Assembly (NCBI GenBank): GCA_022760475.1
Contig: JALEFZ010000055.1
Location: forward strand, 310,001-374,000
Reading direction: 5' to 3'
Source of the DNA: Bacteroidia bacterium
Lineage (GTDB): Bacteria > Bacteroidota > Bacteroidia > J057
Length of the DNA: 64,000 nt
This document shows positions 1-64,000 of this stretch, one piece after another. Each line of letters starts with the position of its first letter. Within the stretch, counting starts at the first letter, position 1. The position numbers were made by a program, and so were the translations under genes. Below the pieces are notes generated by a model, which saw nothing but the letters and a program-made list of their open reading frames with translations, was not told where the DNA came from and searched no databases.

Positions 1-835
1 GCATGGAGAAGGCCCCATTTGGGATGAACAAAAGCATCGTTTCCTTTGGGTAGACCTGCTCAAAGGGGAATTCTATGAAGGAAATCATTTGGATGGTAAG
101 TTTAGGAAATATTCGATAGGTCAGGCACTTGGAGTCATGGGCAATCGAAAAGCCAGAGGAAAGGTAATGGCCGTTAGAGATGGTTTTGGCTTATTTGATG
201 AAGAAGATGACCGTTTTGTATTGATATCCCCATCTCCCGAGCAAAACAACCCAGAAGTCCGTTTCAATGATGGTGTGATGTCTCCCAAAGGGCAGTTTTG
301 GGCTGGAACCATGGAATGGGATGGAAAAAATAAGGTAGGGAAGTTGTTTCGCCTGAATAATGACCTGTCATTTAGTGTGCTGGAAGAAGGCTTGATCATC
401 CCAAATGGGATGGGGTGGAACAGCAAGGAAGATACCTATTTTCTAACTGATACAGAACAGAATTGCATTTTTGCCTATGATTATGAGCTTGAGCATGATG
501 CGATTTCCAATAGGAGGATTCATATCCAATTTGACGAGGATGTTTATCCAGATGGTATGGCAATAGATGCCAATGATCATTTCTGGATTGCCATTTGGAA
601 TGGGGCTAAAATCCTTCACCTGGACCCTATTGGGAATTTTATAGAAGAAATCCCATTACCAGTTCCTTTTCCAACCAGTTGCTGTTTTGGAGGGGAAAAC
701 ATGGACCTGCTCTTTGTGTCGAGTTCAAGGTATCCATTAGATGAAAAAGGGCTGAATGAGTATCCCTTGTCTGGAAGCTGTTTCCTTATTGAGACTGAAA
801 GCAAGGGGAAGGTAGATAAGCGTTTTGACGGATAA
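1..835 (+). CDS. SMP-30/gluconolactonase family protein (5' truncated by window edge)
   Basis: The reading frame is open from base 2 and ends at the TAA at 833-835, so the start lies outside the window. The product is a six-bladed beta-propeller lactonase of the SMP-30/gluconolactonase/LRE family, which hydrolyses sugar lactones with a divalent metal. The visible sequence opens with HGEGPIWD, the family's first metal-ligand motif (Glu), and continues with VRFNDG, the WAGTM strand, IPNGMGW (Asn ligand) and YPDGMAID (Asp ligand), so all expected metal-binding positions are present. Only a few N-terminal residues seem to be missing. No signal peptide can be judged. The true substrate cannot be told from sequence; a cytoplasmic sugar-acid pathway is the usual role. 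Confidence 0.88.
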   Translation, partial: HGEGPIWDEQKHRFLWVDLLKGEFYEGNHLDGKFRKYSIGQALGVMGNRKARGKVMAVRDGFGLFDEEDDRFVLISPSPEQNNPEVRFNDGVMSPKGQFWAGTMEWDGKNKVGKLFRLNNDLSFSVLEEGLIIPNGMGWNSKEDTYFLTDTEQNCIFAYDYELEHDAISNRRIHIQFDEDVYPDGMAIDANDHFWIAIWNGAKILHLDPIGNFIEEIPLPVPFPTSCCFGGENMDLLFVSSSRYPLDEKGLNEYPLSGSCFLIETESKGKVDKRFDG

Positions 836-1369
836 TGGTTATATGGCAATTTCTTGATTTTATAGACTGAAAAGGTCTAATAGCCCTTTTGGTACAATTA
901 GTTCGAAAATAATAGCATCATTTTAACAGGGGATTGGCAAGTGGCATTCCCCAGAATAGCATCTTTAGTCAGCTATTTACTGTTTTGTATTTCGTAATAT
1001 CTTTTCAAAATAAGGTTGGTATACTTACTACCGCTTTTCTACGCTGCTTTTGAGGATTTAATTTTAACCCCGAATATTTTTTTTGAGAATACATTTAAAA
1101 ATCGTCATATAAATTTGAGCTTTTTAGCAATTTTACTATATTCGATTTATTGTCGGTTTCATTCTCCCCCAGATAACAAAATAGACAGGTCTTAGACCTC
1201 ACAGCTTTTTTTTAATCAATTGAAAAAAGTTAGGTGGGAAAGTTATGTCCTTATGTCAACCAACATCAGTGAGCATTAATCATGAATAAGAAGATTTTTT
1301 AATTAAAGAGTATTTCGGTTTTTCGTTATTTCTTGCACATTCACATATTATTCTAAACAAAAAACGCTT
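836..1369. other. intergenic region upstream of the secreted subtilisin
   Basis: This 534-bp A+T-rich stretch has no convincing gene on either strand. A TAAATTTG at 1110-1117 fits the Bacteroidota -7 element TAnnTTTG, but a TTTG upstream lies further away than the usual spacing, so a promoter here is only a possibility. No clear terminator was found after the lactonase gene. Confidence 0.5.
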
Positions 1370-4300
1370 ATGAAACTACACTACCTATGGTGGGTGCTGG
1401 TACTGGCTGTACTTGCGCCTGGACACACTATTGCCCAATCCAATTACTACTGGGCTGACGGACAGAAAATCAATTTGACAACAGATCATTCTGCCATGAT
1501 GATCCATTATCAAGAAGATCCGTCTCAGCTCATTTCCTCATTACAAAATTTAAAAGAACAAAGTACTGTAACAGAAGTCCAGGTATTCGCCCAAAAAGGC
1601 AGAATATTGGTAAAAATGAATGAGCAAGCCGGTGCTACTTTATCTTCTGAAGAGGCCGTTCTTCAAAGCCTTGGAATTCAAAGTTCAGAAATCAGGAGTG
1701 CGCACTTTGCATGGCGTCTAAATGATGGATTCCAGATTTTCCACACCCATGAAATTGCACTCCAAATGAAGAATGGAAACGAACTGAGTGCCTTACAGTC
1801 CATCCTGAATCAGTACGGAGCAAGTTATCTGAGAAATGACTTTGGGACTACCATTCTGGATGTTTCCAATATCGAGCAGGTTCTTCCATTGGCTAATGCG
1901 CTTCAGGAAAGTGGATTGGTTCGTTATGCTACTCCTGATCTCTATGCCAAACTGACTCACCATGCTGATCCCCTGTTCAGCGAGCAGTTCCAGATGCACA
2001 ATACTGGACAGACCATTGATGGTTTTGCTGGAACCAATGATGCAGACTGTAATGCCCTTGAAGCATGGGGAGTTACACTGGGTTCTTCTTCAGTCCGCGT
2101 ATCTGTAATTGATGACGGTGTTGAGGGACACGAAGATATGGGAACTCCGGTTGCTGGATATACACCGGTAAACAATGGAAATGGAACACCTAATTCATCT
2201 GGTAATCATGGCCAGGCATGTGCAGGTATCATTGCTGCAGACCACAACAACATAGGTGTCCAGGGTGTTGCTCCTGACGTAACAGTATTGGCAGTTAATA
2301 TCTTCCAGGGAGGCGAATCGACTCAGGATCTTGCCAACGCTATTTCCTGGTCAGAGGCGAATGGTGCAGACGTCATGTCCAATTCATGGGGATATACCTC
2401 TTGTACCTTCACGGCTTCAAACCTGACAAGTGCCTTGAATGACGCGAACAGCAATGGCCGTGGTGGTCTTGGATGTGTAATTGTATTTGCTTCAGGAAAC
2501 GGTTATAAAACTTGTGTGGATTATCCTGCAAATGTAGGCAGTGTGATTGCTGTAGGTGCATTTGGAAATGATGGAATCAAATCAAGCTATAGTAATGCTG
2601 GTTCTGCATTGGACATTTCAGCTCCAAGTAACGACATCAGTTCTCAGGGATTCCTTACAGGTGCAGGTGTACGCACGACAGACCGTATGGGAAGTCCTGG
2701 ATACGCGAGTGGCAACTATACGAACACCTTCGGTGGTACCTCTGCAGCATGTCCAGTTGTCGCAGGTGTAGCTGCACTGGTTGTTTCTGTAGATGGAAGC
2801 CTGACTTCTACCCAGGTTAAGAACATCCTTTATACCACTGCCAAAGACTTTGGAGCTTCAGGCTATGATACTTCCTATGGTTGGGGAGCTGTGGATGCGC
2901 ATGCAGCAGTATTGGCTGCTGGTGGCTCAGTTGGAAACCCAAGTTGTTCTTCTACCATAAGCAGTTATCCCTACAGCGAGAGCTTTGAAAGTGGACTTGG
3001 TGCATGGTCTCAAATGAGCGGTGATGACCTGGATTGGTCTCGTAATTCAGGAGGGACTCCTTCTAATGGTACTGGACCATCTACGGGAGCAGATGGAAGC
3101 TGGTATATGTACATAGAAACATCCGGAAATGGTACTGGCTATCCCAATAAAACTGCAGGTTTGGAGAGCCCATGTTTTGACTTGACTGGCCTTTCAAATC
3201 CAGAATTCTCTTTCCAGTATCACATGTTGGGAAGCGCTGTTGGAAACCTACAGGTTCAGGTAAGTACGGACGGTACAAATTACACTACTGTAAGAACAAT
3301 CAGCGGAGATCAGGGATCTGCATGGGGAAGTGAAACCATTGACATGTCTGCCTATGGAAGTCAATCAGAAGTAAGAATCAGGTTCTTCGGAACTTCAGGA
3401 ACTTCATGGCAAGGTGACATCGCTGTGGATGATATATCTATGGCATCCGGAGGTGGTGGAAATCCATCTTGTGGAACCACCATTAGTAGCTTCCCATATG
3501 GCGAGAGCTTTGAATCAGGCGTGGGCGCATGGTCGCAAGTAAGCGGAGATGACCTTGACTGGACAAGAGATGCCAGCGGAACTCCTTCTACTGGTACAGG
3601 ACCAACTACTGGCGCAGACGGAAGCTGGTACATGTATATCGAAGCATCAGGAAACGGAACTGGCTACCCAAATAAAACAGCCGTTTTTGAGAGCCCATGT
3701 TTTGACCTTTCAGGAGTTTCCAATCCTAGCTTCAACTTCTCTTATCATATGTACTCTTCAGGTCCTTCATCTGACGTAGGTACGCTTCTAGTTCAGGGGA
3801 GTACAGACGGTACGAATTATACCACCCTGCAGACCATCAGCGGATCTCAAGGAAATAGCTGGAATACAGCCAGCATTGACCTGAGCAGCTTTGGTTCTTC
3901 GACTGGATTCAGCATTCGATTCCAGGGAACAACAGCGGCTACATGGAGAGGGGATATCGCAATCGATGATGTATCTGTAACTTCAGGTAGTGCTGGCCCA
4001 AGCTGTGCGGACGTTACAGTTACCATTAACCTGGATAATTATCCTGAGGAGACCAGTTGGGAAATCACACAAGGTGCAACTGTCGTAGCGAGTGGTGGAA
4101 CTTACGGAAGCCAGCCTGATGGCTCTACAGTAACTGTTACAGAATGTCTGCCTGATGGATGCTATGACTTTACCATTTTTGATGCCTTTGGCGATGGCAT
4201 CTGCTGTGGATATGGAAATGGCTCTTACACGGTAACGGGTGGCGGCAATACTGTAGCTTCTGGAGGAAGCTTTGGTTCCAGCGAGACTACCAACTTCTGT

Positions 4301-4609
4301 GTAAGCGGAAATTCTGTCGCTTCTCTAGGGGTAACAGCTACTACCACATCCAACTTCTCCATTGCCAACAAAAAGTATGAGTTGAATGTATATCCGAACC
4401 CAGTTCTGGATAAACTGAACTTTAACTATGGCGAGAAGGATGCGAGCTTTGAAGCTAGAATTCTTGACATGAGTGGCCGTACAATATGGAGTGGAAAAGT
4501 ATCAGGAGGAAATTCTACCCTGGATGCATCTGACTTCCCGAGCGGTGTGTACTTCCTACAAATTCAAGACAATGATAAAGTAAAAGTCGAGAAATTTGTG
4601 AAGGAATAA
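1370..4609 (+). CDS. T9SS-secreted subtilisin-like (S8) serine protease with tandem MAM-like domains
   Basis: A 1079-residue exported protease. Residues 1-22 form a signal peptide ending near TIAQ. A propeptide-like region is followed by an S8 catalytic domain with Asp about 248 (VSVIDDG), His about 280 (NHGQACAG) and Ser about 458 (GGTSAACPVVAG); the oxyanion region ASGNG is also present. Two similar beta-sandwich repeats follow, about residues 523-695 and 698-875, each opening with NPSC, an ESFESG motif and a DWxR segment, as in MAM-type adhesion domains. Then comes a Cys-rich domain of about 100 residues (CLPDGCYDF, DGICCGYG). The last 75 residues (YPNPVLDKL, LDMSGRTIW, GVYFLQI) are a type A T9SS sorting domain, so the protein should cross the outer membrane and be surface-attached or released. 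Likely a scavenging protease. Transcribed alone. Confidence 0.95.
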   Translation: MKLHYLWWVLVLAVLAPGHTIAQSNYYWADGQKINLTTDHSAMMIHYQEDPSQLISSLQNLKEQSTVTEVQVFAQKGRILVKMNEQAGATLSSEEAVLQSLGIQSSEIRSAHFAWRLNDGFQIFHTHEIALQMKNGNELSALQSILNQYGASYLRNDFGTTILDVSNIEQVLPLANALQESGLVRYATPDLYAKLTHHADPLFSEQFQMHNTGQTIDGFAGTNDADCNALEAWGVTLGSSSVRVSVIDDGVEGHEDMGTPVAGYTPVNNGNGTPNSSGNHGQACAGIIAADHNNIGVQGVAPDVTVLAVNIFQGGESTQDLANAISWSEANGADVMSNSWGYTSCTFTASNLTSALNDANSNGRGGLGCVIVFASGNGYKTCVDYPANVGSVIAVGAFGNDGIKSSYSNAGSALDISAPSNDISSQGFLTGAGVRTTDRMGSPGYASGNYTNTFGGTSAACPVVAGVAALVVSVDGSLTSTQVKNILYTTAKDFGASGYDTSYGWGAVDAHAAVLAAGGSVGNPSCSSTISSYPYSESFESGLGAWSQMSGDDLDWSRNSGGTPSNGTGPSTGADGSWYMYIETSGNGTGYPNKTAGLESPCFDLTGLSNPEFSFQYHMLGSAVGNLQVQVSTDGTNYTTVRTISGDQGSAWGSETIDMSAYGSQSEVRIRFFGTSGTSWQGDIAVDDISMASGGGGNPSCGTTISSFPYGESFESGVGAWSQVSGDDLDWTRDASGTPSTGTGPTTGADGSWYMYIEASGNGTGYPNKTAVFESPCFDLSGVSNPSFNFSYHMYSSGPSSDVGTLLVQGSTDGTNYTTLQTISGSQGNSWNTASIDLSSFGSSTGFSIRFQGTTAATWRGDIAIDDVSVTSGSAGPSCADVTVTINLDNYPEETSWEITQGATVVASGGTYGSQPDGSTVTVTECLPDGCYDFTIFDAFGDGICCGYGNGSYTVTGGGNTVASGGSFGSSETTNFCVSGNSVASLGVTATTTSNFSIANKKYELNVYPNPVLDKLNFNYGEKDASFEARILDMSGRTIWSGKVSGGNSTLDASDFPSGVYFLQIQDNDKVKVEKFVKE

Positions 4610-4630
4610 GATCTTAACTAACTACTTGAT

Positions 4631-4662
4631 AAGGCTGGCTCATAAATGGGTCAGCCTTTTTT
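4631..4662 (+). terminator. Rho-independent terminator of the subtilisin gene
   Basis: A hairpin with AAGGCTG and CAGCCTT arms is followed by a run of T, 21 bp after the protease stop codon. Confidence 0.75.
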
Positions 4663-4886
4663 GGGTGATCATGATTCTTGGAGCTTTAAAACCCAACAAT
4701 CCAATATAGAAACGGAAGCATGATCTTTGAACCCATCTTTAGAAATCCTAGAAAAAATCTCAAGCTGTTTCACAAACTTTATTTATCGAGGAGAACAAAG
4801 AAGATGGGTGCTTGGCGGAGATTTGTAGATTATCGCTTTTGGAAAGCTGAGTGGTAGACAATACTTTCTGAAAGTATTTTATGGTA
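4663..4886. other. non-coding stretch between protease and tRNA-Asn
   Basis: Together with the flanking terminators this is more than 300 bp without a gene. No open frame looks coding. A short palindrome, ATACTTT-ctg-AAAGTAT, sits at about 4861-4877 and is followed by TTTTAT; it could be a weak second terminator or a binding site. Confidence 0.4.
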
Positions 4887-4922
4887 TAAAAAAACACCGA
4901 CTCATTGTGAAATGAATCGGTG
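4887..4922 (-). terminator. Rho-independent terminator of tRNA-Asn
   Basis: Read on the minus strand, a 12-bp stem (CACCGATTCATT with AATGAGTCGGTG, one G-T pair) is followed by seven T residues. It starts 13 bp beyond the tRNA 3' end. Confidence 0.85.
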
Positions 4923-4934
4923 AATATTTTGAAG

Positions 4935-5008
4935 CTCCCCCGGTTGGGCTCGAACCAACGACCTATTGATTAACAGTCAACCGCTCTAACCAACTGAGCT
5001 ACAGGGGA
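4935..5008 (-). tRNA. tRNA-Asn (GTT)
   Basis: The 74-nt minus-strand sequence folds as a cloverleaf. The acceptor stem is TCCCCTG pairing with CGGGGGA, the D-arm reads AGCTCAGTTGGTTAGAGC, the T-loop is GGTTCGAGCCC-like, and the anticodon GTT (plus-strand bases 4972-4974) lies in the loop CTGTTAA. The discriminator base is G. CCA is not encoded, as is common in Bacteroidota. Confidence 0.97.
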
Positions 5009-5267
5009 ATATGAAATTCAATAAGTGTATAAAAGTGAGTTACTCAAATACCCTTTTGAATTTGGTTTTGCAAAGAAAAAGGCATTCTACTTAAAATTCA
5101 AGTCTAGGAGGTATTTTTTTTCAAATTTTATGAGGTTTATTTAAAATCGATCTGCCTTTCGGCTAATAATCTTCCGATACCCAATAAGTTTGCCTGGATT
5201 TTTGGCTAGAGCAATTGAAAAGCTAAATTGGAATTATCCCTTTGCTATTTTGAAAACCAGATATGCC

Positions 5268-5693
5268 ATGAAGCGCTTTTACGATTCCCTACATTACTTA
5301 AGTTTCCTCCAATACCCATTTCTGGCCATTGGTCTATATTATTCTTTCAAACCACATATTTTTGGGTACGATCAGATTTGGGAAGACATCAATTCTTGCA
5401 TGACTTTTATGGGGGTCGCACTTAGCTTCACCGGATTTACAGATACCAGTAAAAAGAACAAAATCTCACAGAAGGTATTCAGCAAACCAAAAGCTGCCAT
5501 GGCCTTTTTGATATATCTGGGTATCCTGGCGGCTTTTTTATTGAGTGTTGGCTTCTTTTCAATGTTCTATACCCGTATTGAGCCCTTACAAAAGATGTCT
5601 GGAGGGATCATGGTCATGGGCATAGCAGTTTTGAGCTTGTTAAAAATGGCCATTGAGATCGTCCAGAACCACTTGGCAAAAGAGGAGGGTTAA
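5268..5693 (+). CDS. small integral membrane protein of unknown function
   Basis: About 141 residues. The frame is open from a TTG at 5190, but the first ATG at 5268 (MKRFYDSLHY) gives a more compact protein and is preferred. Three or four hydrophobic segments are visible: around YPFLAIGLYYSF, then FMGVALSFTGF, AAMAFLIYLGILAAFLL and IMVMGIAVLSLL, separated by a basic loop (DTSKKNKISQKVFSKPK). I do not recognise a family and no catalytic motif is evident. It converges on the outer-membrane protein gene at 5694 with no gap between the stops. Function unknown. Confidence 0.6.
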   Translation: MKRFYDSLHYLSFLQYPFLAIGLYYSFKPHIFGYDQIWEDINSCMTFMGVALSFTGFTDTSKKNKISQKVFSKPKAAMAFLIYLGILAAFLLSVGFFSMFYTRIEPLQKMSGGIMVMGIAVLSLLKMAIEIVQNHLAKEEG

Positions 5694-6329
5694 TTATTCT
5701 CCCGACAGCCATTTTCCAACTCCCAACTGCACAGATTGGTTTAGGTAACGGTCATCACTCCAATCCCGCAGGCTATGGTTGTAGAGAGAAAGGATGATCC
5801 GACCTTCGGCAAACCATTCCTCCTTAAAGTCATAAGCTCCACCCAGAACGAGTGCAATGTCGAGGTTCCGAGTTTCCTGGCTAATGACAAATACTTCATT
5901 TTGATCTCTATACCTGGCCCTGATGAGGTAATTGGGCTGGAGCCCTGCATCTACCCGCAGTTTTTCAGTTTCGAATGGCTTAAAGCTGGCAATCAGAGGA
6001 ATCGAAACATAGGTATATGACCACCGGCCCCTGGCTTCTCTTCTCGTAGCATCATTGGCCCCCTGGGCGGAGAGGAGTATTTCTGCCCGAAATTCCATTT
6101 CATCTAAAAAGGGTGAAGGGTAGCTCCCCCACACTCCCAGGAAAAACCTCGGCGCAAAATAGGTATTGACCCCACCCACGATTTTTGCTGCTGTGAAACC
6201 AGCCTTGCCTCCGAGTCGAAGACCCTCCGGTAAATCAATTCCAGGATCAATTTTCTGACCAAAAGATGGATTGAATAGAAAACAACTTACTAATGCTGCA
6301 AGGAATAGCTTTGGGAATATGTACCTCAT
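5694..6329 (-). CDS. outer-membrane beta-barrel protein (PorT/OMP_b-brl-like)
   Basis: A 211-residue protein with an N-terminal signal peptide cleaved near PSFGQ. The mature part alternates polar and hydrophobic residues with frequent Gly and aromatic residues (GGKAGFTAAKIVGGVNTYF, FFLGVWGSYPS, YTYVSIPLIASFKPF, LRVDAGLQPNYL, IALVLGGAYDF), the pattern of a small outer-membrane barrel found in great numbers in Bacteroidota. It ends in a final strand (VQLGVGKWL). The segment YVSIPL(I)ASFK is a hallmark of the PorT-like barrel family. Specific role unknown. Its promoter region is shared with the divergent membrane/XRE pair starting at 6508. Confidence 0.75.
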   Translation of the reverse strand: MRYIFPKLFLAALVSCFLFNPSFGQKIDPGIDLPEGLRLGGKAGFTAAKIVGGVNTYFAPRFFLGVWGSYPSPFLDEMEFRAEILLSAQGANDATRREARGRWSYTYVSIPLIASFKPFETEKLRVDAGLQPNYLIRARYRDQNEVFVISQETRNLDIALVLGGAYDFKEEWFAEGRIILSLYNHSLRDWSDDRYLNQSVQLGVGKWLSGE

Positions 6330-6440
6330 ACCTACTAAGAATTATCTTGTAGATGGTAGGTCGGTCTCAATATCCGGGGTATTGGCAAGTTAAGCATTGT
6401 TTCCTGGAAAGTTTACCCTTAAGGGGTTTTTGCATGATTG

Positions 6441-6482
6441 GTAAAGGCAATTTGTTATTCTAAAAAGTAAAGCATACTTTAC
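6441..6482. promoter_or_regulatory. GTAAAG inverted repeat, candidate XRE operator
   Basis: GTAAAG-CATA-CTTTAC occupies 6467-6482, with a further direct half-site GTAAAG at 6441-6446. It lies about 25 bp upstream of the membrane protein/XRE regulator operon and in the divergent promoter region. Autoregulation by the XRE protein encoded at 6948 is an inference from position and symmetry. Confidence 0.45.
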
Positions 6483-6507
6483 ATAAAGACAAATAAAGTT
6501 GATAAAT

Positions 6508-6948
6508 ATGAGTGGTAAGAATTTCATTGAAAGAGAGAATCAACAGTTAGGGAAGTTCAGGGCTTTGCCTCATGTTTTTAAAGTTATAGGTTTGGTGGCT
6601 TCTACCCTTTCTCTTATGGGCTGGCTTTATGTTCTATTTAATCAGCTTAATCCCCCCTATTTACTGGTAGTTTTTCAGGACCTGCTGCTTATTTCCATGT
6701 TGCTGATTACAATTTCAAAGGAAAAAGTCGAAGATGAATACATCCACCAACTGAGGCTAGTATCCTTTGGTACAGCCTTTGTCGCAGGTGTATTCCATGC
6801 AGTGTTTCAGCCTTTGGTAAATTATGTTTTTGAAGGCATCAATCAGCCAGACCCTTCAAGCTATAGAGGTTTTGATGGCTTTTTCACCTTGCTGATCATG
6901 CTTGCCTTTCAGATCATTATTTTTCATTCGCTCAAACGACTGGCTTGA
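6508..6948 (+). CDS. four-helix membrane protein partnered with an XRE regulator
   Basis: About 146 residues starting at ATG 6508 (MSGKNFIEREN); the frame extends back to a TTG at 6499. Four hydrophobic helices are visible: VIGLVASTLSLMGWLYVLF, YLLVVFQDLLLISMLLITI, LVSFGTAFVAGVFHAVF and FDGFFTLLIMLAFQIIIF. No catalytic motif. Its TGA overlaps the ATG of the XRE gene by one base (TGATG), so translation is coupled. Such membrane-protein/XRE pairs are widespread in Bacteroidota and Firmicutes and the membrane protein is thought to sense or sequester; here that is inference only. Confidence 0.7.
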   Translation: MSGKNFIERENQQLGKFRALPHVFKVIGLVASTLSLMGWLYVLFNQLNPPYLLVVFQDLLLISMLLITISKEKVEDEYIHQLRLVSFGTAFVAGVFHAVFQPLVNYVFEGINQPDPSSYRGFDGFFTLLIMLAFQIIIFHSLKRLA

Positions 6949-7148
6949 TGAAAAACAGGATAAAGGTAGAAAGGGCAATACACGACCTTACTCAGGAAGA
7001 TTTGGCGAAGAAAATCGGTGTTTCTAGGCAGACTATCAATTCTATTGAAAAGGGGAGATATGTGCCCTCTACCATTTTAGCTCTAAAAATGGCAGAGGTA
7101 TTTGGAAAGCCTGTGAAGGAGATCTTTCAGTTGGAAGAGGGGGATTAA
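6948..7148 (+). CDS. XRE-family helix-turn-helix transcriptional regulator
   Basis: A 66-residue single-domain DNA-binding protein. The frame opens at TTG 6945, but ATG 6948 gives the usual family start MKNRIKVERAI. The HTH is clear: LTQEDLAKKIGVSRQTINSIEKG, with the ending YVPSTILALKMAEVF characteristic of the short YozG-like XRE regulators. It overlaps the upstream membrane protein gene by one base. It probably represses its own operon at the GTAAAG repeats at 6441-6482. No sensor domain is present, so any signal would come through the membrane partner. Confidence 0.88.
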   Translation: MKNRIKVERAIHDLTQEDLAKKIGVSRQTINSIEKGRYVPSTILALKMAEVFGKPVKEIFQLEEGD

Positions 7149-7158
7149 TGCTTAAAAT

Positions 7159-8319
7159 CTATATACATTCAAATGCTTTTTGAAGGTCAGCAATCAAAAT
7201 ATCCGCTTCTTCCAAGCCCACATAAAACCTGATCAGGTTCCAAGGTAGCGTTGTTTCACTATAATTAGCTGAAGTATAAAGCACAGACATTGGAAAAATC
7301 AGAGACTCATGGCCTCCCCAGCTACAAGCCATTTGAAAATAAGTCAACTCATTACAAAACCTATCAACCTCTTCCACCGAATTGGCTTTCAAAGTCATTG
7401 AAAATTGACCCGTTGGCTTCTTGATATATTTCTGGGCCAGTTCCAGCTGGGGGTTGGTTTGGGCAAATGGATAATACACTTTCTCAACCTGTGGATGATT
7501 TTCAAGAAACGCTACGACCTTTGGAGTTGTCTGCGATACCCTTTCCATGCGGATGGGCAGCGTTCGGAGTCCTCTCATCATCAGCCAGGCATCATTGGGA
7601 GAGATGATCCCCCCTAATGTCATGTATTCTCCCTTGAAAATATGCTCGGCTCTTTCCCTTGAGCAGCAAAGTACGCCCGCAATGATGTCGGAATGTCCAT
7701 TTAGGTACTTGCTTGCAGAGTGCATCACCATATCTACCCCCATTTTGATGGGCTGTTGGTTAAGGGGAGTTGCGTAAGAATTGTCAATGGCGGTGAGTAT
7801 ATTGTGTTTTTTTGCAATGGCCACGACCGCTTCAATGTCTTGCATTTCGAAGGTAATTGAGTTGGGAGACTCCAGGACAATCAGGCGGGTATTGGCTTGG
7901 ATGGCCGCTTCAAAGTTTTGTGGATCAGAACCATCCACGTAAGTGGAGCTGACATCGAATCTCGACAGAAGGTTGTTTAGAAGCTTCGTGGTCCAACTAT
8001 AGGGTTTCTGTACACAGATGATGTGGTCACCTGCCTTTACGGCTGACATGACTCCGGCAGCGATGGCTGCAGAACCGCTGGCAAATACAAATGCTTCTTC
8101 TGCGCCTTCGAGGGCAGCGATCTTTTTTCTGAGAATGCTGACTGTGGGATTGTTACCCCTGGTATAAAAGGGCTCGTCCATTTCATGTGCCAGGGCATGG
8201 CGCATTTCTTCTGCGGTTTTGAAGATGAAGTTGTTGGACTGGATTATTGGAGGTACAGCTGCACGGAAATAAGATTCCCGTTCTTCTCCCAAATGGTTGA
8301 TGATGTATGAAAGATCCAT
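7159..8319 (-). CDS. trans-sulfuration family PLP-dependent enzyme (cystathionine gamma-synthase/beta-lyase type)
   Basis: A 386-residue cytoplasmic enzyme of the Cys/Met metabolism PLP family. Visible motifs: the FYTRGNNPT segment (phosphate-contacting Tyr-Arg), FASGSAAIAAG for the cofactor phosphate, TAIDNSYATP (Asp that pairs with the pyridine nitrogen) and HSASKYLNGHSD carrying the Schiff-base Lys. The length is normal for the family. MetB, MetC, Mgl and related enzymes cannot be separated safely by eye. The usual YGGTY-like loop is replaced by KPYSWTTK. The gene lies 75 bp downstream of a RidA gene on the same strand, which fits an enzyme that releases reactive enamine intermediates. Confidence 0.88.
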   Translation of the reverse strand: MDLSYIINHLGEERESYFRAAVPPIIQSNNFIFKTAEEMRHALAHEMDEPFYTRGNNPTVSILRKKIAALEGAEEAFVFASGSAAIAAGVMSAVKAGDHIICVQKPYSWTTKLLNNLLSRFDVSSTYVDGSDPQNFEAAIQANTRLIVLESPNSITFEMQDIEAVVAIAKKHNILTAIDNSYATPLNQQPIKMGVDMVMHSASKYLNGHSDIIAGVLCCSRERAEHIFKGEYMTLGGIISPNDAWLMMRGLRTLPIRMERVSQTTPKVVAFLENHPQVEKVYYPFAQTNPQLELAQKYIKKPTGQFSMTLKANSVEEVDRFCNELTYFQMACSWGGHESLIFPMSVLYTSANYSETTLPWNLIRFYVGLEEADILIADLQKAFECI

Positions 8320-8394
8320 AGATTTAGGCTAAAGGTTGCCAGTGGAATTTTCTGAAAATTCCATCAAGAAGGAAAAGGTTAAATGTTGGAGGGA

Positions 8395-8775
8395 TTACTC
8401 CTTATATAAGGTAACAGAAATTTCTACCCTGACACTTTTAGGAAGGGTTTTGACTGCTACAGTTTCTCTGGCAGGATAATCTCCTTCGAAATATGATCCA
8501 TATATCTCATTTACCTTGGCGAAATTGTCCATGCTATCCAGGAAAATAGATGTTTTTACAACTTCTCCAAAGCTATAAGCTGCCTCATCCAGGATGGCTT
8601 TTATGTTTTTCATCACCTGATGGGCTTCCTCTTCCAGACTTGAATCTACCATCTTACCAGTAGAAGGGTCGATGGCAATTTGACCTGAGCAAAACAAAAA
8701 AGGTCCTGCCTGGATGGCCTGGTTATAAGGTCCGATGGGTGCGGGGGCTTTATCAGTCTTGATTACTTTTTTCAT
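8395..8775 (-). CDS. ridA: RidA family reactive enamine/imine deaminase
   Basis: A 126-residue protein of the RidA/YjgF/UK114 family, which hydrolyses 2-aminoacrylate and similar enamine/imine products of PLP enzymes to keto acids. Family motifs: APIGPYNQAI at the start, LFCSGQIAIDP, a NIKAILDEAAY helix, VVKTSIFLDSMDNFAKVNEIY, and PARETVAVKTLP, whose Arg is the substrate carboxylate ligand. The length is typical. It is a cytosolic trimer in known members. It lies immediately upstream of the PLP enzyme gene at 7159-8319 and is probably cotranscribed with it. Confidence 0.95.
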   Translation of the reverse strand: MKKVIKTDKAPAPIGPYNQAIQAGPFLFCSGQIAIDPSTGKMVDSSLEEEAHQVMKNIKAILDEAAYSFGEVVKTSIFLDSMDNFAKVNEIYGSYFEGDYPARETVAVKTLPKSVRVEISVTLYKE

Positions 8776-8845
8776 TTCATTGGCTTAGTTGAATTGCCAA
8801 TATAATTAAGGACTTGATGATAAAGCAAAGTGAAATTTGGCAGAC

Positions 8846-9136
8846 TTAATTAGATTTTATCAAACCCAGTTTTCGGCCAATCCATAAACCAATCTTTTTT
8901 TGTTTTTCCCAGAAGTACGAAAATTTCCCAAAAATAAAGGCGTAGGCGAGGAGTAATACCTGATAAATGGGGGTAATTAGAAGGATATATAGGGCAACAT
9001 AGGCAACAGTTCCTTTCTCGACGGGAAATATAGGCATCAGGAATTTAGGAAAAATAGCTGCAGTACTGCCTGTGATGGCAAATATGATGATGATTATGGC
9101 GTAATCCAGCGGCTTTAATTTGTTTTCTTTTCCCAT
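8846..9136 (-). CDS. small two- to three-helix membrane protein, resembling DUF6787 proteins
   Basis: 96 residues from ATG at 9136 (MGKENKLKPLD); a GTG four codons upstream is possible but less likely. Helices are visible at YAIIIIIFAITGSTAAIF and VALYILLITPIYQVLLLAYAFIFG, followed by a basic amphipathic tail (FWEKQKKIGLWIGRKLGL). The FAITGS motif, the helix-turn and the FWEKxKK tail recall the DUF6787 family common in Bacteroidota, from memory and not by search. Function unknown. It sits 70 bp upstream of ridA on the same strand and may share its transcript. Confidence 0.7.
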   Translation of the reverse strand: MGKENKLKPLDYAIIIIIFAITGSTAAIFPKFLMPIFPVEKGTVAYVALYILLITPIYQVLLLAYAFIFGKFSYFWEKQKKIGLWIGRKLGLIKSN

Positions 9137-9288
9137 ACTCCCATTCACTGATCAATGATTGCCTTATATCTTCCTTGGTGAAAAACTGAATTTGCGATGT
9201 TTGCTTATCTATTAATGCGTGAAGATGATAATAAAATGGATAAATTTCAGGTTATTCTTAAAGCGAACCCTTGAAAGTAATAAATGTT

Positions 9289-9891
9289 ATGATCCGCATA
9301 CTTGGAATAGCTTCAATCCTGTTACTTTTTAATATTGGGCTTTTGGCTCAGACAAACTACATACAAGAAGGTAGAGATGGGATCTATCAAATTTATATTG
9401 GTCCTGCCAAAATCGGAACAGAAGAGAAGGTCTACTCCAAATTAAGGAAATATGGTTTTCTAAGACCCTTTTCAATTACTCAGGTTTCTGCTGGTGAGCC
9501 TGGTGAAAATTTGCCTATTTATCTGGGGCCTTATTTAGGTCGGGAAACCGCAGATCATGTATTGGCGATGGTTCAAAAAATGGGCTATGCTGATGCCTAT
9601 GTGGAAGGAGATGAAGTAAGTCTTACTACCAATGAAGGTGCCCAACTTACCCATACTGTCCAGATTGGAGCTTATGAAAATCTGGATGCCTCTTTTTATG
9701 CCTCCCTCTCAAATCAACCCGCAAAAGGAGTATTTATCCTTTATGAGGAAGGCCTGTATAAATTCATGGGTGGTCTTTATCCAGAATCCTCTGAAGCCTA
9801 TCTGGAGAATTATGCTGTTAAATACTGGAACGAATCTCTTAACATAAATGCTTTCGTCAGGCCTTTCAGGAATCCCTATTCCGGCAGATAA
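9289..9891 (+). CDS. exported SPOR-like repeat protein
   Basis: About 200 residues from ATG 9289 (the frame is open from TTG 9271), giving a compact signal peptide cleaved after GLLAQ. The mature part seems to hold two SPOR-like alpha/beta repeats: IYLGPYLGRETADHVLAMV plus MGYADAYVEGD, and HTVQIGAYENLDASFYASL. IYLGPY and VQIGAY are the typical first-strand signatures. SPOR domains bind denuded glycan strands of peptidoglycan, so a periplasmic role near the wall is plausible, though the repeats are divergent. There is no partner gene in an operon. Confidence 0.65.
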   Translation: MIRILGIASILLLFNIGLLAQTNYIQEGRDGIYQIYIGPAKIGTEEKVYSKLRKYGFLRPFSITQVSAGEPGENLPIYLGPYLGRETADHVLAMVQKMGYADAYVEGDEVSLTTNEGAQLTHTVQIGAYENLDASFYASLSNQPAKGVFILYEEGLYKFMGGLYPESSEAYLENYAVKYWNESLNINAFVRPFRNPYSGR

Positions 9892-9958
9892 TCGATTTGT
9901 AAATATTCAGGTCTGTCTGCATCTTAAACTCTGTTTGTTCGTATAGGAGAGACCTGAT

Positions 9959-10363
9959 ATGAAAAAAGACATTCCTTTACGTAAGGTTCACGACATAATT
10001 TTTGCTGTCATTCCAAGAAAAATCAAGGAAGAAAACAGCTTTTGGGACGTATACTTGATCAATCTTCAGGATGAACCCATCAATAATGCCATAGTCAGTT
10101 CCAAAGGCTTCGGGCTACTGGACGGAAAAGAGGTGGAGACATCTACCCTTAGGCATTTTTTCGAGCATATTTCCCCCGTGTCATACCAACTTATTGAGCC
10201 TATTCAAGCTGAAGTAACCAATATTCATAATCAGTATTGGCTTAGTTTTACCCAAGAGAATTATCTCTACGATAAAAAATACACCTTTGTCCAGGGCAGC
10301 ATTGAAGGAGCCAACCTCACGGACATTCCTTTGATTGGAAAAAAAGGAGTTATGATTGGTTGA
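9959..10363 (+). CDS. conserved Bacteroidota protein of unknown function
   Basis: 134 residues, starting at ATG 9959. No signal peptide or membrane helix. The pattern FWDVYLINLQDEPI, VSSKGFG, TLRHFFEHISPVSYQLIE and KYTFVQGSI ... IPLIGKKGV matches a small cytoplasmic family I remember as widespread in Bacteroidota and sometimes mislabelled as a phenylalanyl-tRNA synthetase subunit. There is no catalytic motif and no aminoacyl-tRNA synthetase domain. Function unknown. It is transcribed separately from the SPOR-like gene 67 bp upstream and converges with the CHAT gene. Confidence 0.7.
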   Translation: MKKDIPLRKVHDIIFAVIPRKIKEENSFWDVYLINLQDEPINNAIVSSKGFGLLDGKEVETSTLRHFFEHISPVSYQLIEPIQAEVTNIHNQYWLSFTQENYLYDKKYTFVQGSIEGANLTDIPLIGKKGVMIG

Positions 10364-10375
10364 TTAACCCAAGTT

Positions 10376-10490
10376 GCTAGTCCAAGGCATCACAGGGTAA
10401 ATGCCATTTCGACCCAGGCCCAGTTGTCGTTTCGAATGCAACATGTCCTCTCGAACGTTAGTGAGATCTATGTAGTACGGACTGACAATC
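10376..10490. repeat. degenerate copy of a Bacteroidota-type dispersed intergenic repeat (tentative)
   Basis: The convergent gap contains ATTTCGACC, GTCGTTTCGAATGCA, TCGAACGTTAGTGAGATCT and TATGTAGTACGG. These fragments resemble the ATTTCGACC...GAGAAATCT intergenic elements common in Bacteroidota genomes. There is no second copy in the window, so the identity is only suggestive. Confidence 0.3.
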
Positions 10491-10549
10491 TAGCTTGCTT
10501 GGTAATGGCAACTTTATCTTTAAGCGAATAAAAGCATATAGGACAACTA

Positions 10550-11473
10550 TCAACTTGGGCGGATTAACCTTGGTATTTCTTCTCCTCCGTAGCCGCTCAA
10601 TTCCAAGTAGCCGAGGGCAAGTTCAAAAGCCTTTGGGATTTCTTCCCCCCCAAAGATTGCTTCATAAAACGAGGTCGCAAACTTAATTGCGACAGGATCG
10701 GCAACCGCTTTTTTCATTCCTATCACGTAGGGAATTGAAGCCGCAATGGCTTCAGCCTGCAATCCTGAATAGCAGGAATTCAGGAATACGAGTTCTACAG
10801 AGTCCTTAAAGTGAGAAAAGTATTTTCCGAGGGCTTCCACGCTGACATACAATGAGCCTTTGTCATCATCACTCATGAGCACAATTCCACTGTCGAGTGT
10901 GGGCTCTTCTTCTGCTTTTGGCCAACTTAGTCCCCTTTGTCTTGCTTCAGTTGACTTTTGATCTGATAAGGTCCCATGTCCTGCAAAGTGAACCATCCAC
11001 GGCTTCTTTTCAATGATGGCATTGCTAAAATCGGAGATTCGAGTAGCCAGTTGGACATCCAACTGAAAGTTATCTCTCAAGTTGGATTTTTTCCGTAGCT
11101 CTTCAATTTCTCTGAATTCTTTGTCCAGCCTTAAAAAACTACTTTGTTCGGGATTGGCGGCAAAGAAAAGAATGGTCTTCTTTTTGGTGTTGACCACTTC
11201 TTCCTGATTTTCACCAAGAGAGTGGATAAGTTCTAGTAAGCCCTCCAGGATTCTTCCAAAATTTACCTCACGTTCTCCTGCGTGGTATAGGTTCTTTCGC
11301 GACCAGTCCTCATGTTTTTTTAGCTTGGCTTTTAGGCTGATGACTTCGGAAGACTGCTTTTTCGAAAGAAGCCCTTCAGATTTTTCGAGGATATCAAAAA
11401 TACGTTCAAGATTTTGTTGATCTGCTCTGGAAAGGAGCTCGAAAAGGTCTTCTTTTAATTTCTGGATGTTCAC
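10550..11473 (-). CDS. CHAT (caspase-like) protease with an N-terminal effector-associated domain (EAD11-like)
   Basis: 307 residues beginning at a GTG (no in-frame ATG is available). Residues about 1-90 are helical (ISLKAKLKKHEDWSRKN, EVNFGRILEGLLELI) and resemble Effector-Associated Domain 11, a small death-like adaptor domain. From ILFFAANP (about 101) with LRLDKEFREI the protein is a CHAT peptidase: His166 in VHFAGHG and Cys234 in LNSCYSG form the expected dyad, and PYVIGMKKAV plus FATSFYEAIF complete the core. In known members, EAD pairs link such effectors to separately encoded sensors in biological-conflict or programmed-death systems. No gene with a matching EAD lies next to it, so it is an orphan effector here. 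It is probably cytoplasmic and activated by homotypic EAD contact (inference). Confidence 0.88.
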   Translation of the reverse strand: MNIQKLKEDLFELLSRADQQNLERIFDILEKSEGLLSKKQSSEVISLKAKLKKHEDWSRKNLYHAGEREVNFGRILEGLLELIHSLGENQEEVVNTKKKTILFFAANPEQSSFLRLDKEFREIEELRKKSNLRDNFQLDVQLATRISDFSNAIIEKKPWMVHFAGHGTLSDQKSTEARQRGLSWPKAEEEPTLDSGIVLMSDDDKGSLYVSVEALGKYFSHFKDSVELVFLNSCYSGLQAEAIAASIPYVIGMKKAVADPVAIKFATSFYEAIFGGEEIPKAFELALGYLELSGYGGEEIPRLIRPS

Positions 11474-12065
11474 TTTGGGGGATTGATATGGGTGAGTTAT
11501 CTAATAAAAAAAGAAAAATCTATCTAAAAATAAGGCAATTCAGCTTTTTGTTCTGATTCAAACTGAGCTTTTGGCTGCTTCATTAATGTTTGGTAAATCA
11601 AATGACTTTCATTTTTAAGTTAATGTTAATTAAGGCTGAGGCGGTAAAATTTCTGTAAAAAAATTAAAGTAAGCAATAAGGAGCATCTACCTTCCTTTAT
11701 TTTGATTTTGAGGGAATTATGGCGTTTTGGGATCAGTTTTAAGTAAATTTATAAATAATATATGTTAATCAGGTGTTAATTTTTTTGTTACGGATTGTTC
11801 TCTCAATATTTCCAAATTAGAAAAAGTAAATAATGCACCTATATGTATTTGTTTTTTATTGAGAAAATATTGATTGATATAAGTAATTCATAGTCAATGA
11901 TTTATGGAGGTGCTGGTTTGATAAAGTAACGTGTGCATTTTTTTTTGAGATACTGGATTATCCAGCAATAGATAACCGCTCGATGATGAATTAATTAAAT
12001 CCACTTAATAAGGAAAGCCTACCTATGCGGTGTTCTAACCAAACTAATTTACAATAAAGTTAACT
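11474..12065. other. long A+T-rich leader/promoter region of the Oar-like receptor
   Basis: 592 bp with no coding frame that I can support. It separates the divergent CHAT and TonB-receptor genes and is rich in A and T runs. The receptor's strong codon bias implies a strong promoter here, but no clean TTG/TAnnTTTG pair could be picked out with confidence. Confidence 0.45.
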
Positions 12066-15000
12066 ATGAATCAGAACGCTACATTCAAGCTTCTGGGGCT
12101 GCTAATAGCTCTGGTAGCTTTCCCATTTTTGGGGTTTGGCCAAGGTATCACGACTTCCTCTATGAACGGGGTTGTTGTAGATAACGAAGGTCAGGCTCTG
12201 GTAGGCGCAACTGTAGTTGCTGTACACACTCCATCAGGATCTAAGTATGGAGCTACCACTAACGACGAAGGTATCTTCCGTATGGCAAACATGCGTGTAG
12301 GAGGACCTTATACTGTAACAATCAACTACATCGGATTTAGCGATTTCGAAAAGAAAGGTGTTTTCCTAACACTTGGACAGACTTTCCGTCTTAAGGCTAA
12401 CTTGAGCAGCGAATCAGTAACCACTGACGAAGTAATCATTACTTCTTCAAGGTCTGATATTTTCGATGGAAACCGTACAGGTATGGAAACTGTGATTGGA
12501 GAAGAAGCTATCAACACGCTTCCTACCATTTCTCGTTCTATCGCCGACTTCGCTCGTGTGAATCCATTGGTAAATGTATCTGAAGCTACTGACGGATTTT
12601 CTTTCAGCATCGGTGGTCAGAACAACCGTTACAACGCAATCTACATCGATGGATCTATCAACAATGACCAGTTTGGTCTTGCTGCTTCTGGTACTGACGG
12701 TGGTCAGACTGGTGCAGGTCCTATCTCAGTAGACGCAATCGAGCAGATTCAGGTATCTGTTGCTCCATTCGACGTAAGGTTGAGCGGATTCTCAGGTGGT
12801 GCAGTAAACGCAATTACTCGTTCTGGTACCAACAACTGGGAAGGTTCTGCTTACTACTTCCTACGTAACCAAGGACTTAGTGGACTTGACCCAACTCGTA
12901 CTGGATGGAACGATTCTCTCAACGCTACTCAGTCTACAAGAGAATTTTACGAAGCTACTTACGGTGATTCAGCTCGCGCTACTTACCGCAGAGACAACCG
13001 CTTGGCAGACTTTACCGCTCAGACTTACGGTTTCCGTATCGGTGGTCCAATCATCAAGAACAAATTGTTCTTCTTCGCAAACGCTGAATTCCAGCGCGAC
13101 ATCATCCCTGAGCCATTCAACTTTGATAACTACAATGGTGATGCATCTCTGGATGACCTAATCAGACTAGAGAATACCCTTAAGGATACTTACAACTACG
13201 ATCCAGGTACTTTCACTGAAAACCAGACTACACTAGATAGAAACTTCTTCCTATTGAAGCTTGACTGGAACATCAACGATAACCACAAGCTGGCTCTTCG
13301 CCACTTGATCAACGACGTTGAGAACCTGGAAGCGAGAAACTCTTCTCCTAACGGAATCGACTTCATCAACGGATCTGAATTCTTCCCTTCATTGACCAAC
13401 AACACCACTTTGGAGTTGAACTCTGTGATCGGATCGAACATGTCTAACAAATTCCAGTTCGGTATGAAGTTCGTACGCGACGACAGAGACGTATTTACAA
13501 CTGACGGTGCTGGTGAGTTCCCATGGGTATTCATCGATGACGGTGCTGGTTCTATCGAGTTCGGTGGTGAGCGTTTCTCTACTGCTAACCGTCTTGACCA
13601 GGATGTATTTACATTGTCTGACAACTTCCAGATCTTCAAAGGAAAGCACAACATCACTATCGGTACTCAGAACGAATTCTACACTGTAGGTAACTTGTTC
13701 ATCCGTGAGAACTTCGGTGCTTACCGTTACTTCGGAACAACTGAAGAGGTAATCGACCCAACTACTGGGGATACTACCATCGTAGACGTATCTGCTCTTG
13801 ATCAGTTCCTACGTGGACTTCCTTCTTCTCAGTTTGACAGAAGCTACTCTCAGGTAGACAACGTAGCAGGTGATGAGTCTCAGGCTATTGCTTCTTTCTC
13901 TGGATTCCAGCTTGGATTCTATGTACAGGACGAGTGGGAAGTAACTAACGACTTCAAATTGACTGTAGGTCTTCGTCTTGATATCCCAGTATTCCCAACT
14001 ACTGTTCCTACCAACGCAGAATTCAACGATTCTACCATTGCTTTGATTCAGGCTGCTTGGGGTGAAACTCTAGGTACTGACGACGTACTTCAAGGTGCTC
14101 GTACCGGACAATTCATCAATCCTCAGTTCCAGTTTGCTCCTCGTCTAGGATTCAACTGGGATGTAAATGGTCAGCAGCAGACTCAGGTTCGTGGTGGTGT
14201 TGGTATCTTCAACAGCCGTCAGCCTCTAGTATGGTTCGGTGGTGCTTACAACAACTACGGATTCAACATCGCAGGTACCCGTCTACGTAACGAGGTTGTA
14301 TTCAACCCAGACGTACAGGCTCAGGTTCCTGGTGAAATCGACGTAAACAACCCAACTCCTGGTGGTCAGATCGACTTGTTCGCTGGAGACTTCAAACTTC
14401 CTCAGGTATTGAAAGCTGACCTTGCAGTTGACCAGAAACTTCCTGGTGGATTGATCGGTACTGCTGAAGTATTGTTTACCAAGACTCTGAACAACATCTG
14501 GTACCAGTCTTTGAACATCAAGCCTTCTACAAGCAATCTGGAAGGATCTGGTGATGATCGTCCTCTATACAATGTATTTGATCCAGTTGATGATACTTAC
14601 ACTGGTATCTACCTTGGTCAGAACACCAACAGAGGATATGCTTACAACCTAGCCTTCTCTCTTGTAAAGCCAGCTGTTAAAGGATTCGGTGGACGTGTCT
14701 CTTACTCTTACGGTGATGCATTCTCTATCAATGACGGTACTTCTTCTCAGAACAACTCTCAGTGGAGAAACTACCAGAATGTTGAAGGACGTAACTTCCT
14801 TAGAGACGTTGCTCGTTCTAGCTTCGCTCCTGGACACAGGGTGTTTGCTTCTGCGACTTACCGCAAGGACTACGGATCTACCAAGTTCGGTGCTACTGCG
14901 ATCACTTTGACTTATGACGGTGCATCCGGTGGATTGTTCACTTACACCATTGATGACAATGGATTCGGTGGTATGGTAAATGACGGTGCTTTCAATGATG

Positions 15001-15500
15001 AGAACCAGTTCTACGTTCCATTGAACGAAGGAGACATCAACCTGATCGACATTAACGGAGGTGCTACAGCTGCTGAGCAGTGGACCATTCTTAACGATTA
15101 CATCGAGAACGATCCTCACTTGAGCACCAAGCGTGGTGATTACGCTGACATCAATTCTTCTCGTACTCCATTCACTCACGTATGGGACGTTAAGATCATC
15201 CAGGAATTCTACGTTAACACTAACGGAAAGAGACACACCCTACAGCTTACTGCTGACATCTTCAACGTTGGTAACTTGATCAACAAAGACTGGGGTCGTC
15301 GTTACTTCAATGGAAACTTCGGAAACGTAACTGCTGTTAGATTCAGAGGATTCGAGCAAGGAACTACTATCCCTCAGTACACTGTGGATAGCAGAATTCT
15401 TGGCGGACTTACTCCTGAAGAAAACCGCGAAGTTGACACTGGTCGTCTTCGTTCTTCAAGATGGCAGATGCAGTTTGGTGTACGTTACATCTTCGAATAA
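12066..15500 (+). CDS. Oar-like TonB-dependent outer-membrane receptor with carboxypeptidase-regulatory domain
   Basis: 1144 residues. A signal peptide ends near GFGQ. A carboxypeptidase-regulatory-like beta-sandwich (GVVVDNEGQALVGATVVAV ... NDEGIFRMANMRVGGPYTV) precedes the plug (TRSIADFARVNPLV, SFSIGGQNNRYNAIYIDGS, GGAVNAITRSGTN) and a long barrel ending in MQFGVRYIFE with the terminal aromatic residue. The length and SGFSGGAVNAIT match Oar-type receptors, which import large ligands or take part in surface display. Codon use is very different from the neighbours: Asn, Tyr and Phe are almost always AAC, TAC and TTC, and Gly is GGT or GGA, so this is one of the cell's most abundant proteins (inference). 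Followed by its own terminator. Confidence 0.95.
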   Translation: MNQNATFKLLGLLIALVAFPFLGFGQGITTSSMNGVVVDNEGQALVGATVVAVHTPSGSKYGATTNDEGIFRMANMRVGGPYTVTINYIGFSDFEKKGVFLTLGQTFRLKANLSSESVTTDEVIITSSRSDIFDGNRTGMETVIGEEAINTLPTISRSIADFARVNPLVNVSEATDGFSFSIGGQNNRYNAIYIDGSINNDQFGLAASGTDGGQTGAGPISVDAIEQIQVSVAPFDVRLSGFSGGAVNAITRSGTNNWEGSAYYFLRNQGLSGLDPTRTGWNDSLNATQSTREFYEATYGDSARATYRRDNRLADFTAQTYGFRIGGPIIKNKLFFFANAEFQRDIIPEPFNFDNYNGDASLDDLIRLENTLKDTYNYDPGTFTENQTTLDRNFFLLKLDWNINDNHKLALRHLINDVENLEARNSSPNGIDFINGSEFFPSLTNNTTLELNSVIGSNMSNKFQFGMKFVRDDRDVFTTDGAGEFPWVFIDDGAGSIEFGGERFSTANRLDQDVFTLSDNFQIFKGKHNITIGTQNEFYTVGNLFIRENFGAYRYFGTTEEVIDPTTGDTTIVDVSALDQFLRGLPSSQFDRSYSQVDNVAGDESQAIASFSGFQLGFYVQDEWEVTNDFKLTVGLRLDIPVFPTTVPTNAEFNDSTIALIQAAWGETLGTDDVLQGARTGQFINPQFQFAPRLGFNWDVNGQQQTQVRGGVGIFNSRQPLVWFGGAYNNYGFNIAGTRLRNEVVFNPDVQAQVPGEIDVNNPTPGGQIDLFAGDFKLPQVLKADLAVDQKLPGGLIGTAEVLFTKTLNNIWYQSLNIKPSTSNLEGSGDDRPLYNVFDPVDDTYTGIYLGQNTNRGYAYNLAFSLVKPAVKGFGGRVSYSYGDAFSINDGTSSQNNSQWRNYQNVEGRNFLRDVARSSFAPGHRVFASATYRKDYGSTKFGATAITLTYDGASGGLFTYTIDDNGFGGMVNDGAFNDENQFYVPLNEGDINLIDINGGATAAEQWTILNDYIENDPHLSTKRGDYADINSSRTPFTHVWDVKIIQEFYVNTNGKRHTLQLTADIFNVGNLINKDWGRRYFNGNFGNVTAVRFRGFEQGTTIPQYTVDSRILGGLTPEENREVDTGRLRSSRWQMQFGVRYIFE

Positions 15501-15532
15501 GGAAGTAGCATACTGAACTATAAATGATTATT

Positions 15533-15566
15533 ACGGGTTTGTGCTTTGCGCAAGCCCGTTTTTTAT
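15533..15566 (+). terminator. Rho-independent terminator of the Oar-like gene
   Basis: ACGGGTTTGTGC and GCGCAAGCCCGT form a stem around a TTT loop, with a T-run directly after it, 33 bp downstream of the stop. Confidence 0.85.
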
Positions 15567-15582
15567 GTTTTAAATTATCATC

Positions 15583-16479
15583 ATGAAAAACTTACTCTTT
15601 GCATTTCTTTTCATTCCACTTGCATTCTTCTCTTGTAAAACTTCTTCAAGTTTTGTCAAGGCAAGTAAGGAAGGCCTTCCGGAAAAAGTTACTTATGGTA
15701 AGGCAGGTCTACCTGTAGTCAGCGCCCACAGAGGAGGAAGGTATTATGCAGGTTTTCCTGAAAATTCCATTGAACTATTTGCTTACACTGCATCTCAGGT
15801 CAAGACCATCATTGAGTGCGATGTCAGTATGAGCAAGGACAGCATCCTATTGCTGATGCATGACAATTCCCTGGATAGAACCACTACCGGTAAGGGGAAG
15901 GTAAAAGAGAAAAGCTGGAGCGATATGGAAGCCCTTTACCTTAAAGATGACCTGGGTACGGTTACCACTTTTAGGGTGCCTGAACTTGATGATGTGTTGA
16001 AGTGGGGTAAAAATAAGGTATGGTTCACCCTGGATGTAAAAAGGGGGGTGCCATTTAGCATGGTCGTAGATGCGATTCACAAGAGAAATGCGGCAGGATA
16101 TGCAGCTATCATTACGTATAATCTCGATGCCGCCAAGGAAGTTCATGCCCTTGATTCCAACTTACTGATTTCTGTGGGTATCCGTAATATGGAGGATTTG
16201 GAAAGGTATAAAAAGTCAGGGATTCCGTTGAAGAATTTGATTGCATTTACTGGAACAAGAGAGCCAAAGGCTGAACTTTACCAGGCTCTACATGAGGAAG
16301 GGATCGTCTGTTTGTTAGGAACCTTGGGCAACCTTGATCGCCAGGCCAAAGCCAAAGGAGATCATTTGTATAAAAAATTTAGGAAAGCAGGTGCAGACAT
16401 TTTAGCTACAGATCGTCCTCTGGAGGCATATAAAGCACTCCAAAGTGAAGCTGCAAAAACAAAAAGCCAAAAAAATTAG
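15583..16479 (+). CDS. glycerophosphodiester phosphodiesterase family lipoprotein
   Basis: 298 residues with a lipoprotein signal (lipobox FFSC, Cys about 18), so it should be anchored on the periplasmic or surface side. The GDPD TIM barrel is clear: SAHRGGRYY (His49, with Arg), FPENS (Glu), ECDVSMSKD (Glu and Asp metal ligands), LLMHDNSLDRTTTGKG (catalytic His) and a C-terminal ADILATDRP strand. The enzyme hydrolyses glycerophosphodiesters from phospholipids to glycerol-3-phosphate and an alcohol, using a divalent metal. All expected catalytic residues are present. The polar Lys-rich tail (AAKTKSQKN) is unremarkable. It stands alone between the Oar-like gene and the SRAP-like gene. Confidence 0.93.
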   Translation: MKNLLFAFLFIPLAFFSCKTSSSFVKASKEGLPEKVTYGKAGLPVVSAHRGGRYYAGFPENSIELFAYTASQVKTIIECDVSMSKDSILLLMHDNSLDRTTTGKGKVKEKSWSDMEALYLKDDLGTVTTFRVPELDDVLKWGKNKVWFTLDVKRGVPFSMVVDAIHKRNAAGYAAIITYNLDAAKEVHALDSNLLISVGIRNMEDLERYKKSGIPLKNLIAFTGTREPKAELYQALHEEGIVCLLGTLGNLDRQAKAKGDHLYKKFRKAGADILATDRPLEAYKALQSEAAKTKSQKN

Positions 16480-16553
16480 AATTTATGCGTAAAATATTTG
16501 CATAAATCTAAAAATAGTAGCATCTTGGAAATGTACTAAAAAACAAGCCAAGT

Positions 16554-17204
16554 ATGTTAGCAAGCTACACCTTTAACAGCACCTATAAACCTTCATCTCA
16601 AGACTGGAATCATTTTCCCAGCCTGCGATTACTCGAAGGGGGGCAGTTTGCTCCTGATCAATACAGCCCAGTTTTGGTCTGGGAGTATCAACAAATACGG
16701 TTGAAATATTTTCAGTGGGGAATGCTTTCTCCCTGGACAAAAAAAGGCCAGGAAGCAAAAGGGTTGAAGTTTGCACCAGTGGAGCAATTATTTCGCCACC
16801 CACAATATCATCTTCCACTTCGAAGGAGCAGGTGTCTCATTCCTGCCGATGGGTATTATGTGGAAGTGGACAAAAAGTCTGGCCAGGAAAAATACAAACT
16901 TAGTATGCCTGATGGAGAAGGTTTTTGCTTTGCAGGGATTTTTGATACCTGGAAAAGGTCTGATGGTACTAATCTTTATTCGTTTGCTGTGATTACTCAG
17001 CCAAACAGCAAGGAAATGTATAAAAACTTGAGGAAGCCCTTGATTTTACCTAAGAATGTAGAATCTGCCTGGTTGAATCCTTACACAGATATGAACAAAA
17101 TTCAGAAAATACTTCACCTGCCTACAGGAAAAAAGATGAATGTTCAGCGTGTTCACGAGCTTAAACTTCCCAATAGTTCTTCACTTGATCACGTAGCTGC
17201 TTAA
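16554..17204 (+). CDS. SRAP-fold protein lacking all catalytic residues (YedK/HMCES homologue)
   Basis: 216 residues with the SOS-response-associated peptidase fold: FQWGMLSPW, RRSRCLIPADGYY, GFCFAGIFDTW, SFAVITQP and RKPLILP follow the family order. Active SRAP proteins form a thiazolidine crosslink to abasic DNA through Cys2 of MCGR, with Asn, Glu and His assisting. Here the N-terminus is MLASY, so Cys2 is Leu. The INARxET Asn is Phe73 (LKFAPVEQ), the Glu of GFYEW is Val103 (GYYVEV) and the His of IHDRRP is Asn158 (KNLRKP). The start is firm because MLASY aligns with MCGRY and the upstream frame offers no MCGR. It may bind DNA without crosslinking, or have a new role. No LexA box was identified. 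Confidence 0.85.
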   Translation: MLASYTFNSTYKPSSQDWNHFPSLRLLEGGQFAPDQYSPVLVWEYQQIRLKYFQWGMLSPWTKKGQEAKGLKFAPVEQLFRHPQYHLPLRRSRCLIPADGYYVEVDKKSGQEKYKLSMPDGEGFCFAGIFDTWKRSDGTNLYSFAVITQPNSKEMYKNLRKPLILPKNVESAWLNPYTDMNKIQKILHLPTGKKMNVQRVHELKLPNSSSLDHVAA

Positions 17205-17290
17205 AGATAATGCCGTTTTTCGTTCTTCTCAGATGAATGCCAAATATCTAACCTAAAGACACAAAGAGTGTACGTTTGGCTATTGTTTTT

Positions 17291-17316
17291 GCGGGCTCCA
17301 GCAGGGCCCGCTTTTT
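17291..17316 (+). terminator. Rho-independent terminator after the SRAP-like gene
   Basis: GCGGGC and GCCCGC arms with an intervening loop are followed by TTTTT. It lies 87 bp past the SRAP-like stop codon. Confidence 0.7.
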
Positions 17317-17434
17317 CATTTGTGCTTACGTTTTGAGTTGATAATGGTAGGCTATAATTATGATGTGATTTTTTATGTAAAGGATTAAACATCTCCTCCA
17401 ATAATTGATTAAACTGTAAATCATATACTCACTT

Positions 17435-18550
17435 ATGAAGGATGTAGCTGTAATAGGAGGTGGATTGGCAGGCTTAATCAATGCCATAGTCTTAAGTAGA
17501 AATAAGCTGGATGTAATCTTATTTGAAAAGAAATCATATCCATTCCATAGGGTATGTGGAGAGTACATTTCCAACGAAGTTATCCCATTCCTAAAGAGCC
17601 TTGACCTCTTTCCTGAGGAATTTGGCCCTTCCAGGGTAAGCCAGTTCCAGTTAACTTCAGTTTCTGGGAAAGAAATGAACATGCCACTGGATTTAGGAGC
17701 TTTTGGACTTAGTAGATATGCTTTTGATTTTTTTCTTTATAAAAAAGCGCTAGAGGCTGGAGTTGATATAAGGCAGAATACAAGGGTAGAGAAGATTGAT
17801 TTTAAGGATGATCATTTCGAACTGGAAAGTACAGGGAAGGAAAAGCACAACTGCAGGATTGCAGTAGGGTCTTTTGGCAAAAGGTCTAAACTTGACAAAT
17901 ACCTTGAAAGGAACTTCATCCAAAAGAGATCTCCTTATGTGGGCATCAAATATCATGCAAGGACAGATCACCCAGCAGATCTCATTGCCTTACACAACTT
18001 TGAAGGGGGTTATTGTGGAATCAGCCATGTAGAGAATGAGGTTTCGAACATTTGTTACCTTACTGAGCGAGATAAAGTAAAGAAGTTCGGAAACATTGAG
18101 ACCTTCCAAGCTGAGGTTCTTTTCAAGAATCCAAAACTGAAAAGCATTTTTGAAAATGCAGACTTTCTCTTTGAGAAGCCCTTGGTAATCAATGAAATCT
18201 CTTTTGAAACAAAAGGCCCAGTGGAAGATCACATCCTGATGTGTGGAGATGCCGCTGGAATGATTGCCCCACTATGTGGAAATGGGATGGCTATGGCAAT
18301 CCACGCTGCAAAAATATGTTCTGAGACCATTCTTGAATTTCACTCGGCTGATATGGAAGATCGTCATTTGATGGAGCGGGCTTATGCAAAGAAATGGCAA
18401 AAGCTATTTTCAAGACGCTTGAGTACAGGGAGAAATGTCCAGAAACTGTTTGGCAATAAGCTTATTTCAAATGTTGCCGTAAATACTGTGAGAAGGGTAC
18501 CCCCTTTGGCAAAAGCGGTTATGAAACAAACACATGGAGAGTATTTTTAG
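17435..18550 (+). CDS. FAD-dependent oxidoreductase of the type III PKS locus (geranylgeranyl-reductase/monooxygenase-like)
   Basis: 371 residues. A Rossmann FAD motif (VIGGGLAGL) opens the protein at residue 6, with a FEKKSYPFHRVCGEYIS segment typical of geranylgeranyl-reductase-like flavoproteins; the second FAD motif is MCGDAAGMIAPLCGNGM at about residue 268. Cytoplasmic, possibly membrane-associated at its C-terminus. In the streptomycete srsABC locus a flavoprotein hydroxylates alkylresorcinols made by a type III PKS; the neighbours here (PKS, methyltransferase, UbiA) suggest an equivalent tailoring role, as an inference. Its stop overlaps the convergent UbiA gene by four bases. Reductase and hydroxylase functions cannot be separated by eye. 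Confidence 0.85.
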   Translation: MKDVAVIGGGLAGLINAIVLSRNKLDVILFEKKSYPFHRVCGEYISNEVIPFLKSLDLFPEEFGPSRVSQFQLTSVSGKEMNMPLDLGAFGLSRYAFDFFLYKKALEAGVDIRQNTRVEKIDFKDDHFELESTGKEKHNCRIAVGSFGKRSKLDKYLERNFIQKRSPYVGIKYHARTDHPADLIALHNFEGGYCGISHVENEVSNICYLTERDKVKKFGNIETFQAEVLFKNPKLKSIFENADFLFEKPLVINEISFETKGPVEDHILMCGDAAGMIAPLCGNGMAMAIHAAKICSETILEFHSADMEDRHLMERAYAKKWQKLFSRRLSTGRNVQKLFGNKLISNVAVNTVRRVPPLAKAVMKQTHGEYF

Positions 18551-19410
18551 ATAAAAAAAAGACTTATAAAAAATACATTCAAACAAAGAGAAGAGAGGAG
18601 ATTCAGGTTCATGGTATTTCTGAAATTTGCCTCTTTTTCATCCTTCCATACCTTCGATCGCCAATAAAGAAAGTATCCTAGTACCGGCCCCATGACAAGC
18701 AGATAAGTAATTGCTGCTGTCAAGCCGTGGAAAAAATAGAAATAGGCTACAAAGCCAATGGCGGAAAGCGAAAACATGGCCATGGTGAATGTAAATGTGC
18801 CCTTGATACCAAGTTTTAGGCTCAGGGTGATGTCACCTCTTTTGGAATCTTCCTCATGTTGGTAAATCTGTGTCATGGGATAAGAACCCCAAAGCATGGC
18901 AGAGGATAAAAAGGCAGGAATCCAGATTTCCTGCTTTAGAATAATTTCAAAGGATTCAAGTTCAAGTCCCATTATGCTCATCCAGAATGTGAAAAAGCCT
19001 TGAAAAAAGCCTGCGATGAACCAACTTCCATAGGGGAATTTTTTGATTCGGACAGTTGGGTGAGAATATGCTTTTGAGACCATGCCATAAATGAAAAGCA
19101 TGATTGTAAACTGCCAGGAAATCAGCATTCCTAGTAAGAGCGCGACAGCATCAAACAAAAGAGATAGGTAATATAAACCCTTACTTACTGGTGGGGGCTT
19201 TTCCAGTCCACCAATGCTATCCTCGTCCTTATCGAAATAGCTATTGTAGCCATTACTCGCTGGATAGAGAAAAATATGTATGATAACAAATACAAGTATG
19301 GATCTGTTAAGATCGAAGTTGGAGGCCACAGCGAAGGCAAAAAGAAAAACCGGGGCCAGAAAAAAGGAGAATGGAATCCTGAGATGGAGCCAGGACGATT
19401 TCTTGAGCAT
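18547..19410 (-). CDS. UbiA-family prenyltransferase
   Basis: About 288 residues. The frame is open to 19506, but that start overlaps the divergent PKS gene; ATG 19410 (MLKKSSWLHLRIPFSFFL) matches the usual family N-terminus and leaves an 82-bp divergent promoter gap (ATG 19470 is an alternative). Around eight hydrophobic helices are visible. The two Asp-rich prenyl-diphosphate/Mg motifs are present: NGYNSYFDKDED and YQHEEDSKRGD. UbiA enzymes join a polyprenyl chain to an aromatic ring in the membrane. Placed between a flavoprotein and a type III PKS, it probably prenylates the PKS-derived phenol; menaquinone synthesis is less likely because no men genes are near. Confidence 0.87.
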   Translation of the reverse strand: MLKKSSWLHLRIPFSFFLAPVFLFAFAVASNFDLNRSILVFVIIHIFLYPASNGYNSYFDKDEDSIGGLEKPPPVSKGLYYLSLLFDAVALLLGMLISWQFTIMLFIYGMVSKAYSHPTVRIKKFPYGSWFIAGFFQGFFTFWMSIMGLELESFEIILKQEIWIPAFLSSAMLWGSYPMTQIYQHEEDSKRGDITLSLKLGIKGTFTFTMAMFSLSAIGFVAYFYFFHGLTAAITYLLVMGPVLGYFLYWRSKVWKDEKEANFRNTMNLNLLSSLCLNVFFISLFFI

Positions 19411-19492
19411 GGCGATTGATTTGGGGGAAGATAGGTAAAAAAGCAGATTAGAAGGCTTATATTTCGACATTAAGCGAGCAATTTCACCATTA

Positions 19493-20590
19493 ATGGCATA
19501 TATCAATGCAGTCGGGACTTCGGTTCCAGGAAAAAAGATCCCTCAGGAAAGGATTTTTCAGTTTATGCAAAAGGCTCATGGATTGGACCAGTTAGAAGCC
19601 AGAAAGCTAAGGGTACTCTACCGGGCAACGGGCATCAGCACCCGTCATTCTGTCATCCAGGACTATGAACGAGACAATGATTTTGAGTTTTTCCCAAATT
19701 CCGAAAACTTGGAGCCTTTTCCTTCAACCTCGGACAGGATGAAGGTTTACCAAAAGGAGGCTAAAAAACTCAGCCTTGAAGCGATTCGAAAAATTAAATC
19801 ATTCAATCCAGAGGAAATTACCCACCTGATCACAGTAAGCTGTACAGGTATGTATGCCCCTGGCCTTGACATTGACCTGACGAATGAATTGGGTATCCGG
19901 AAGGATGTTCAACGGACGAATATTTATTTCATGGGATGTCAGGCTGCATTTAATGGCCTTAAAGTCGCCAATGCCATTTGCGAGGCAAATCCTTCTTCGA
20001 AGGTATTGTTGGTCTGCGTGGAACTTTGTACCCTGCATTTCCAGAAGGAAATCACAGATGATTCTCTTTTGGCGAACTCGCTTTTTTCTGACGGTGCAGC
20101 AGCAGCCCTTATTACGGGAGAGCTTCAGGATGGGCTGAACCTTTCTATAGAAGAGTTTGTATGTGCTTTGCATCCTGAGGGAAGGAAGGAAATGGCATGG
20201 AAAATTGGGGACTTCGGGTTTGAGATGAAGCTCAGTGCCTATGTTCCTGATATAATTCGAGGAGGGATCAAAGGGCTGACAGACAAGCTATTGAACTCGT
20301 TGAAAGTTTCTTTTGATAAGGTAAAACACTTTGCGATACATCCAGGAGGAAAAAGAATTTTGAGGTTTGTCGAAGAAGAGTTGGACATTCCTAAAGACAA
20401 AAACCTATCCTCACATAAGGTATTGAGAGATTTTGGGAACATGTCATCTCCTACCATTTTGTTTGTACTCAATGATGTAATCGAAGGTTTGATCCCTCAA
20501 AAAGAGCCTGAATATATCCTGAACTTTGCTTTTGGCCCCGGGCTCACACTTGAGAGCATGTTACTGAAAACCCAATTTATCCATGAATAA
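19493..20590 (+). CDS. type III polyketide synthase
   Basis: 365 residues, thiolase-fold chalcone synthase superfamily. The Cys-His-Asn triad is visible: Cys149 in YFMGCQAAFNGLK, His283 in FAIHPGGKRIL and Asn316 in DFGNMSSPT. The C-terminal GFGPG-like loop appears as FAFGPGLTLESM. These enzymes extend an acyl-CoA with malonyl-CoA and cyclise the chain to resorcinols, phloroglucinols or pyrones; the starter unit here is unknown. It overlaps the methyltransferase gene by eight bases (ATGAATAA), indicating translational coupling, and is divergent from the UbiA gene. The closest functional analogy is the srsA/arsB-type alkylresorcinol synthases (inference). Confidence 0.93.
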   Translation: MAYINAVGTSVPGKKIPQERIFQFMQKAHGLDQLEARKLRVLYRATGISTRHSVIQDYERDNDFEFFPNSENLEPFPSTSDRMKVYQKEAKKLSLEAIRKIKSFNPEEITHLITVSCTGMYAPGLDIDLTNELGIRKDVQRTNIYFMGCQAAFNGLKVANAICEANPSSKVLLVCVELCTLHFQKEITDDSLLANSLFSDGAAAALITGELQDGLNLSIEEFVCALHPEGRKEMAWKIGDFGFEMKLSAYVPDIIRGGIKGLTDKLLNSLKVSFDKVKHFAIHPGGKRILRFVEEELDIPKDKNLSSHKVLRDFGNMSSPTILFVLNDVIEGLIPQKEPEYILNFAFGPGLTLESMLLKTQFIHE

Positions 20591-21290
20591 GCTATTCAAA
20601 TACAGATCTGAGGAGGAAGAGTTGATGGATGACCTGGACTGCTCGGGTGAGGTTGTAGATCAAACTCTACGTGAACTTGAAATCATCAACCGCTTGTTGG
20701 GAGGAAACTATGTTACACTTAGAGGTCTGGATAGCTTATTTAAAAAGCATTCCCTCAAAGGGCAAAAGGTACGGATAGCTGACCTTGGATGTGGAGGTGG
20801 AGATATGTTGGTTCTTGTTGCAAAATGGGCACGAAGGAAGAATCTGTCGGTGGAGTTAATAGGGATTGACGCAAACCCCCATATAATCGCATTTGCAAGG
20901 GAAAATACAGTCGAATATCCTGAAATTACCTATCTCGTCCAGGATATTTTTTCAAAAGAATTCGAAGAAGGAAGCTACGATTTGGTCATAACCTCCTTGT
21001 TTACTCATCATTTTAATGAAGAACAGCTTGTGAATTTATTCTCAAGCATCAAAAAACTTAGTCGATACGGCTTTGTCAATAATGACCTTCATCGCCATTG
21101 GTTTGCTTATTACTCGATAAAAATGCTGACTAGATTTTTTTCCAAGTCTGAAATGGTCAGGTATGATGCCCCACTGTCTGTTTTAAGGGGATTTCGAAAG
21201 GGTGAGTTGGCAGATATTTTGATGCAGGCAGGGATTAAATCATTTAGATTGAGGTGGATGTGGGCTTTTCGATGGCAATTAATTTTCTAA
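20583..21290 (+). CDS. SAM-dependent methyltransferase of the type III PKS locus
   Basis: 235 residues with a class I methyltransferase core: motif I IADLGCGGGDML, an acidic strand end ELIGIDANPHII (ribose-binding Asp), YLVQDIF, and YDLVITSLFTHHF. The N-terminal helices (SEEEELMDDLDCSGE, INRLLGG) are like those of the methyltransferases that accompany Bacteroidota type III PKS genes. Its start codon lies inside the PKS gene. By analogy with srsB, it probably methylates the polyketide phenol, but O- versus C-methylation cannot be told. A strong terminator follows. Confidence 0.88.
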   Translation: MNKLFKYRSEEEELMDDLDCSGEVVDQTLRELEIINRLLGGNYVTLRGLDSLFKKHSLKGQKVRIADLGCGGGDMLVLVAKWARRKNLSVELIGIDANPHIIAFARENTVEYPEITYLVQDIFSKEFEEGSYDLVITSLFTHHFNEEQLVNLFSSIKKLSRYGFVNNDLHRHWFAYYSIKMLTRFFSKSEMVRYDAPLSVLRGFRKGELADILMQAGIKSFRLRWMWAFRWQLIF

Positions 21291-21330
21291 TAAAAAAAGC
21301 CGATGTCCAGGAAGACATCGGCTTTTTCTT
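21291..21330. terminator. bidirectional Rho-independent terminator
   Basis: A perfect 11-bp stem, AAGCCGATGTC with GACATCGGCTT, has A residues on one side and T residues on the other. It serves both the PKS/methyltransferase operon and the convergent large PKD gene. Confidence 0.92.
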
Positions 21331-21343
21331 TGATTAGATTTTC

Positions 21344-24300
21344 TTATCTCAAGACACTAACGTTTCCTTTGATTACCCTATCGCCAACCTTCACGATTAG
21401 GTAATACACTCCTTCTGGAGAATCAGATCCGTTAGACTGTTTTCCATTCCAGGTAGTAGCAGGATCATCAGCAGTGAAAATACTGCGTCCCCATCTATCA
21501 AAGATTTCATATTGCAAGACTGACTTCCCATTGTACTGGATACGGAATTCGTCATTTGTTCCGTCACCATTAGGAGTAAATACGTTAGGAATGACCAGGC
21601 TTGGTTCGATGATCAGGTAAGGACCTCTGGTAACCTGAGCAATACATCCATCTGCATCGGTCAGTGTAAGGGTTACAAAGTATTCACCTGCTTCGGTATA
21701 GATCTTTGAAGGATTTTGAACAGTACTGATGGTACTGTCTCCAAATTGCCAGAACCACTGGACACCTGAGGCAGAAAGGTCTGTAAAGTTCACTCCTGCA
21801 TCCGGAAGAGGGATCTCAGACCCTTCGATTGGATTAGAGCTGAAGTCTACTGAAGGAGTCGTTCCCACTTTTACGGTTACGCTGTTGTTCACATCAGAAC
21901 ATCCATTGTCTCCGGTCGCAGTAAATGTAACATTGTAGGTTCCGGGAGCCGTGTAAGTATGGGTTGGATTGGGAACATTCGTCAATGGTGATCCATCTCC
22001 AAAGTCCCAGATGTATGAGAATGCATTCGAAGCTGTGGAATTAAAGCTCACAGTCAATTCATCACAACCATTGATTTCACTGCTGGTATAGGTAGCTACC
22101 GGAGTAGGAGTTACCTGGATGGCAAAGTCAGCAGTGTCGGTACAAACCCCTTCTGAAATCACTACCTGATAAATGGTGGATTGTGTTGGAGTTGCCGTAA
22201 CTGATTGTGCAGTTGGATTGTTGATATTGGGACCTAACCATTCAAATGAAGCGGCGCCACGGCTACCAAGAGCCCTTAGCCCTACGACATCTCCGCTACA
22301 GATCAGGTTCGTATCAGCTTCTATCACCGCCATTACGGCAGGGTTTACTTCAATCAGGACTTGATCGGTCGTGCTACATCTTCCTGAGAAGGAACTGGCC
22401 GTTACAGTCAGGATGGTTGAGGAAGTAGGAGCAGCAATCACAATGGAATCATCCATGGTGGTAGCGAATGAGCCTACAGGGCCCCATGTATAAGCTGTAG
22501 TGGTATCATTGAAGTTGTAGATATGCGAAGCAACCAATTCTACGCTCTCTCCCTCACAAATGATGGTATCACCTTGAAGTAGATCCACCTGTGGAGTTTG
22601 GAGGACAGTCAGTGTTACTTGTTCAGGCTGCGATAGACAGCCAAACTGAGTCTCAGCCCTTACTGAGTAAGTGGTCGTTCTATCAGGAAATGCCAAAGGA
22701 GTGGTCGAGTTCGAGTCACTCAGGCTATTTGTCGGAGACCATACAAAGGAATATAAGGGTGAATTTGGGTCTCCATTGGCTACGGCACTGATTTGGACTG
22801 TATCTCCTTCGCAGAGATCTCTGTCTACACTTGTATTAACCGTTGGTTCTGTATCTACCTGAACTTTTACGCTATCTGCCCCCTGGCATCCGGCATCAGA
22901 GATTGCAGAAAGGGTGTAAACAGTAGTTATGTTTGGCGATACAAATGGTACCGCTGAGCTTTCATCACTTACATAGCCTGTATTTGTAGGGGTCCAGGTA
23001 TACTGGTAGTTAGGGCCGGAACCCGAAGCAAAGCCTTGCAACTGGATGGTATCTCCGAAACACATACCCGTATCCAGGCCTGCAACAACTGTTGGGTTAG
23101 GTAAAACTGTAACGGTAACTGTCGACAAGGTGTCTAGGGTATTTGCATCACTGGAACAACCATTCGAAAGAGAAGTTGCTGTCAGGGTATAAATAGTGGT
23201 GGTATCAGGTCTTACAAAGGTATTTGGATCATCTGGATCAATGATTGGATCTACAGGCGTCCAAGAGTAAAGGAATGGTCCGGGAGCATTGTTGTCTGCT
23301 GCAAGTCCACCCTGGAGGTTTACCCCAGGTGCTGGCGTAGGACAGATTTCAAAGTCAGGTCCAGCATCTACCTTTGGTTTGGCTTTTACTGTGACTACGA
23401 CTGAATCCAGGTTACTGGAACAGCCGTTAAAGTCTGTTACTTGGAAATAATAAGTTACATCTTCTGTTGGGGTGGTAACAGTTGGGTTTACCCTTGGATC
23501 TTCCACATTGGCACTATCTATTCCACAATTTGGAGCTCGATTACAAGTCCAGGTGTAGAAGTAAGGCATGGTTCCTCCAATTACACTTGCATCAAGGTCT
23601 ACCCCACCGTCTCCTTCACAGAATTCTTTGGCTGCTCCGGCATCTACTTGCGGGCTACCATTTACGACAATGGTTTGGGTAGTTTGTGTTGTACAGTTTC
23701 TGAATACTGTAGTCAAGGAAACTGTTTTGGTTCCCGGTGTAGCGTAATTTACTGTTACAGGGCCTTCCAGAGTCGAAACAGCAGGCGAAGCTGTCGCACC
23801 AAAGTCCCAGAAGAAAATCTGGTTGGGTCGGGCAGTTCCCTGGTAAGTATAAGTAACCTGAGCATTCGAACATGAACTCAAGGTAGAGGCTACAAAGTCT
23901 GCGTTTGGTTCTTCAACTACATCGAAGGTAATGGTTGTGGTATCTCCTGGGCAGCCATTTCTTGTTACAAAGAGGGTAACAAGCTTGGTTCCTGGAGTTT
24001 GGTAACTTACGTTGTGCGGGCCCATGCCTGTAGCAATAGGAGGTGAGGCAGAAGCCCCAAAGTCCCATCTGTAGGTGTCTGCAATTTCACCTTGAGGCTG
24101 GAAGGTAAAGCTATTGCCCATGAAGCATTGATCTCCAACAGGTACGATGCTTGTATTGACTGCATCCTGTACTTCTATGTCATTACACTGAAGGTTTGAG
24201 AAACAGCCACGATCTTCAACCTGAAGGCACAAGGTCTTTGTTCCAGGCGTATTCCAGGCAAAGTTTAGCGGTCCAATGTTTCCATTGGGGAAGGTCTGTT

Positions 24301-25783
24301 GAGGTACAGTCCAGTTGAAGGTTGCAGTTGCAGGAGCATTACCGGTATATGTTACAACAGCTGTCTCATTGAGGCAGGCAGTAGTAGGCGCAACGAAGTT
24401 GGCATTTGGAATTTCGATAACATCGATTGTCTGGCTGTTAATGTTACTGGCACAACCGTCTTCCTCCAATTGAAGTGTGATGGTCTTCGGTCCTGCTGTG
24501 CTCCATTGAACCTGGTAAGGCCCCTGGCCACTACCTGTTACACTGGAAGGGTTTCCGAAATTCCATAGGTAGTTGGCGTTTGTACCACTTGAACCAGTAT
24601 AGGTAATGGTGGCATTAGAACCTGAACAAGAGTTCGCAGGAAGAGAGAAAGTTGCATCAGGAGTTGGCTTTACGATAACCACAACCTGGTCCGTAAAGGT
24701 ACATCCTGCAGGGTCATTTACTTCAACCTGGTAAGTGGTAGAGGTTGCAGGACTCACATTTACTGATGCATCTGTCAAGTTACTAGGTGTCCACAAGTAT
24801 GAGTAGCCTGAGAAGGAACTAAAGTTTGTGGTAATTGAAGTTGCCGATCCCGCACAAATAGTATCAGGAGAAGCGGTCGCAGAAAGTGCTAGTGGAATTG
24901 ATGTGAATGTTCTGGTAACATTTGGTGCTACATTCCCGCAGTTATCTGTGATGCTTCCATTTAGCGTAACATTGTAGGTCGTATTAGATGCGAGTCCTGG
25001 GGAAACTTCAAGGATGAATACATTATCAAAACTACCACCGTTGTCGCAGTTAGGAGAGCGCACCCCAGTCACACCGAAAGGCCCACCAGGACCTGTAACT
25101 GTAAAGTCAGAGGCATCAAGGGAGTCACAAGGAATATTTTCGGAGAAGGTAACTACGATTTCTGCATTGTTACAGCCTTGGCGAGCTGTTTCGAATGAGG
25201 GAGGTCTGTTATCCGTAACTCCTGCTGTAGAGGCGGTGAAGTCTATGGTATATCCACTGGTTGAACCAGTGAAGTTACTAACATTGATTAGGTAGGTTTC
25301 ACCAACCTGAGCATTGATACACTCTTCATTCTGTGCAGCACAAGGGCCAAAGAAGTTTGGGTCGGTACGGCCATTAGGCCCTGTAGCTCCTCCGCAGCCA
25401 CCATTGATGGCGAAGTTACAAGAAACTTCAAGGGCACCATTTAGCCTGATATCCGAGCATGAAGCATTCGTAAGGTTAAACACAGCCCAGTCATAATCAT
25501 CCATTGGGTCAATGGGAGTGATATCAAAGCAGAGCTGGCCTGCTGTTTGAACTGTGAAGATAAACCAGGAAGAATTTATTTCTCCTGTTTGTAGACAAGA
25601 AAGGGCCGGGTTGATTTCATTTGAAACCCCTCCATTGGTAGTAGAACCTACAGTCTGGGTAAAGGTAGTCTGGCAGACAGGAATCGCACCTATACAGTCA
25701 GCTGTACCAACCTGCGCGTAGGCTAAATTACTTCCCAGGAGGAATGATAAAATCCATAGCAGTTGAACGTAGCGGTATTTCAT
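21344..25783 (-). CDS. giant PKD/Ig-like repeat surface protein with gliding-motility-type (type B) C-terminal sorting domain
   Basis: 1479 residues. A signal peptide ends near LAYAQ. The N-terminal about 190 residues form a CBM-like sandwich (CFDITPIDPMDDYDWAVF). After a Big-like segment (VTFSENIPCDSLDASDFTV) there follow many PKD/SprB-like repeats, recognisable from recurring YLWNFG, FFWDFG, PGTKTV and VDAGPDFEICP-type units, and two canonical PKD domains near the end (YIWDFGDGSP, WFWQFGDSTI). The final 85 residues, with IPNVFTPNGDGTNDEF, EIFDRWGRSIF, WNGK and GVYYLIVKV, form a type B T9SS sorting domain. It is probably a surface adhesin or gliding-associated protein. Proteins of this class usually work with a PorP/SprF-type barrel; none is adjacent. 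Confidence 0.93.
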   Translation of the reverse strand: MKYRYVQLLWILSFLLGSNLAYAQVGTADCIGAIPVCQTTFTQTVGSTTNGGVSNEINPALSCLQTGEINSSWFIFTVQTAGQLCFDITPIDPMDDYDWAVFNLTNASCSDIRLNGALEVSCNFAINGGCGGATGPNGRTDPNFFGPCAAQNEECINAQVGETYLINVSNFTGSTSGYTIDFTASTAGVTDNRPPSFETARQGCNNAEIVVTFSENIPCDSLDASDFTVTGPGGPFGVTGVRSPNCDNGGSFDNVFILEVSPGLASNTTYNVTLNGSITDNCGNVAPNVTRTFTSIPLALSATASPDTICAGSATSITTNFSSFSGYSYLWTPSNLTDASVNVSPATSTTYQVEVNDPAGCTFTDQVVVIVKPTPDATFSLPANSCSGSNATITYTGSSGTNANYLWNFGNPSSVTGSGQGPYQVQWSTAGPKTITLQLEEDGCASNINSQTIDVIEIPNANFVAPTTACLNETAVVTYTGNAPATATFNWTVPQQTFPNGNIGPLNFAWNTPGTKTLCLQVEDRGCFSNLQCNDIEVQDAVNTSIVPVGDQCFMGNSFTFQPQGEIADTYRWDFGASASPPIATGMGPHNVSYQTPGTKLVTLFVTRNGCPGDTTTITFDVVEEPNADFVASTLSSCSNAQVTYTYQGTARPNQIFFWDFGATASPAVSTLEGPVTVNYATPGTKTVSLTTVFRNCTTQTTQTIVVNGSPQVDAGAAKEFCEGDGGVDLDASVIGGTMPYFYTWTCNRAPNCGIDSANVEDPRVNPTVTTPTEDVTYYFQVTDFNGCSSNLDSVVVTVKAKPKVDAGPDFEICPTPAPGVNLQGGLAADNNAPGPFLYSWTPVDPIIDPDDPNTFVRPDTTTIYTLTATSLSNGCSSDANTLDTLSTVTVTVLPNPTVVAGLDTGMCFGDTIQLQGFASGSGPNYQYTWTPTNTGYVSDESSAVPFVSPNITTVYTLSAISDAGCQGADSVKVQVDTEPTVNTSVDRDLCEGDTVQISAVANGDPNSPLYSFVWSPTNSLSDSNSTTPLAFPDRTTTYSVRAETQFGCLSQPEQVTLTVLQTPQVDLLQGDTIICEGESVELVASHIYNFNDTTTAYTWGPVGSFATTMDDSIVIAAPTSSTILTVTASSFSGRCSTTDQVLIEVNPAVMAVIEADTNLICSGDVVGLRALGSRGAASFEWLGPNINNPTAQSVTATPTQSTIYQVVISEGVCTDTADFAIQVTPTPVATYTSSEINGCDELTVSFNSTASNAFSYIWDFGDGSPLTNVPNPTHTYTAPGTYNVTFTATGDNGCSDVNNSVTVKVGTTPSVDFSSNPIEGSEIPLPDAGVNFTDLSASGVQWFWQFGDSTISTVQNPSKIYTEAGEYFVTLTLTDADGCIAQVTRGPYLIIEPSLVIPNVFTPNGDGTNDEFRIQYNGKSVLQYEIFDRWGRSIFTADDPATTWNGKQSNGSDSPEGVYYLIVKVGDRVIKGNVSVLR

Positions 25784-25809
25784 AGGTCAGGAATTATACA
25801 AGAGGGATT

Positions 25810-26346
25810 TTATGGGCGTTTTAGTTGAAAGTTGTTGAAGTTGAATTTGAGTTCGGATCCAAATTGATTTTTGAATTCGGCAGGGATCTCAATTCCTTGC
25901 TTGCTCAAGTCAATGGAAAACTGGCCATCGAGGACCATACTTTTCTCCTTAACGTAATCATTGTGGCTCATGGATATGGGGGTGCTAATTTTCTTACCCA
26001 TGAAGGTCAGTTCTGCAATAGCCTGTGTGGGGGGAGCGGCATTGTTGTCCTTATCGGATATTATTTCCAGTCTGATAATGGGATAAGCCTCTGCCTGGAG
26101 AACATCCAAAACAAACTTCCGCTTTTGGAAGTCATCTCCCTGAACAAGGGAGAGGGTTTTGAAGTAAAACAGAGTGGTGTGCTGAGAAAGGTCTAGCTTG
26201 CCTGCAACCTGTTGAGAGGACAAGATCGTAGTGGCTTGGCTACCCTGAGTCTCGATGGTGAATTCACCTCTGCCGGAATATTGTTGGGCATACAATTGGC
26301 TGCCCCAGAAAATCACGACAATGGCTGGTAATAAATAGCGATACAT
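25810..26346 (-). CDS. YceI-like periplasmic lipid-binding family protein
   Basis: 178 residues with a signal peptide cleaved near LYAQ. The beta-rich sequence ends in DLSKQGIEIPAEFKNQFG and LKFNFNNFQL, and the interior has FQKRKFVLDVLQAEAYPIIRLEI and AELTFMGKKISTPI, which follow the YceI lipocalin-like pattern (a segment on near-surface polarity, then a final GxxxPxxxxxxxG run). YceI proteins bind isoprenoid or lipid ligands in an elongated barrel. The match is divergent and by eye. It lies 26 bp upstream of the PKD protein gene on the same strand, so the two may be cotranscribed. Confidence 0.72.
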   Translation of the reverse strand: MYRYLLPAIVVIFWGSQLYAQQYSGRGEFTIETQGSQATTILSSQQVAGKLDLSQHTTLFYFKTLSLVQGDDFQKRKFVLDVLQAEAYPIIRLEIISDKDNNAAPPTQAIAELTFMGKKISTPISMSHNDYVKEKSMVLDGQFSIDLSKQGIEIPAEFKNQFGSELKFNFNNFQLKRP

Positions 26347-26525
26347 GATATGGATGTAGTTTGACTGACGATATACTGAAACAAGGATACCGGATCAGGT
26401 GAGTAAATACCCATTTAAAGATTCCGGTTTACAAGAATAGGTAAATTTATCATTCCAAAACTTACGGAAAAATTGTCCGTAAAAACCCAATTAGCCCTAA
26501 TTTAGCCTATTTCAGGTGTCAAGAT

Positions 26526-26562
26526 AAAAAAAATCTCTCCCGTTTCTTATAAACGAGAGAGA
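26526..26562 (-). terminator. Rho-independent terminator of the rny operon
   Basis: On the minus strand, TCTCTCTCGTTT pairs with AAACGGGAGAGA (one mismatch) and is followed by a T-run; about 60 bp after the rny stop. Confidence 0.85.
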
Positions 26563-26621
26563 CAATTATTCTAATTCGAGAAAATCTTGAATGTAAGAAG
26601 GTGTTTTCCCTACAAATTTAC

Positions 26622-28211
26622 CTATTTGGCATAAGCCACGGCGCGTTTTTCACGGATTACAGTAATTTTAATATGGCCGGGATATTGCATGTCTTTCATG
26701 ATTCTTTGCGAAATATCAAAGGCCAATTGATCTGCTTTCTCATCGGTGACTTTCTCACTTTCTACGATTACTCGTAATTCACGTCCTGCCTGGATCGCGT
26801 AGGTTTTCATCACACCTGGGTAAGACAAGGCAAGGTCTTCCAATTCTTTCAATCTTTGAATGTAGCTTTCTACAATCTCGCGGCGAGCTCCTGGACGTGA
26901 ACCACTGATGGCATCACAAGCCTGAACTATAGGAGAAATCAGGCAGTTCATTTCAATTTCGTCGTGGTGAGCACCAATGGCGTTACACACATCCGGATGT
27001 TCTCCAAATTTCTTGGCGAGTTCCATACCCAACAATGCGTGGGGAAGATCATTGTGCTCCTCGGCTACCTTACCGATGTCATGCAGCAAGCCAGCTCGTT
27101 TTGCTTTTTTTACGTCCAGCTTTAGTTCTGAAGCCATGATTGCACAAAGATTCGCAACCTCTCTAGAGTGCTTCAGGAGATTTTGACCATAGGAAGAACG
27201 GTATTTCATGCGGCCAACCATTTTGATCAACTCTGGCCTCAAGCCATGGATTCCCAAGTCAATCACAGTTCTTTCTCCTATCTCAATGATCTCCTCAGTG
27301 ATTTTCTTCTCCGTCTTTTTTACAACCTCCTCGATCCTCGCTGGGTGAATACGGCCATCTGTAACCAGTTTGTGGAGAGAAAGCCTTGCAATCTCTCTCC
27401 TTACAGGATCAAATCCTGAAAGGATAATCGCTTCCGGTGTATCGTCAACGATGATTTCGATGCCTGTTGCCATTTCAAGGGCCCGAATGTTCCTCCCCTC
27501 ACGACCGATGATTCGTCCTTTGATCTCATCATTTTCAAGCGGGAATACAGTTACTGTATTTTCGATTGCCTGCTCCGCGGCAGTTCTCTGGATCGTCTCG
27601 ATGATGATTTTTTTCGCCTGCTTATTGGCTTGAAGCTTGGCTTCCTCAAGGATGTCCTTCACATAGGCAGATGCTTCTGTTTGAGCTTCTTCCTTCAAAG
27701 CTTCAACCAGTTTTTCCTTGGCTTCTTCGGCAGAAAGGCCTGCAATTTTTTCAAGGTCTAGCACTTGCTTGCTGCGAAGTTTCTCCAACTCCTCCTGTCT
27801 TTTTCCAACGAGTTCAACCTGTTTGCTCAGGTTTTCACGAATGGTAGAAAGTTGTTTTTCCTGCTGCTTGAAGGTCTGATATTCTTTCTTGGCCTTGTCT
27901 TCCTTGGATTGAATGTTTGATTCTCTTTGACTCAGCTTTTTCTGGATAGAATCCAGTTTTTCTTTCTGCTTCTTCGCATTTTGCTCAAATTTATTTTTGA
28001 GTTGCTGGTACTTTTCGTTGGCCTTGTTGATTTTATCCTGCTTAATGTTTTGGCCTTTAAGCTCGGCTTCTTTAACAATGCTTTCAGCTTTAACCTTGGC
28101 CGTCTCTATCATTTTTGAGTTCGCCGCTGATAGCAAATATCTATTTATAAGATATCCCAGAACCAGCCCTACAATCAGGGCAACGATTCCAGCTACGATT
28201 GTCCATAACAT
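26622..28211 (-). CDS. rny: ribonuclease Y
   Basis: 529 residues, the normal length. An N-terminal membrane helix ([18 protein letters not shown]) is followed by a long Lys/Glu/Gln-rich coiled coil (about 30-205), a KH domain with [17 protein letters not shown], and an HD domain ([26 protein letters not shown]) carrying the metal-binding His-Asp. It ends with the conserved [12 protein letters not shown]. RNase Y is a membrane-anchored endoribonuclease that initiates mRNA decay. The gene is last in the run pheT - coiled-coil gene - zapA - rny on the minus strand and lies 80 bp after zapA. Confidence 0.98.
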
Positions 28212-28291
28212 ATGTGTATATCAAATTAAATGTGAAAAACCATATGGTGGAACACATCCGGTAGAAGATGGGAAGTCGGAAGGAATGTTGA

Positions 28292-28594
28292 TCAAGAATT
28301 ATCAACCAACTCAATGGCTTGATCCAGTTTCTCGTCAAGGGAGGATACCTCATTAAGAAGTGTCTGGAATTCAGTCTCTTGCTTGCGCTTTTCGCTTAGA
28401 AACTCTGTCATGATGTCCAGACAGCACATAATTGCAATGTTCAGGTCGTCCTGATTTTTATACTCAGCCTTAAAGGCTTTGATTTTTGCATTTATTCTTT
28501 CAGCTGCATCTTTTATCACAGCTGCTTCCTCGGTATCAACCTTCGCTGGAAACTGGCGGCCAAAGACTGTAATTATAATGGAATGCTTTTCCAA
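28292..28594 (-). CDS. zapA: cell division protein ZapA
   Basis: 100 residues. The only plausible start is TTG at 28594, giving MEKHSIIITVFGRQFPAKV, the ZapA N-terminal strand-turn; no ATG exists upstream in frame. The core DAAERINAKIKAFKAEYKNQDDLNIAIMCCLDI and the C-terminal coiled coil (TEFQTLLNEVSSLDEKLDQAIEL) are typical. ZapA is a cytosolic tetramer that bundles FtsZ filaments at the division site. It lies 26 bp downstream of the coiled-coil gene and upstream of rny. Confidence 0.92.
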   Translation of the reverse strand: MEKHSIIITVFGRQFPAKVDTEEAAVIKDAAERINAKIKAFKAEYKNQDDLNIAIMCCLDIMTEFLSEKRKQETEFQTLLNEVSSLDEKLDQAIELVDNS

Positions 28595-28620
28595 CGTCTT
28601 TCCAATTTTACCAGTTTATG

Positions 28621-28908
28621 CTACTCACCAAAATTATTCAGACAAATGTCTATTTCTTTCAAATACCAATCAATTTTTTCCTGAATAGCCACGCGATCTT
28701 CGGGATTTGTCAAGCTCTTGCTCAATTTCACAGCCTCGTATCGCTCGACCATCAGATCATAATCTCTTTTCTGATTGTGGAGGGCTTCCTCAGCCTCCTC
28801 CAGACGAAGCTCAAGCTCATGACGCTCCCCCTGAAGAACTAACAATTGCTTCTCCAATACAGCAATTTTCTTACTTAGTCCTTGCAATTTTAGGAGTAAA
28901 TCATTCAT
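28621..28908 (-). CDS. small coiled-coil protein next to zapA (ZapB-like in form)
   Basis: 95 residues, nearly all helical: heptads run from LLKLQGLSKKIAVLEKQL through LEEAEEALHNQKRDY to the end, followed by NPEDRVAIQEKIDWYLKEIDICL, a C-terminal motif I recall in the conserved pheT-zapA spacer gene of Bacteroidota. The size and coiled-coil form resemble ZapB, the ZapA partner, but that link rests on position and shape only. It begins at ATG 28908, with a second ATG four bases later out of frame. It is in the same minus-strand run as zapA and rny. Confidence 0.82.
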   Translation of the reverse strand: MNDLLLKLQGLSKKIAVLEKQLLVLQGERHELELRLEEAEEALHNQKRDYDLMVERYEAVKLSKSLTNPEDRVAIQEKIDWYLKEIDICLNNFGE

Positions 28909-29016
28909 TCTCTTGATGCTCCATTAATCAAATTAAATTATTTTTTCCCATTAATCAAAAGCAGCAGGGATATAGATGGATATGATCATGCCACTCTCTT
29001 CAAAGGAAAATTGATC

Positions 29017-31422
29017 TTATTTCCTGATCTCTGCCTTGATTTCTTTTTCCAACAACTGAACTGCCCTTTGGGTAATTTTTTCAGCTGCAGAATCTGCCAA
29101 GGTTTTTTTCTCATCCTGAAGCTCAAATGAAATCAGGTAACTTTTCTTATCCTCAGGGATACCCTTGCCCATGTACACGTCATGTAATTCCACCTTCTTG
29201 ATCAGCTTTGGGTTGGCTTTGAAAACCAGATCTCTGATTTCAGCGAAACTTGTGTACTTGTCGATCATCAAACTCAAGTCCCTGCGAATGCTTGGATACT
29301 GCGAAATCTCTCTAAACTCAGTTTTTAAGCCAAAGTAAATATCAGACAGTTTACCCCAGTCAATGAGCATATGGAAGACCTCATTGCGCATTTCAAATCT
29401 CTCTGCCAATTCTGCCTTTATAAGGCCGTACTTCAGGATTAACTTTCCATCTACCAGCATTTCAAGGCCATAAGCAAACTCTGAATGATCGGTTTCCCTG
29501 ATTTTTCCTTCGATTCCAAACCATTTTTGGAGCCTCTCTACCTCCTTCGTGAGTGTTTGCAGGCTCACTTTTGGGGCTTTTTCCTCAAAATGCATGGGGT
29601 GTCTAGCCCCCGTAACTGTCAATGCTAGCCACTCTTGTTCGTGGGTTCCCTGACCAGTTTGCTTATAGGTTTTTCCAAATTCAAAGAAAGCCAAATCAGG
29701 GCTCTGCCTATTCTGGTTGTAACGAATGGATTCCAACGCTCCCTGGACCATGGATTGGCGGAGGATATTCAATTCTTCACTCAAAGGGTTTAGGATAGGC
29801 ACAGCCTTGTCATCACCGAATTCTCCCGCAACAAGTGAATTGGTAAGGATTTCATGAAAACCACTTCCTGCAAGGTAGTTTGCATAGGTTTCACGGAGGC
29901 GGTGCATGTCCTTATAGGGACGGAAATTTAGGCTACCGTTGATTTTGGAAGGAATTTCGACATTGTTGTAGCCATATACGCGCAGAATATCTTCGATTAC
30001 GTCAACATCTCTTTGAACATCAACACGATACTGAGGAACCGTTAGGTGAAGGATATCTCCATCCTCTTCGACTCCAATCTCAAGTGCCGCCAGGATCTCA
30101 AGTACGGTTTCCTTTGAAATATCTTTCCCAATCAGCCTAAATGTCTTTTTCAAAGACAAGTCTACTTCAAATGGTGCGAAGTCATCCAACACAATGTCTT
30201 CCATCGCTGAAGCTGTACCCCCTGCGATTTCTACAATCAGACTCGCAGCCCTCAAGGCAGAGGTTGGTGTCATGTGTGGATCTACTCCTCTTTCAAATCG
30301 GAATGAGGAATCGCTGTTGATGCCTAATCTTTTTGCCGTTCTCCTGACTGTTCCAGGATCAAAGTAGGCACATTCCAGAAAGACATTTTTGGTCTCATGG
30401 CTTACTCCCGAATTCAACCCACCCATGGTTCCTGCGATGCAAAGTGGCTTCTTTGTATCATTGATTAGCAGATCCGAATCTGGAAGCAGTTCTTTTTCCC
30501 CATCCACGAGTGTTTCGAAGGAGGTCTTTTCAGATAGGGTATCAACAATGATTTTCCCTCCTTCAATTTTATCTGCATCAAATGCGTGAAGGGGATTTCC
30601 CAGTTCGTGCAAGACGAAATTGGTGATGTCAACGACATTGTTTATGGGCTTCAGGCCAATAGTTCTAAGCCTTTTTTGAAGCCATTCGGGGCTTTCCTTT
30701 ACTTCTACTCCTTCAATGTAAATGGAAGTATATCTTTTACACTTATCCGTTGCCTTGATTTCGACAGGGATAGGATTTTTCTTTTTGAGTTTGGTGGGGT
30801 CCAGGCTAATGTTGGGAAGTTTTAGCTCAGAAATATCTCTTTTGTAGGCAGCGAGGTCCCTTGCAGCTCCATAATGAGAGGCACCATCTACCCTGTTGGG
30901 AGTCAATTCGATTTCCAGGACATAGTCTTTATCCATGTCTGCTACCGTATTGAATGGCGTACCGGGAGTAAGGCCTTCTTCCAAAACCATGATCCCGTCG
31001 TGGCTCTGACCCAGTCCGAGCTCATCTTCGGCACAAATCATTCCCATAGAAACCTCACCCCTGATTTTGCCTTTTTTGATCTTCAGGCCTTTCTCTTCTT
31101 CGCTTCCAAAGGGATAAAGCACGGTTCCAACCGTAGCGACAGGCACTTTCTGACCAGCAGCAACATTGGGTGCACCACAGACAATCTGGAGAGGTTCTTC
31201 TCCTCCGACATCTACGGTCGTAACACGAAGTTTGTCTGCATTGGGATGCTGGACAGCTGTGAGGACATGGCCCACAAGCACGCCTTCAAGGTTTCCCTTG
31301 ACACCTCCTACTTCTTCTACTTTTCCGATTTCAAGCCCAAGCATTGTCAGGATGACTTTTATTTCTTCCGGACTTTGGTCTATATCAATGTATTCTTTGA
31401 GCCAATTGTAGGAGATTTTCAT
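29017..31422 (-). CDS. pheT: phenylalanyl-tRNA synthetase beta subunit
   Basis: 801 residues, the full length. Domains in order: N-terminal MKISYNWLKEYIDI, the tRNA-binding EMAP-like domain (LVGHVLTAVQHPNADKL, IVCGAPNVAAGQKVPVA), the B3/B4 editing domain (VVDITNFVLHELGNPLHAFD), B5 (VDVQRDVDVIEDILRVYGYNNV), the catalytic-like module (ILTNSLV, LNPLSEELNILRQSM) and a C-terminal anticodon-binding fold (FREISQYPSIRRDLSL). It forms the (alpha-beta)2 enzyme with PheS, which is not in the window. The first gene of the minus-strand pheT-zapA-rny run. Confidence 0.99.
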   Translation of the reverse strand: MKISYNWLKEYIDIDQSPEEIKVILTMLGLEIGKVEEVGGVKGNLEGVLVGHVLTAVQHPNADKLRVTTVDVGGEEPLQIVCGAPNVAAGQKVPVATVGTVLYPFGSEEEKGLKIKKGKIRGEVSMGMICAEDELGLGQSHDGIMVLEEGLTPGTPFNTVADMDKDYVLEIELTPNRVDGASHYGAARDLAAYKRDISELKLPNISLDPTKLKKKNPIPVEIKATDKCKRYTSIYIEGVEVKESPEWLQKRLRTIGLKPINNVVDITNFVLHELGNPLHAFDADKIEGGKIIVDTLSEKTSFETLVDGEKELLPDSDLLINDTKKPLCIAGTMGGLNSGVSHETKNVFLECAYFDPGTVRRTAKRLGINSDSSFRFERGVDPHMTPTSALRAASLIVEIAGGTASAMEDIVLDDFAPFEVDLSLKKTFRLIGKDISKETVLEILAALEIGVEEDGDILHLTVPQYRVDVQRDVDVIEDILRVYGYNNVEIPSKINGSLNFRPYKDMHRLRETYANYLAGSGFHEILTNSLVAGEFGDDKAVPILNPLSEELNILRQSMVQGALESIRYNQNRQSPDLAFFEFGKTYKQTGQGTHEQEWLALTVTGARHPMHFEEKAPKVSLQTLTKEVERLQKWFGIEGKIRETDHSEFAYGLEMLVDGKLILKYGLIKAELAERFEMRNEVFHMLIDWGKLSDIYFGLKTEFREISQYPSIRRDLSLMIDKYTSFAEIRDLVFKANPKLIKKVELHDVYMGKGIPEDKKSYLISFELQDEKKTLADSAAEKITQRAVQLLEKEIKAEIRK

Positions 31423-31647
31423 GACCTCTTAAAAAAAATTATAATGAAACTTACACCCTTTTCAGGCAAGGGCAAATGTAGGCAAAGGATCTGAAAAAAT
31501 CTTTCTCGAGAGGCTTTTTGGAGCAAATAGGTAAAACAATGTCATCCATTGTTTGGGAATTGTAAAATCAGGCTCCACGAATAGGCATACGAGGCAGATA
31601 CTTACTAAGTTAGCCCATACACGTCCTGTCAGAATAAATTTGATTCC

Positions 31648-32715
31648 ATGAATGCTACATTTACCTCCGTCCTCCTTTGCTTATTCCTTGTAGCTGGTAC
31701 CTTTTTGGGTCCAATTAATGCCCAAGAGATAGATGCTCCAGCTTTCAAATTACCTGAAGATAAACAAATTGAATCCTGGTTGGAAGAGATGAAAATCCCT
31801 GCCGTTGGGGTGATTGCTATACAGAAGGGGAGACCTATTCAGGCCACTGTTTTAGGTGAAAAAAGAAAGGGTGAGAAAGCTGATTTCAAAACCCTTTTTG
31901 ATGTAGCTTCACTGACTAAATCATTTTCGACCCACTTGGTGCTGAAGTTAGCATCTAATGGAAATTGGGACTTGGAAGAACCTCTTTATAAATATTGGGT
32001 AGATCCTGATGTCGCTGCAGATTCTCGACATAAAAAATTAAACAGCCTCCATTGTCTTGGACATAAAAGCGGATTCTCCAACTGGAGATGGATGGAAGAA
32101 GATAAAAAGCTAAAATTTAATTTTCATCCAGGAGAAAAGGTGATGTATTCTGGAGAGGGCTTTGAATACCTGAAAAAGGCCGTCGAAAAGAAAACAGCTA
32201 AATCATTTGATCACCTGATGGACTCTTTGATATTTACTCCCTTGGGCCTCGAACGAAGCTATTTGGTTTGGGATGATAACAAAACTCCGGAGGGACATGT
32301 GGCCCACGGGACTGATAAAGAGGGCAAGTGGCTGGAATTCAGGGAGTCCAGGAAGGTATTTGCATCGGATAACTTGTTGATAAGTCTTCAGGATTGTGGC
32401 CTCTTCATGAACTATGTCCTTGAAGGCGCTGACCTGGAAAAAGATATTTACCAAAAAATGATCAGCCCAGTAGGAGAGATGAAAGAAGGAGTGGGAATTG
32501 GCCTTGGATGGGTGATTTTTGAGGACTTGCCCAATGGTGAGTATGCCCTTTTCAATGCAGGAAGTGATCCGGGAGTAAATGCTGTCATGGTCATTTTACC
32601 CAGGTCTCAACGTGCCCTGGCTATCTTCACCAATGGAGACAATGGCCGAGGGCTAATCATGAGAATTCTGTCCGAGTCCCTTGATGTCGGTAAAAGTATG
32701 CTTGAAAGGCTTTGA
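31648..32715 (+). CDS. secreted serine hydrolase, class C beta-lactamase fold
   Basis: 355 residues with a signal peptide ending near INAQ. The catalytic SxxK is SLTK in FDVASLTKSF (about residue 92-95), and the second motif reads YSG in VMYSGEGFEYL in place of the usual YSN or YAN. The third motif is NAG in LFNAGSDPGVNA, where HxG or KTG is normal; this may lower or change activity. LGLERSYLVWDD is the usual post-motif segment. Family members include D-Ala-D-Ala peptidases and esterases; the substrate is unknown. It converges with purQ with only three bases between the stop codons. Confidence 0.88.
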   Translation: MNATFTSVLLCLFLVAGTFLGPINAQEIDAPAFKLPEDKQIESWLEEMKIPAVGVIAIQKGRPIQATVLGEKRKGEKADFKTLFDVASLTKSFSTHLVLKLASNGNWDLEEPLYKYWVDPDVAADSRHKKLNSLHCLGHKSGFSNWRWMEEDKKLKFNFHPGEKVMYSGEGFEYLKKAVEKKTAKSFDHLMDSLIFTPLGLERSYLVWDDNKTPEGHVAHGTDKEGKWLEFRESRKVFASDNLLISLQDCGLFMNYVLEGADLEKDIYQKMISPVGEMKEGVGIGLGWVIFEDLPNGEYALFNAGSDPGVNAVMVILPRSQRALAIFTNGDNGRGLIMRILSESLDVGKSMLERL

Positions 32716-32718
32716 TCT

Positions 32719-33393
32719 TTAAAGGATCATTTCCAGGATGGTCTTTCCATCGATGTTTCCAAGAATTTCGTCAGCAGCCCTTTCAGGGTGAGGCATCATG
32801 CCAAAGACATTTTTACCTGAGTTGGTGATTCCTGCAATGTTGTCAAGGCTTCCATTCGGATTGGATTCAGGAGTAAAAAGTCCCTCTTCGTTGCAGTACC
32901 TGAACAGGATTTGATCGTTGTCCTCCAATTTTTTCTTTACATCCTCAGAGCAGTAGAAATTTCCTTCTGCGTGAGCAATGGGCACCTTGTAGGCACGATC
33001 CTCCAGACCTGCGGTGATTTTGGCTGTCTTACTGACTGGTCTCACGAAGACATTTTTGCAGACAAAATTCATGGAGTCATTTCTCAGCAACGCTCCATCA
33101 AGCAGACCTGATTCGGTAAGCATTTGGAAACCGTTGCATATACCGATGACATACCCGCCCTTATTAGCATGGGCTACAACTTCTTCCATGATGGGTGAGA
33201 AACGGGCAATAGCTCCTGACCTTAGGTAATCTCCATAAGAGAAACCGCCAGGGAGAAATACAACATCTGAAGATTGTAGGTCTCTGTCCTTGTGCCAAAG
33301 GTTAACCACTTCCTGACCGAGGTTATTTTGTAGGCTGTAGATGAGGTCGTCATCACAGTTGCTACCTGGAAATGTAATTACTCCGAATTTCAT
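32719..33393 (-). CDS. purQ: phosphoribosylformylglycinamidine synthase subunit I (PurQ)
   Basis: 224 residues. This is the glutaminase subunit of the multi-subunit FGAM synthase in purine synthesis. It opens with KFGVITFPGSNCDDDLI; the nucleophile Cys lies in GICNGFQML and the His-Glu pair in MMPHPERA, with SYGDYLRSGAIA as a further family motif. The length matches bacterial PurQ, meaning that separate PurL and PurS are expected elsewhere (not seen here). Its start overlaps the 3' end of the upstream membrane protein gene by 32 bp. Confidence 0.98.
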   Translation of the reverse strand: MKFGVITFPGSNCDDDLIYSLQNNLGQEVVNLWHKDRDLQSSDVVFLPGGFSYGDYLRSGAIARFSPIMEEVVAHANKGGYVIGICNGFQMLTESGLLDGALLRNDSMNFVCKNVFVRPVSKTAKITAGLEDRAYKVPIAHAEGNFYCSEDVKKKLEDNDQILFRYCNEEGLFTPESNPNGSLDNIAGITNSGKNVFGMMPHPERAADEILGNIDGKTILEMIL

Positions 33394-34924
33394 GCTTCAA
33401 AGTTATGTTTTTTCTGCGATAGATGGGATAGTTTCCGAGGTCTACCCTTTCATATTTTTCTCCGATGGAGGGATACCGATCCTTGAGCGATACAAATTGA
33501 TCCCTGGGATCAAGTATCAGGCCAGGTGGCGAACTTTGGAATTGGAGGAAGAAGGAACGATCTGTTTCCAGTTTACTGATCAATTTTTCTTCCTGACCCT
33601 TCGATAAAACAGGAATTTTATATGCAGAAATCCTGAAATCTGTGTACTTGTTTGGGCAGGGATAACCAAGCCATGTGTAAAGTGCTGGCTGATAATCCAT
33701 GATCCAGATTCCCCCTTCAACGGAGTCATTTTTCAAATACTCTTTGATAGGGAGAGATTCTGAGAGTTCAAGCCAATTGTATGTAGTCCAAACAGTAGAA
33801 ATGGGTTCTGTTGCGAGGGTCTCAATTTTATGAGAAAAGTAATACCTGTACTGGTACAGGGGCCATGCAAACAGCAGGATGAAAACGAAAAGTCTAAATC
33901 TGTACAACCATTTAAATTCCATTATCCGACTACAATAAAAACTGGCAGGTACCGCCAACAATATGAAGTCATCAATCTGGAGCTGGTTCCATTTGGAAGC
34001 CAATAGAAAGATTGTCGCAAAAAGCCAGACGGACATGCTAACCTCTAAAGTTCTGATTTTGGCTACATAGGAAAAGAACTTGAGGCGATAATGTATCCAT
34101 CCAAATATCAAAAACAGCATGAGGAGTCCGTGGGTGAAAAACCAGCTTTGAATCTGTTCAACTACATGGTAATCGTAGCCCTCCCCAATATCCAGCCTCG
34201 CCCGGTCTATGTAGTAAAGCACTCCTATTTCGAAGAAATCATCCAGGTTTCCATTTACAAACAGCAAGATCAAGCCCAGAAAAATGGAGATTGATAGCCC
34301 ACCTACAAAGGCAAAAAGCTCATCCAGGTTTCCTTTACCTACTATGAGGTAGGTGAGCAAAATTGCCAAACTGATAAAAATACCTTTATAAGCAATCAAA
34401 ATGATCAGTCCCATCAAAAAACCAGCCCTGAGCATCAGTCGGTAGTTGATCCGCCGTCGATCTCCTAGTTCGAGGATACTCCAAACTGCCACCAGCGAAG
34501 GCAAAATGATGGCTAAGGATGTATTCAGTTCCTGGCTATGCCAGGGGAGACAGGTCAGGAAGACAAAAATGATGGCTGGGAGACCTGGGAGTTTTTGAAA
34601 TGGTTTGTATTGACCGATAAGTCCATTTAGAAAAATAGCTGTGATCCATATATAGATGCAGGTGAAAATATGGATCATCAAGAGGGAGTATTTGCCAAAG
34701 ATGATGTAGAAAAAGTAATAAACCCATACAAGAAATGGCGTACCCGCATGCCAGGCGTCTTGATAAAGGGTATTTCCATCAACCATGCGTTGTACAAGAA
34801 CCATGTAATGCGATTCTTCAGGCGTGAAAAGTGCTCCCTGAAGGGAAGGCAGCCTGAGAACCGGGATCAGAACAAGCAGGGCAATTACAACAGCCCCTGG
34901 TACATAGGAAAGTAAGCGAACCAC
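33362..34924 (-). CDS. polytopic membrane protein, GT-C glycosyltransferase-like
   Basis: 520 residues starting at GTG 34924; an in-frame TAA precedes and no earlier ATG exists. About ten to eleven hydrophobic helices (for example VVIALLVLIPVL, LLMIHIFTCIYIWITAIF, IIFVFLTCLPWHS, LFVFILLFAWPLYQY) are followed by a soluble C-terminal domain of about 130 residues. After helix 1 lies an acidic loop, FTPEESHY, in the place where GT-C enzymes (ArnT/PMT type) have their catalytic acidic residue. This suggests a lipid-phosphate-sugar transferase, but it is not proven. It overlaps purQ by 32 bp, so the two are translationally linked though functionally unrelated. Confidence 0.8.
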   Translation of the reverse strand: MVRLLSYVPGAVVIALLVLIPVLRLPSLQGALFTPEESHYMVLVQRMVDGNTLYQDAWHAGTPFLVWVYYFFYIIFGKYSLLMIHIFTCIYIWITAIFLNGLIGQYKPFQKLPGLPAIIFVFLTCLPWHSQELNTSLAIILPSLVAVWSILELGDRRRINYRLMLRAGFLMGLIILIAYKGIFISLAILLTYLIVGKGNLDELFAFVGGLSISIFLGLILLFVNGNLDDFFEIGVLYYIDRARLDIGEGYDYHVVEQIQSWFFTHGLLMLFLIFGWIHYRLKFFSYVAKIRTLEVSMSVWLFATIFLLASKWNQLQIDDFILLAVPASFYCSRIMEFKWLYRFRLFVFILLFAWPLYQYRYYFSHKIETLATEPISTVWTTYNWLELSESLPIKEYLKNDSVEGGIWIMDYQPALYTWLGYPCPNKYTDFRISAYKIPVLSKGQEEKLISKLETDRSFFLQFQSSPPGLILDPRDQFVSLKDRYPSIGEKYERVDLGNYPIYRRKNITLKHEIRSNYISR

Positions 34925-34998
34925 TAAGCCTTTCTCTTTGACTTAAAAAATTGTTATTTGGGCACAATAATAATCTTTTTCCTAACGACAATTGCATT

Positions 34999-35802
34999 TT
35001 GCAGGCCGAAAAACTCACAGCTCAAATTTTTCAGAAAAAATCCTTTCTCTGTATTGGATTGGATACTGATTTGAATCGAATTCCCGAATTTTTACAGGGA
35101 GAGCAAGATCCCGTCTTTGAATTCAACAAAAGGATCATCGAGGCTACCTCAGATCTTGCAGTGGCTTACAAGCCTAACCTGGCATTTTATGAGGCCATGG
35201 GGCCTTCGGGCTGGAGAAGTCTTGAGCGAACCCTGGAGGTTATTCCGGATGATATCATGGTTATTGCTGATGCAAAACGAGGAGATATTGGGAATACTGC
35301 CCGAAAATATGCCGAGACTTTTTTTCAGCGTTATGATTTTGAGGCAGTAACTGTAGCTCCCTACATGGGCAAGGATTCTGTCCAACCATTTTTGGAGTAT
35401 GAAGACAAATGGGTCTTCTTATTGGCACTGACCTCAAATGCAGGGGCCCAGGATTTTCAATACATCAGTGATGGGAAAACCCTCCATGAGCATGTACTGG
35501 AAAAGTCTCAATCTTGGGCAAATGAATCTGTCGGAGAACTTGGTTTTGTCGTGGGAGCTACCCGTCCTGAAGATCTGGGAAGGATTCGCCAGCTTGCACC
35601 CAAGTCCTGGTTTTTGGTGCCCGGTGTGGGTGCTCAGGGAGGGACAGTAGAAGAAGTTGCATCAGCAGCTTTAACTGATTTTGGTGGCTTGTTGGTAAAT
35701 TCTAGCAGGGGCATCATTTATGCTTCTAATGGGGCAGATTTCGCCCAGGCTGCAAGAAATGCTGCTTTGAATCTTCAACAAAAAATGGCGGAATTTCTAT
35801 AG
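34999..35802 (+). CDS. pyrF: orotidine 5'-phosphate decarboxylase (long PyrF type)
   Basis: About 267 residues. No ATG is available near the N-terminus: the frame is open from a TTG at 34951, and a TTG at 34999 gives LQAEKLTAQIFQKKSFLCIGLDTDL, the length expected for the family, so that is chosen. The catalytic motif is DAKRGDIGNTA (Lys and Asp), with VTVAPYMGKDSVQPF and the phosphate loop VPGVGAQGG. It catalyses the last step of UMP synthesis. This is the longer subfamily found in Bacteroidota, mycobacteria and Myxococcota. It is divergent from the membrane protein gene and converges with the GbsR-type regulator. Confidence 0.96.
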   Translation: MQAEKLTAQIFQKKSFLCIGLDTDLNRIPEFLQGEQDPVFEFNKRIIEATSDLAVAYKPNLAFYEAMGPSGWRSLERTLEVIPDDIMVIADAKRGDIGNTARKYAETFFQRYDFEAVTVAPYMGKDSVQPFLEYEDKWVFLLALTSNAGAQDFQYISDGKTLHEHVLEKSQSWANESVGELGFVVGATRPEDLGRIRQLAPKSWFLVPGVGAQGGTVEEVASAALTDFGGLLVNSSRGIIYASNGADFAQAARNAALNLQQKMAEFL

Positions 35803-35807
35803 GTCTC

Positions 35808-36326
35808 TTAGGCCTTTTTCCTGGAGAACATTGAAAAGAGGGTCTCGAAGAACCAGTTTCTCTCGGAGTTAACGGCGATATCTAGAAACTGGTCTGCCTG
35901 GCTCACAATCTGATGAAGATTGGTGACAGAATTGACGAAGGTGTTGATTTCTTCATTATTCCGATCTCCCTCTATTTGCTTGACTTCCTCAAGAACCTTT
36001 AGAACTGGCTTAAGCTCACGCTTTCTCCTTTCGATGATTACCTGTTGGGCTACTTGCCAGATGTCTTTCTCTGCGTAGAAGTATTCTCTTCTTTCTCCTG
36101 CTTTGTGCTCTTTGCTTACCAAGCCCCAATCGATGAGGGCACGTAGGTTCATATTGGCATTGCCTCGGGAAATATCCAAGGAACTCATAATTTCTTCAGC
36201 TGAAAGGGATACAGGTGTAACCAGCAAAAGGGCATGGACCTGTGCCATGGTACGGTTTATCCCCCAATGAGAGCCTAGTGCTCCCCACGCTTGTATAAAT
36301 TTCTCTTTGGCTTCCTCGAGTTGCAT
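35808..36326 (-). CDS. GbsR/MarR-family transcriptional regulator
   Basis: 172 residues. A winged-helix domain occupies about residues 20-95: INRTMAQVHALLLV, SLSAEEIMSSLDISRGNANMN (recognition helix) and LVSKEHKAGERREYF (wing). The KFIQAWGALGSHWGINR opening and the GERREYFYAEKDIW segment match the GbsR branch, which regulates osmolyte or membrane functions in other bacteria. The C-terminal helices probably dimerise and it ends in a basic tail (FSRKKA). Its target is unknown. It faces pyrF tail to tail with a five-base gap. Confidence 0.9.
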   Translation of the reverse strand: MQLEEAKEKFIQAWGALGSHWGINRTMAQVHALLLVTPVSLSAEEIMSSLDISRGNANMNLRALIDWGLVSKEHKAGERREYFYAEKDIWQVAQQVIIERRKRELKPVLKVLEEVKQIEGDRNNEEINTFVNSVTNLHQIVSQADQFLDIAVNSERNWFFETLFSMFSRKKA

Positions 36327-36728
36327 CTTATATAAAAAAGGTATGTGGTTTTGACGAATATGTATAACAAATAATCCTGTTACTTAATAATTTTCTTTTT
36401 CACATCAGTTTGGGGGAAATTTTGAATGGATCTAAAGGCTTGATAATGAATATTGCTCAAGTATTTTTCAAAAATTCCTGAAAGTATAGGATTATAGTCA
36501 AATAACGCAATCTTCGACAAATAGTTCAATTATTTATAAAAAATAAAAAGCGGGCTCTTTAAGAGCCCGCGTAAAACTACACACACTAGCACTACTAGAT
36601 TAAAGGAAAGTAAAAGTTTAGAATACTGGTACTCTTAAGACAATCAAAAGTCTTGTCACCCTAAGTCAAAGGGGAGAATTTTATTTTCTAACGAAAGAGT
36701 TTGGCTGAAAGTAATGCCTCAGGAAAGA
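36327..36728. other. intergenic region holding the minus-strand terminator and a long 3' leader
   Basis: 402 bp with no supported gene. The left part is the A+T-rich upstream region of the GbsR-type gene; a terminator sits at 36541-36570; the stretch 36571-36728 is the 158-nt untranslated tail of the membrane protein gene at 36729. That tail contains a small hairpin (AAGAC/GTCTT) and could hide a 3'-derived small RNA, though nothing recognisable was seen. Confidence 0.4.
36541..36570 (-). terminator. Rho-independent terminator (minus strand)
   Basis: A perfect 10-bp GC-rich stem (GCGGGCTCTT with AAGAGCCCGC) with a one-base axis is followed on the minus strand by TTTTTATTTTTT. Confidence 0.88.
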
Positions 36729-37457
36729 TTAGGAGAGCTGATTGAACTTCCTTCGAGTGTGAAGGGCTGACTTAACTCTTTGAAGGTTAAGTCTTTCCGA
36801 TTGGTATTTCAATATGCCATTAATTAGAAAATAGCTGAGAAATAAAAAGATAGTGGACAAAAAAAAGGAAAATTTCAAGCTGCTTAACAGGTAGGAAATA
36901 AGTATTAGGCTACAATGGTAGATGCTAATAGAAAGAGAAAATGACCATTTATCAGGAAGGAGTATTTTTAGTGATCTCAGGGGGCTAATAATGGAAATGA
37001 TACAATTGGGAGACCCCCATTTACGAAATTCCCGATGAAGACCCATGAGGATAGATGGCAAAAAAATCAAGGTAATAATGGTTTCTACCTGTGGGAAAGG
37101 GTAATGAATCAATGTTAATTCATTAATATAAAATAACAATACCAAAAGTGCAGCGAATGTGAAGACCCAAATGATGTCGGGGTTCTTTTTCCATACTTTA
37201 AAAAGCTTGGAGGGGGCAAACTTTGGATGTGTAGGCCAAGCTAAAATTGACACCCAGCTCATGACCCAAAACAGGTCTGTTTCATTCATGGGGTGGAGAA
37301 AACTTTGCATGATGAGAAGCTGAATAGCTACAAACTTCCATCCCAACGAATAGATGGATGAACCCTTAATCACAAGGTATATAAGTAGGACTTTCCATAG
37401 GAAAACTTCTTCAAAAATCAGGAGCTCTGAGATGGCAAAATCTCCAGTTTGGTTCAT
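36729..37457 (-). CDS. polytopic membrane protein of unknown function
   Basis: 242 residues, about seven hydrophobic segments, including VFLWKVLLIYLVI, LFWVMSWVSILAW, IIWVFTFAALLVLLFYI, TIITLIFLPSILMG, ISIYHCSLILISYLL and FFLSTIFLFLSYFLI. The N-terminus is short and acidic (MNQTGDFAISELLIFEE) and the C-terminus basic (SALHTRRKFNQL). An Asn-Glu-Thr-Asp loop (HPMNETDLFW) lies between two helices. I recognise no family; quite possibly a lineage-specific protein. Codon use and the long open frame support a real gene. Transcribed alone, with a terminator 158 bp after its stop. Confidence 0.62.
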   Translation of the reverse strand: MNQTGDFAISELLIFEEVFLWKVLLIYLVIKGSSIYSLGWKFVAIQLLIMQSFLHPMNETDLFWVMSWVSILAWPTHPKFAPSKLFKVWKKNPDIIWVFTFAALLVLLFYINELTLIHYPFPQVETIITLIFLPSILMGLHREFRKWGSPNCIISIISPLRSLKILLPDKWSFSLSISIYHCSLILISYLLSSLKFSFFLSTIFLFLSYFLINGILKYQSERLNLQRVKSALHTRRKFNQLS

Positions 37458-37660
37458 AAATTTTTTAGATAGAGCAAGAGCCGGGTATCCTATAACCGAC
37501 TTATTACGAAATTAGGTAATTGATTGATAATTGAATAATCAAGTAGTTCGAGTTTCTTTCCTTGACAGAATATGACAGTATTTTCCTATATTCCGGTTTA
37601 AAAATAAATCCTGAGAGAGAAGAATTGATTTCTCAGTTGCCAGTTGATAAGAGCAATTTT

Positions 37661-38182
37661 GTGAAGAGAATCATTAGACTTTTAGAAAATCTGATTGAGA
37701 AGGTAGGTAGGCTGATCAGTCTGCTGTCGCTGGCGCTTGTTGTGGTAATTTGCGCCGATGTGCTGATGAGATATTTGTTCAATTTCACAAAAATATGGGT
37801 CATAGAGTTAGAAACATACTTCTTTACCTTTCTATTTCTATGGGGGAGTGCCTATGCATTCAAGCATGATAAGCATGTCCGGGTAGATGTCTTTTACCAA
37901 AGATTTTCGAAAAAAACGCAGGCTTGGATCAATTTAATTGGGGCATTATTCCTTTTGTTGCCGTGGTGTGTGGTGGTGATGATGGTATCCTGGCCTTACC
38001 TTTTCATGTCATGGAAAATCAGTGAGACCTCTGCCCAGGCGGGTGGTTTGGGCAATCTGTTTTTACTGAAAGGCTCCATTTTTACGGGCTTTTTCTTCCT
38101 TCTCTTACAGGCACTGGTTTCGGTCTTCAGGTCAATCCAGGTAATTATTGATAAAAAACCTCAGGCTGAAAGTCTGGCATAA
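37661..38182 (+). CDS. TRAP transporter small permease (DctQ-type)
   Basis: About 173 residues from GTG 37661 (MKRIIRLLENLIEKVGRL), the usual DctQ N-terminus; the frame is open back to a TTG at 37562 but that extension is hydrophilic and atypical. Four membrane helices: LISLLSLALVVVICADVL, IWVIELETYFFTFLFLWG, LIGALFLLLPWCVVVMM and IFTGFFFLLLQALVSVF. The motifs DVLMRYLFN, AYAFKHDKHVRVDVFY and AQAGG are standard for this subunit. It pairs with the large permease that begins four bases after its stop codon. Confidence 0.92.
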   Translation: MKRIIRLLENLIEKVGRLISLLSLALVVVICADVLMRYLFNFTKIWVIELETYFFTFLFLWGSAYAFKHDKHVRVDVFYQRFSKKTQAWINLIGALFLLLPWCVVVMMVSWPYLFMSWKISETSAQAGGLGNLFLLKGSIFTGFFFLLLQALVSVFRSIQVIIDKKPQAESLA

Positions 38183-38186
38183 GCAT

Positions 38187-39545
38187 ATGGGAGTACTCGC
38201 AGTTATACTATTTATCCTGATTTTTTTCCTTGTTCTGCAAGGATATCCGGTGGCTTTTACACTGGGAGGAGCTTCTGTTTTATTTGGCTTACTGATCATC
38301 TGGTTTTTTCCTGAGTACTTAAGTTTTACAGACTTCAGGTTGCTTCCATCCAGGATATGGGGGATTATGAATACCACAGTTTTGATGGCTGTTCCCTTGT
38401 TTATCTTTATGGGAATCATGCTGGAGAAGTCGGGACTTGCTGAGGGGATGCTGGAAACCATGTCGCTATTGTTTGGGACAATGCGTGGAGGATTGGCCAT
38501 ATCGGTAGTGATCGTAGGGGCTTTGCTTGCAGCTTCGACAGGGATCGTAGGGGCTACGGTGGTAACGATGGGCTTGATTAGCCTTCCAACGATGATCAAG
38601 AGAAATTACAAGGTAGAATTAGCAGCTGGTACGATTGCTTCTTCAGGCACCCTGGGTATCATCATTCCTCCTTCTATCATGCTTGTTTTATTGGCGGATA
38701 CCATCAATAGTTCCAATCGTGGAGGTCAATCTGTGGATGTAGGGGCTATGTTTGGAGTAGCTCTTTTTCCAGGGGTCATGCTGGTGCTTGCCTATGTAGC
38801 CTACATCCTGATTTATGCCAATATCCGCAAGGATGTGGCTCCGCCGATGCCGAAAGAAGAAGTCGAAGCTTTTCGTGGCAAGGGCTTTGCCCTGAGAGTG
38901 ATCCAGGCCTTCGTCCTTCCTTTTTTCCTGATTCTGGCAGTTTTAGGCTCTATATTCGCTGGTATTGCGTCTCCCACGGAAGCCGCAGCCGTAGGTGCAT
39001 TGGGAGCTACGCTCATGACCGTCTTGAATAGGAGCTTTTCACTTAAAATCCTTGGGGAGGTCATGAGGCAAACTACACATTTGACTTCCATGGTATTCAT
39101 GATCCTGCTGGGTGCGACTACCTTTACTTTGTTGTTTCGAACCCTGGGGGGCGATGATTATCTAATTGAACTTATTCAGAACTCAAATCTTCAGCCGATG
39201 GCATTTTTGGCCTTGGTAATGGTGGTGGTTTTTGTGGCAGGTTTCTTCATTGATTTTATAGAGATCATATTCATCATTGTCCCGGTGGTTACGCCGATTT
39301 TTAATGTTCTCGGCATGGATATGCTTTGGATCGGGGTGTTGTTGGCGATGAATCTCCAGACTTCCTTCCTGACCCCACCTTTTGGATTTTCACTGTTTTA
39401 CCTCAAAGGTGTAGCGCCCAAAGAGGTCAAAACGCAGCAAATATACAGGGGAATTGTACCCTTTGTGGTGATTCAATTGGTTTTTATCGGCTTGATAGTA
39501 GCTTTCCCGGATATCATATATGCAGTATTTCCGGTGAATGGCTAA
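38187..39545 (+). CDS. TRAP transporter large permease (DctM-type)
   Basis: About 452 residues from ATG 38187; the frame extends back to TTG 38148, inside the small permease gene, but the ATG gives the normal start MGVLAVILFILIFFLVLQG. Around twelve helices. Typical DctM motifs: GYPVAFTLGG, the PLFIFMG element, AASTGIVGATVVTMGLISLP, SGTLGIIIPPS, GIASPTEAAAVGA, FVAGFFIDFIEI and TSFLTPPFGFSLFYLKG. It forms the sodium-driven translocation channel with the small permease and receives substrate from the binding protein at 39558. The HydIP-like ending LVFIGLIVAFPDI is usual. Confidence 0.96.
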   Translation: MGVLAVILFILIFFLVLQGYPVAFTLGGASVLFGLLIIWFFPEYLSFTDFRLLPSRIWGIMNTTVLMAVPLFIFMGIMLEKSGLAEGMLETMSLLFGTMRGGLAISVVIVGALLAASTGIVGATVVTMGLISLPTMIKRNYKVELAAGTIASSGTLGIIIPPSIMLVLLADTINSSNRGGQSVDVGAMFGVALFPGVMLVLAYVAYILIYANIRKDVAPPMPKEEVEAFRGKGFALRVIQAFVLPFFLILAVLGSIFAGIASPTEAAAVGALGATLMTVLNRSFSLKILGEVMRQTTHLTSMVFMILLGATTFTLLFRTLGGDDYLIELIQNSNLQPMAFLALVMVVVFVAGFFIDFIEIIFIIVPVVTPIFNVLGMDMLWIGVLLAMNLQTSFLTPPFGFSLFYLKGVAPKEVKTQQIYRGIVPFVVIQLVFIGLIVAFPDIIYAVFPVNG

Positions 39546-39557
39546 ACAACTTTTGTT

Positions 39558-40691
39558 ATGAAAAGAAAAGAATTTCTCAAAAAAGGATTGTTGGCCGGGG
39601 CGGGTGTTGCGGCGGTGCTGAGTGCTTGCGATAACAAGGCTGTGGTAGCCGATAAAGAAGCTCCCAACATCATTACGAATAAAAAATACCGCTGGAAAAT
39701 GGTAACCACCTGGCCTAAAAATTTTCCGATCCTGGGTGAGTCTGCCAATCTTTTCGCCAAATGGGTGAATGAGTTGACAGGTGGAAGAATAGAGATTAAG
39801 GTTTACGGAGGTGGAGAGTTGGTTCCTGCTTTGGAGACCTTCGAAACTGTGTATATCGGAGCGGCTGAAATGGGTTGTGGTTGTGCCTACTATTGGGCTG
39901 GAAAAGCTCCAGCGGCGCAGTTTTTCGGGGCAGTTCCCTTCGGAATGAATGCAGCCCAGGTTTCTTCCTGGCTGCTAAGTGGAGGTGGTCTCGAGCTTTG
40001 GCAAGAACTCTACGCACAGTTTAATGCGGTTCCCTTTCTTGGAGGTAATACAGGAGTGCAGATGGGGGGATGGTTCAACAAAGAGATAAATTCAGTCAAA
40101 GACCTGACGGGATTGAAAATGCGCCTCCCTGGTTTGGGGGGTAGGGCACTGGAAAAAGCAGGAGGCGCAGCTGTGCTGGTGGCAGGTGGTGATATATTCA
40201 CTTCCCTGGAGCGTGGGGTCATAGATGCAACCGAGTGGATTGGTCCCTATCACGATTACTTGATGGGCTTTCATAAAATTGCCAAGTACTACTACACACC
40301 GGGCTGGCATGAGTGTGGGTCTCAATTGGAATTTATCATCAATAAAAAGGTCTTCGATGGCCTACCCAGAGATCTACAGGCAGCAATCGAAGCAGCTTCG
40401 ATGCGGGTACAGGCCTGGGCATTGCCTGAGGCAGATGCGAAAAATGGAGAATACCTGGATAAGATGATCGCCGAAGAGAATATCCAGTTGAGAAGTTTCC
40501 CACAAGAAGTTCTGGATGAATTAAGGGGTTTTTCGGAGGAAGCAGTCCAGGACCTGATCAGTGATGATCCATTTGCAAGAAAGGTATATGAAAGCTATTC
40601 TGGTTTTCAAAAGAAAATTGGCAAATGGCATGCGCTAACTGAGAAGAAATTTTACAACCAGATACAGAAAGTTGAAGGAGAATATTCTTGA
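39558..40691 (+). CDS. TRAP transporter substrate-binding lipoprotein, TakP-like
   Basis: 377 residues with a lipobox LSAC after a MKRKEFLKKG n-region that has a partial Tat flavour. The mature protein is a DctP-family binding protein. TTWPKNFPILGESA, YGGGELVPALETF, GCGCAYYW, GGNTGVQMGGWFNKEI (with GLKMRLPGLGGRAL) and EWIGPYHDYLMGFHKIAKYYYTPGWHE match the TakP branch, whose characterised members bind 2-oxo acids or similar carboxylates, some through a sodium ion. The Arg in MRLPG is the expected carboxylate-binding residue. The gene order Q-M-P, with 12 bp after DctM, makes a complete transporter; no catabolic genes adjoin it. Confidence 0.93.
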   Translation: MKRKEFLKKGLLAGAGVAAVLSACDNKAVVADKEAPNIITNKKYRWKMVTTWPKNFPILGESANLFAKWVNELTGGRIEIKVYGGGELVPALETFETVYIGAAEMGCGCAYYWAGKAPAAQFFGAVPFGMNAAQVSSWLLSGGGLELWQELYAQFNAVPFLGGNTGVQMGGWFNKEINSVKDLTGLKMRLPGLGGRALEKAGGAAVLVAGGDIFTSLERGVIDATEWIGPYHDYLMGFHKIAKYYYTPGWHECGSQLEFIINKKVFDGLPRDLQAAIEAASMRVQAWALPEADAKNGEYLDKMIAEENIQLRSFPQEVLDELRGFSEEAVQDLISDDPFARKVYESYSGFQKKIGKWHALTEKKFYNQIQKVEGEYS

Positions 40692-40710
40692 AAATAATTC
40701 CATTTAAATA

Positions 40711-40756
40711 TAAAAGTGAAGGCCTGGGAAGCTAAATGCCCAGGTCTTCACTTTTA
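40711..40756 (+). terminator. terminator of the TRAP operon
   Basis: TAAAAGTGAAGGCCTGGG pairs with CCCAGGTCTTCACTTTTA (one mismatch) around a 10-base loop, followed by CCTTTTTAT. The long stem may act for both the TRAP operon and the convergent hydrolase gene. Confidence 0.85.
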
Positions 40757-40767
40757 TCCTTTTTATC

Positions 40768-41940
40768 TTACTTAAACAAAGTCGCTAATAGGCTTTCATG
40801 TAGTGTCCTTCTTGCTGTATATCCCCCCCCATCATAGGAATAAAGGGTAGCCATTCCGGTTTCTTTTTCGGGATAATAGAGCAGGTAAGCCTCATATGAT
40901 GTTGTAGAACCCTGATGTCCATAGGCAACTCCATATGGTGTCTGGTATACCTCAATCCCAAGGCCATAATGCTCGTCAGGCCATTCGTCATAGCTGGATT
41001 GATCCATGACAGGAACTGAATCCTGAAGCATCATGCTCAAGGTCTCCTGCTTCATCAAACGGCCATCAAAGATACCTTTCATGAATTCGATCAATTCCTG
41101 GCCATTGCTCGCCATTCCCCCGTCTCCTGTGGCGGCATCAGAGACTGCCAAAAATTTCACTTCCTGATAATTATTTCCAGCCCGGCGGTATGGAAGTGCT
41201 GTACCATCAGGAATGGGATCGTCATGAGTCCCCATTTGGGTATGTTGAAGGCCAAGTGGTTGTGCAATGTAGGTCTCCACGGCATCCCAAAGGGTCATGT
41301 TTCTGGCTTTTTCAATTACCAAACCCAGGATAACGTAATTGCTGTTTGAGTAGTCAAATACTTTCCCCGGCTCATGTACAGGATCACTTCCATAGGTATA
41401 GGTGAGTTTTTCTGCCTGGGTCAATTTAAAATTCGGTTTATTTACGGCATCAATGTAATGCTTGATCCCGAGGTAATCTGGAATTCCCGTGGTGTGATTC
41501 AGGCACTGACGAAGGCTTACCAACTTGGCATTGGGAATATTTTCAATCAGTTCGGTATCCAACCATTTACTAAGTGGATCATCTACACTCAAAATGCCTT
41601 CTTCGTGCAGTTGCATCATCAAAACTCCTGTAAATAGCTTGGAGATGCTGCCTACCATAGAGGGAGAGCATGGAGTAAAGGGTATATCCTTGGCGATATC
41701 TGCCATACCTGTAGCTCCATTCCAGTCGCTGGTGGCATTTTTTACAGAAACCTGAACCGTTGGATTTGACTGGGTAAATGTTTCCAAGCTTTTTTGGTAT
41801 TCGTCTTTATTTGGATTCGATTCGCTGTTATCAGCAAAGGTCATTTCGCAGGAATAGGTAGCAGGATTGATGTCAGCGCTCAGGTCTTCACAAGAAAACA
41901 ATGCCAGACAAGGGATAATTAGAATCAATAAGTATCTCAT
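40768..41940 (-). CDS. class C beta-lactamase-fold serine hydrolase lipoprotein
   Basis: 390 residues with a lipoprotein signal (lipobox LFSC). All three family motifs are intact: SISK in PSMVGSISKLFTG (nucleophile Ser), YSN in VFDYSNSNYVILG, and HQG in GVAYGHQGSTTSYEAY. Other family signatures are LRQCLNHTTGIPDY and GGMASNGQELIEFM. The sequence resembles D-alanyl-D-alanine carboxypeptidase/class C-like hydrolases such as R61-type DD-peptidases and EstB-like esterases. Anchored in the periplasm or on the surface. It stands with the outer-membrane protein gene just upstream (9-bp gap), possibly cotranscribed. Confidence 0.93.
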   Translation of the reverse strand: MRYLLILIIPCLALFSCEDLSADINPATYSCEMTFADNSESNPNKDEYQKSLETFTQSNPTVQVSVKNATSDWNGATGMADIAKDIPFTPCSPSMVGSISKLFTGVLMMQLHEEGILSVDDPLSKWLDTELIENIPNAKLVSLRQCLNHTTGIPDYLGIKHYIDAVNKPNFKLTQAEKLTYTYGSDPVHEPGKVFDYSNSNYVILGLVIEKARNMTLWDAVETYIAQPLGLQHTQMGTHDDPIPDGTALPYRRAGNNYQEVKFLAVSDAATGDGGMASNGQELIEFMKGIFDGRLMKQETLSMMLQDSVPVMDQSSYDEWPDEHYGLGIEVYQTPYGVAYGHQGSTTSYEAYLLYYPEKETGMATLYSYDGGGYTARRTLHESLLATLFK

Positions 41941-41949
41941 GGTGGAGGT

Positions 41950-42540
41950 TTATTTGTTGTTGAAGGGATAAAGTTGGATGCCAAGCCCTACAAACTGGTG
42001 GGCTCCTGAATAAATGGTAAGGGGCAATTCCGCGGCTGCACTTGCCTGAGCAAAGATTTCAGGACTGTAAGGATCTTCACCCAGTCGGTATCCAAATCCA
42101 AGGCTTGCTGAGGGCATGAATTTTCCATATCCCCAATCTGTAGCTTCCACCAGTCCACTTTCAGAGCTTGTATAGATGGTTCCGGGGGTAAATGAATGGG
42201 AATATCCTGCACCTGCTTTCAAGAATACATTCCATCGCTGGATGTTGAGTCGATATCCCAGTTCTGCATTCAGGAAGAAGGTGGACTGCCACGAAGGATG
42301 ATAATAATACCCAAGATTGGCCGCTGCGAACAACTCTGAGGAGCCTTTTTCTTTGAAGGAATACTCGGTTCCGACAAGGATTCCAGGGTTGAACGAAAAG
42401 CGGTTCCAGGTACTGTTTGGCAGAGCGATTGTCTCGTCAAGGATCGCAATGCGCAGGGGCAGTTCGCTAAGTTTTTTTTGCGCTTTTAATTGACATAAGC
42501 CAATCAACAGGCAAAGGCTGGTTAAAAGAAAATGTTTCAT
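41950..42540 (-). CDS. outer-membrane beta-barrel-like protein
   Basis: About 196 residues from ATG 42540, which gives a clean signal peptide (MKHFLLTSLCLLIGL, cut near LKAQ); the longer frame to 42678 adds an unlikely 46-residue N-terminus. The mature sequence has alternating strands with aromatic girdles: FNPGILVGTEYSF, FAAANLGYYYHPSW, FFLNAELGYRLN, WNVFLKAGAGYSH, PSASLGFGYRLG and a last strand FVGLGIQLYPF. It resembles small outer-membrane barrels of the PorT/OMP_b-brl type. Function unknown. It may form a unit with the serine hydrolase lipoprotein downstream. Confidence 0.72.
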   Translation of the reverse strand: MKHFLLTSLCLLIGLCQLKAQKKLSELPLRIAILDETIALPNSTWNRFSFNPGILVGTEYSFKEKGSSELFAAANLGYYYHPSWQSTFFLNAELGYRLNIQRWNVFLKAGAGYSHSFTPGTIYTSSESGLVEATDWGYGKFMPSASLGFGYRLGEDPYSPEIFAQASAAAELPLTIYSGAHQFVGLGIQLYPFNNK

Positions 42541-42893
42541 AATGGTGGTTATGTGATATGCACTAAAGAGGAAATAATGGCTTGTTTGTTGCGCAGAAAT
42601 CGCGCAAAGAGGAGTGAGAGGGAGAAATACTTGAATGGATACCCCATTTTCATATAATGGATACACAAAAATTAACAAATGTAAATATGATAATTTGAAT
42701 TTTATTTGAAAAACATAAAAGTCCTTTATGGTGAATTAATATTAGGACTATTTATCCAGATTAAGATTGGAGGGGAATGGGATATGTTATTCCATATTTA
42801 AAATAGCAACAAGCCGCACAATTGTATTCAAGGAAATTTACTTAAATTAAACTAAAGCCATTGGCAGATATTTACAATCCCTAAGCCCCTATT
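42541..42893. other. divergent promoter region before the barrel-protease/KAP genes
   Basis: 353 bp, very A+T-rich, without a supported gene. It separates the divergent outer-membrane barrel gene and the barrel-metalloprotease gene. A weak inverted repeat AGTCCT ... AGGACT (about 42719-42749) is the only symmetry noted. No confident promoter motif. Confidence 0.4.
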
Positions 42894-45752
42894 ATGAAAT
42901 TCCTCATACCCATTTTTTTTCTTGCTCTAGTCATTTTTATGCCTGGCTTTCTCTTCTCGCAGCCTTTGATAAGGGCTAATTTAGGCATTAATGGAGCCAG
43001 AATTGCGGACGGGGATTTTGAATCCGATGAAAGATTGATTCCTGGCTTACAAGCAGCACTTGGCTTGGAAATACCTCAAAATGAAAATTGGTATTTAGTC
43101 CCTTCATTGAGTATCGCACAAGGTGGATGGGTGGAACGCTATCGTGGGGTGCGCTATGGGGATCGAAATATTTATGCCCAGTTAGGCATAGCAGGTGGTT
43201 ATGTCCTTCCTATAGATGTACCAGGCAAAATTACTGCTGAATTAGGTCCTCATCTAAATTTTTGGACAAGGACAGTCGGTTTTACCAACGAGAATGGTCT
43301 AATGGAACGATTTAAAGGAAATCTTGGAATCAGGAATTCTACCAATCGTTTTTTTGGTAGTTTATCTGCTGAAGTAGATTACCATTTTGATTGGAATGAC
43401 ATAAACTTATCAGCAGGGATTCGATTTGAGACTGGATTTACACCTATAGAAAGTTATTCTTCTTTCAGTGGTATGAAATTCCGTTCATATACCAATAGCC
43501 TCTCTTTGGTGGCTGGAGCCAGCTATCCTTTGAAAGATTTCTTCTCTTTGAAAGACGAGTTTTCCGATATGTTCGAAGTGGAGCTCAATCCAGAGGATTT
43601 GGTGCTCAAAACTCCCTTTGAAGAAGCCTATGATTCCTACAAAAAAGCCCGAGATCTTGTAAATGATGCCTATTTCGATGATGAGAAGGAGGCCTCAGGG
43701 CCTGAGTTGGCATTGGATGCACTTGAAGAACTTGAAAGGACAAAACGGCTGTTAGGTGCCGGAATCAAGGCATGGGAAAAGGGAGATGACGAAGGAATTG
43801 GCCCTGAGGCCAGGAAGGTGTTGGAGCGTTTTATCAAGGAGCTGGAAGAAAGGGCGTATATCATGAAGGATTCAGTTTTCGAAGAGGAGGTGGTAATTGA
43901 TGATGGAGACGATCCGACTGACACTCCTCCTCCGACCATTTATGGGGAAGAAATCAGTCCTCCATGGATAACTGTTAAGGGTGCGATGGCGCCTTCCCAG
44001 GGTGTATGGCAGGATGATGATTATTTTGAAGACAAACCTACCAAACAGCTCACCAAAGAAAGTGAGACCAGTTACCATGCTGAGTTGGACATGGTGGCGA
44101 ATCGCTACACGGCGGTTTTTGGCCTAAAGGGGAGCAGAAGTGCCATTTACATGTCGGGAAAAAGCACCTACACCCAAACTATTCCAGTGAGGTTTCGACT
44201 AAAACTGATTCAGGGAGGAAGTGAAAAGATCATTTGGACTGAGCCAACCTCAAGCGCATCGGTGCCATTGGCAGGAGGTGAAGGCCCGGAGGTATCCTGG
44301 TCGGTTTCAATTGCCAGAACTGATGAGTCTCCCATTCCCAAGAACTTCAAAATGGTTCCCGGTCCTTATACCCTGGAACTGGAACTTATTGACAGCTATG
44401 GCAAATCTACGGGTCTTAAAATTAGCACACATGGAAAGGTTGTAGAAACCCAAATGCCCAAGGTTCACATTGTGCCTGTACTGTTGTCGGATGATTGGAC
44501 TGTTACAGAGGGGATGGAACTCACAAGTAATGCCAAGCGCCTGAAACAGGAGTGTGATAAGGATTTTTATGATTACTTCCCAGTTCCGGTAGATGGAGTA
44601 GACGTCAGGGCAGAAGCCCTTCAATTTTTAGGTTCCCAGGAACTAGGAACCGTCGATTATCTTATTAGCCTATTGCCTCTTACCAATACTGAGGAGGAGG
44701 TTAGGGAGGAGCGAGCCGTTGCGCATTTGACCCAGCGATTCTCTACTACAGCGCAATTGGGAGGGGCGGGACGAGTGATTGTATTGCTCAACGACAAGGA
44801 CTTTTCAAAAGTGTATAGAAATGATGAAGGAATTGGTGGTTTTGCGCCTCATCCGAAGGTTCAATTTATGAGGTTCAAATACTCCAGCAGTACCATTGCC
44901 CACGAGTTGATTCATTCATTTCCCTATGTGTTTTCCGCTGAGGAAATGGCTGCACTTTGTGGATTCAGTTACCACAACTCTGATGACAACGATTATGGGA
45001 ATGGAGTAAGTATATTCAGTGCTGGGGTCTACTTCCACAGAGGTTGGGATGCCATCATGGGCCCTGTAAGTGTAGCTGCTTTTATTACCCAATGCAGTTT
45101 TTGGCACCTGATACAGCAATTCCAAAAGCCAAACGATCCAGAGCTATTCCTTGTCAGGGGATACCTGGCGCAAGCCAATGGTCAATATGCAGGCGTATTT
45201 TCTCCAACCTATGAGTTTGAAGGGGATGAAGGCCTACAGCAAGGGGCCATCACAACTGATGGCTGGGGAATTGTGCTGAAAGACAAAAATGGCAATGTGC
45301 TTGCTACCTATCCCTTTGAAGTTATATGGCAATATCCCGATGAGTCTAAAAAACGCGAATTGGTGGCATTTAACCACAGGATAGATCGCCTGCCTGGAAC
45401 TGCCTCCATTGAACTCATAGGACCGGGCGGAAAAAAGGCAGAACAACTACTATCTGCAAGTAAGCCCAGCGTAGAGATAAATTACCCAAAAGAAGGAGAG
45501 CTGATAAAGAATGGTAAGAGGGGCATTGGAGTAAAATGGGAAGGAAATGACCCTGATGGAGATAATCTAAGTTACCGCTTGCAAGCTTCTTTTGATGATG
45601 GAGAAAACTGGTTTCCCCTGGGGGATGAAATTCAAAAGGAAAATTTCAAACTTAGGCCTTTTGAGCGAGCGAGGAAGGTGAAATTAAGGGTATATGCGAC
45701 TGATGGGGTAAGGTCTGACATGAAGGAAGTAGGCTTTTGGGTAGTGCCTTGA
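42894..45752 (+). CDS. exported protein joining an outer-membrane-barrel-like domain to a HExxH metalloprotease-like domain
   Basis: 952 residues. A signal peptide ends near LFSQ. Residues about 22-225 look like a small beta-barrel (RANLGINGARI, WYLVPSLSIAQGGW, YAQLGIAGGYVL, DINLSAGIRFETG, SLVAGASYPL). An acidic helical region follows (about 240-345), with a Thr/Pro linker. The middle is a beta-rich segment including MVPGPYTLELELIDSYG. The zinc-site candidate is HELIH (670-674) in STIAHELIHSF, with a later YFHRGWDAIMGP that may provide the third ligand and a Met-turn as in metzincins. The C-terminus is Fn3-like (WEGNDPDGDNLSYRL, VKLRVYATDGVRS). There is no T9SS sorting signal, so the barrel part may itself anchor it. 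It lies 107 bp before the KAP NTPase gene. The architecture is unfamiliar; family assignment is by eye. Confidence 0.78.
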   Translation: MKFLIPIFFLALVIFMPGFLFSQPLIRANLGINGARIADGDFESDERLIPGLQAALGLEIPQNENWYLVPSLSIAQGGWVERYRGVRYGDRNIYAQLGIAGGYVLPIDVPGKITAELGPHLNFWTRTVGFTNENGLMERFKGNLGIRNSTNRFFGSLSAEVDYHFDWNDINLSAGIRFETGFTPIESYSSFSGMKFRSYTNSLSLVAGASYPLKDFFSLKDEFSDMFEVELNPEDLVLKTPFEEAYDSYKKARDLVNDAYFDDEKEASGPELALDALEELERTKRLLGAGIKAWEKGDDEGIGPEARKVLERFIKELEERAYIMKDSVFEEEVVIDDGDDPTDTPPPTIYGEEISPPWITVKGAMAPSQGVWQDDDYFEDKPTKQLTKESETSYHAELDMVANRYTAVFGLKGSRSAIYMSGKSTYTQTIPVRFRLKLIQGGSEKIIWTEPTSSASVPLAGGEGPEVSWSVSIARTDESPIPKNFKMVPGPYTLELELIDSYGKSTGLKISTHGKVVETQMPKVHIVPVLLSDDWTVTEGMELTSNAKRLKQECDKDFYDYFPVPVDGVDVRAEALQFLGSQELGTVDYLISLLPLTNTEEEVREERAVAHLTQRFSTTAQLGGAGRVIVLLNDKDFSKVYRNDEGIGGFAPHPKVQFMRFKYSSSTIAHELIHSFPYVFSAEEMAALCGFSYHNSDDNDYGNGVSIFSAGVYFHRGWDAIMGPVSVAAFITQCSFWHLIQQFQKPNDPELFLVRGYLAQANGQYAGVFSPTYEFEGDEGLQQGAITTDGWGIVLKDKNGNVLATYPFEVIWQYPDESKKRELVAFNHRIDRLPGTASIELIGPGGKKAEQLLSASKPSVEINYPKEGELIKNGKRGIGVKWEGNDPDGDNLSYRLQASFDDGENWFPLGDEIQKENFKLRPFERARKVKLRVYATDGVRSDMKEVGFWVVP

Positions 45753-45859
45753 TAGATAATAAATTAAGGATCCAAAGGCCTGCTTAGAGAAGTTGGAGAG
45801 TTTTGAGTATATTTTTTTCAAATGAAATTTACCCTCTGCCTTTTAAATAAATCCTCAAC

Positions 45860-48520
45860 ATGGCGATTTTCAACAATAGCTCAACCCTCAATTTTTTCCA
45901 TCTTCGCTCTGCTTCTGACCGGCACTGGACAAATCAGGAGTTTGAAGAAATAACTGCCTCTTTTCAGGCAAGCAAAGGAATGTCCTATGAGTTGCAAAGC
46001 CTTACTTTTAGAAACGGAGGAGAGATTGAAAAGGGTTTGGAAGAAATCAAGTCTTCCTCCAGGGATATCCTGGTTCTTCATGTTTCAGGCGATGCAGAAT
46101 TTATCGAAGCTTCTAAGGATAGCGGCGGGGATAGGAAAATTCAAATCAAACAAAAAGGTGCTGAAGCACAAGAGCAGATTCCTCCATTGCTACAAGGAAG
46201 ATATTTACTATACAATGAAGATGAGGCTTTTGCTTCAATCTCAGCCTTGGAATTTGCTGATATCATCAATCGATTTGAGGAGAAAATTGACATCCTGTTT
46301 TTAAACTTCCCTCATTCGGAGATTTTTGCTTCCTATTTGAATATTAAAGTGGATACCCTGGTGATTGCTAGTGGAGAATTGGATAGAGAAGTCGCTCTCA
46401 ATTTCTCCCAACGATTCTATCAGCATCTGTTGCCAAATATGTTGCCTGAAGAGGCCTTTGTAGAGTCAAATAAGGATCTCCAAACCATGGGAATCGAGAG
46501 TGAGGGATTATATTCCTTGTACGTTTCTGGAGAAGAGGTTAAGGAATATCCAGAGGCGGAAGAACAAAAATATGAGGATACTCCTTTTGGTTCTGAAACT
46601 GAGGCCACAGAAGAGGAAGGAATCTCCGACCCCTTCGTCAACACCCGCCTACACGCAGACCACTGGGCGGAGGAGGACCTCCTGGGCTATGAGCGTTATG
46701 CGCACAACATCGAACAGATCATCAAGCGTCAAAAGGCGAAGCCACCTTTGACCATCGGAGTCATCGCTCCCTGGGGGCAGGGCAAAACGACCCTGATGCG
46801 CTATGTTGAAAGGCGTTTTGAAGGGGCGACCAGCAAGGAAAGCAATCACAAAAGCTCTGGCCTAAAGACCAAGGCTTCCAAAAAGGACATTGATGACTGG
46901 AACCAGGATTCCAGTTATATCAAGAAAGAATTTCCCAGCTATCCCTGTGTATGGTTCAACCCTTGGCAATACCAATCCAGTGAACAAATTTGGGCAGGAA
47001 TGGCCCATGCAATCATCCACCAGTTAGTTGAGAAACTTTCTCCTATCAAACAGGAAGAGTTCTGGTTCAAACTCCAATCCCGAAGGATTGACCGGCAAGC
47101 CATCAGGCGGGATTCGATCAAGGATGCGATCACCAGAACCATTCCCAATATGATCATTTTTGTCTTGATGCTTGTGATTTCTGCCGTCTTACCAATGTTG
47201 ATCCCCGACAATGCTTATATCCTTATGTTGAGTCTGGGTTTGCCATTGCCTGCGATAATTTTGGGGATCAGGAATGGATTGGAGGCTTATGCCAAGAGTT
47301 TTCGGGAGAAATATGACAAGTACCTGCAAAGTCCTGACTACGAAAAGAAGTTAGGTTATTTCCATGAGGTAAATGAAGACCTCCAGCGGGTTTTTGACCT
47401 ATTGGTAGATGAAGGAACTCCTGCATTGATTTTCATCGATGACCTCGATCGATGCTCTCCCCAAAAAGTAGTAGAAGTCATCGAGGCTATCAACCTCATG
47501 ATGAATGCCGAATTCAGGAGGAAATGCTATTTCATCCTGGGGATGGACGCCGAAATGGTCGCCGCCTCCATTGATGTTGCCTACTCCAAAATGAAAGGAA
47601 GCATCCCAGGGAAGGTCAATAAATTTGGTTCGGTGGGTTGGTACTTCCTGGACAAATTTATTCAATTGCCCTTCCTGATTCCGACCCTTTCTGACAGGAA
47701 AAAACTAAGCCTGGTTTCCAAGTTGTTTGATGAGGACTTACTGGATTCCAGTGAAAGTAAAAAAAGTAGAGAGTTGCAAAATGGTGGAAGACCCAGCATC
47801 ACAGAAGAACGCGTTCGCGATTTGAAAACCAAAGCAAAAACCGTACTTGATGTGCCTAAATCGAGGGATTTGACGGATTCTACCCACCTAAAAATCAAGA
47901 TAAAAAACAGGGTTGAACGCAAGGTTTTTGAGGAGAGCTTTTTGGATTTGGGTTTCGAGCAACTGGAAAAAGACCATGACCTGAGAACTCGGGTGGGCCA
48001 ATTTGCCCCTTACCTCGACCCTTCACCCAGAAGTATCAAGAGGTTTGCCAACCTGTTGAGGTTTCATACTGCCCTGCAAAAACTCAGGGAAGTAACAAAT
48101 GATTACCTTGATATAGAGGGTGAGCAGGAAAGTTATGAGGAATTTGCGGACATGGATACCCTTGCATTTTGGTTGATATTGACCTTGCGATGGCCATTGC
48201 TTGTTCGCTGGTTGCAGTGGGAGATGGAAGAAAACATGGATACTGACCTTAGCACAGATAAAAACCTTATGTTTGCTTCCCATCAAACCATAGAAAAGGC
48301 AAGGATGCTCGACAGCCTGATTTCAGAAGGCCTGGAGCGAGCTCATAAGGGGAGGGATCAGGAGAATCCATTTGATACGTTTTATTCGGAATGGCTGGAT
48401 TTGCATAATGCGAACCCACATTTGACATGGCTAAAAGACAAGGACTTGATCAAGCTGTTTTTTGAAATGTATAGGGAAACCAGCAGACTGGAGAGAGCTT
48501 TTTTATGTTCCGTATGGTAA
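45860..48520 (+). CDS. membrane KAP P-loop NTPase with a degenerate CHAT-like N-terminal domain
   Basis: 886 residues. Residues about 255-760 form a KAP-family STAND-like NTPase: Walker A APWGQGKTTLM (303-313), Walker B IFIDDLDRCSP (about 526-536), and a two-helix membrane insertion (IIFVLMLVISAVLPMLI and LMLSLGLPLPAIILG, about 430-470) as usual in KAP proteins; FILGMDAEMV and SIKRFANLLRF are further family marks. Residues 1-228 align with the CHAT peptidase at 10550-11473: DILVLHVSGD for the HFAGHG strand, SALEFADIINRF for SVEALGKYFSHF, DILFLNFPHSE for LVFLNSCYSG, and VALNFSQRFYQHLL for VAIKFATSFYEAIF. The catalytic His is Asp78 and the Cys is Pro151, so the domain is probably inactive. An acidic linker joins the halves. 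KAP NTPases are known in phage-resistance contexts (PifA). Role here unknown. Confidence 0.9.
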   Translation: MAIFNNSSTLNFFHLRSASDRHWTNQEFEEITASFQASKGMSYELQSLTFRNGGEIEKGLEEIKSSSRDILVLHVSGDAEFIEASKDSGGDRKIQIKQKGAEAQEQIPPLLQGRYLLYNEDEAFASISALEFADIINRFEEKIDILFLNFPHSEIFASYLNIKVDTLVIASGELDREVALNFSQRFYQHLLPNMLPEEAFVESNKDLQTMGIESEGLYSLYVSGEEVKEYPEAEEQKYEDTPFGSETEATEEEGISDPFVNTRLHADHWAEEDLLGYERYAHNIEQIIKRQKAKPPLTIGVIAPWGQGKTTLMRYVERRFEGATSKESNHKSSGLKTKASKKDIDDWNQDSSYIKKEFPSYPCVWFNPWQYQSSEQIWAGMAHAIIHQLVEKLSPIKQEEFWFKLQSRRIDRQAIRRDSIKDAITRTIPNMIIFVLMLVISAVLPMLIPDNAYILMLSLGLPLPAIILGIRNGLEAYAKSFREKYDKYLQSPDYEKKLGYFHEVNEDLQRVFDLLVDEGTPALIFIDDLDRCSPQKVVEVIEAINLMMNAEFRRKCYFILGMDAEMVAASIDVAYSKMKGSIPGKVNKFGSVGWYFLDKFIQLPFLIPTLSDRKKLSLVSKLFDEDLLDSSESKKSRELQNGGRPSITEERVRDLKTKAKTVLDVPKSRDLTDSTHLKIKIKNRVERKVFEESFLDLGFEQLEKDHDLRTRVGQFAPYLDPSPRSIKRFANLLRFHTALQKLREVTNDYLDIEGEQESYEEFADMDTLAFWLILTLRWPLLVRWLQWEMEENMDTDLSTDKNLMFASHQTIEKARMLDSLISEGLERAHKGRDQENPFDTFYSEWLDLHNANPHLTWLKDKDLIKLFFEMYRETSRLERAFLCSVW

Positions 48521-48672
48521 AATACATATATTCAGGAGGGTAGCTTTTGGGGAATTTTGAATGATGAGTTGGCAGGTATCAAGCCATGGCTTTAGGAAGT
48601 GCCATTGAATAAGTTTGGGAAACCTCAAGTGAAACCCTTGTCCGAGATCTATATTTCTTAAATCATGCTATC

Positions 48673-49497
48673 ATGAAACAACTGCCGCTGCTCTTGATTA
48701 TTTTGGGCTGCTTTTTACAAATTCAAGCTCAGGAGACCCCCTTTTCAAGGGGAGTTAACCTCACCAATTGGTTTCAGGCTCCAAACGCCTTTCAAATTCC
48801 ATTTTCCCGCTATCAGAAAAGTGATTTTGAAGACATCAAAAGCCTCGGTTGCGATGTGATCCGCCTTCCGATTAACCTTCATTTTATGACCCAGGCTGGC
48901 CATGACTATGTGCTGGAACCTCTATTCCTGCAATTTTTGGATTCTGCGGTTGCCTGGGCTGAAGAACTGGATCTTCACCTCATTCTGGATAACCACACCT
49001 TTGATCCGGCAGTGAATACAGATCCAAATGTAGGGGAAGTATTGACAAAGGTCTGGGTTCAAATGGCTGCTCATTACAAAAATTCATCTGATAAAATCTA
49101 CTACGAAGTTCTGAATGAACCTCATGGCATTTCAGATGTCCTGTGGGGAAGCATTCAAGGGCGTGTCATTGATTCCATCAGGACGGTTGATAAGAGGCAT
49201 ACCATCATCGTTGGAGGGTCTAACTGGAATTCTTATCGGAACCTTCAGTTTATTCCCCAGTATTCAGACACCAACCTGATTTATACCTTCCATTTCTACG
49301 ATCCCTTTATTTTTACCCATCAAGGGGCGAGTTGGGTAGGCCCATCTATGGAAAGATTGTCTAATGTACCCTATCCTACGATTCTACGAGGATGCCAGCG
49401 CTTGATCCGTTTTTCTCAGGGACATGGATTGAGAATGAATACAACAATTATACTAGCAATGGAAACAAAAACAGCATGGAACAATGGCTGGACATAG
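48673..49497 (+). pseudogene. GH5 endoglucanase-like protein, N-terminal part (frameshifted)
   Basis: A signal peptide (cut near IQAQ) and the first two thirds of a glycoside hydrolase family 5 TIM barrel: FSRGVNLTNWF, DVIRLPINLHF, LDLHLILDNHTF, YYEVLNEPHG with the acid/base Glu, and TFHFYDPFIF. After VPYP (about 49377) the frame reads TILRGCQRLIRF and ends at a stop at 49495-49497, while the next frame reads YDST-RMPALDPFFSGTW, the expected GH5 continuation. A single missing base between 49376 and 49377 accounts for this. It is either a real frameshift mutation, a sequencing or assembly error, or, less likely, programmed frameshifting. Without its second half the product lacks the nucleophile and secretion signal. 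Confidence 0.88.
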
Positions 49498-50573
49498 CGG
49501 TTCAGTTTCGGGAAAGCCGTGGCGCACCCGTATTTTGTGGAGAATTCGGGGTATTCATTGAAAATAGCCCTGAAACTGATCGAATCAACTGGTACCGGGA
49601 TTTCAGGCAATTGCTGGACAGTGCGTCAATCAGTTGGACGTCCTGGGATTATCATGGCGGGTTTGGGCTATTTGAAAAAAACAGCCAGGGTTTATTTGAT
49701 CACAACCTAAATGTGCCCTTGCTGGAAGCTATGGGTTTTAATGTGCCTCCTCAAACTCCCCTCATTATCCAGCCGGATACTGCGGGCTTTTTCATCTACC
49801 GGGATTTTATCGAGGAGGGAATCCAACAATGGGGTAGTGGTTTTAACCTGTTCACTCAAAACGGGGCAAATTATGGTCAATACCATATCGAGTGGAGGGA
49901 TCAAGCCCAATACAGTTCTCTTGGTTTCAATTATTCTCCCAACAAAGATTTAAGCATCCTTGAGAGCAACGACTTTGCCCTGGATTTCTTTGTGAGGGCT
50001 TCTTCTTCTGTGCAGAACTCCAATTTTGATGTACGCTTTGTAGACAGCAAAACCCAGGACAGTACAGATTTGCCCTGGAGGAATCGCTATACCTTTTCTC
50101 CTACGAGCAGGGGTTGGGAGCATTATCATATTCCCTTGTCGGACTTTGTAGAGCATGGTTCATATTTTAACAATACCTGGCACAGCCCCAGGGGTGAATT
50201 TGATTGGCAGGATGTAGATCTAGTAGAATTTGTAGCCGAATATGGAGCTCTTAATGGCATCCTGGATGTCGATCATGTCCAACTCACCAATGTAGATTCA
50301 GCTATGGTCAACAATACAACCTCAGTAATTGGAGGCAATGAGCCATTGGCACTTGTTTATCCCAATCCATTCTCTGAAAAAATTAAAATCAGGCTTCTAG
50401 CTTCAGAAGAGATGAAAGCGAGTTTGGTAGATGTCATGGGCCGTGAAGTGTGGCAAGGATCTATCCTGGGGGAGCAAGCGATTGAACTCCCACAGATTCA
50501 AAATGGGCTTTATTTTTTCATTACTGAAGACAAGTATGGCTTGAGGTCGACGGTCAAGTTGTGGAAGAAATAG
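49392..50573 (+). pseudogene. GH5 endoglucanase-like protein, C-terminal part with CBM-like and T9SS sorting domains
   Basis: This is the remainder of the gene beginning at 48673, in the neighbouring frame. It contains the end of the GH5 barrel with the nucleophile Glu in APVFCGEFGVF and the SWTSWDYHGGFG strand; then a beta-sandwich of about 165 residues (from PDTAGFFIYRDFIEEGI to LDVDHVQLTN) like carbohydrate-binding modules of the CBM11/galactose-binding type; and a type A T9SS sorting domain (VYPNPFSEKI, LVDVMGREVWQG, NGLYFFITED). There is no decay in these domains, which argues for a recent mutation or a read error. MPALDPFF may appear as a start but is an internal methionine. Confidence 0.88.
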
Positions 50574-50662
50574 ACATGGGATTAATCTAGAAAAAATAGA
50601 ATAAGGATTTAAGCAATCTTTTTTTTTCAGGATTGGAGATATTTATAGGAAATAGATTCACA

Positions 50663-51832
50663 ATGAAAACCAAACTAATTGCAGCAATGATTGCATTGCT
50701 GCTTCCTTTAGGGCTTGCTGGCCAGGCGATTGATACCATGATCAGTGTGGGGAAACACCGCATTCATTTTAGCATCACCCCAGGGGATGGCGATCCTATC
50801 CTATTTGAGGCGGGTAGCGGAAATGACGGTAGCATTTGGAATGATCTTTTAGGGCCAATTCATGAGATTACAGGAGCTACTCTGATTACTTATGACAGGG
50901 GTGGAATGGGTAAAAGTGAACTCAATCCAGACCTTCCTGATGATGAAAAGGCATATGCATTAAGGATCATAGAAGACTTGGAGAAAGGCCTGGAGCAGTT
51001 GGGAATAAAGGAAAATATCACTTACGTGGCACATTCTTATGGAGGATTTTGTGCGGCCATATATGCAGACAGAAATCCTGAAAAAGTGAAAAGTATTGTC
51101 CTGTTGGATGCCAACCTTCCAGATTACTTCACGGATGAAATCATGCAGGAATTTGTACAAAGAGAGACTCCGGAATTCATGAATATGCTCAAAGAAGACT
51201 ATACGGGTAATTATTATGAGGCCTTGGCTTGGAAAAAGACTGTAGCCTATCGAAAGCAAATTTCCTTTCCTTCCGATATTCCCATCATTGACATTGTCGC
51301 AGAATATCCTCCCAACGGCTTCAACAAGCCAAAATATCAGAAATATTGGACAAAGGCCCACCAGGAATTTGCCAGAAATAATGAAAATGTTAAGGGAATA
51401 ACGGCTAAGGATTGTAGCCATTATGTTTTCTTCCTCAATCCACCCATGATTATTCAAAGCATAGTGGAAGCCTATTTGACTGATGTTCCTAATAAAAAAC
51501 AGCTTCCTATCCTTAGGAAGAGTTTAGAGTTTTCCATCAATGGGATGAATGACATCAAAGGTGCGGCAGCTGCTTACAGACATTCTGAAGATGACCTCAA
51601 TCGTTGGGGATATGACTTGATGAATGGTGGAAATAATGAGCAGGCAAAAAAGGTGTTTGAGTTGAATGTCATGCGCTATCCTCAAAGCTCAAATGCGTAC
51701 GACAGTTATGGGGAAGTCCTTTTTAAGTTGGGCAAAAAAGAAGAAGCCATCAAGATGTATGAAAAGTCCATTGAGCTTAATCCTGAAAATATCAATGGAA
51801 AAAACATGCTTGAAATGATCAAAAATCAATAA
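50663..51832 (+). CDS. exported alpha/beta hydrolase with C-terminal TPR repeats
   Basis: 389 residues from ATG 50663 (MKTKLIAAMIALLLP, signal peptide cut near LAGQ); a TTG ten codons upstream is less likely. The alpha/beta hydrolase core has LITYDRGGMGKSE, the nucleophile elbow VAHSYGGFCA (Ser125), VLLDANLPDYF after it, and a late His in AKDCSHYVFF. A C-terminal TPR module follows (about 310-389): DLMNGGNNEQAKKVFELNV and YGEVLFKLGKKEEAIKMYEKSIEL. The TPR tail on secreted hydrolases and beta-lactamase-fold proteins is common in Bacteroidota. Substrate unknown. Followed by a terminator. Confidence 0.9.
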   Translation: MKTKLIAAMIALLLPLGLAGQAIDTMISVGKHRIHFSITPGDGDPILFEAGSGNDGSIWNDLLGPIHEITGATLITYDRGGMGKSELNPDLPDDEKAYALRIIEDLEKGLEQLGIKENITYVAHSYGGFCAAIYADRNPEKVKSIVLLDANLPDYFTDEIMQEFVQRETPEFMNMLKEDYTGNYYEALAWKKTVAYRKQISFPSDIPIIDIVAEYPPNGFNKPKYQKYWTKAHQEFARNNENVKGITAKDCSHYVFFLNPPMIIQSIVEAYLTDVPNKKQLPILRKSLEFSINGMNDIKGAAAAYRHSEDDLNRWGYDLMNGGNNEQAKKVFELNVMRYPQSSNAYDSYGEVLFKLGKKEEAIKMYEKSIELNPENINGKNMLEMIKNQ

Positions 51833-51857
51833 AGAGCTGACGAGCTTTCTTAACGTT

Positions 51858-51893
51858 CCCAATCATATCAGGATATGATTGGGTTTATTTTTT
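51858..51893 (+). terminator. Rho-independent terminator of the alpha/beta hydrolase gene
   Basis: CCCAATCATATC and GATATGATTGGG form a 12-bp perfect stem around AG, followed by TTTATTTTTT. Confidence 0.88.
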
Positions 51894-51981
51894 CCCTTCC
51901 TTCTGTCTCCTAGCCAACAGATTGACATTCTATACCTGCCTAAAATTGCAACTCAATTTTTAAAAATATATGTTAATACAT

Positions 51982-52011
51982 CGATTTAGAATATTAGAAT
52001 ATTCTAAATCG
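51982..52011. promoter_or_regulatory. perfect 14-2-14 bp palindrome, candidate operator for the sulfur-transport pair
   Basis: CGATTTAGAATATT, then AG, then AATATTCTAAATCG, an exact inverted repeat with a two-base centre, 53 bp before the YeeE/YedE gene. Length and spacing fit the 12-2-12 operators of ArsR/SmtB-family repressors, which often control sulfur or sulfide-detoxification genes. There is no T-run, and the long A+T arms argue against a terminator. No ArsR gene lies in the window. Confidence 0.6.
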
Positions 52012-52064
52012 TATGAGTTGGCACAAGAAAGCCCCTCCCTTGTTTCACTTAAACTTTCAAGTTT

Positions 52065-52634
52065 ATGAACTTCTCTGAATTAATTTATGAGCCCTGGCCC
52101 TGGTATGTGGCAGGACCCATCATTGCGGCTATTATGTTTCTGTTGATATATTTCGGAAAGGACTTTGGGATGTCCTACAACCTAAAAACTCTCTGTGCAG
52201 CTGCTGGTGCTGATAGGGCTTCCGACTTTTTTCGTTTTGAATGGCAAAAATACAAATGGAACCTCATGGTGGTTTTGGGGGCGATTTTGGGTGGCTTCAT
52301 TTCTTCAAATTTCCTGACCAAAGATCCTTCGGTAGATATTTCGGAGGGAACCAAAGCTACATTGGTCCAGGACTTGGGCTTTGACCCCTCCGCAGCTGCT
52401 TATTTGCCAAGCGAAATCTTTGGTGTAGAGGCATTGACCAGTCCAACTGGTATTTTCATCCTGCTATTGGGTGGATTTTTGGTTGGTTTTGGCTCACGCT
52501 ATGCGGGAGGCTGTACCTCCGGTCATGCCATTAGCGGGTTGAGTAACCTGCAATTGCCTTCACTGAAGGCTACCATTGGCTTTTTTATTGGTGGCCTCAT
52601 CATGACCCATTTGATCATGCCCTTCATTTTTTAA
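52065..52634 (+). CDS. YeeE/YedE family sulfur transporter, first half-subunit
   Basis: 189 residues, about four to five helices. It contains the family Cys motif in YAGGCTSGHAISG (residue about 149), and N-terminal WPWYVAGPIIAA. YeeE/YedE proteins carry thiosulfate or other reduced sulfur species across the inner membrane through a chain of cysteines. In many bacteria the transporter is split into two half-proteins, as with the next gene, and sits with a persulfide dioxygenase, rhodanese or ArsR regulator; those partners are absent here. A palindrome at 51982-52011 probably governs expression. Confidence 0.93.
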   Translation: MNFSELIYEPWPWYVAGPIIAAIMFLLIYFGKDFGMSYNLKTLCAAAGADRASDFFRFEWQKYKWNLMVVLGAILGGFISSNFLTKDPSVDISEGTKATLVQDLGFDPSAAAYLPSEIFGVEALTSPTGIFILLLGGFLVGFGSRYAGGCTSGHAISGLSNLQLPSLKATIGFFIGGLIMTHLIMPFIF

Positions 52635-52651
52635 TCCAAAGAGCGAAAACA

Positions 52652-53065
52652 ATGAAATACTTAAAATATATCGGAGTAGGACTAATTTTTGGTGTGGTGA
52701 TGTCTAAAGCGGAAATCATCTCCTGGTATCGGATTTACGAAATGTTTCATTTCCAATCCTTTCATATGTATGGGATCATAGGATCTGCGGTATTGCTTGG
52801 GATTATTTTGACCCAGGCCATGAAAGCTGCGGAAATGAAAACAATTGAAGGAGAAACAGTAAACATTCCTCCCAAAGATTCCTTCAAGTATAAGTATTGG
52901 CTAGGAGGGATAATATTTGGTTTGGGATGGGCTTTGTCTGGAGCCTGCCCCGGACCCATGTATGTCCTGGTCGGGTATGGCCATCTCAGCATTCTTGTAG
53001 TTATATTAGGTGCTCTCCTTGGAACTTTCTCTTATGGAGTCCTTCGAAAATATCTGCCTCACTAA
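52652..53065 (+). CDS. YeeE/YedE (DUF6691-type) sulfur transporter, second half-subunit
   Basis: 137 residues with four helices. The matching Cys motif is WALSGACPGPMYVLVGYG. GLIFGVVMSKAEIISWYRIYEMFHFQSFHMYG is the characteristic N-terminus of the smaller half (first 20 residues of it are decisive: GVVMSKAEIISWYRIYEMF). It starts 17 bp after the first half-gene and must act with it, forming a pseudo-dimer that resembles a single long YeeE protein. A terminator follows immediately. Confidence 0.93.
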   Translation: MKYLKYIGVGLIFGVVMSKAEIISWYRIYEMFHFQSFHMYGIIGSAVLLGIILTQAMKAAEMKTIEGETVNIPPKDSFKYKYWLGGIIFGLGWALSGACPGPMYVLVGYGHLSILVVILGALLGTFSYGVLRKYLPH

Positions 53066-53069
53066 ATAA

Positions 53070-53097
53070 AAAACCCCCTTCACAGGGGGTTCTTTTT
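53070..53097 (+). terminator. Rho-independent terminator of the YeeE/YedE operon
   Basis: AACCCCC and GGGGGTT arms around TTCACA, then CTTTTTT. Confidence 0.9.
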
Positions 53098-53159
53098 TGG
53101 GCTGCGACCGGTCAAGAACAGGATGATATCGGGAGCCCTTTAGGAATGATGATTTTTGT

Positions 53160-53990
53160 TTAGCAGGAAGTATCTGCCTGATTTTCGTCCCAACAATGCC
53201 AATTGCTGTCGTTGAAAAACTCCAGGTTTTTCACCCTGCCGTTTTCATTTTGCTGATTCCACTGGATTTCGATGGACTCACCCGGCTTATTGGCTCCGCC
53301 AAAGATGTCAAAAGCTCTGTCGAAGGCTGCGCCTACATTTTCTCTGTATTCTATATATCCTCCTAGCCCTGGATCGGAGGCTGCTACGCTGGTGTACCTG
53401 ATCTTGAAATCACCACTGCTAAGGTCTTTCTCAAATTCAATGTCCAGGTATCCTTCTGGATTGGCAGGGTTGCGGTTGACAGTAAAATGCGCTTCAGAAA
53501 AGTCGGTGCTGGATATGCCTTTGTACCATTCAAAAGTATTCGTACTGCCTTGCTCCGTAACGTTCATGATCCATTCTACCTCCTGGAAATTATTGATATA
53601 CTGGGCAGTAAGCACAACATCGTAGGATTTTCCTCCCAGAATTGCCGGAGCTTCATAGACATAGGTCCATGAAAAAGTATCATTTCCAATATAAACTGCT
53701 CTTTGATTTACAGCTTTCCCGAATGAAGCAATGGGAATTCCTGCATGGACAGCAATAGCCGTGTTCCATACGACCAGGTTAATGGCCGAAAAAGTCCAGT
53801 TTCTATATGTGGCATTGGCATTGGGAACAGCTGTATCTGGCTCCATGGTACTCAGAGCTGTAGTTGGCATGCTAAACATTTCCTGTGGGGGGAGGTCAGG
53901 TGCTTCCTGGTTGATGGGCGGGTCTACATCACAAGAAGTGAATAAGGCAAGGCTGAGGATAAAGGCTAGAATTACTTGTAATTTCTTCAT
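53160..53990 (-). CDS. lipoprotein of unknown function
   Basis: 276 residues with a lipobox FTSC (Cys about 20). The mature protein starts with a Pro-rich stretch (DVDPPINQEAPDLPPQEM) and then seems to be a single beta-rich domain: AINLVVWNTAIAVHAGI, YDVVLTAQYINNFQEVEWIM, STNTFEWYKG, YLDIEFEKDLSSGDFKIRYT and IEIQWNQQNENGRVKNLEF. Two Cys at the end (NWHCWDENQADTSC) may form a disulfide. A DUF-like family is possible but I do not recognise one. It stands alone, probably surface or periplasmic. Confidence 0.75.
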   Translation of the reverse strand: MKKLQVILAFILSLALFTSCDVDPPINQEAPDLPPQEMFSMPTTALSTMEPDTAVPNANATYRNWTFSAINLVVWNTAIAVHAGIPIASFGKAVNQRAVYIGNDTFSWTYVYEAPAILGGKSYDVVLTAQYINNFQEVEWIMNVTEQGSTNTFEWYKGISSTDFSEAHFTVNRNPANPEGYLDIEFEKDLSSGDFKIRYTSVAASDPGLGGYIEYRENVGAAFDRAFDIFGGANKPGESIEIQWNQQNENGRVKNLEFFNDSNWHCWDENQADTSC

Positions 53991-54115
53991 AACAGTGTGT
54001 CGTTAAGTGTAAAAGAAAAGTTTGTTGTTTGCCCTTATTACCCTGCTTTTTATCCTTACCCTTAGTCTGCCCTGGAAAAAATTAAAAATTAGTTGGGCTA
54101 ACTGAGTGGACATAG

Positions 54116-54141
54116 AAAAAGCTGCCCAAGAGGAGCAGCCT
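54116..54141 (-). terminator. probable terminator of the beta-propeller lipoprotein gene
   Basis: On the minus strand GGCTGC and GCAGC(T) pair across TCCTCTTGG and run into TTTTTC. 33 bp after the stop codon. Confidence 0.6.
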
Positions 54142-54173
54142 TACCATTTTTGTTTGAATAAGAAATCTTTGAT

Positions 54174-55184
54174 TTAGTTCCAATCCAGGGGATAATCGGC
54201 CTCAGAAAATCCAATAGACCAAAGCAGGTACAGGGGGCGCTTCGCACCGTGATACCATAATTTCAATTTCCCATCTTCAATGAATCCATCTGGGGCTGTA
54301 ACCTCACCTTTCCAACCTTTCCCAAATGGGACGATGGTTTCAGGATAAACTTCATAGCCGCTTTCAAAACTTTTGGATCTGGCTATCCCTATTGACTTGT
54401 CAGTAGAGAATGGAATGTACCAATAGCCGTCTTCTGATTTTATGAGGCTTGCTTCATTTACATCAGGGGTATATGGAACGTCATTTGGCCCTAACAAGAC
54501 TTGATCCATCTTTGTCCATTTTATCCCATCATCAGAGGTAGCTCCAAGGATACGAATACCTGCATTTGCTCCTCTCCAATTATCAGCTACATTCCAGCCT
54601 GCATATATCATGTAAAACTTACCATTGTCCAGGATTACGCCTGGGCTGGTCAATGCATGTCTGTCGTTGGTATTTTCATCTGTGGTGTCACGCTGAAGAA
54701 TGGCCTTTTCCAGACTTTGGGGGTGCCTGGTAAACTTGAATCCATCGTTAGAAGTCGCCAAGCCAATTTCGTAATTGTTGACATGCTTATTATCCTTGTC
54801 CTTGGGTCTGTAACCCGTATAGTACATCCAAAATTCATCACCCACCCTGATCACATCTACGGTTTCAAGAACTTGATCCCAGGCATCATCTCTACCATTT
54901 AGCACACCAAAATCATCATTTGAGTTCCCATCCGGAGATTGCCAGGTCTTTCCTGAGTCAACTGAAATGACCAAGCCGATTTTTTGGTTTTCCGCAGAAT
55001 AGTACATAAAGGTAGTATCTCCTACCACTAAAATGGAAGGGTCGGCTGCAATATTAAACGGACTTTGAAAGACAGGCTCTTCGTTATGGTTGAATAGGTC
55101 GCTTAGCGGGAGTACAGATTTGTTGCTACAACCAAAGCCTGAGAGTAGGATTAAGAAAAAGGGAATAAATAATTTTTCATTCAT
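54174..55184 (-). CDS. five-bladed beta-propeller glycosidase-like lipoprotein (GH43/GH32-like)
   Basis: 336 residues with a lipobox GFGC (Cys about 19). Repeated blades carry ADPSILVVGDTTFMYYSAE, VIRVGDEFWMYYTGYR, SPGVILDNGKFYMIYAGW and ASLIKSEDGYWYIPFSTD, and a late GEVTAPDGFIEDGKLKLWYHG. The DPS Asp of the first blade and a Glu in the EAS or GEVTAP segment are candidate catalytic residues of the GH43/GH32/GH130-like propeller superfamily. The substrate is unknown, and some such proteins only bind sugars. It is upstream of the lipoprotein gene at 53160 but separated by 183 bp and a terminator, so not clearly in one operon. Confidence 0.82.
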   Translation of the reverse strand: MNEKLFIPFFLILLSGFGCSNKSVLPLSDLFNHNEEPVFQSPFNIAADPSILVVGDTTFMYYSAENQKIGLVISVDSGKTWQSPDGNSNDDFGVLNGRDDAWDQVLETVDVIRVGDEFWMYYTGYRPKDKDNKHVNNYEIGLATSNDGFKFTRHPQSLEKAILQRDTTDENTNDRHALTSPGVILDNGKFYMIYAGWNVADNWRGANAGIRILGATSDDGIKWTKMDQVLLGPNDVPYTPDVNEASLIKSEDGYWYIPFSTDKSIGIARSKSFESGYEVYPETIVPFGKGWKGEVTAPDGFIEDGKLKLWYHGAKRPLYLLWSIGFSEADYPLDWN

Positions 55185-55256
55185 GATCGTAAAAAATTAA
55201 TGGTTTTCCCTTTCAATACCCTGGGGTATCGACTTACCCTTAGTCAGAAAAAAAAC

Positions 55257-56066
55257 TTATTGAGCTATGAGTGTATCTGTCAGAACTGCGCAGGTGGAGA
55301 AAAAGCCCAAGGCGTCAGGCTGAATATTGGTAGGGGTATTGCTGGAAGTGGAGAAATAGAAATTGCCATTCCATTCTGTCTCAATGAGCATGCTTTGCAA
55401 GAATTTGGCAAAGTCTTCGTTCAAACCCAATTTTTTAATGCTTACAATGCTCCCTTTGGGAAAGACTAAGTCTTCCCGAATGGGGCGAATGATCTCATTG
55501 ATGTGTATAGTGCTGAAGTTGTAGAAGTAGCTTCTGGCTTGGGCAGGTCCGGAGTCTGTCAGGTGCGACCAGTCGATATTGACCTCATACATGGCATCTT
55601 GTGTAGGGTCAAAAATTTCTCCAATCTTTGTCAACGCCAATAGGCTATCGTGATTAGGAACAAGGTCAAATTTAATTTCTGGCACTGGCAATACCTTTGA
55701 GAGTTGGCTCTCTGCTCGAAGCGTATCTCCCTGCCATCGGATATTTAGTCGATAGACCTGGCTGTCTTTGATCCCAAATGGAACTTCACTATTGTAGGTA
55801 GATCGACTGGAATCCAGGAAAAAGTCCAACCTCTGGCCCCCGGTAGATACCCAGACTTCCGCATCCTCAACATAGGGAAAGCCCCCGTTCAAACTCCCGC
55901 TAGTTCGACTCAGGTAAATGCTTTGGATCATGAATTGATCGGTAAGAACTGCCTGTACCACCAAGCGATCATCTGGCTGGCTTTGAATCTCCCAAGCGAT
56001 TCTTTCTTCACAGGAGAGAATCAAAAAGCAGCTAAGGAGCAGAATTATATAGCGGAGCTTGCTCAT
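55257..56066 (-). CDS. DUF4249 family lipoprotein, partner of the TonB receptor
   Basis: 269 residues with a lipobox ILSC (Cys about 19). The family pattern is visible: LVVQAVLTDQFMIQSIYLSRT, VEDAEVWVSTGG, VYRLNIRWQGDTLRAESQLSKVLPVP, and at the C-terminus TNIQPDALGFFSTCA, typical of DUF4249. These lipoproteins commonly follow STN-TonB receptors in Bacteroidota, and are thought to act with them at the outer membrane in ligand capture, in place of SusD. Here its start is only 4 bp from the receptor's stop codon, so the two are cotranscribed. Confidence 0.9.
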   Translation of the reverse strand: MSKLRYIILLLSCFLILSCEERIAWEIQSQPDDRLVVQAVLTDQFMIQSIYLSRTSGSLNGGFPYVEDAEVWVSTGGQRLDFFLDSSRSTYNSEVPFGIKDSQVYRLNIRWQGDTLRAESQLSKVLPVPEIKFDLVPNHDSLLALTKIGEIFDPTQDAMYEVNIDWSHLTDSGPAQARSYFYNFSTIHINEIIRPIREDLVFPKGSIVSIKKLGLNEDFAKFLQSMLIETEWNGNFYFSTSSNTPTNIQPDALGFFSTCAVLTDTLIAQ

Positions 56067-56070
56067 AAAA

Positions 56071-58689
56071 TTAGATGCTAAATCTATAGGTGATGGAAGG
56101 GAAAAACCTGACCAGGTACAACTGGGTCTCCCCTAGGGGTTTATCCAGCAGTACATTGCTTTCCACCCGAAAGGGTGCCGCGATTTTCTCAACTTTATTG
56201 AAACGGACGGCGATCAGGTTTCGGTGCGCAAGCAGGTTGTTGACAGACAGGGTAAGATCATGTTGGAATCGGCCTGATTTATTGGCTTTCAATTTCATCT
56301 TATAAGAAACATCCAAACGGTGATAAGCCGGAAGTCTGTCATTGTGTTTCTCTCCATAAATGGGTACTTGCTGTTCATTAAACTGAAAAAATCCTACCGG
56401 GCTTGTAAAAGGGGAGCCACTATAAGAAATCCAGTAAAAAGACCATTCTCTGTTTTTGGGAGATTGGTAATGTAAAAAGGCTGAAAAGTCATGTGGCCTG
56501 TCCTGAAAGGCAGGGTAACTTTGGTTGTTGTTGATGTCCCTCGTCTGGCGAATGACCCTTGAATAGTTGTATGAAAGCCATCCATCCCATCTTTTCCACG
56601 CTTTTTGGATCATAAACTCGAATCCGTAAGCGCGGGTAGTGCCAAACCTCAAGTCCCCTTCGAGGAAGGGATTCAGGAAGGTCTGGGTATTTCCTTCAAA
56701 ATCAACCTGATTTAGCAGGCTTTTGTGGTAAATGGCTGCGCTTATTTCGAGTTTATTCTCTTCAAAATAATTCAGGTAGTTCAAAGACCATTGTCTTGCC
56801 TCTTGTGGTCTGATGTTGGGGGATGCCGGTAACCATTGTTCCAGAGTAGTGAAGGGTGAAATGGAGTTAGATACGAATTGGAGGTATTGGTGGTACTGTC
56901 CGAAACCAAAATTCAATAAAGAAGACTCACTCAATTTTATTCTGAGGTTCAGCCTGGGATCAAGGTTGAAATATCGATGATAGGCGCCAACAGCAGCCTG
57001 AATGGTGTCGACCAGATTGTATTGGTCATCGAAGGTATAATAGGTACTTGGGCCCAGGTTCGCCCAGCTCAAGGCTCGCCATCCTCCATTTAGCCGAATT
57101 TTGGCTGTGATATCCCATTGACCTTGGTAGTAGAGAACGGTTTTTTGGGAAAGCTCCGACTTGAAGTTGGGAAGGATGACCAAACTGGAATCCTGGCTTA
57201 GTTGGCCGGGATTGGTGAAATACCACTGGCGTTCGAAGCCAAATTTCGACCTAAATCCGGGATTGGTATAATGAGTGAAATCGCTTTTGATGCTCAACAT
57301 CCCCAGTTCTTGATTCCATCTTGTCGGATTCAGAAAGGCTCTCGTGGCATAGGAACCTGTGTGAAGGGTGGTATTGGAGAACATTTTGGGTCCAAAAACA
57401 TGGTTCCACCTTAGGGTGGAGGCAGAAGTACCCCAATCAATACCTATGGCGCCTGCCTGTGTCCGGTTCTGACTTCCCAGAAAGTCCGAACCCAAAATCC
57501 CGGTAAAGAATAACCTGTTTTTATCGTTCAATTTGCGGTTCCACTTGATCTGGAAATCATAAAAGCTCGCGTCATAATCCGGAGTAATTCTCCCGTACAA
57601 CCAGCGAAAGTTTGACCTCCTAAGCGTTACAAAAAGCGAACTTTTTTCCTTCTTAATGGGAGTTTCAAAGGAAATTCGGTATACAAATGGATTAACTGCT
57701 CCACTGAGCCCTCCTTTTTTCAGGTTTCCGTCTTTGGTTCTGATGCTTACAATAGACGAGAGCCTATCCCCCATGTTTGCGGGCATGTTGCTTTTGTAGA
57801 CAGAAATGCTTTTTGCGAAGTCTGGCACAAATACCGAATAAAACCCAAAGAGATGGGAAGGGTTAAAAATTGGTGCATCATCAATGAAGATGATGTTTTG
57901 ATCCCGGCTTCCTCCCCGGCTATAAAAATAGGCTGAGCCATCGCTGTGCATTTTTATGCCAGTAAGGCTTTGGAGGGAATTGACAATACCTGGCTCTCCT
58001 GCAAATTCAGGTAGTTTTTTTAGTTCATTTGGAGAGATCTCAAGGGCGTCCAATTGTTTCTTTTCAAGGATGTCCTCAAGCGGAGGTGCGATCTCAACTG
58101 TCGGGAGGTCATAAGAAAGCGGACTAAGGTCAATTTTTTGGAGGATATTTCTGCTAAGCCTGATCGAAACCCCTCGTTTCTGATAACCATAATGGAAGCA
58201 GATCAATTGGTGGTCTCCTTCTTCAAGGGTGAGGGAAAAAAAGCCAAATTCATTGGTGAAGGTGCCAATAGACTTGCCAGGGATGCCAATGGCAGCCCCG
58301 ATGAGGCTCTCACCCGATTGACTGTCAGATAAATATCCGCTGAAGGTGAACTTTTTAGGCTCAGGTTTGGGGGCTTTCAGGATGATTTGCCTGCCAATGA
58401 TTTGATAAGATATTCCCGTCTTGTTTTGAATTATTTTGAGACATTTTCCCAAATCCTTCTCCTTGACCTGGAAATCAATTTTTTGTTGGGTGTCTACCGC
58501 GTCTGGATTGTATGAAAAATTGAAGCCTGTTTGCTGACTGATTTGTTGTAAAACTTCGCTGAGGCTAAGGTCATTTACAGAGATACTCACTGCCTTTTCA
58601 GCTTGTCCAAAACTTGGGAGGCAATAGAGCATGATCAAAGACAAAATTGCCAAAGTACGGAGCAGCTTGCCATGACATCCTTGAATCAT
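56071..58689 (-). CDS. STN-domain TonB-dependent receptor (FecA-like, regulated by FecR/sigma)
   Basis: 872 residues. Signal peptide (cut near PSFGQ), then an STN domain (VSISVNDLSLSEVLQQIS to SYQIIGRQIILK, about 32-108), which contacts the periplasmic FecR domain in surface signalling. A carboxypeptidase-regulatory-like sandwich (GYLSDSQSGESLIGAAI ... TFTNEFGFFSLTL) and the plug (LPEFAGEPGIVNSLQSLTGI, FYSRGGSRDQNIIFIDDAPI) precede the barrel, which ends in FFPSITYRFSI. It imports an unknown ligand and signals its presence to FecR. The order sigma-FecR-receptor-DUF4249 is a complete cell-surface signalling operon. No SusD gene is present. Confidence 0.95.
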   Translation of the reverse strand: MIQGCHGKLLRTLAILSLIMLYCLPSFGQAEKAVSISVNDLSLSEVLQQISQQTGFNFSYNPDAVDTQQKIDFQVKEKDLGKCLKIIQNKTGISYQIIGRQIILKAPKPEPKKFTFSGYLSDSQSGESLIGAAIGIPGKSIGTFTNEFGFFSLTLEEGDHQLICFHYGYQKRGVSIRLSRNILQKIDLSPLSYDLPTVEIAPPLEDILEKKQLDALEISPNELKKLPEFAGEPGIVNSLQSLTGIKMHSDGSAYFYSRGGSRDQNIIFIDDAPIFNPSHLFGFYSVFVPDFAKSISVYKSNMPANMGDRLSSIVSIRTKDGNLKKGGLSGAVNPFVYRISFETPIKKEKSSLFVTLRRSNFRWLYGRITPDYDASFYDFQIKWNRKLNDKNRLFFTGILGSDFLGSQNRTQAGAIGIDWGTSASTLRWNHVFGPKMFSNTTLHTGSYATRAFLNPTRWNQELGMLSIKSDFTHYTNPGFRSKFGFERQWYFTNPGQLSQDSSLVILPNFKSELSQKTVLYYQGQWDITAKIRLNGGWRALSWANLGPSTYYTFDDQYNLVDTIQAAVGAYHRYFNLDPRLNLRIKLSESSLLNFGFGQYHQYLQFVSNSISPFTTLEQWLPASPNIRPQEARQWSLNYLNYFEENKLEISAAIYHKSLLNQVDFEGNTQTFLNPFLEGDLRFGTTRAYGFEFMIQKAWKRWDGWLSYNYSRVIRQTRDINNNQSYPAFQDRPHDFSAFLHYQSPKNREWSFYWISYSGSPFTSPVGFFQFNEQQVPIYGEKHNDRLPAYHRLDVSYKMKLKANKSGRFQHDLTLSVNNLLAHRNLIAVRFNKVEKIAAPFRVESNVLLDKPLGETQLYLVRFFPSITYRFSI

Positions 58690-58706
58690 AGAAAATGGCG
58701 TTTTCT

Positions 58707-59702
58707 TTAGTTACAAGTACCAGAGAAGAGATAGGCGTTTTCTTCTTTTTTGACATTGATATTCAAAGAGTTGGCAATAACTGTGAGTATCTCTCTGAGG
58801 CTTTCGTCAGTAAATGTCCCTGTAAACTTACAGTTTTTAAGGCTTTCGTTTTCGAGCTTTATCTTCTTGTCAAAATGCCTTCCCAACACCTCAATTATTC
58901 CACCCAAAGGTGTCTTGTCAAAAATCAGGCTATCCTGTGCAAATGAGAGATAATTTTGGTCGGTATTGGGGCTCTTTACCAGTTTTTGCTGCCCGAGGTC
59001 AAACACCGCCTTTTCATTAGCCAACAGCTCTACAGAATCCAGACCCGGGGAACTCACCCTGACATGGCCGGAGGCCACAATCACTTCAGCCTTTTGCCTG
59101 TCATCTCTGGCATCTACCAGAAAGGCAGTGCCAAGAACCCTTACTTGAATGCTATTGGTCACTACTTCAAGTGGGTGCTCGACATCCCGAGCGACCTTTA
59201 GAAAGGCTACCCCTTCTAATTGAAGTTTTCGATTTCCGTTTTCATCCTTGGGTAAAAAGGTAATCCGTGTATTTTTATTCAAATGGGCTTTTGTGCCATC
59301 TGCCAATTCCACCTGCATGTCTTGTTCAGCAGTAGCAAATGTTTGAGGTGCCTGGGTATTGACATTGTTGATGAGCCAAATGCCCAGGATCAAAACGGCT
59401 ACTACCGCTGCAGCGAGTAAAAGCCATCTGCCTGTATTTCGCCTTGAAGCCAAAGGGACTACCTTTGCCTGAGGGAACAGTTCTTTGCTGGTTTTTTTCC
59501 AGAGCTGATTTACATCCACTTTTCTTTCGTCCATGGTAGCACCTGTGAGCATCCATGCCTTTTTGAAAGCCTTGAAAGTGTGTCGGTTTTCAGAATCAGC
59601 CATTACCCATGCCTCCAACTCCTCAATCTCTTGAGGGCTGGCATTACCACTGAGGTACTTTGCCATGAGTTCTTCTATTTGGCTATTTTCTTCTGATTCC
59701 AT
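58707..59702 (-). CDS. FecR-family anti-sigma factor
   Basis: 331 residues from ATG 59702 (MESEENSQIEELMAKYLSG); a TTG one codon earlier is also open. The N-terminal cytoplasmic anti-sigma domain has the typical LSGNASPQEIEELEAWVMADSENR run. A membrane helix (GRWLLLAAAVVAVLILGIWLI, about 92-112) leads to a FecR beta domain (VELADGTKAHLNKNTRITF, VAFLKVARD, VRVLGTAFLVDARDD) and a DUF4974-type C-terminal domain (YLSFAQDSLIFDKTPLGGII ... KFTGTFTDESLREIL). It holds the ECF sigma factor until the receptor signals. It sits between the sigma gene and the receptor gene. Confidence 0.96.
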   Translation of the reverse strand: MESEENSQIEELMAKYLSGNASPQEIEELEAWVMADSENRHTFKAFKKAWMLTGATMDERKVDVNQLWKKTSKELFPQAKVVPLASRRNTGRWLLLAAAVVAVLILGIWLINNVNTQAPQTFATAEQDMQVELADGTKAHLNKNTRITFLPKDENGNRKLQLEGVAFLKVARDVEHPLEVVTNSIQVRVLGTAFLVDARDDRQKAEVIVASGHVRVSSPGLDSVELLANEKAVFDLGQQKLVKSPNTDQNYLSFAQDSLIFDKTPLGGIIEVLGRHFDKKIKLENESLKNCKFTGTFTDESLREILTVIANSLNINVKKEENAYLFSGTCN

Positions 59703-59766
59703 CAACTTAATTTTATTCTACTCTAATGATGTTACACAAAAAGTCAGTTGTACCCTTAGGCCTTCA

Positions 59767-60333
59767 TTAATTTTTATTCACAAAAATAGTAAGTAGCAAA
59801 AGGATCAGGCCTAGCCATTGGGCAAGGTATTTTCTAAGGCTTTTGATGGCCTTGCTCATATGTGCTTCTACCGTTTTTTGGGAAAGCTCCAACTCTTCTG
59901 CAATTTCTTTGTACTTCATTCCCCTAAAGCGGCTCATCTCAAATACCAATCGGCATTTTTCGGGAAGTGCATTGAGGGCTTCCTCAATCTGCTCCCTGAG
60001 CTCCTCTTCTGCCAAGGGGTCCTCTTCTACGGAAACTTCGAGATCACCACAATCTACATCTAAAAGCTTGCTCCGGTACTTTTTCTGATCGCGGAGGTAA
60101 TTGAGGCAGCGGTTTTTCAGAATGGTGAATAAGTATGACTTAACGGAAAGTTGAGTATCGATGCTTTCGCGTTTTTCCCACAGAGTGATGAAGACCTTTT
60201 GCGTCAAATCCTGGGCCAACTCATCATCCCCAACATATTGCCGTGCAAAGTTGCATAAGAATTGGAAATGCGACTTGAAGAGGTCTTCAAATTGCGATTC
60301 CGTCAGGTACGTATGTGAGGAGCTTTCCGACAT
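59767..60333 (-). CDS. ECF RNA polymerase sigma-70 factor (FecI-like)
   Basis: 188 residues. Region 2 (about 13-80): LFKSHFQFLCNFARQYVGD, AQDLTQKVFITLWEKRE and LFTILKNRCLNYLRD. Region 4 (about 118-168): LPEKCRLVFEMSRFRGMKYKEIAEEL and the HTH LSQKTVEAHMSKAIKSLRKY. The C-terminus carries a hydrophobic tail (WLGLILLLLTIFV), which in Bacteroidota ECF factors may tether the protein to the membrane. It is the first gene of the surface-signalling operon and should drive transcription of the receptor when released from FecR. Autoregulation is likely but no promoter was identified. Confidence 0.95.
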   Translation of the reverse strand: MSESSSHTYLTESQFEDLFKSHFQFLCNFARQYVGDDELAQDLTQKVFITLWEKRESIDTQLSVKSYLFTILKNRCLNYLRDQKKYRSKLLDVDCGDLEVSVEEDPLAEEELREQIEEALNALPEKCRLVFEMSRFRGMKYKEIAEELELSQKTVEAHMSKAIKSLRKYLAQWLGLILLLLTIFVNKN

Positions 60334-60393
60334 ATTGCTGGATAGAAGTTAAGCAATTGGCAGAAGAGAATTGCTTTCTTTGCGAAATAGTTA

Positions 60394-61119
60394 TCACTGA
60401 AAGAATATCCATTCGACAATTTCCTCTTTTTTGCTGCGGCTGATGGGAATTTTGTGCTGACCAATTTCAAGCATATTGCCGTCCAGGCTTTTGACCCTTT
60501 TCCTCGCAACGATATAAGATTTATGAACTCGGATGAATTCTTCACTTGGAAGAATTTCTTCCAGTTTTTTAAGACTCTCAAGCGTAACCAGTCTTTGGTC
60601 CTTACAAATCAGGCGTACATATTCCTTTAAGCCTTCAATAAAGAGGATGTCTTCAAAAAATACCTTTACAATTTTGCCATCAGCTTTGACTGAAAAATAG
60701 TCCTTATTAGGGCTTGGGATGGGAGCTGGTGCAGGACTGGTTTTTTCCTGGTAGCGGAGGTAGTGTTGTTCCTTGGCTTTATTGACAGCCTGGAGAAAGC
60801 GTTCAAATGAAAAGGGCTTAAGAAGATAATCTATGGCATTCAGGTCGAAGGCTTCCAGGGCGTATTCGCTGTAAGCAGTGGTAAAGATGACCAATGGAGG
60901 ATTCTTCAAGGTTTTCAGCAGGTTATTTCCTGATAGTGTAGGCATCTGTATGTCAAGGAATAGCAAATCTACTGTTTGCTTGTTAAGGATATCCAAAGCC
61001 TTGATTGGAGATTTTACACGATCTACAATCTCAAGTTCAGGAATATTCTTGCTGTACTCCCCCAACAACTTAAGGGCAAGGTATTCATCATCTACCAGTA
61101 GGGTTCTGATTTTATCCAT
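60394..61119 (-). CDS. LytTR-family DNA-binding response regulator
   Basis: 241 residues. The receiver domain has LLVDDE, the phospho-acceptor Asp56 in LLFLDIQMP, and IFTTAYSEYALEAFDLNAIDYLLKPF. The LytTR domain has FSVKADGKIVKVFFEDILFIEGLKEY and SEEFIRVHKSYIVARKRV. It starts eight bases inside the kinase gene that precedes it, so the two are translationally coupled as a pair. In Bacteroidota such LytS/LytTR pairs regulate envelope or sugar-related genes; the target here is unknown. Confidence 0.96.
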   Translation of the reverse strand: MDKIRTLLVDDEYLALKLLGEYSKNIPELEIVDRVKSPIKALDILNKQTVDLLFLDIQMPTLSGNNLLKTLKNPPLVIFTTAYSEYALEAFDLNAIDYLLKPFSFERFLQAVNKAKEQHYLRYQEKTSPAPAPIPSPNKDYFSVKADGKIVKVFFEDILFIEGLKEYVRLICKDQRLVTLESLKKLEEILPSEEFIRVHKSYIVARKRVKSLDGNMLEIGQHKIPISRSKKEEIVEWIFFQ

Positions 61120-62137
61120 GAGTGATAGGCAATTTTAAGTGGACCAAAAACTCCTCCTCCAAATCCTGAATTTCTAACTGATAATTTTGTTCGTATTTCA
61201 ATTCCAACCTCCTTTTGATGTTTTCTAGTCCGACGCCTCCCTGGGCATCTTTTTGTTGGTTTTGATTGTTTTTGGAATTTAAAGCCTGGAAATCAAGATA
61301 TCCATTTTCTACTTTAAGATCCAGGTGTAAGAAGGCATTGGGACTGATGTCAAAATCTCCATGCTTGAAGGCATTTTCAAGAAATGGGATCAACACCATG
61401 GGTTCTATCAACTGGTTTTCTGAAAGTCCTGAATAGGAAAAGGTGATATTGGGAGTATCCTCGAGCCTCATTTGAAAAAGCCCTATGAATTCCTCGATCT
61501 GGCTTACCTCTGAGGATAAGTTGACCATCCTGTTTTGGCTTTCATAGATGACATAACGCAGTAATTTGGAGAGTCTTAAAACCATATTTGCTGTGCGATT
61601 GGGATCAATCATTGCCAGGGCGTAAATATTGTTTAGGGTATTGAATAGGAAATGGGGATTGATTTGAGCCCTAAGGGCTTGCAACTGGGCCTCTCTTTGT
61701 TCGCTAATTGTAATCAGAACCCTCTTTTCATTCAGGTATCTATTGTAAAGCATTTGAAACAATACGCTGATAAAGAGTAGGTAGAGATTGGTGAAGAGGG
61801 AAGTTAATGTCCAGTTGATGTCCTTAAAGAAGAATTCTTCATATGTAAAGGAGGCGTTGGCTTCTGCTCTTAAAATGGTAGTCAGGATCAATGACGCACT
61901 AATCCCCAAAGCAAATTGCCAATACTTTGCCTTTTCGAGGAAGGTATTGACCAGGTAAATATTCGCATAAAAAAAACCTATCCATGGCAGAATATTGAGG
62001 GTTGTTCTTAGGATAATGTCCTCAAAGTTCATGAACTGGTAGATAGACAGACAAAGTGCGAGAAATACGAAGATCCAAGTAACGATGTGAAGGGCTATTT
62101 CAAATCGCCTGGTTCTGCCTTGTTGAAATTCAGTCAT
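61112..62137 (-). CDS. LytS-like sensor histidine kinase
   Basis: 341 residues. Four hydrophobic helices (IVTWIFVFLALCLSIYQFM, TLNILPWIGFFYANIYL, FALGISASLILTTIL, SLFTNLYLLFISVLFQML) form the sensor part without a periplasmic domain. The His_kinase domain has the phospho-acceptor in LRAQINPHFLFNTLNNIYAL, the second Asn box in LIPFLENAFKHGDF and a GxGL motif QGGVGLENIKRRLELKY. It should phosphorylate the LytTR regulator at 60394-61119. The pair is upstream of the sigma-FecR operon on the same strand, but a functional link is not shown. Confidence 0.95.
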   Translation of the reverse strand: MTEFQQGRTRRFEIALHIVTWIFVFLALCLSIYQFMNFEDIILRTTLNILPWIGFFYANIYLVNTFLEKAKYWQFALGISASLILTTILRAEANASFTYEEFFFKDINWTLTSLFTNLYLLFISVLFQMLYNRYLNEKRVLITISEQREAQLQALRAQINPHFLFNTLNNIYALAMIDPNRTANMVLRLSKLLRYVIYESQNRMVNLSSEVSQIEEFIGLFQMRLEDTPNITFSYSGLSENQLIEPMVLIPFLENAFKHGDFDISPNAFLHLDLKVENGYLDFQALNSKNNQNQQKDAQGGVGLENIKRRLELKYEQNYQLEIQDLEEEFLVHLKLPITHG

Positions 62138-62401
62138 AGGATAATATTACTGAATTCGATACCCATATTCAGTTGATTTCAACGAGTGTACTGCTTTTCT
62201 CAATCAGCTGTTTTTACTTTTCAATCAATGGTAAATGCAGTTCTAAATCGGCTAAAACAAGGAGAACTACGGCTTTATTTACCATTGCTTGAAATTATCC
62301 AACAGCTGGTTGATTATTTTTTTCCAAGTCCTGATTCTCTCCTTCCTTCGCTAATGTCAATCGACAACGAACATACATTAATCAATCAAAATGCTTTAAA
62401 A

Positions 62402-63136
62402 ATGAAATTGAAAACGATCCTTTTGGCCCCTCTGCTGTTGACACTAAGCTCTCTGACTTTTTATTCTTGTGATTCTCAGGAAAATATTTCCCAACTGGAG
62501 GCAGAAGAAGCTGTCGAATTGGTCCAAGCCTCCATGCAAGCTCAGACGGGTGGCTGGGAGGAACTAATTGAGTTGTTGATTGAAAAGGTAGACTCACTGG
62601 ATATAGACATTACTTGCGATAGCCTTCATGCAGATACATTCAGTTACAGTTATCAAGGACCAAGGTTTCAATGTGATTACAATACAGATTGGACCATAAT
62701 GTTGAGCTGCAACAGGTTTAGCGCTCCGCAGGAAGGTGATTTTACCTTTTACTCTACGGGTACTTATTCCACGTCAAAAATATCTTCGGAGGATGAAGTC
62801 ACATTCACCGGGAATATGGCGGGATTGGAGTTCACAAAACCCAATTTTATACTGGAAGGCAGTTATCAGAGAGATGGTAGCCAGGTAATCACCAGGCAAA
62901 GATCTGGCAACCCAAGTACAACAACTTCCATCAATAGCCTGCTTGATATTCAATTGGATAGCCTCTCCATCAACAAATACACCAACCAAGGAATTGCATC
63001 CGGCATAGGGATTATCTCCCTTACCGGGGATGTTTCGGGCAGTACTTTCTCTTATACAGGGGACATCGTGTTTCATGGTAATAAAACCGCAAGCCTGACG
63101 CTCAATGGAACTTCCTATTCGATAGACTGGAACTAG
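62402..63136 (+). CDS. lipoprotein of unknown function
   Basis: About 244 residues from ATG 62402 (MKLKTILLAPLLLTL), giving a lipobox FYSC near residue 22; the frame is open back to 62186 but that part lacks coding character. The N-terminal part is acidic and helical (LEAEEAVELVQASMQAQTGGWEELIELLIEKVDSLDI), the rest beta-rich (FSYSYQGPRFQCDYNTDW, DFTFYSTGTY, EVTFTGNMAGLEFT, FSYTGDIVFHGNKTASLTL). Two Cys (DITCDSLH and FQCDYN) may form a disulfide. Resembles small all-beta lipoproteins of marine Bacteroidota; no family recognised. It is divergent from the kinase gene. Confidence 0.75.
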   Translation: MKLKTILLAPLLLTLSSLTFYSCDSQENISQLEAEEAVELVQASMQAQTGGWEELIELLIEKVDSLDIDITCDSLHADTFSYSYQGPRFQCDYNTDWTIMLSCNRFSAPQEGDFTFYSTGTYSTSKISSEDEVTFTGNMAGLEFTKPNFILEGSYQRDGSQVITRQRSGNPSTTTSINSLLDIQLDSLSINKYTNQGIASGIGIISLTGDVSGSTFSYTGDIVFHGNKTASLTLNGTSYSIDWN

Positions 63137-63164
63137 ATTACATTCATTCCTATTTCTTATTGCA

Positions 63165-63192
63165 GGAAGCTTTCGTGAGAAAGCTTCCTTTT
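63165..63192 (+). terminator. Rho-independent terminator of the lipoprotein gene
   Basis: GGAAGCTTTC and GAAAGCTTCC form a perfect 10-bp stem with loop GTGA, then TTTTA. Confidence 0.85.
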
Positions 63193-63212
63193 ACCAAACT
63201 CTGAAAATACAT

Positions 63213-64000
63213 ATGGAAAATTCAATCAAATTTTTTCTCCCCTTCTTGGTCAATGTTGTTCGTTTTGCCGTTTTGGCAGGCGTCCCATTTTTGATCTTCT
63301 ATCTGATCTCTCCTCAGAAGTTTTCTCGCCAAAAAATTCAAGAACGCTTCAGCAAGAAAAAAGATTGGCTCATGGAACTGAAACACTCAGCGCAAACGCT
63401 GGTAGTTTTTAGCTTGATCAGTTTGTTGATCATTTATTCTCCTTTCAGAGAATATACCTCGATCTACAAAGATATAAATGCCTATCCTCTGTGGTGGATT
63501 CCGCTTAGTATGTTGCTTGCAATAGTCTTACAGGATACCTATTTCTATTGGATGCACAGGACAATCCATCATCCACGCTTTTTTCGAAAGGTACATTTGG
63601 TGCATCACAAATCTACGAATCCGACCCCATTGGCCTCACATTCATTTAACATCTCCGAGAGCATCCTGGAAGCCTTGGTGATACCTATCATATTGTTGAT
63701 TGTTCCTATGCATCCTTTGGCGATCTTCGGTTTTGTCTTTATTGGAATATGTTTCAATGTATATGGGCATTTGGGATATGAGATTGCTCCCAGTTGGTTC
63801 AGGCATTCATTTTTATTTGAAATCTTGAATACCTCTGTCCATCACAACCTTCACCACGAAAAATTCAAGGGGAATTATGGCTACTATTTCAGGATTTGGG
63901 ACAGGATCATGGGTACGGAAAATCCGAATTATGTGAAGAAATACGATGAGATTCAGGCAAAACGCTTTCCTCATGATGCGATAAAGAAGCAGAGCAAGAA
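63213..64000 (+). CDS. fatty acid hydroxylase/sterol desaturase family protein (3' truncated by window edge)
   Basis: From ATG 63213 the frame stays open to the window end (263 codons visible). Four hydrophobic helices flank three His boxes of the membrane di-iron hydroxylase superfamily: HRTIHH with HLVHHKS following, and HHNLHHEKF toward the C-terminus; NPTPLASHSF and GHLGYEIAP are further family motifs. These enzymes hydroxylate or desaturate fatty acids, sterols or carotenoids in the membrane. The conserved C-terminal WDRIMGTENP is already visible, so only a short tail is missing. Substrate not deducible. A terminator 20 bp upstream isolates it from the lipoprotein gene. Confidence 0.9.
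   Translation, partial: MENSIKFFLPFLVNVVRFAVLAGVPFLIFYLISPQKFSRQKIQERFSKKKDWLMELKHSAQTLVVFSLISLLIIYSPFREYTSIYKDINAYPLWWIPLSMLLAIVLQDTYFYWMHRTIHHPRFFRKVHLVHHKSTNPTPLASHSFNISESILEALVIPIILLIVPMHPLAIFGFVFIGICFNVYGHLGYEIAPSWFRHSFLFEILNTSVHHNLHHEKFKGNYGYYFRIWDRIMGTENPNYVKKYDEIQAKRFPHDAIKKQSK

Follow-up and report, generated by a model that had tools for sequence, protein, structure and literature searches.

The srsABC system follows a three-gene logic in which SrsB is a membrane methyltransferase of a family other than the class I SAM enzymes, and it is not known to include a UbiA enzyme. Plant cannabinoid-type pathways combine a type III polyketide synthase (PKS) with a UbiA prenyltransferase. These plant pathways lead to prenylated polyketides (PMC8309193), in unrelated organisms and with other tailoring enzymes than the locus described here, and in Streptomyces griseus the type III PKS alkylresorcinols of srsABC are oxidised to alkylquinones (PMC10896814). 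The hidABC or hierridin-type operon of cyanobacteria and Planctomycetota is a single unit made up of PKS, methyltransferase and FAD oxidoreductase genes (PMC10896814, PMC8086630); the available portions of these sources give a class I SAM methyltransferase and a geranylgeranyl (GG)-reductase-type flavoprotein, and describe no UbiA enzyme in such clusters, although one cluster, from Raphidiopsis, does have a prenyltransferase (PMC8086630). In agqABCD of Actinoplanes missouriensis, known to us through citing papers, the PKS product receives both a prenyl and a hydroxyl group (PMC10896814), agqB-D accompany agqA (PMC7692728), and the prenyl step is an O-prenylation whose membrane enzyme resembles the quinone prenyltransferases (PMC4044012). 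With this precedent a prenylated version of the PKS operon is not new, and agqABCD would seem to anticipate the four-step logic proposed below, although it is actinobacterial whereas our locus is from Bacteroidota. The neighbours at the losA locus of Micromonospora are UbiA, methyltransferase, acyl-CoA dehydrogenase and PKS genes (PMC7587189, Table 1); this locus may be agq-like, but its oxidoreductase family differs from that of our flavoprotein. The literature searched, mostly titles and the first lines of abstracts of open-access papers in partial listings, held no description of the four-gene set in Bacteroidota.

The DNA analysed, a 64,000-nucleotide stretch from a Bacteroidia bacterium that we call the window, carries at 17435-21290 the four genes that the preliminary description had placed there, with only the UbiA gene on the minus strand. 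The features are:

17291..17311, plus strand: terminator-like hairpin 5' of the cassette (consensus match only)
17435..18550, plus strand: FAD-dependent oxidoreductase of the geranylgeranyl-reductase superfamily (Pfam FAD_binding_3, DAO), putative ring hydroxylase of the polyketide
18547..19470, minus strand: UbiA-superfamily membrane prenyltransferase of a separate subfamily (PF01040, predicted fold; ATG start chosen)
19471..19492, no strand: 22-base gap separating the divergent UbiA and PKS start codons (sequence)
19493..20590, plus strand: type III PKS with Cys149/His283/Asn316 (both Chal_sti_synt domains, Pfam)
20583..21290, plus strand: class I SAM-dependent methyltransferase (Methyltransf_25)
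21294..21327, plus strand: terminator-like hairpin of 14 pairs immediately 3' of the methyltransferase gene (consensus match only)

The PKS and methyltransferase genes overlap, as had been claimed; this overlap measures 8 bases, and that of the convergent flavoprotein and UbiA genes 4 bases including their stops. For UbiA the ATG at 19470 seems preferable to the TTG at 19506 of the ORF list, and it is this choice that leaves 22 bases to the divergent PKS start codon. Because it is convergent with one neighbour and divergent from the other, the UbiA gene would not be co-transcribed with the flavoprotein or the PKS in the window. The Bacteroidota-type promoter site TAnnTTTG is absent from both strands of 19300-19700, and the region has 7 terminator-like sites, compared with 3.8 (sd 2.4) when it is shuffled. 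No prenyl diphosphate synthase gene lies within the cassette; the genome has two (PF00348), of which one shares the contig at a distance of about 50 kb. Across the best 80 of 584 related loci the genes of the set recur near the PKS at 44-64% protein identity, and at more distant loci at 34-56%. Given this recurrence, which is read from sequence, the grouping of the four genes is more than chance.

We think that the four genes probably constitute one pathway to a prenylated phenolic lipid, the predicted product. As judged from its family, the PKS would load a fatty acyl starter on Cys149, extend it with malonyl units and cyclise it to an alkylresorcinol-type phenol. The flavoprotein would then add a ring oxygen, the methyltransferase would methylate the ring at O or C, and the membrane-bound UbiA enzyme would move a prenyl group from a prenyl diphosphate onto the phenol or hydroquinone. 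In this last step the diphosphate would be held via Mg2+ by the invariant D80/D82/D208 together with R141/K143.

Both chalcone/stilbene synthase domains of the PKS (PF00195 and PF02797) exceed the Pfam cut-off, and Cys149, His283 and Asn316, which sit exactly where the triad had been reported, are invariant in a 7-row alignment. Its nearest solved relative by sequence is Steely1 (2h84, E 6e-50), and alkyldiketide-CoA synthase, pks18 and 2-pyrone synthase are also among the nearest structures; related PKSs are carried by Hymenobacter, Pontibacter, Rufibacter, Fulvivirga, Chryseolinea and others. The mode of cyclisation cannot be read from the sequence, these nearest structures are diversely named and no NCBIfam equivalog reaches its cut-off (DpgA scores 144 of 425 bits), all of which would accommodate an alkylpyrone or another non-resorcinol polyketide as the product. 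We regard such a product as rather unlikely, since planctomycete PKSs from the homologous operon type make pentadecyl- and heptadecylresorcinols according to the part of the study available (PMC10896814), and a phenol would better suit both a ring hydroxylase and a UbiA acceptor.

The preliminary description had likened the locus to srsABC. The recurrent unit of PKS, methyltransferase and flavoprotein stands, but the operon to which homology could be shown is the hidABC-like one. The methyltransferase (Methyltransf_25, 54.1 bits, cut-off 27) matches seven Pfam families, all of class I SAM types, and so would not be of the SrsB type; PRK06202 gives 157 bits, under its cut-off of 243. The flavoprotein exceeds the cut-offs of FAD_binding_3 and DAO, and its top NCBIfam model, TIGR02032, scores 101 bits, under the cut-off of 158.8. 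Of the best 80 of 584 related loci, 75 have such a methyltransferase gene and 69 such a flavoprotein gene no further than 7.5 kb from the PKS. The three-gene core resembles hidABC, with the difference that the window's unit is interrupted by the UbiA gene; against a Paludisphaera plasmid triad in the published hidABC gene order, identities are 37% (PKS), 27% (methyltransferase) and 26% (flavoprotein). The methyltransferase and flavoprotein of Gimesia maris bring about one methylation, the role of the flavoprotein being, in the words available from that study, yet to be elucidated (PMC10896814).

The association of UbiA with the PKS unit, also part of the earlier claim, is borne out by co-occurrence, by adjacency and by persistence where the genes are unlinked. 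We scored the best six UbiA and best five PKS candidates per genome in a phylum sample of 395 genomes including the window's own, the two samples being taken as the same genomes because their handles agree. UbiA at E<=1e-79 occurs in 26/395 genomes, all 26 of which also have the PKS clade at E<=1.4e-126 and 20 of which have the two genes adjacent, counts that are inflated by shared descent; in 3/26 the UbiA match runs over a stop codon. Within the class, where the boundary of the PKS clade is sharp (1.4e-126 vs 6e-69, unlike across the phylum), all 23 genomes with the window's PKS clade have UbiA, whereas no UbiA match at E<=1e-12 was found in the 37 genomes having only other type III PKSs. 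The same threshold gave 0/110 among the best candidates per genome outside family f65 in genomes with only other type III PKSs. Family f65 itself has a diverged UbiA (E 1e-32 to 1e-45) in 34/45 genomes with a PKS, so that 11 do without; at the f65 loci read, UbiA is unlinked from the PKS and the flavoprotein is of another type. In the window's own family UbiA is present in two genomes (G001, G012), with no UbiA in three others (G002, G005, G007), whose PKSs are 31-33% identical.

Among the 80 nearest named loci (best 80 of 584 related), UbiA lies within 7.5 kb of the PKS in 32. Thirty of these 80 genomes were searched, and all 30 contain UbiA, interrupted in two; it was found elsewhere in the genome in 23/23 of those without it around the PKS, one of the 23 (L058) being a locus that ends 0.6 kb upstream of the PKS. 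All four genes fall within 4.6 kb in 14 of 23 clade-A contexts, and in seven genomes (L217, L219, L221-L224 (f42) and L226 (f49)) they share one strand. The other three genes were not seen beside the clade-A PKS in the contexts of L005 and L176, and the context reading found no PKS ORF in L213, L214 and L227, which are present in the PKS tree. A Psychrobacter plasmid with a PKS of this clade has no UbiA in 11 kb of plasmid sequence, and UbiA gave zero matches at E 1e-5 in a plasmid collection. We reject UbiA as a chance neighbour, since it tracks the PKS clade even where unlinked, and its membership in the PKS pathway is well supported by these comparisons.

The trees of the PKS and of the tailoring enzymes are quick, unrooted and without bootstraps. 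The UbiA-bearing PKSs group together as a single set of 40 rows (SH-aLRT 98) in a tree that omits L011, L013, L015 and the broken PKSs of L027/L032 and leaves L005 and L120 unlabelled; the L005 genome does have UbiA. Clade B comprises four genomes, and at its loci L194, L196 and L012 the flavoproteins (307-479 bits) as well as the methyltransferases (276-324 bits) belong to the subfamilies seen in the window, with no UbiA match in the genomes concerned. The flavoprotein tree joins clades A and B against L203/L204 (100), whereas the PKS tree puts L203/L204 on the window's side, with B and five other PKSs, from genomes lacking UbiA, set off by a branch of 99. The methyltransferase tree also separates L203/L204 (100) but resolves the rest poorly, and its L014 branch is very long. 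With tailoring subfamilies common to both clades and no UbiA match in B, UbiA follows the kind of PKS and not the tailoring enzymes. This bears on whether the flavoprotein might be a prenyl-chain reductase serving the UbiA step instead of a ring hydroxylase, as its top-scoring though sub-threshold model, that of a geranylgeranyl reductase family, could suggest, and as does the name of the Actinoplanes product, alkyl-O-dihydrogeranyl-methoxyhydroquinone (PMC10896814, PMC7692728, as far as available). Such a role is improbable, and a partner of UbiA only is rejected, since clade-B PKSs are accompanied by this flavoprotein subfamily in genomes without a UbiA match; the Paludisphaera PKS, too, has a TIGR02032-type flavoprotein, and the 9 genes annotated in 11 kb there include no UbiA.

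The UbiA protein is, by domain and modelled fold, a member of the UbiA superfamily. PF01040 covers residues 51-303 of 319 aa with 73.8 bits (cut-off 34.2) and no internal stop, so that the enzyme is intact, as had been described, and the flavoprotein beside it is likewise confirmed by Pfam. Its AlphaFold model (mean pLDDT 89.6) superposes on the DMAPP- and Mg2+-containing UbiA homolog 4tq4 with Z 22.8 and rmsd 3.4 over 269 residues; its profile gave zero matches to PDB sequences at E 0.01. N76, D80, D82, R141, K143 and D208 are invariant in 31 and in 16 sequences. The first Asp motif reads N-S-x-x-D-x-D-E and departs from the canonical NDxxDxxxD, for which reason activity is not certain; its position +8 varies in both sets (K in 22/31, D in the window only), and the second motif has invariant Q201, Q204, H205 and D208 with no Asp pair. 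These alterations could point to a homologue of changed function, for example a terpene cyclase or an enzyme of other diphosphate chemistry. We consider this very unlikely given the UbiA fold and the invariant D80, D82, D208, R141 and K143, and given that E. coli CyoE and MenA deviate from NDxxDxxxD in the same alignment, the motif being typical and not defining.

Grouping with MenA or UbiA of quinone synthesis, which would have told against the proposal, was not seen. Six curated NCBIfam models for MenA/UbiA/MqnP/CyoE matched, none near its cut-off, and a tree in which the reference branches are very long, which weakens it, sets the protein apart from E. coli UbiA, MenA and CyoE and from its own paralogs (93/92). 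Two such paralogs elsewhere in the genome do pass: an MqnP/UbiA-like protein (TIGR01475, 283 bits, cut-off 181) and a heme O synthase (TIGR01473, 246 bits, cut-off 210), both named from model scores. A quinone or heme enzyme is rejected on these grounds, and, although the well-known UbiA enzymes belong to primary metabolism and the gene's orientation implies separate transcription here, it is highly improbable that its place here is accidental and its role in some other pathway (quinone, heme, archaeal-type lipid), with those paralogs already present and its occurrence tied to the PKS clade even when unlinked.

The prenylated phenolic lipid pathway that we favour points to a predicted family of meroterpenoid lipids in environmental Bacteroidota, of which the literature searched gave no description: many of these bacteria have the gene set, adjacent or in the same genome, and it probably builds an oily phenol with an isoprenoid tail. 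The strict pairing of UbiA subfamily and PKS clade, even unlinked, leads to an enzyme-substrate prediction, and the subfamily, unusual in its metal motif, is a prenyltransferase family awaiting characterisation. We tentatively speculate that in Bacteroidota a prenylated alkyl-hydroquinone or quinone may accompany the respiratory quinone as a second isoprenoid quinone or membrane phenol, one of polyketide origin, made via a UbiA subfamily that has a metal motif of its own, and that one methyltransferase-flavoprotein pair may have been reused with two PKSs while the prenyltransferase was kept with one only.

The cassette at 17435-21290 was borne out as the preliminary description gave it, with four genes whose coordinates and strands could be read from the sequence and a type III PKS that possesses the C149, H283 and N316 triad. 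The features are as follows.

17435-18550, + strand, flavoprotein
18547-19470, - strand, UbiA
19493-20590, + strand, PKS with triad C149/H283/N316
20583-21290, + strand, methyltransferase
17291 and 21294, terminator-like hairpins bracketing the cassette (hairpin count modestly above shuffled expectation)

The window is part of contig 13; the genome measures 6.86 Mb and has a stated completeness of 100%. Beside the cassette, 21344-25783 on the - strand encodes a 1479-aa surface protein that by eye has PKD-like repeats and a sorting-type C-terminus.

The closest named PKS relatives (best 80 of 584 confirmed) are all from Bacteroidota, and among the first relatives searched the PKS, methyltransferase, flavoprotein and UbiA occur together in several orders and orientations. 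Within 7.5 kb of the PKS in these best 80 loci, some of which are truncated at contig ends, we found the methyltransferase in 75, the flavoprotein in 69 and UbiA in 32. All four genes fall inside 4.6 kb in 14 of 23 additional contexts of the window's PKS clade, with seven of these 14 having a single-strand arrangement (six in family f42, one in f49). Loci L005 and L176 of this clade have no methyltransferase, flavoprotein or UbiA near the PKS. The set also occurs twice in one genome, where the additional copy (G050:C57, L027/L032) is degraded: alongside a methyltransferase, its PKS is 193 aa long and lacks the middle part bearing Cys and His, its flavoprotein was matched as two pieces and its UbiA is in two pieces. 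Taken together, the gene set is real and conserved and supports a good prediction, with the product itself being predicted only.

The cassette UbiA reached none of the NCBIfam subfamily cut-offs. The window's genome has seven UbiA-family matches, of which an MqnP/UbiA-like paralog and a heme O synthase paralog each pass a cut-off. An AlphaFold model of the cassette enzyme (mean pLDDT 89.6) best matched UbiA structures (4tq4, Z 22.8; 4od5, Z 22.5, rmsd 2.9), with soluble prenyl synthases showing weaker likeness. Alignment revealed the motifs N-S-x-x-D-x-D-E-x-x-I-G-G and Q-x-Y-Q-H-x-x-D and invariant R141 and K143. In a tree the enzyme is set apart from reference enzymes (93/92), a separation weakened by long branches. 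The same genome encodes a 580-aa fusion of gamma-butyrobetaine-dioxygenase-like and UbiA-family domains (L038:637-2379, G000:C60) and a UbiA-family gene lying, by eye, between HMG-CoA reductase-like and PEP-synthase-like genes (L039:83-2807, G000:C9).

From the 80 named genomes, 30 were searched for UbiA, and 23 of these (mostly Pontibacter, Hymenobacter, Rufibacter and Adhaeribacter) lack it in the PKS stretch. It was present in all 30, with one copy interrupted by an in-frame TGA and another split in two. Across the phylum, 395 genomes were searched with a UbiA profile built from 16 proteins, and a sample of equal size with matching genome handles was searched with a PKS profile. UbiA was detected at E<=1e-79 in 26 of the 395, counting the window's genome (three matches cross a stop codon), and every one of these genomes has a PKS at E<=1.4e-126. 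The two genes are adjacent in 20 and apart in six (G201, G441, G127, G221, G245 and G213). In the Hymenobacter-like G441, G127 and G221 the unlinked UbiA (L162, L163, L164) adjoins a conserved gene that, in the two copies tested, scored weakly as a methyltransferase and is possibly a further tailoring enzyme.

Type III PKSs occur in 60 genomes of the window's class. UbiA is present in 23/23 with the window's PKS clade, and no match at 1e-12 was obtained in the 37 with other type III PKSs (best PKS E 6e-69), nor in any of 110 phylum genomes with other PKSs, family f65 excluded. Within the window's own family, UbiA is present in G001 and G012 and absent from G002, G005 and G007; it is present but unlinked in G059, of another family, and absent from G048, which carries a PKS of clade B, the second PKS clade. 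In f65, a diverged UbiA relative (E 1e-32 to 1e-45) occurs in 34 genomes, every one of them among the 45 that have a PKS. The two genes are unlinked in both genomes for which both regions were read (G120, G098), and both f65 UbiA proteins aligned share N-S-x-x-D-K-D-E. Among the f65 loci L168-L171, L173 and L174, UbiA adjoins a conserved ~300-aa gene, with no Pfam match in two tested, and the PKS is accompanied by a UbiH/rifampin-monooxygenase-like flavoprotein (one tested). Two f59 genomes gave weak UbiA matches (about 1e-13), and neither gave a PKS match at 1e-20.

According to PMC10896814, pentadecyl- and heptadecylresorcinols are the products of PKSs from planctomycete operons of this three-gene kind, and the Gimesia maris methyltransferase and flavoprotein bring about a single methylation, probably on carbon, with the flavoprotein's role left open by the authors. 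Hierridins are attributed to cyanobacterial hidABC (PMC8086630). The Actinoplanes agq product is described as starting from alkylresorcinols that are then prenylated and hydroxylated (PMC10896814), prenylation being assigned to an O-prenylating membrane enzyme (PMC4044012). By analogy with these precedents, the cassette would form an alkylresorcinol and would carry out ring oxidation, methylation and prenylation (no order of steps is implied).

In the quick, unrooted PKS tree, 38 UbiA-positive rows group together with L005 and a PKS from a Psychrobacter plasmid (SH-aLRT 98); the UbiA of L005's genome was found after the tree had been labelled. A branch with support 99 separates off the four members of clade B and five further PKSs of UbiA-less genomes. 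Clade-B loci L194, L196 and L012 nevertheless bear a flavoprotein and a methyltransferase belonging to the same subfamilies as those in the window, with a weaker case at L014. A quick, unrooted flavoprotein tree groups clade B with clade A, the window's UbiA-associated clade, against L203/L204 (support 100), whose PKSs lie on the window's side of the likewise quick, unrooted PKS tree. The Psychrobacter urativorans gene (plasmid 5, NZ_CP012711.1, L120:4989-7812) is a gammaproteobacterial PKS of 45% identity inside the Bacteroidota UbiA-linked clade. Its neighbours are a flavoprotein of 24% and a methyltransferase of 27% identity; an IS630-related gene and a recombinase also lie less than 5 kb away, and horizontal transfer is probable.

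Because the tailoring subfamilies at clade-B loci and the flavoprotein tree conflict with the PKS tree, it appears that one PKS replaced another beside a tailoring pair that was retained, and that UbiA went with the PKS. On the simplest interpretation, the acceptor of UbiA would depend on the polyketide.
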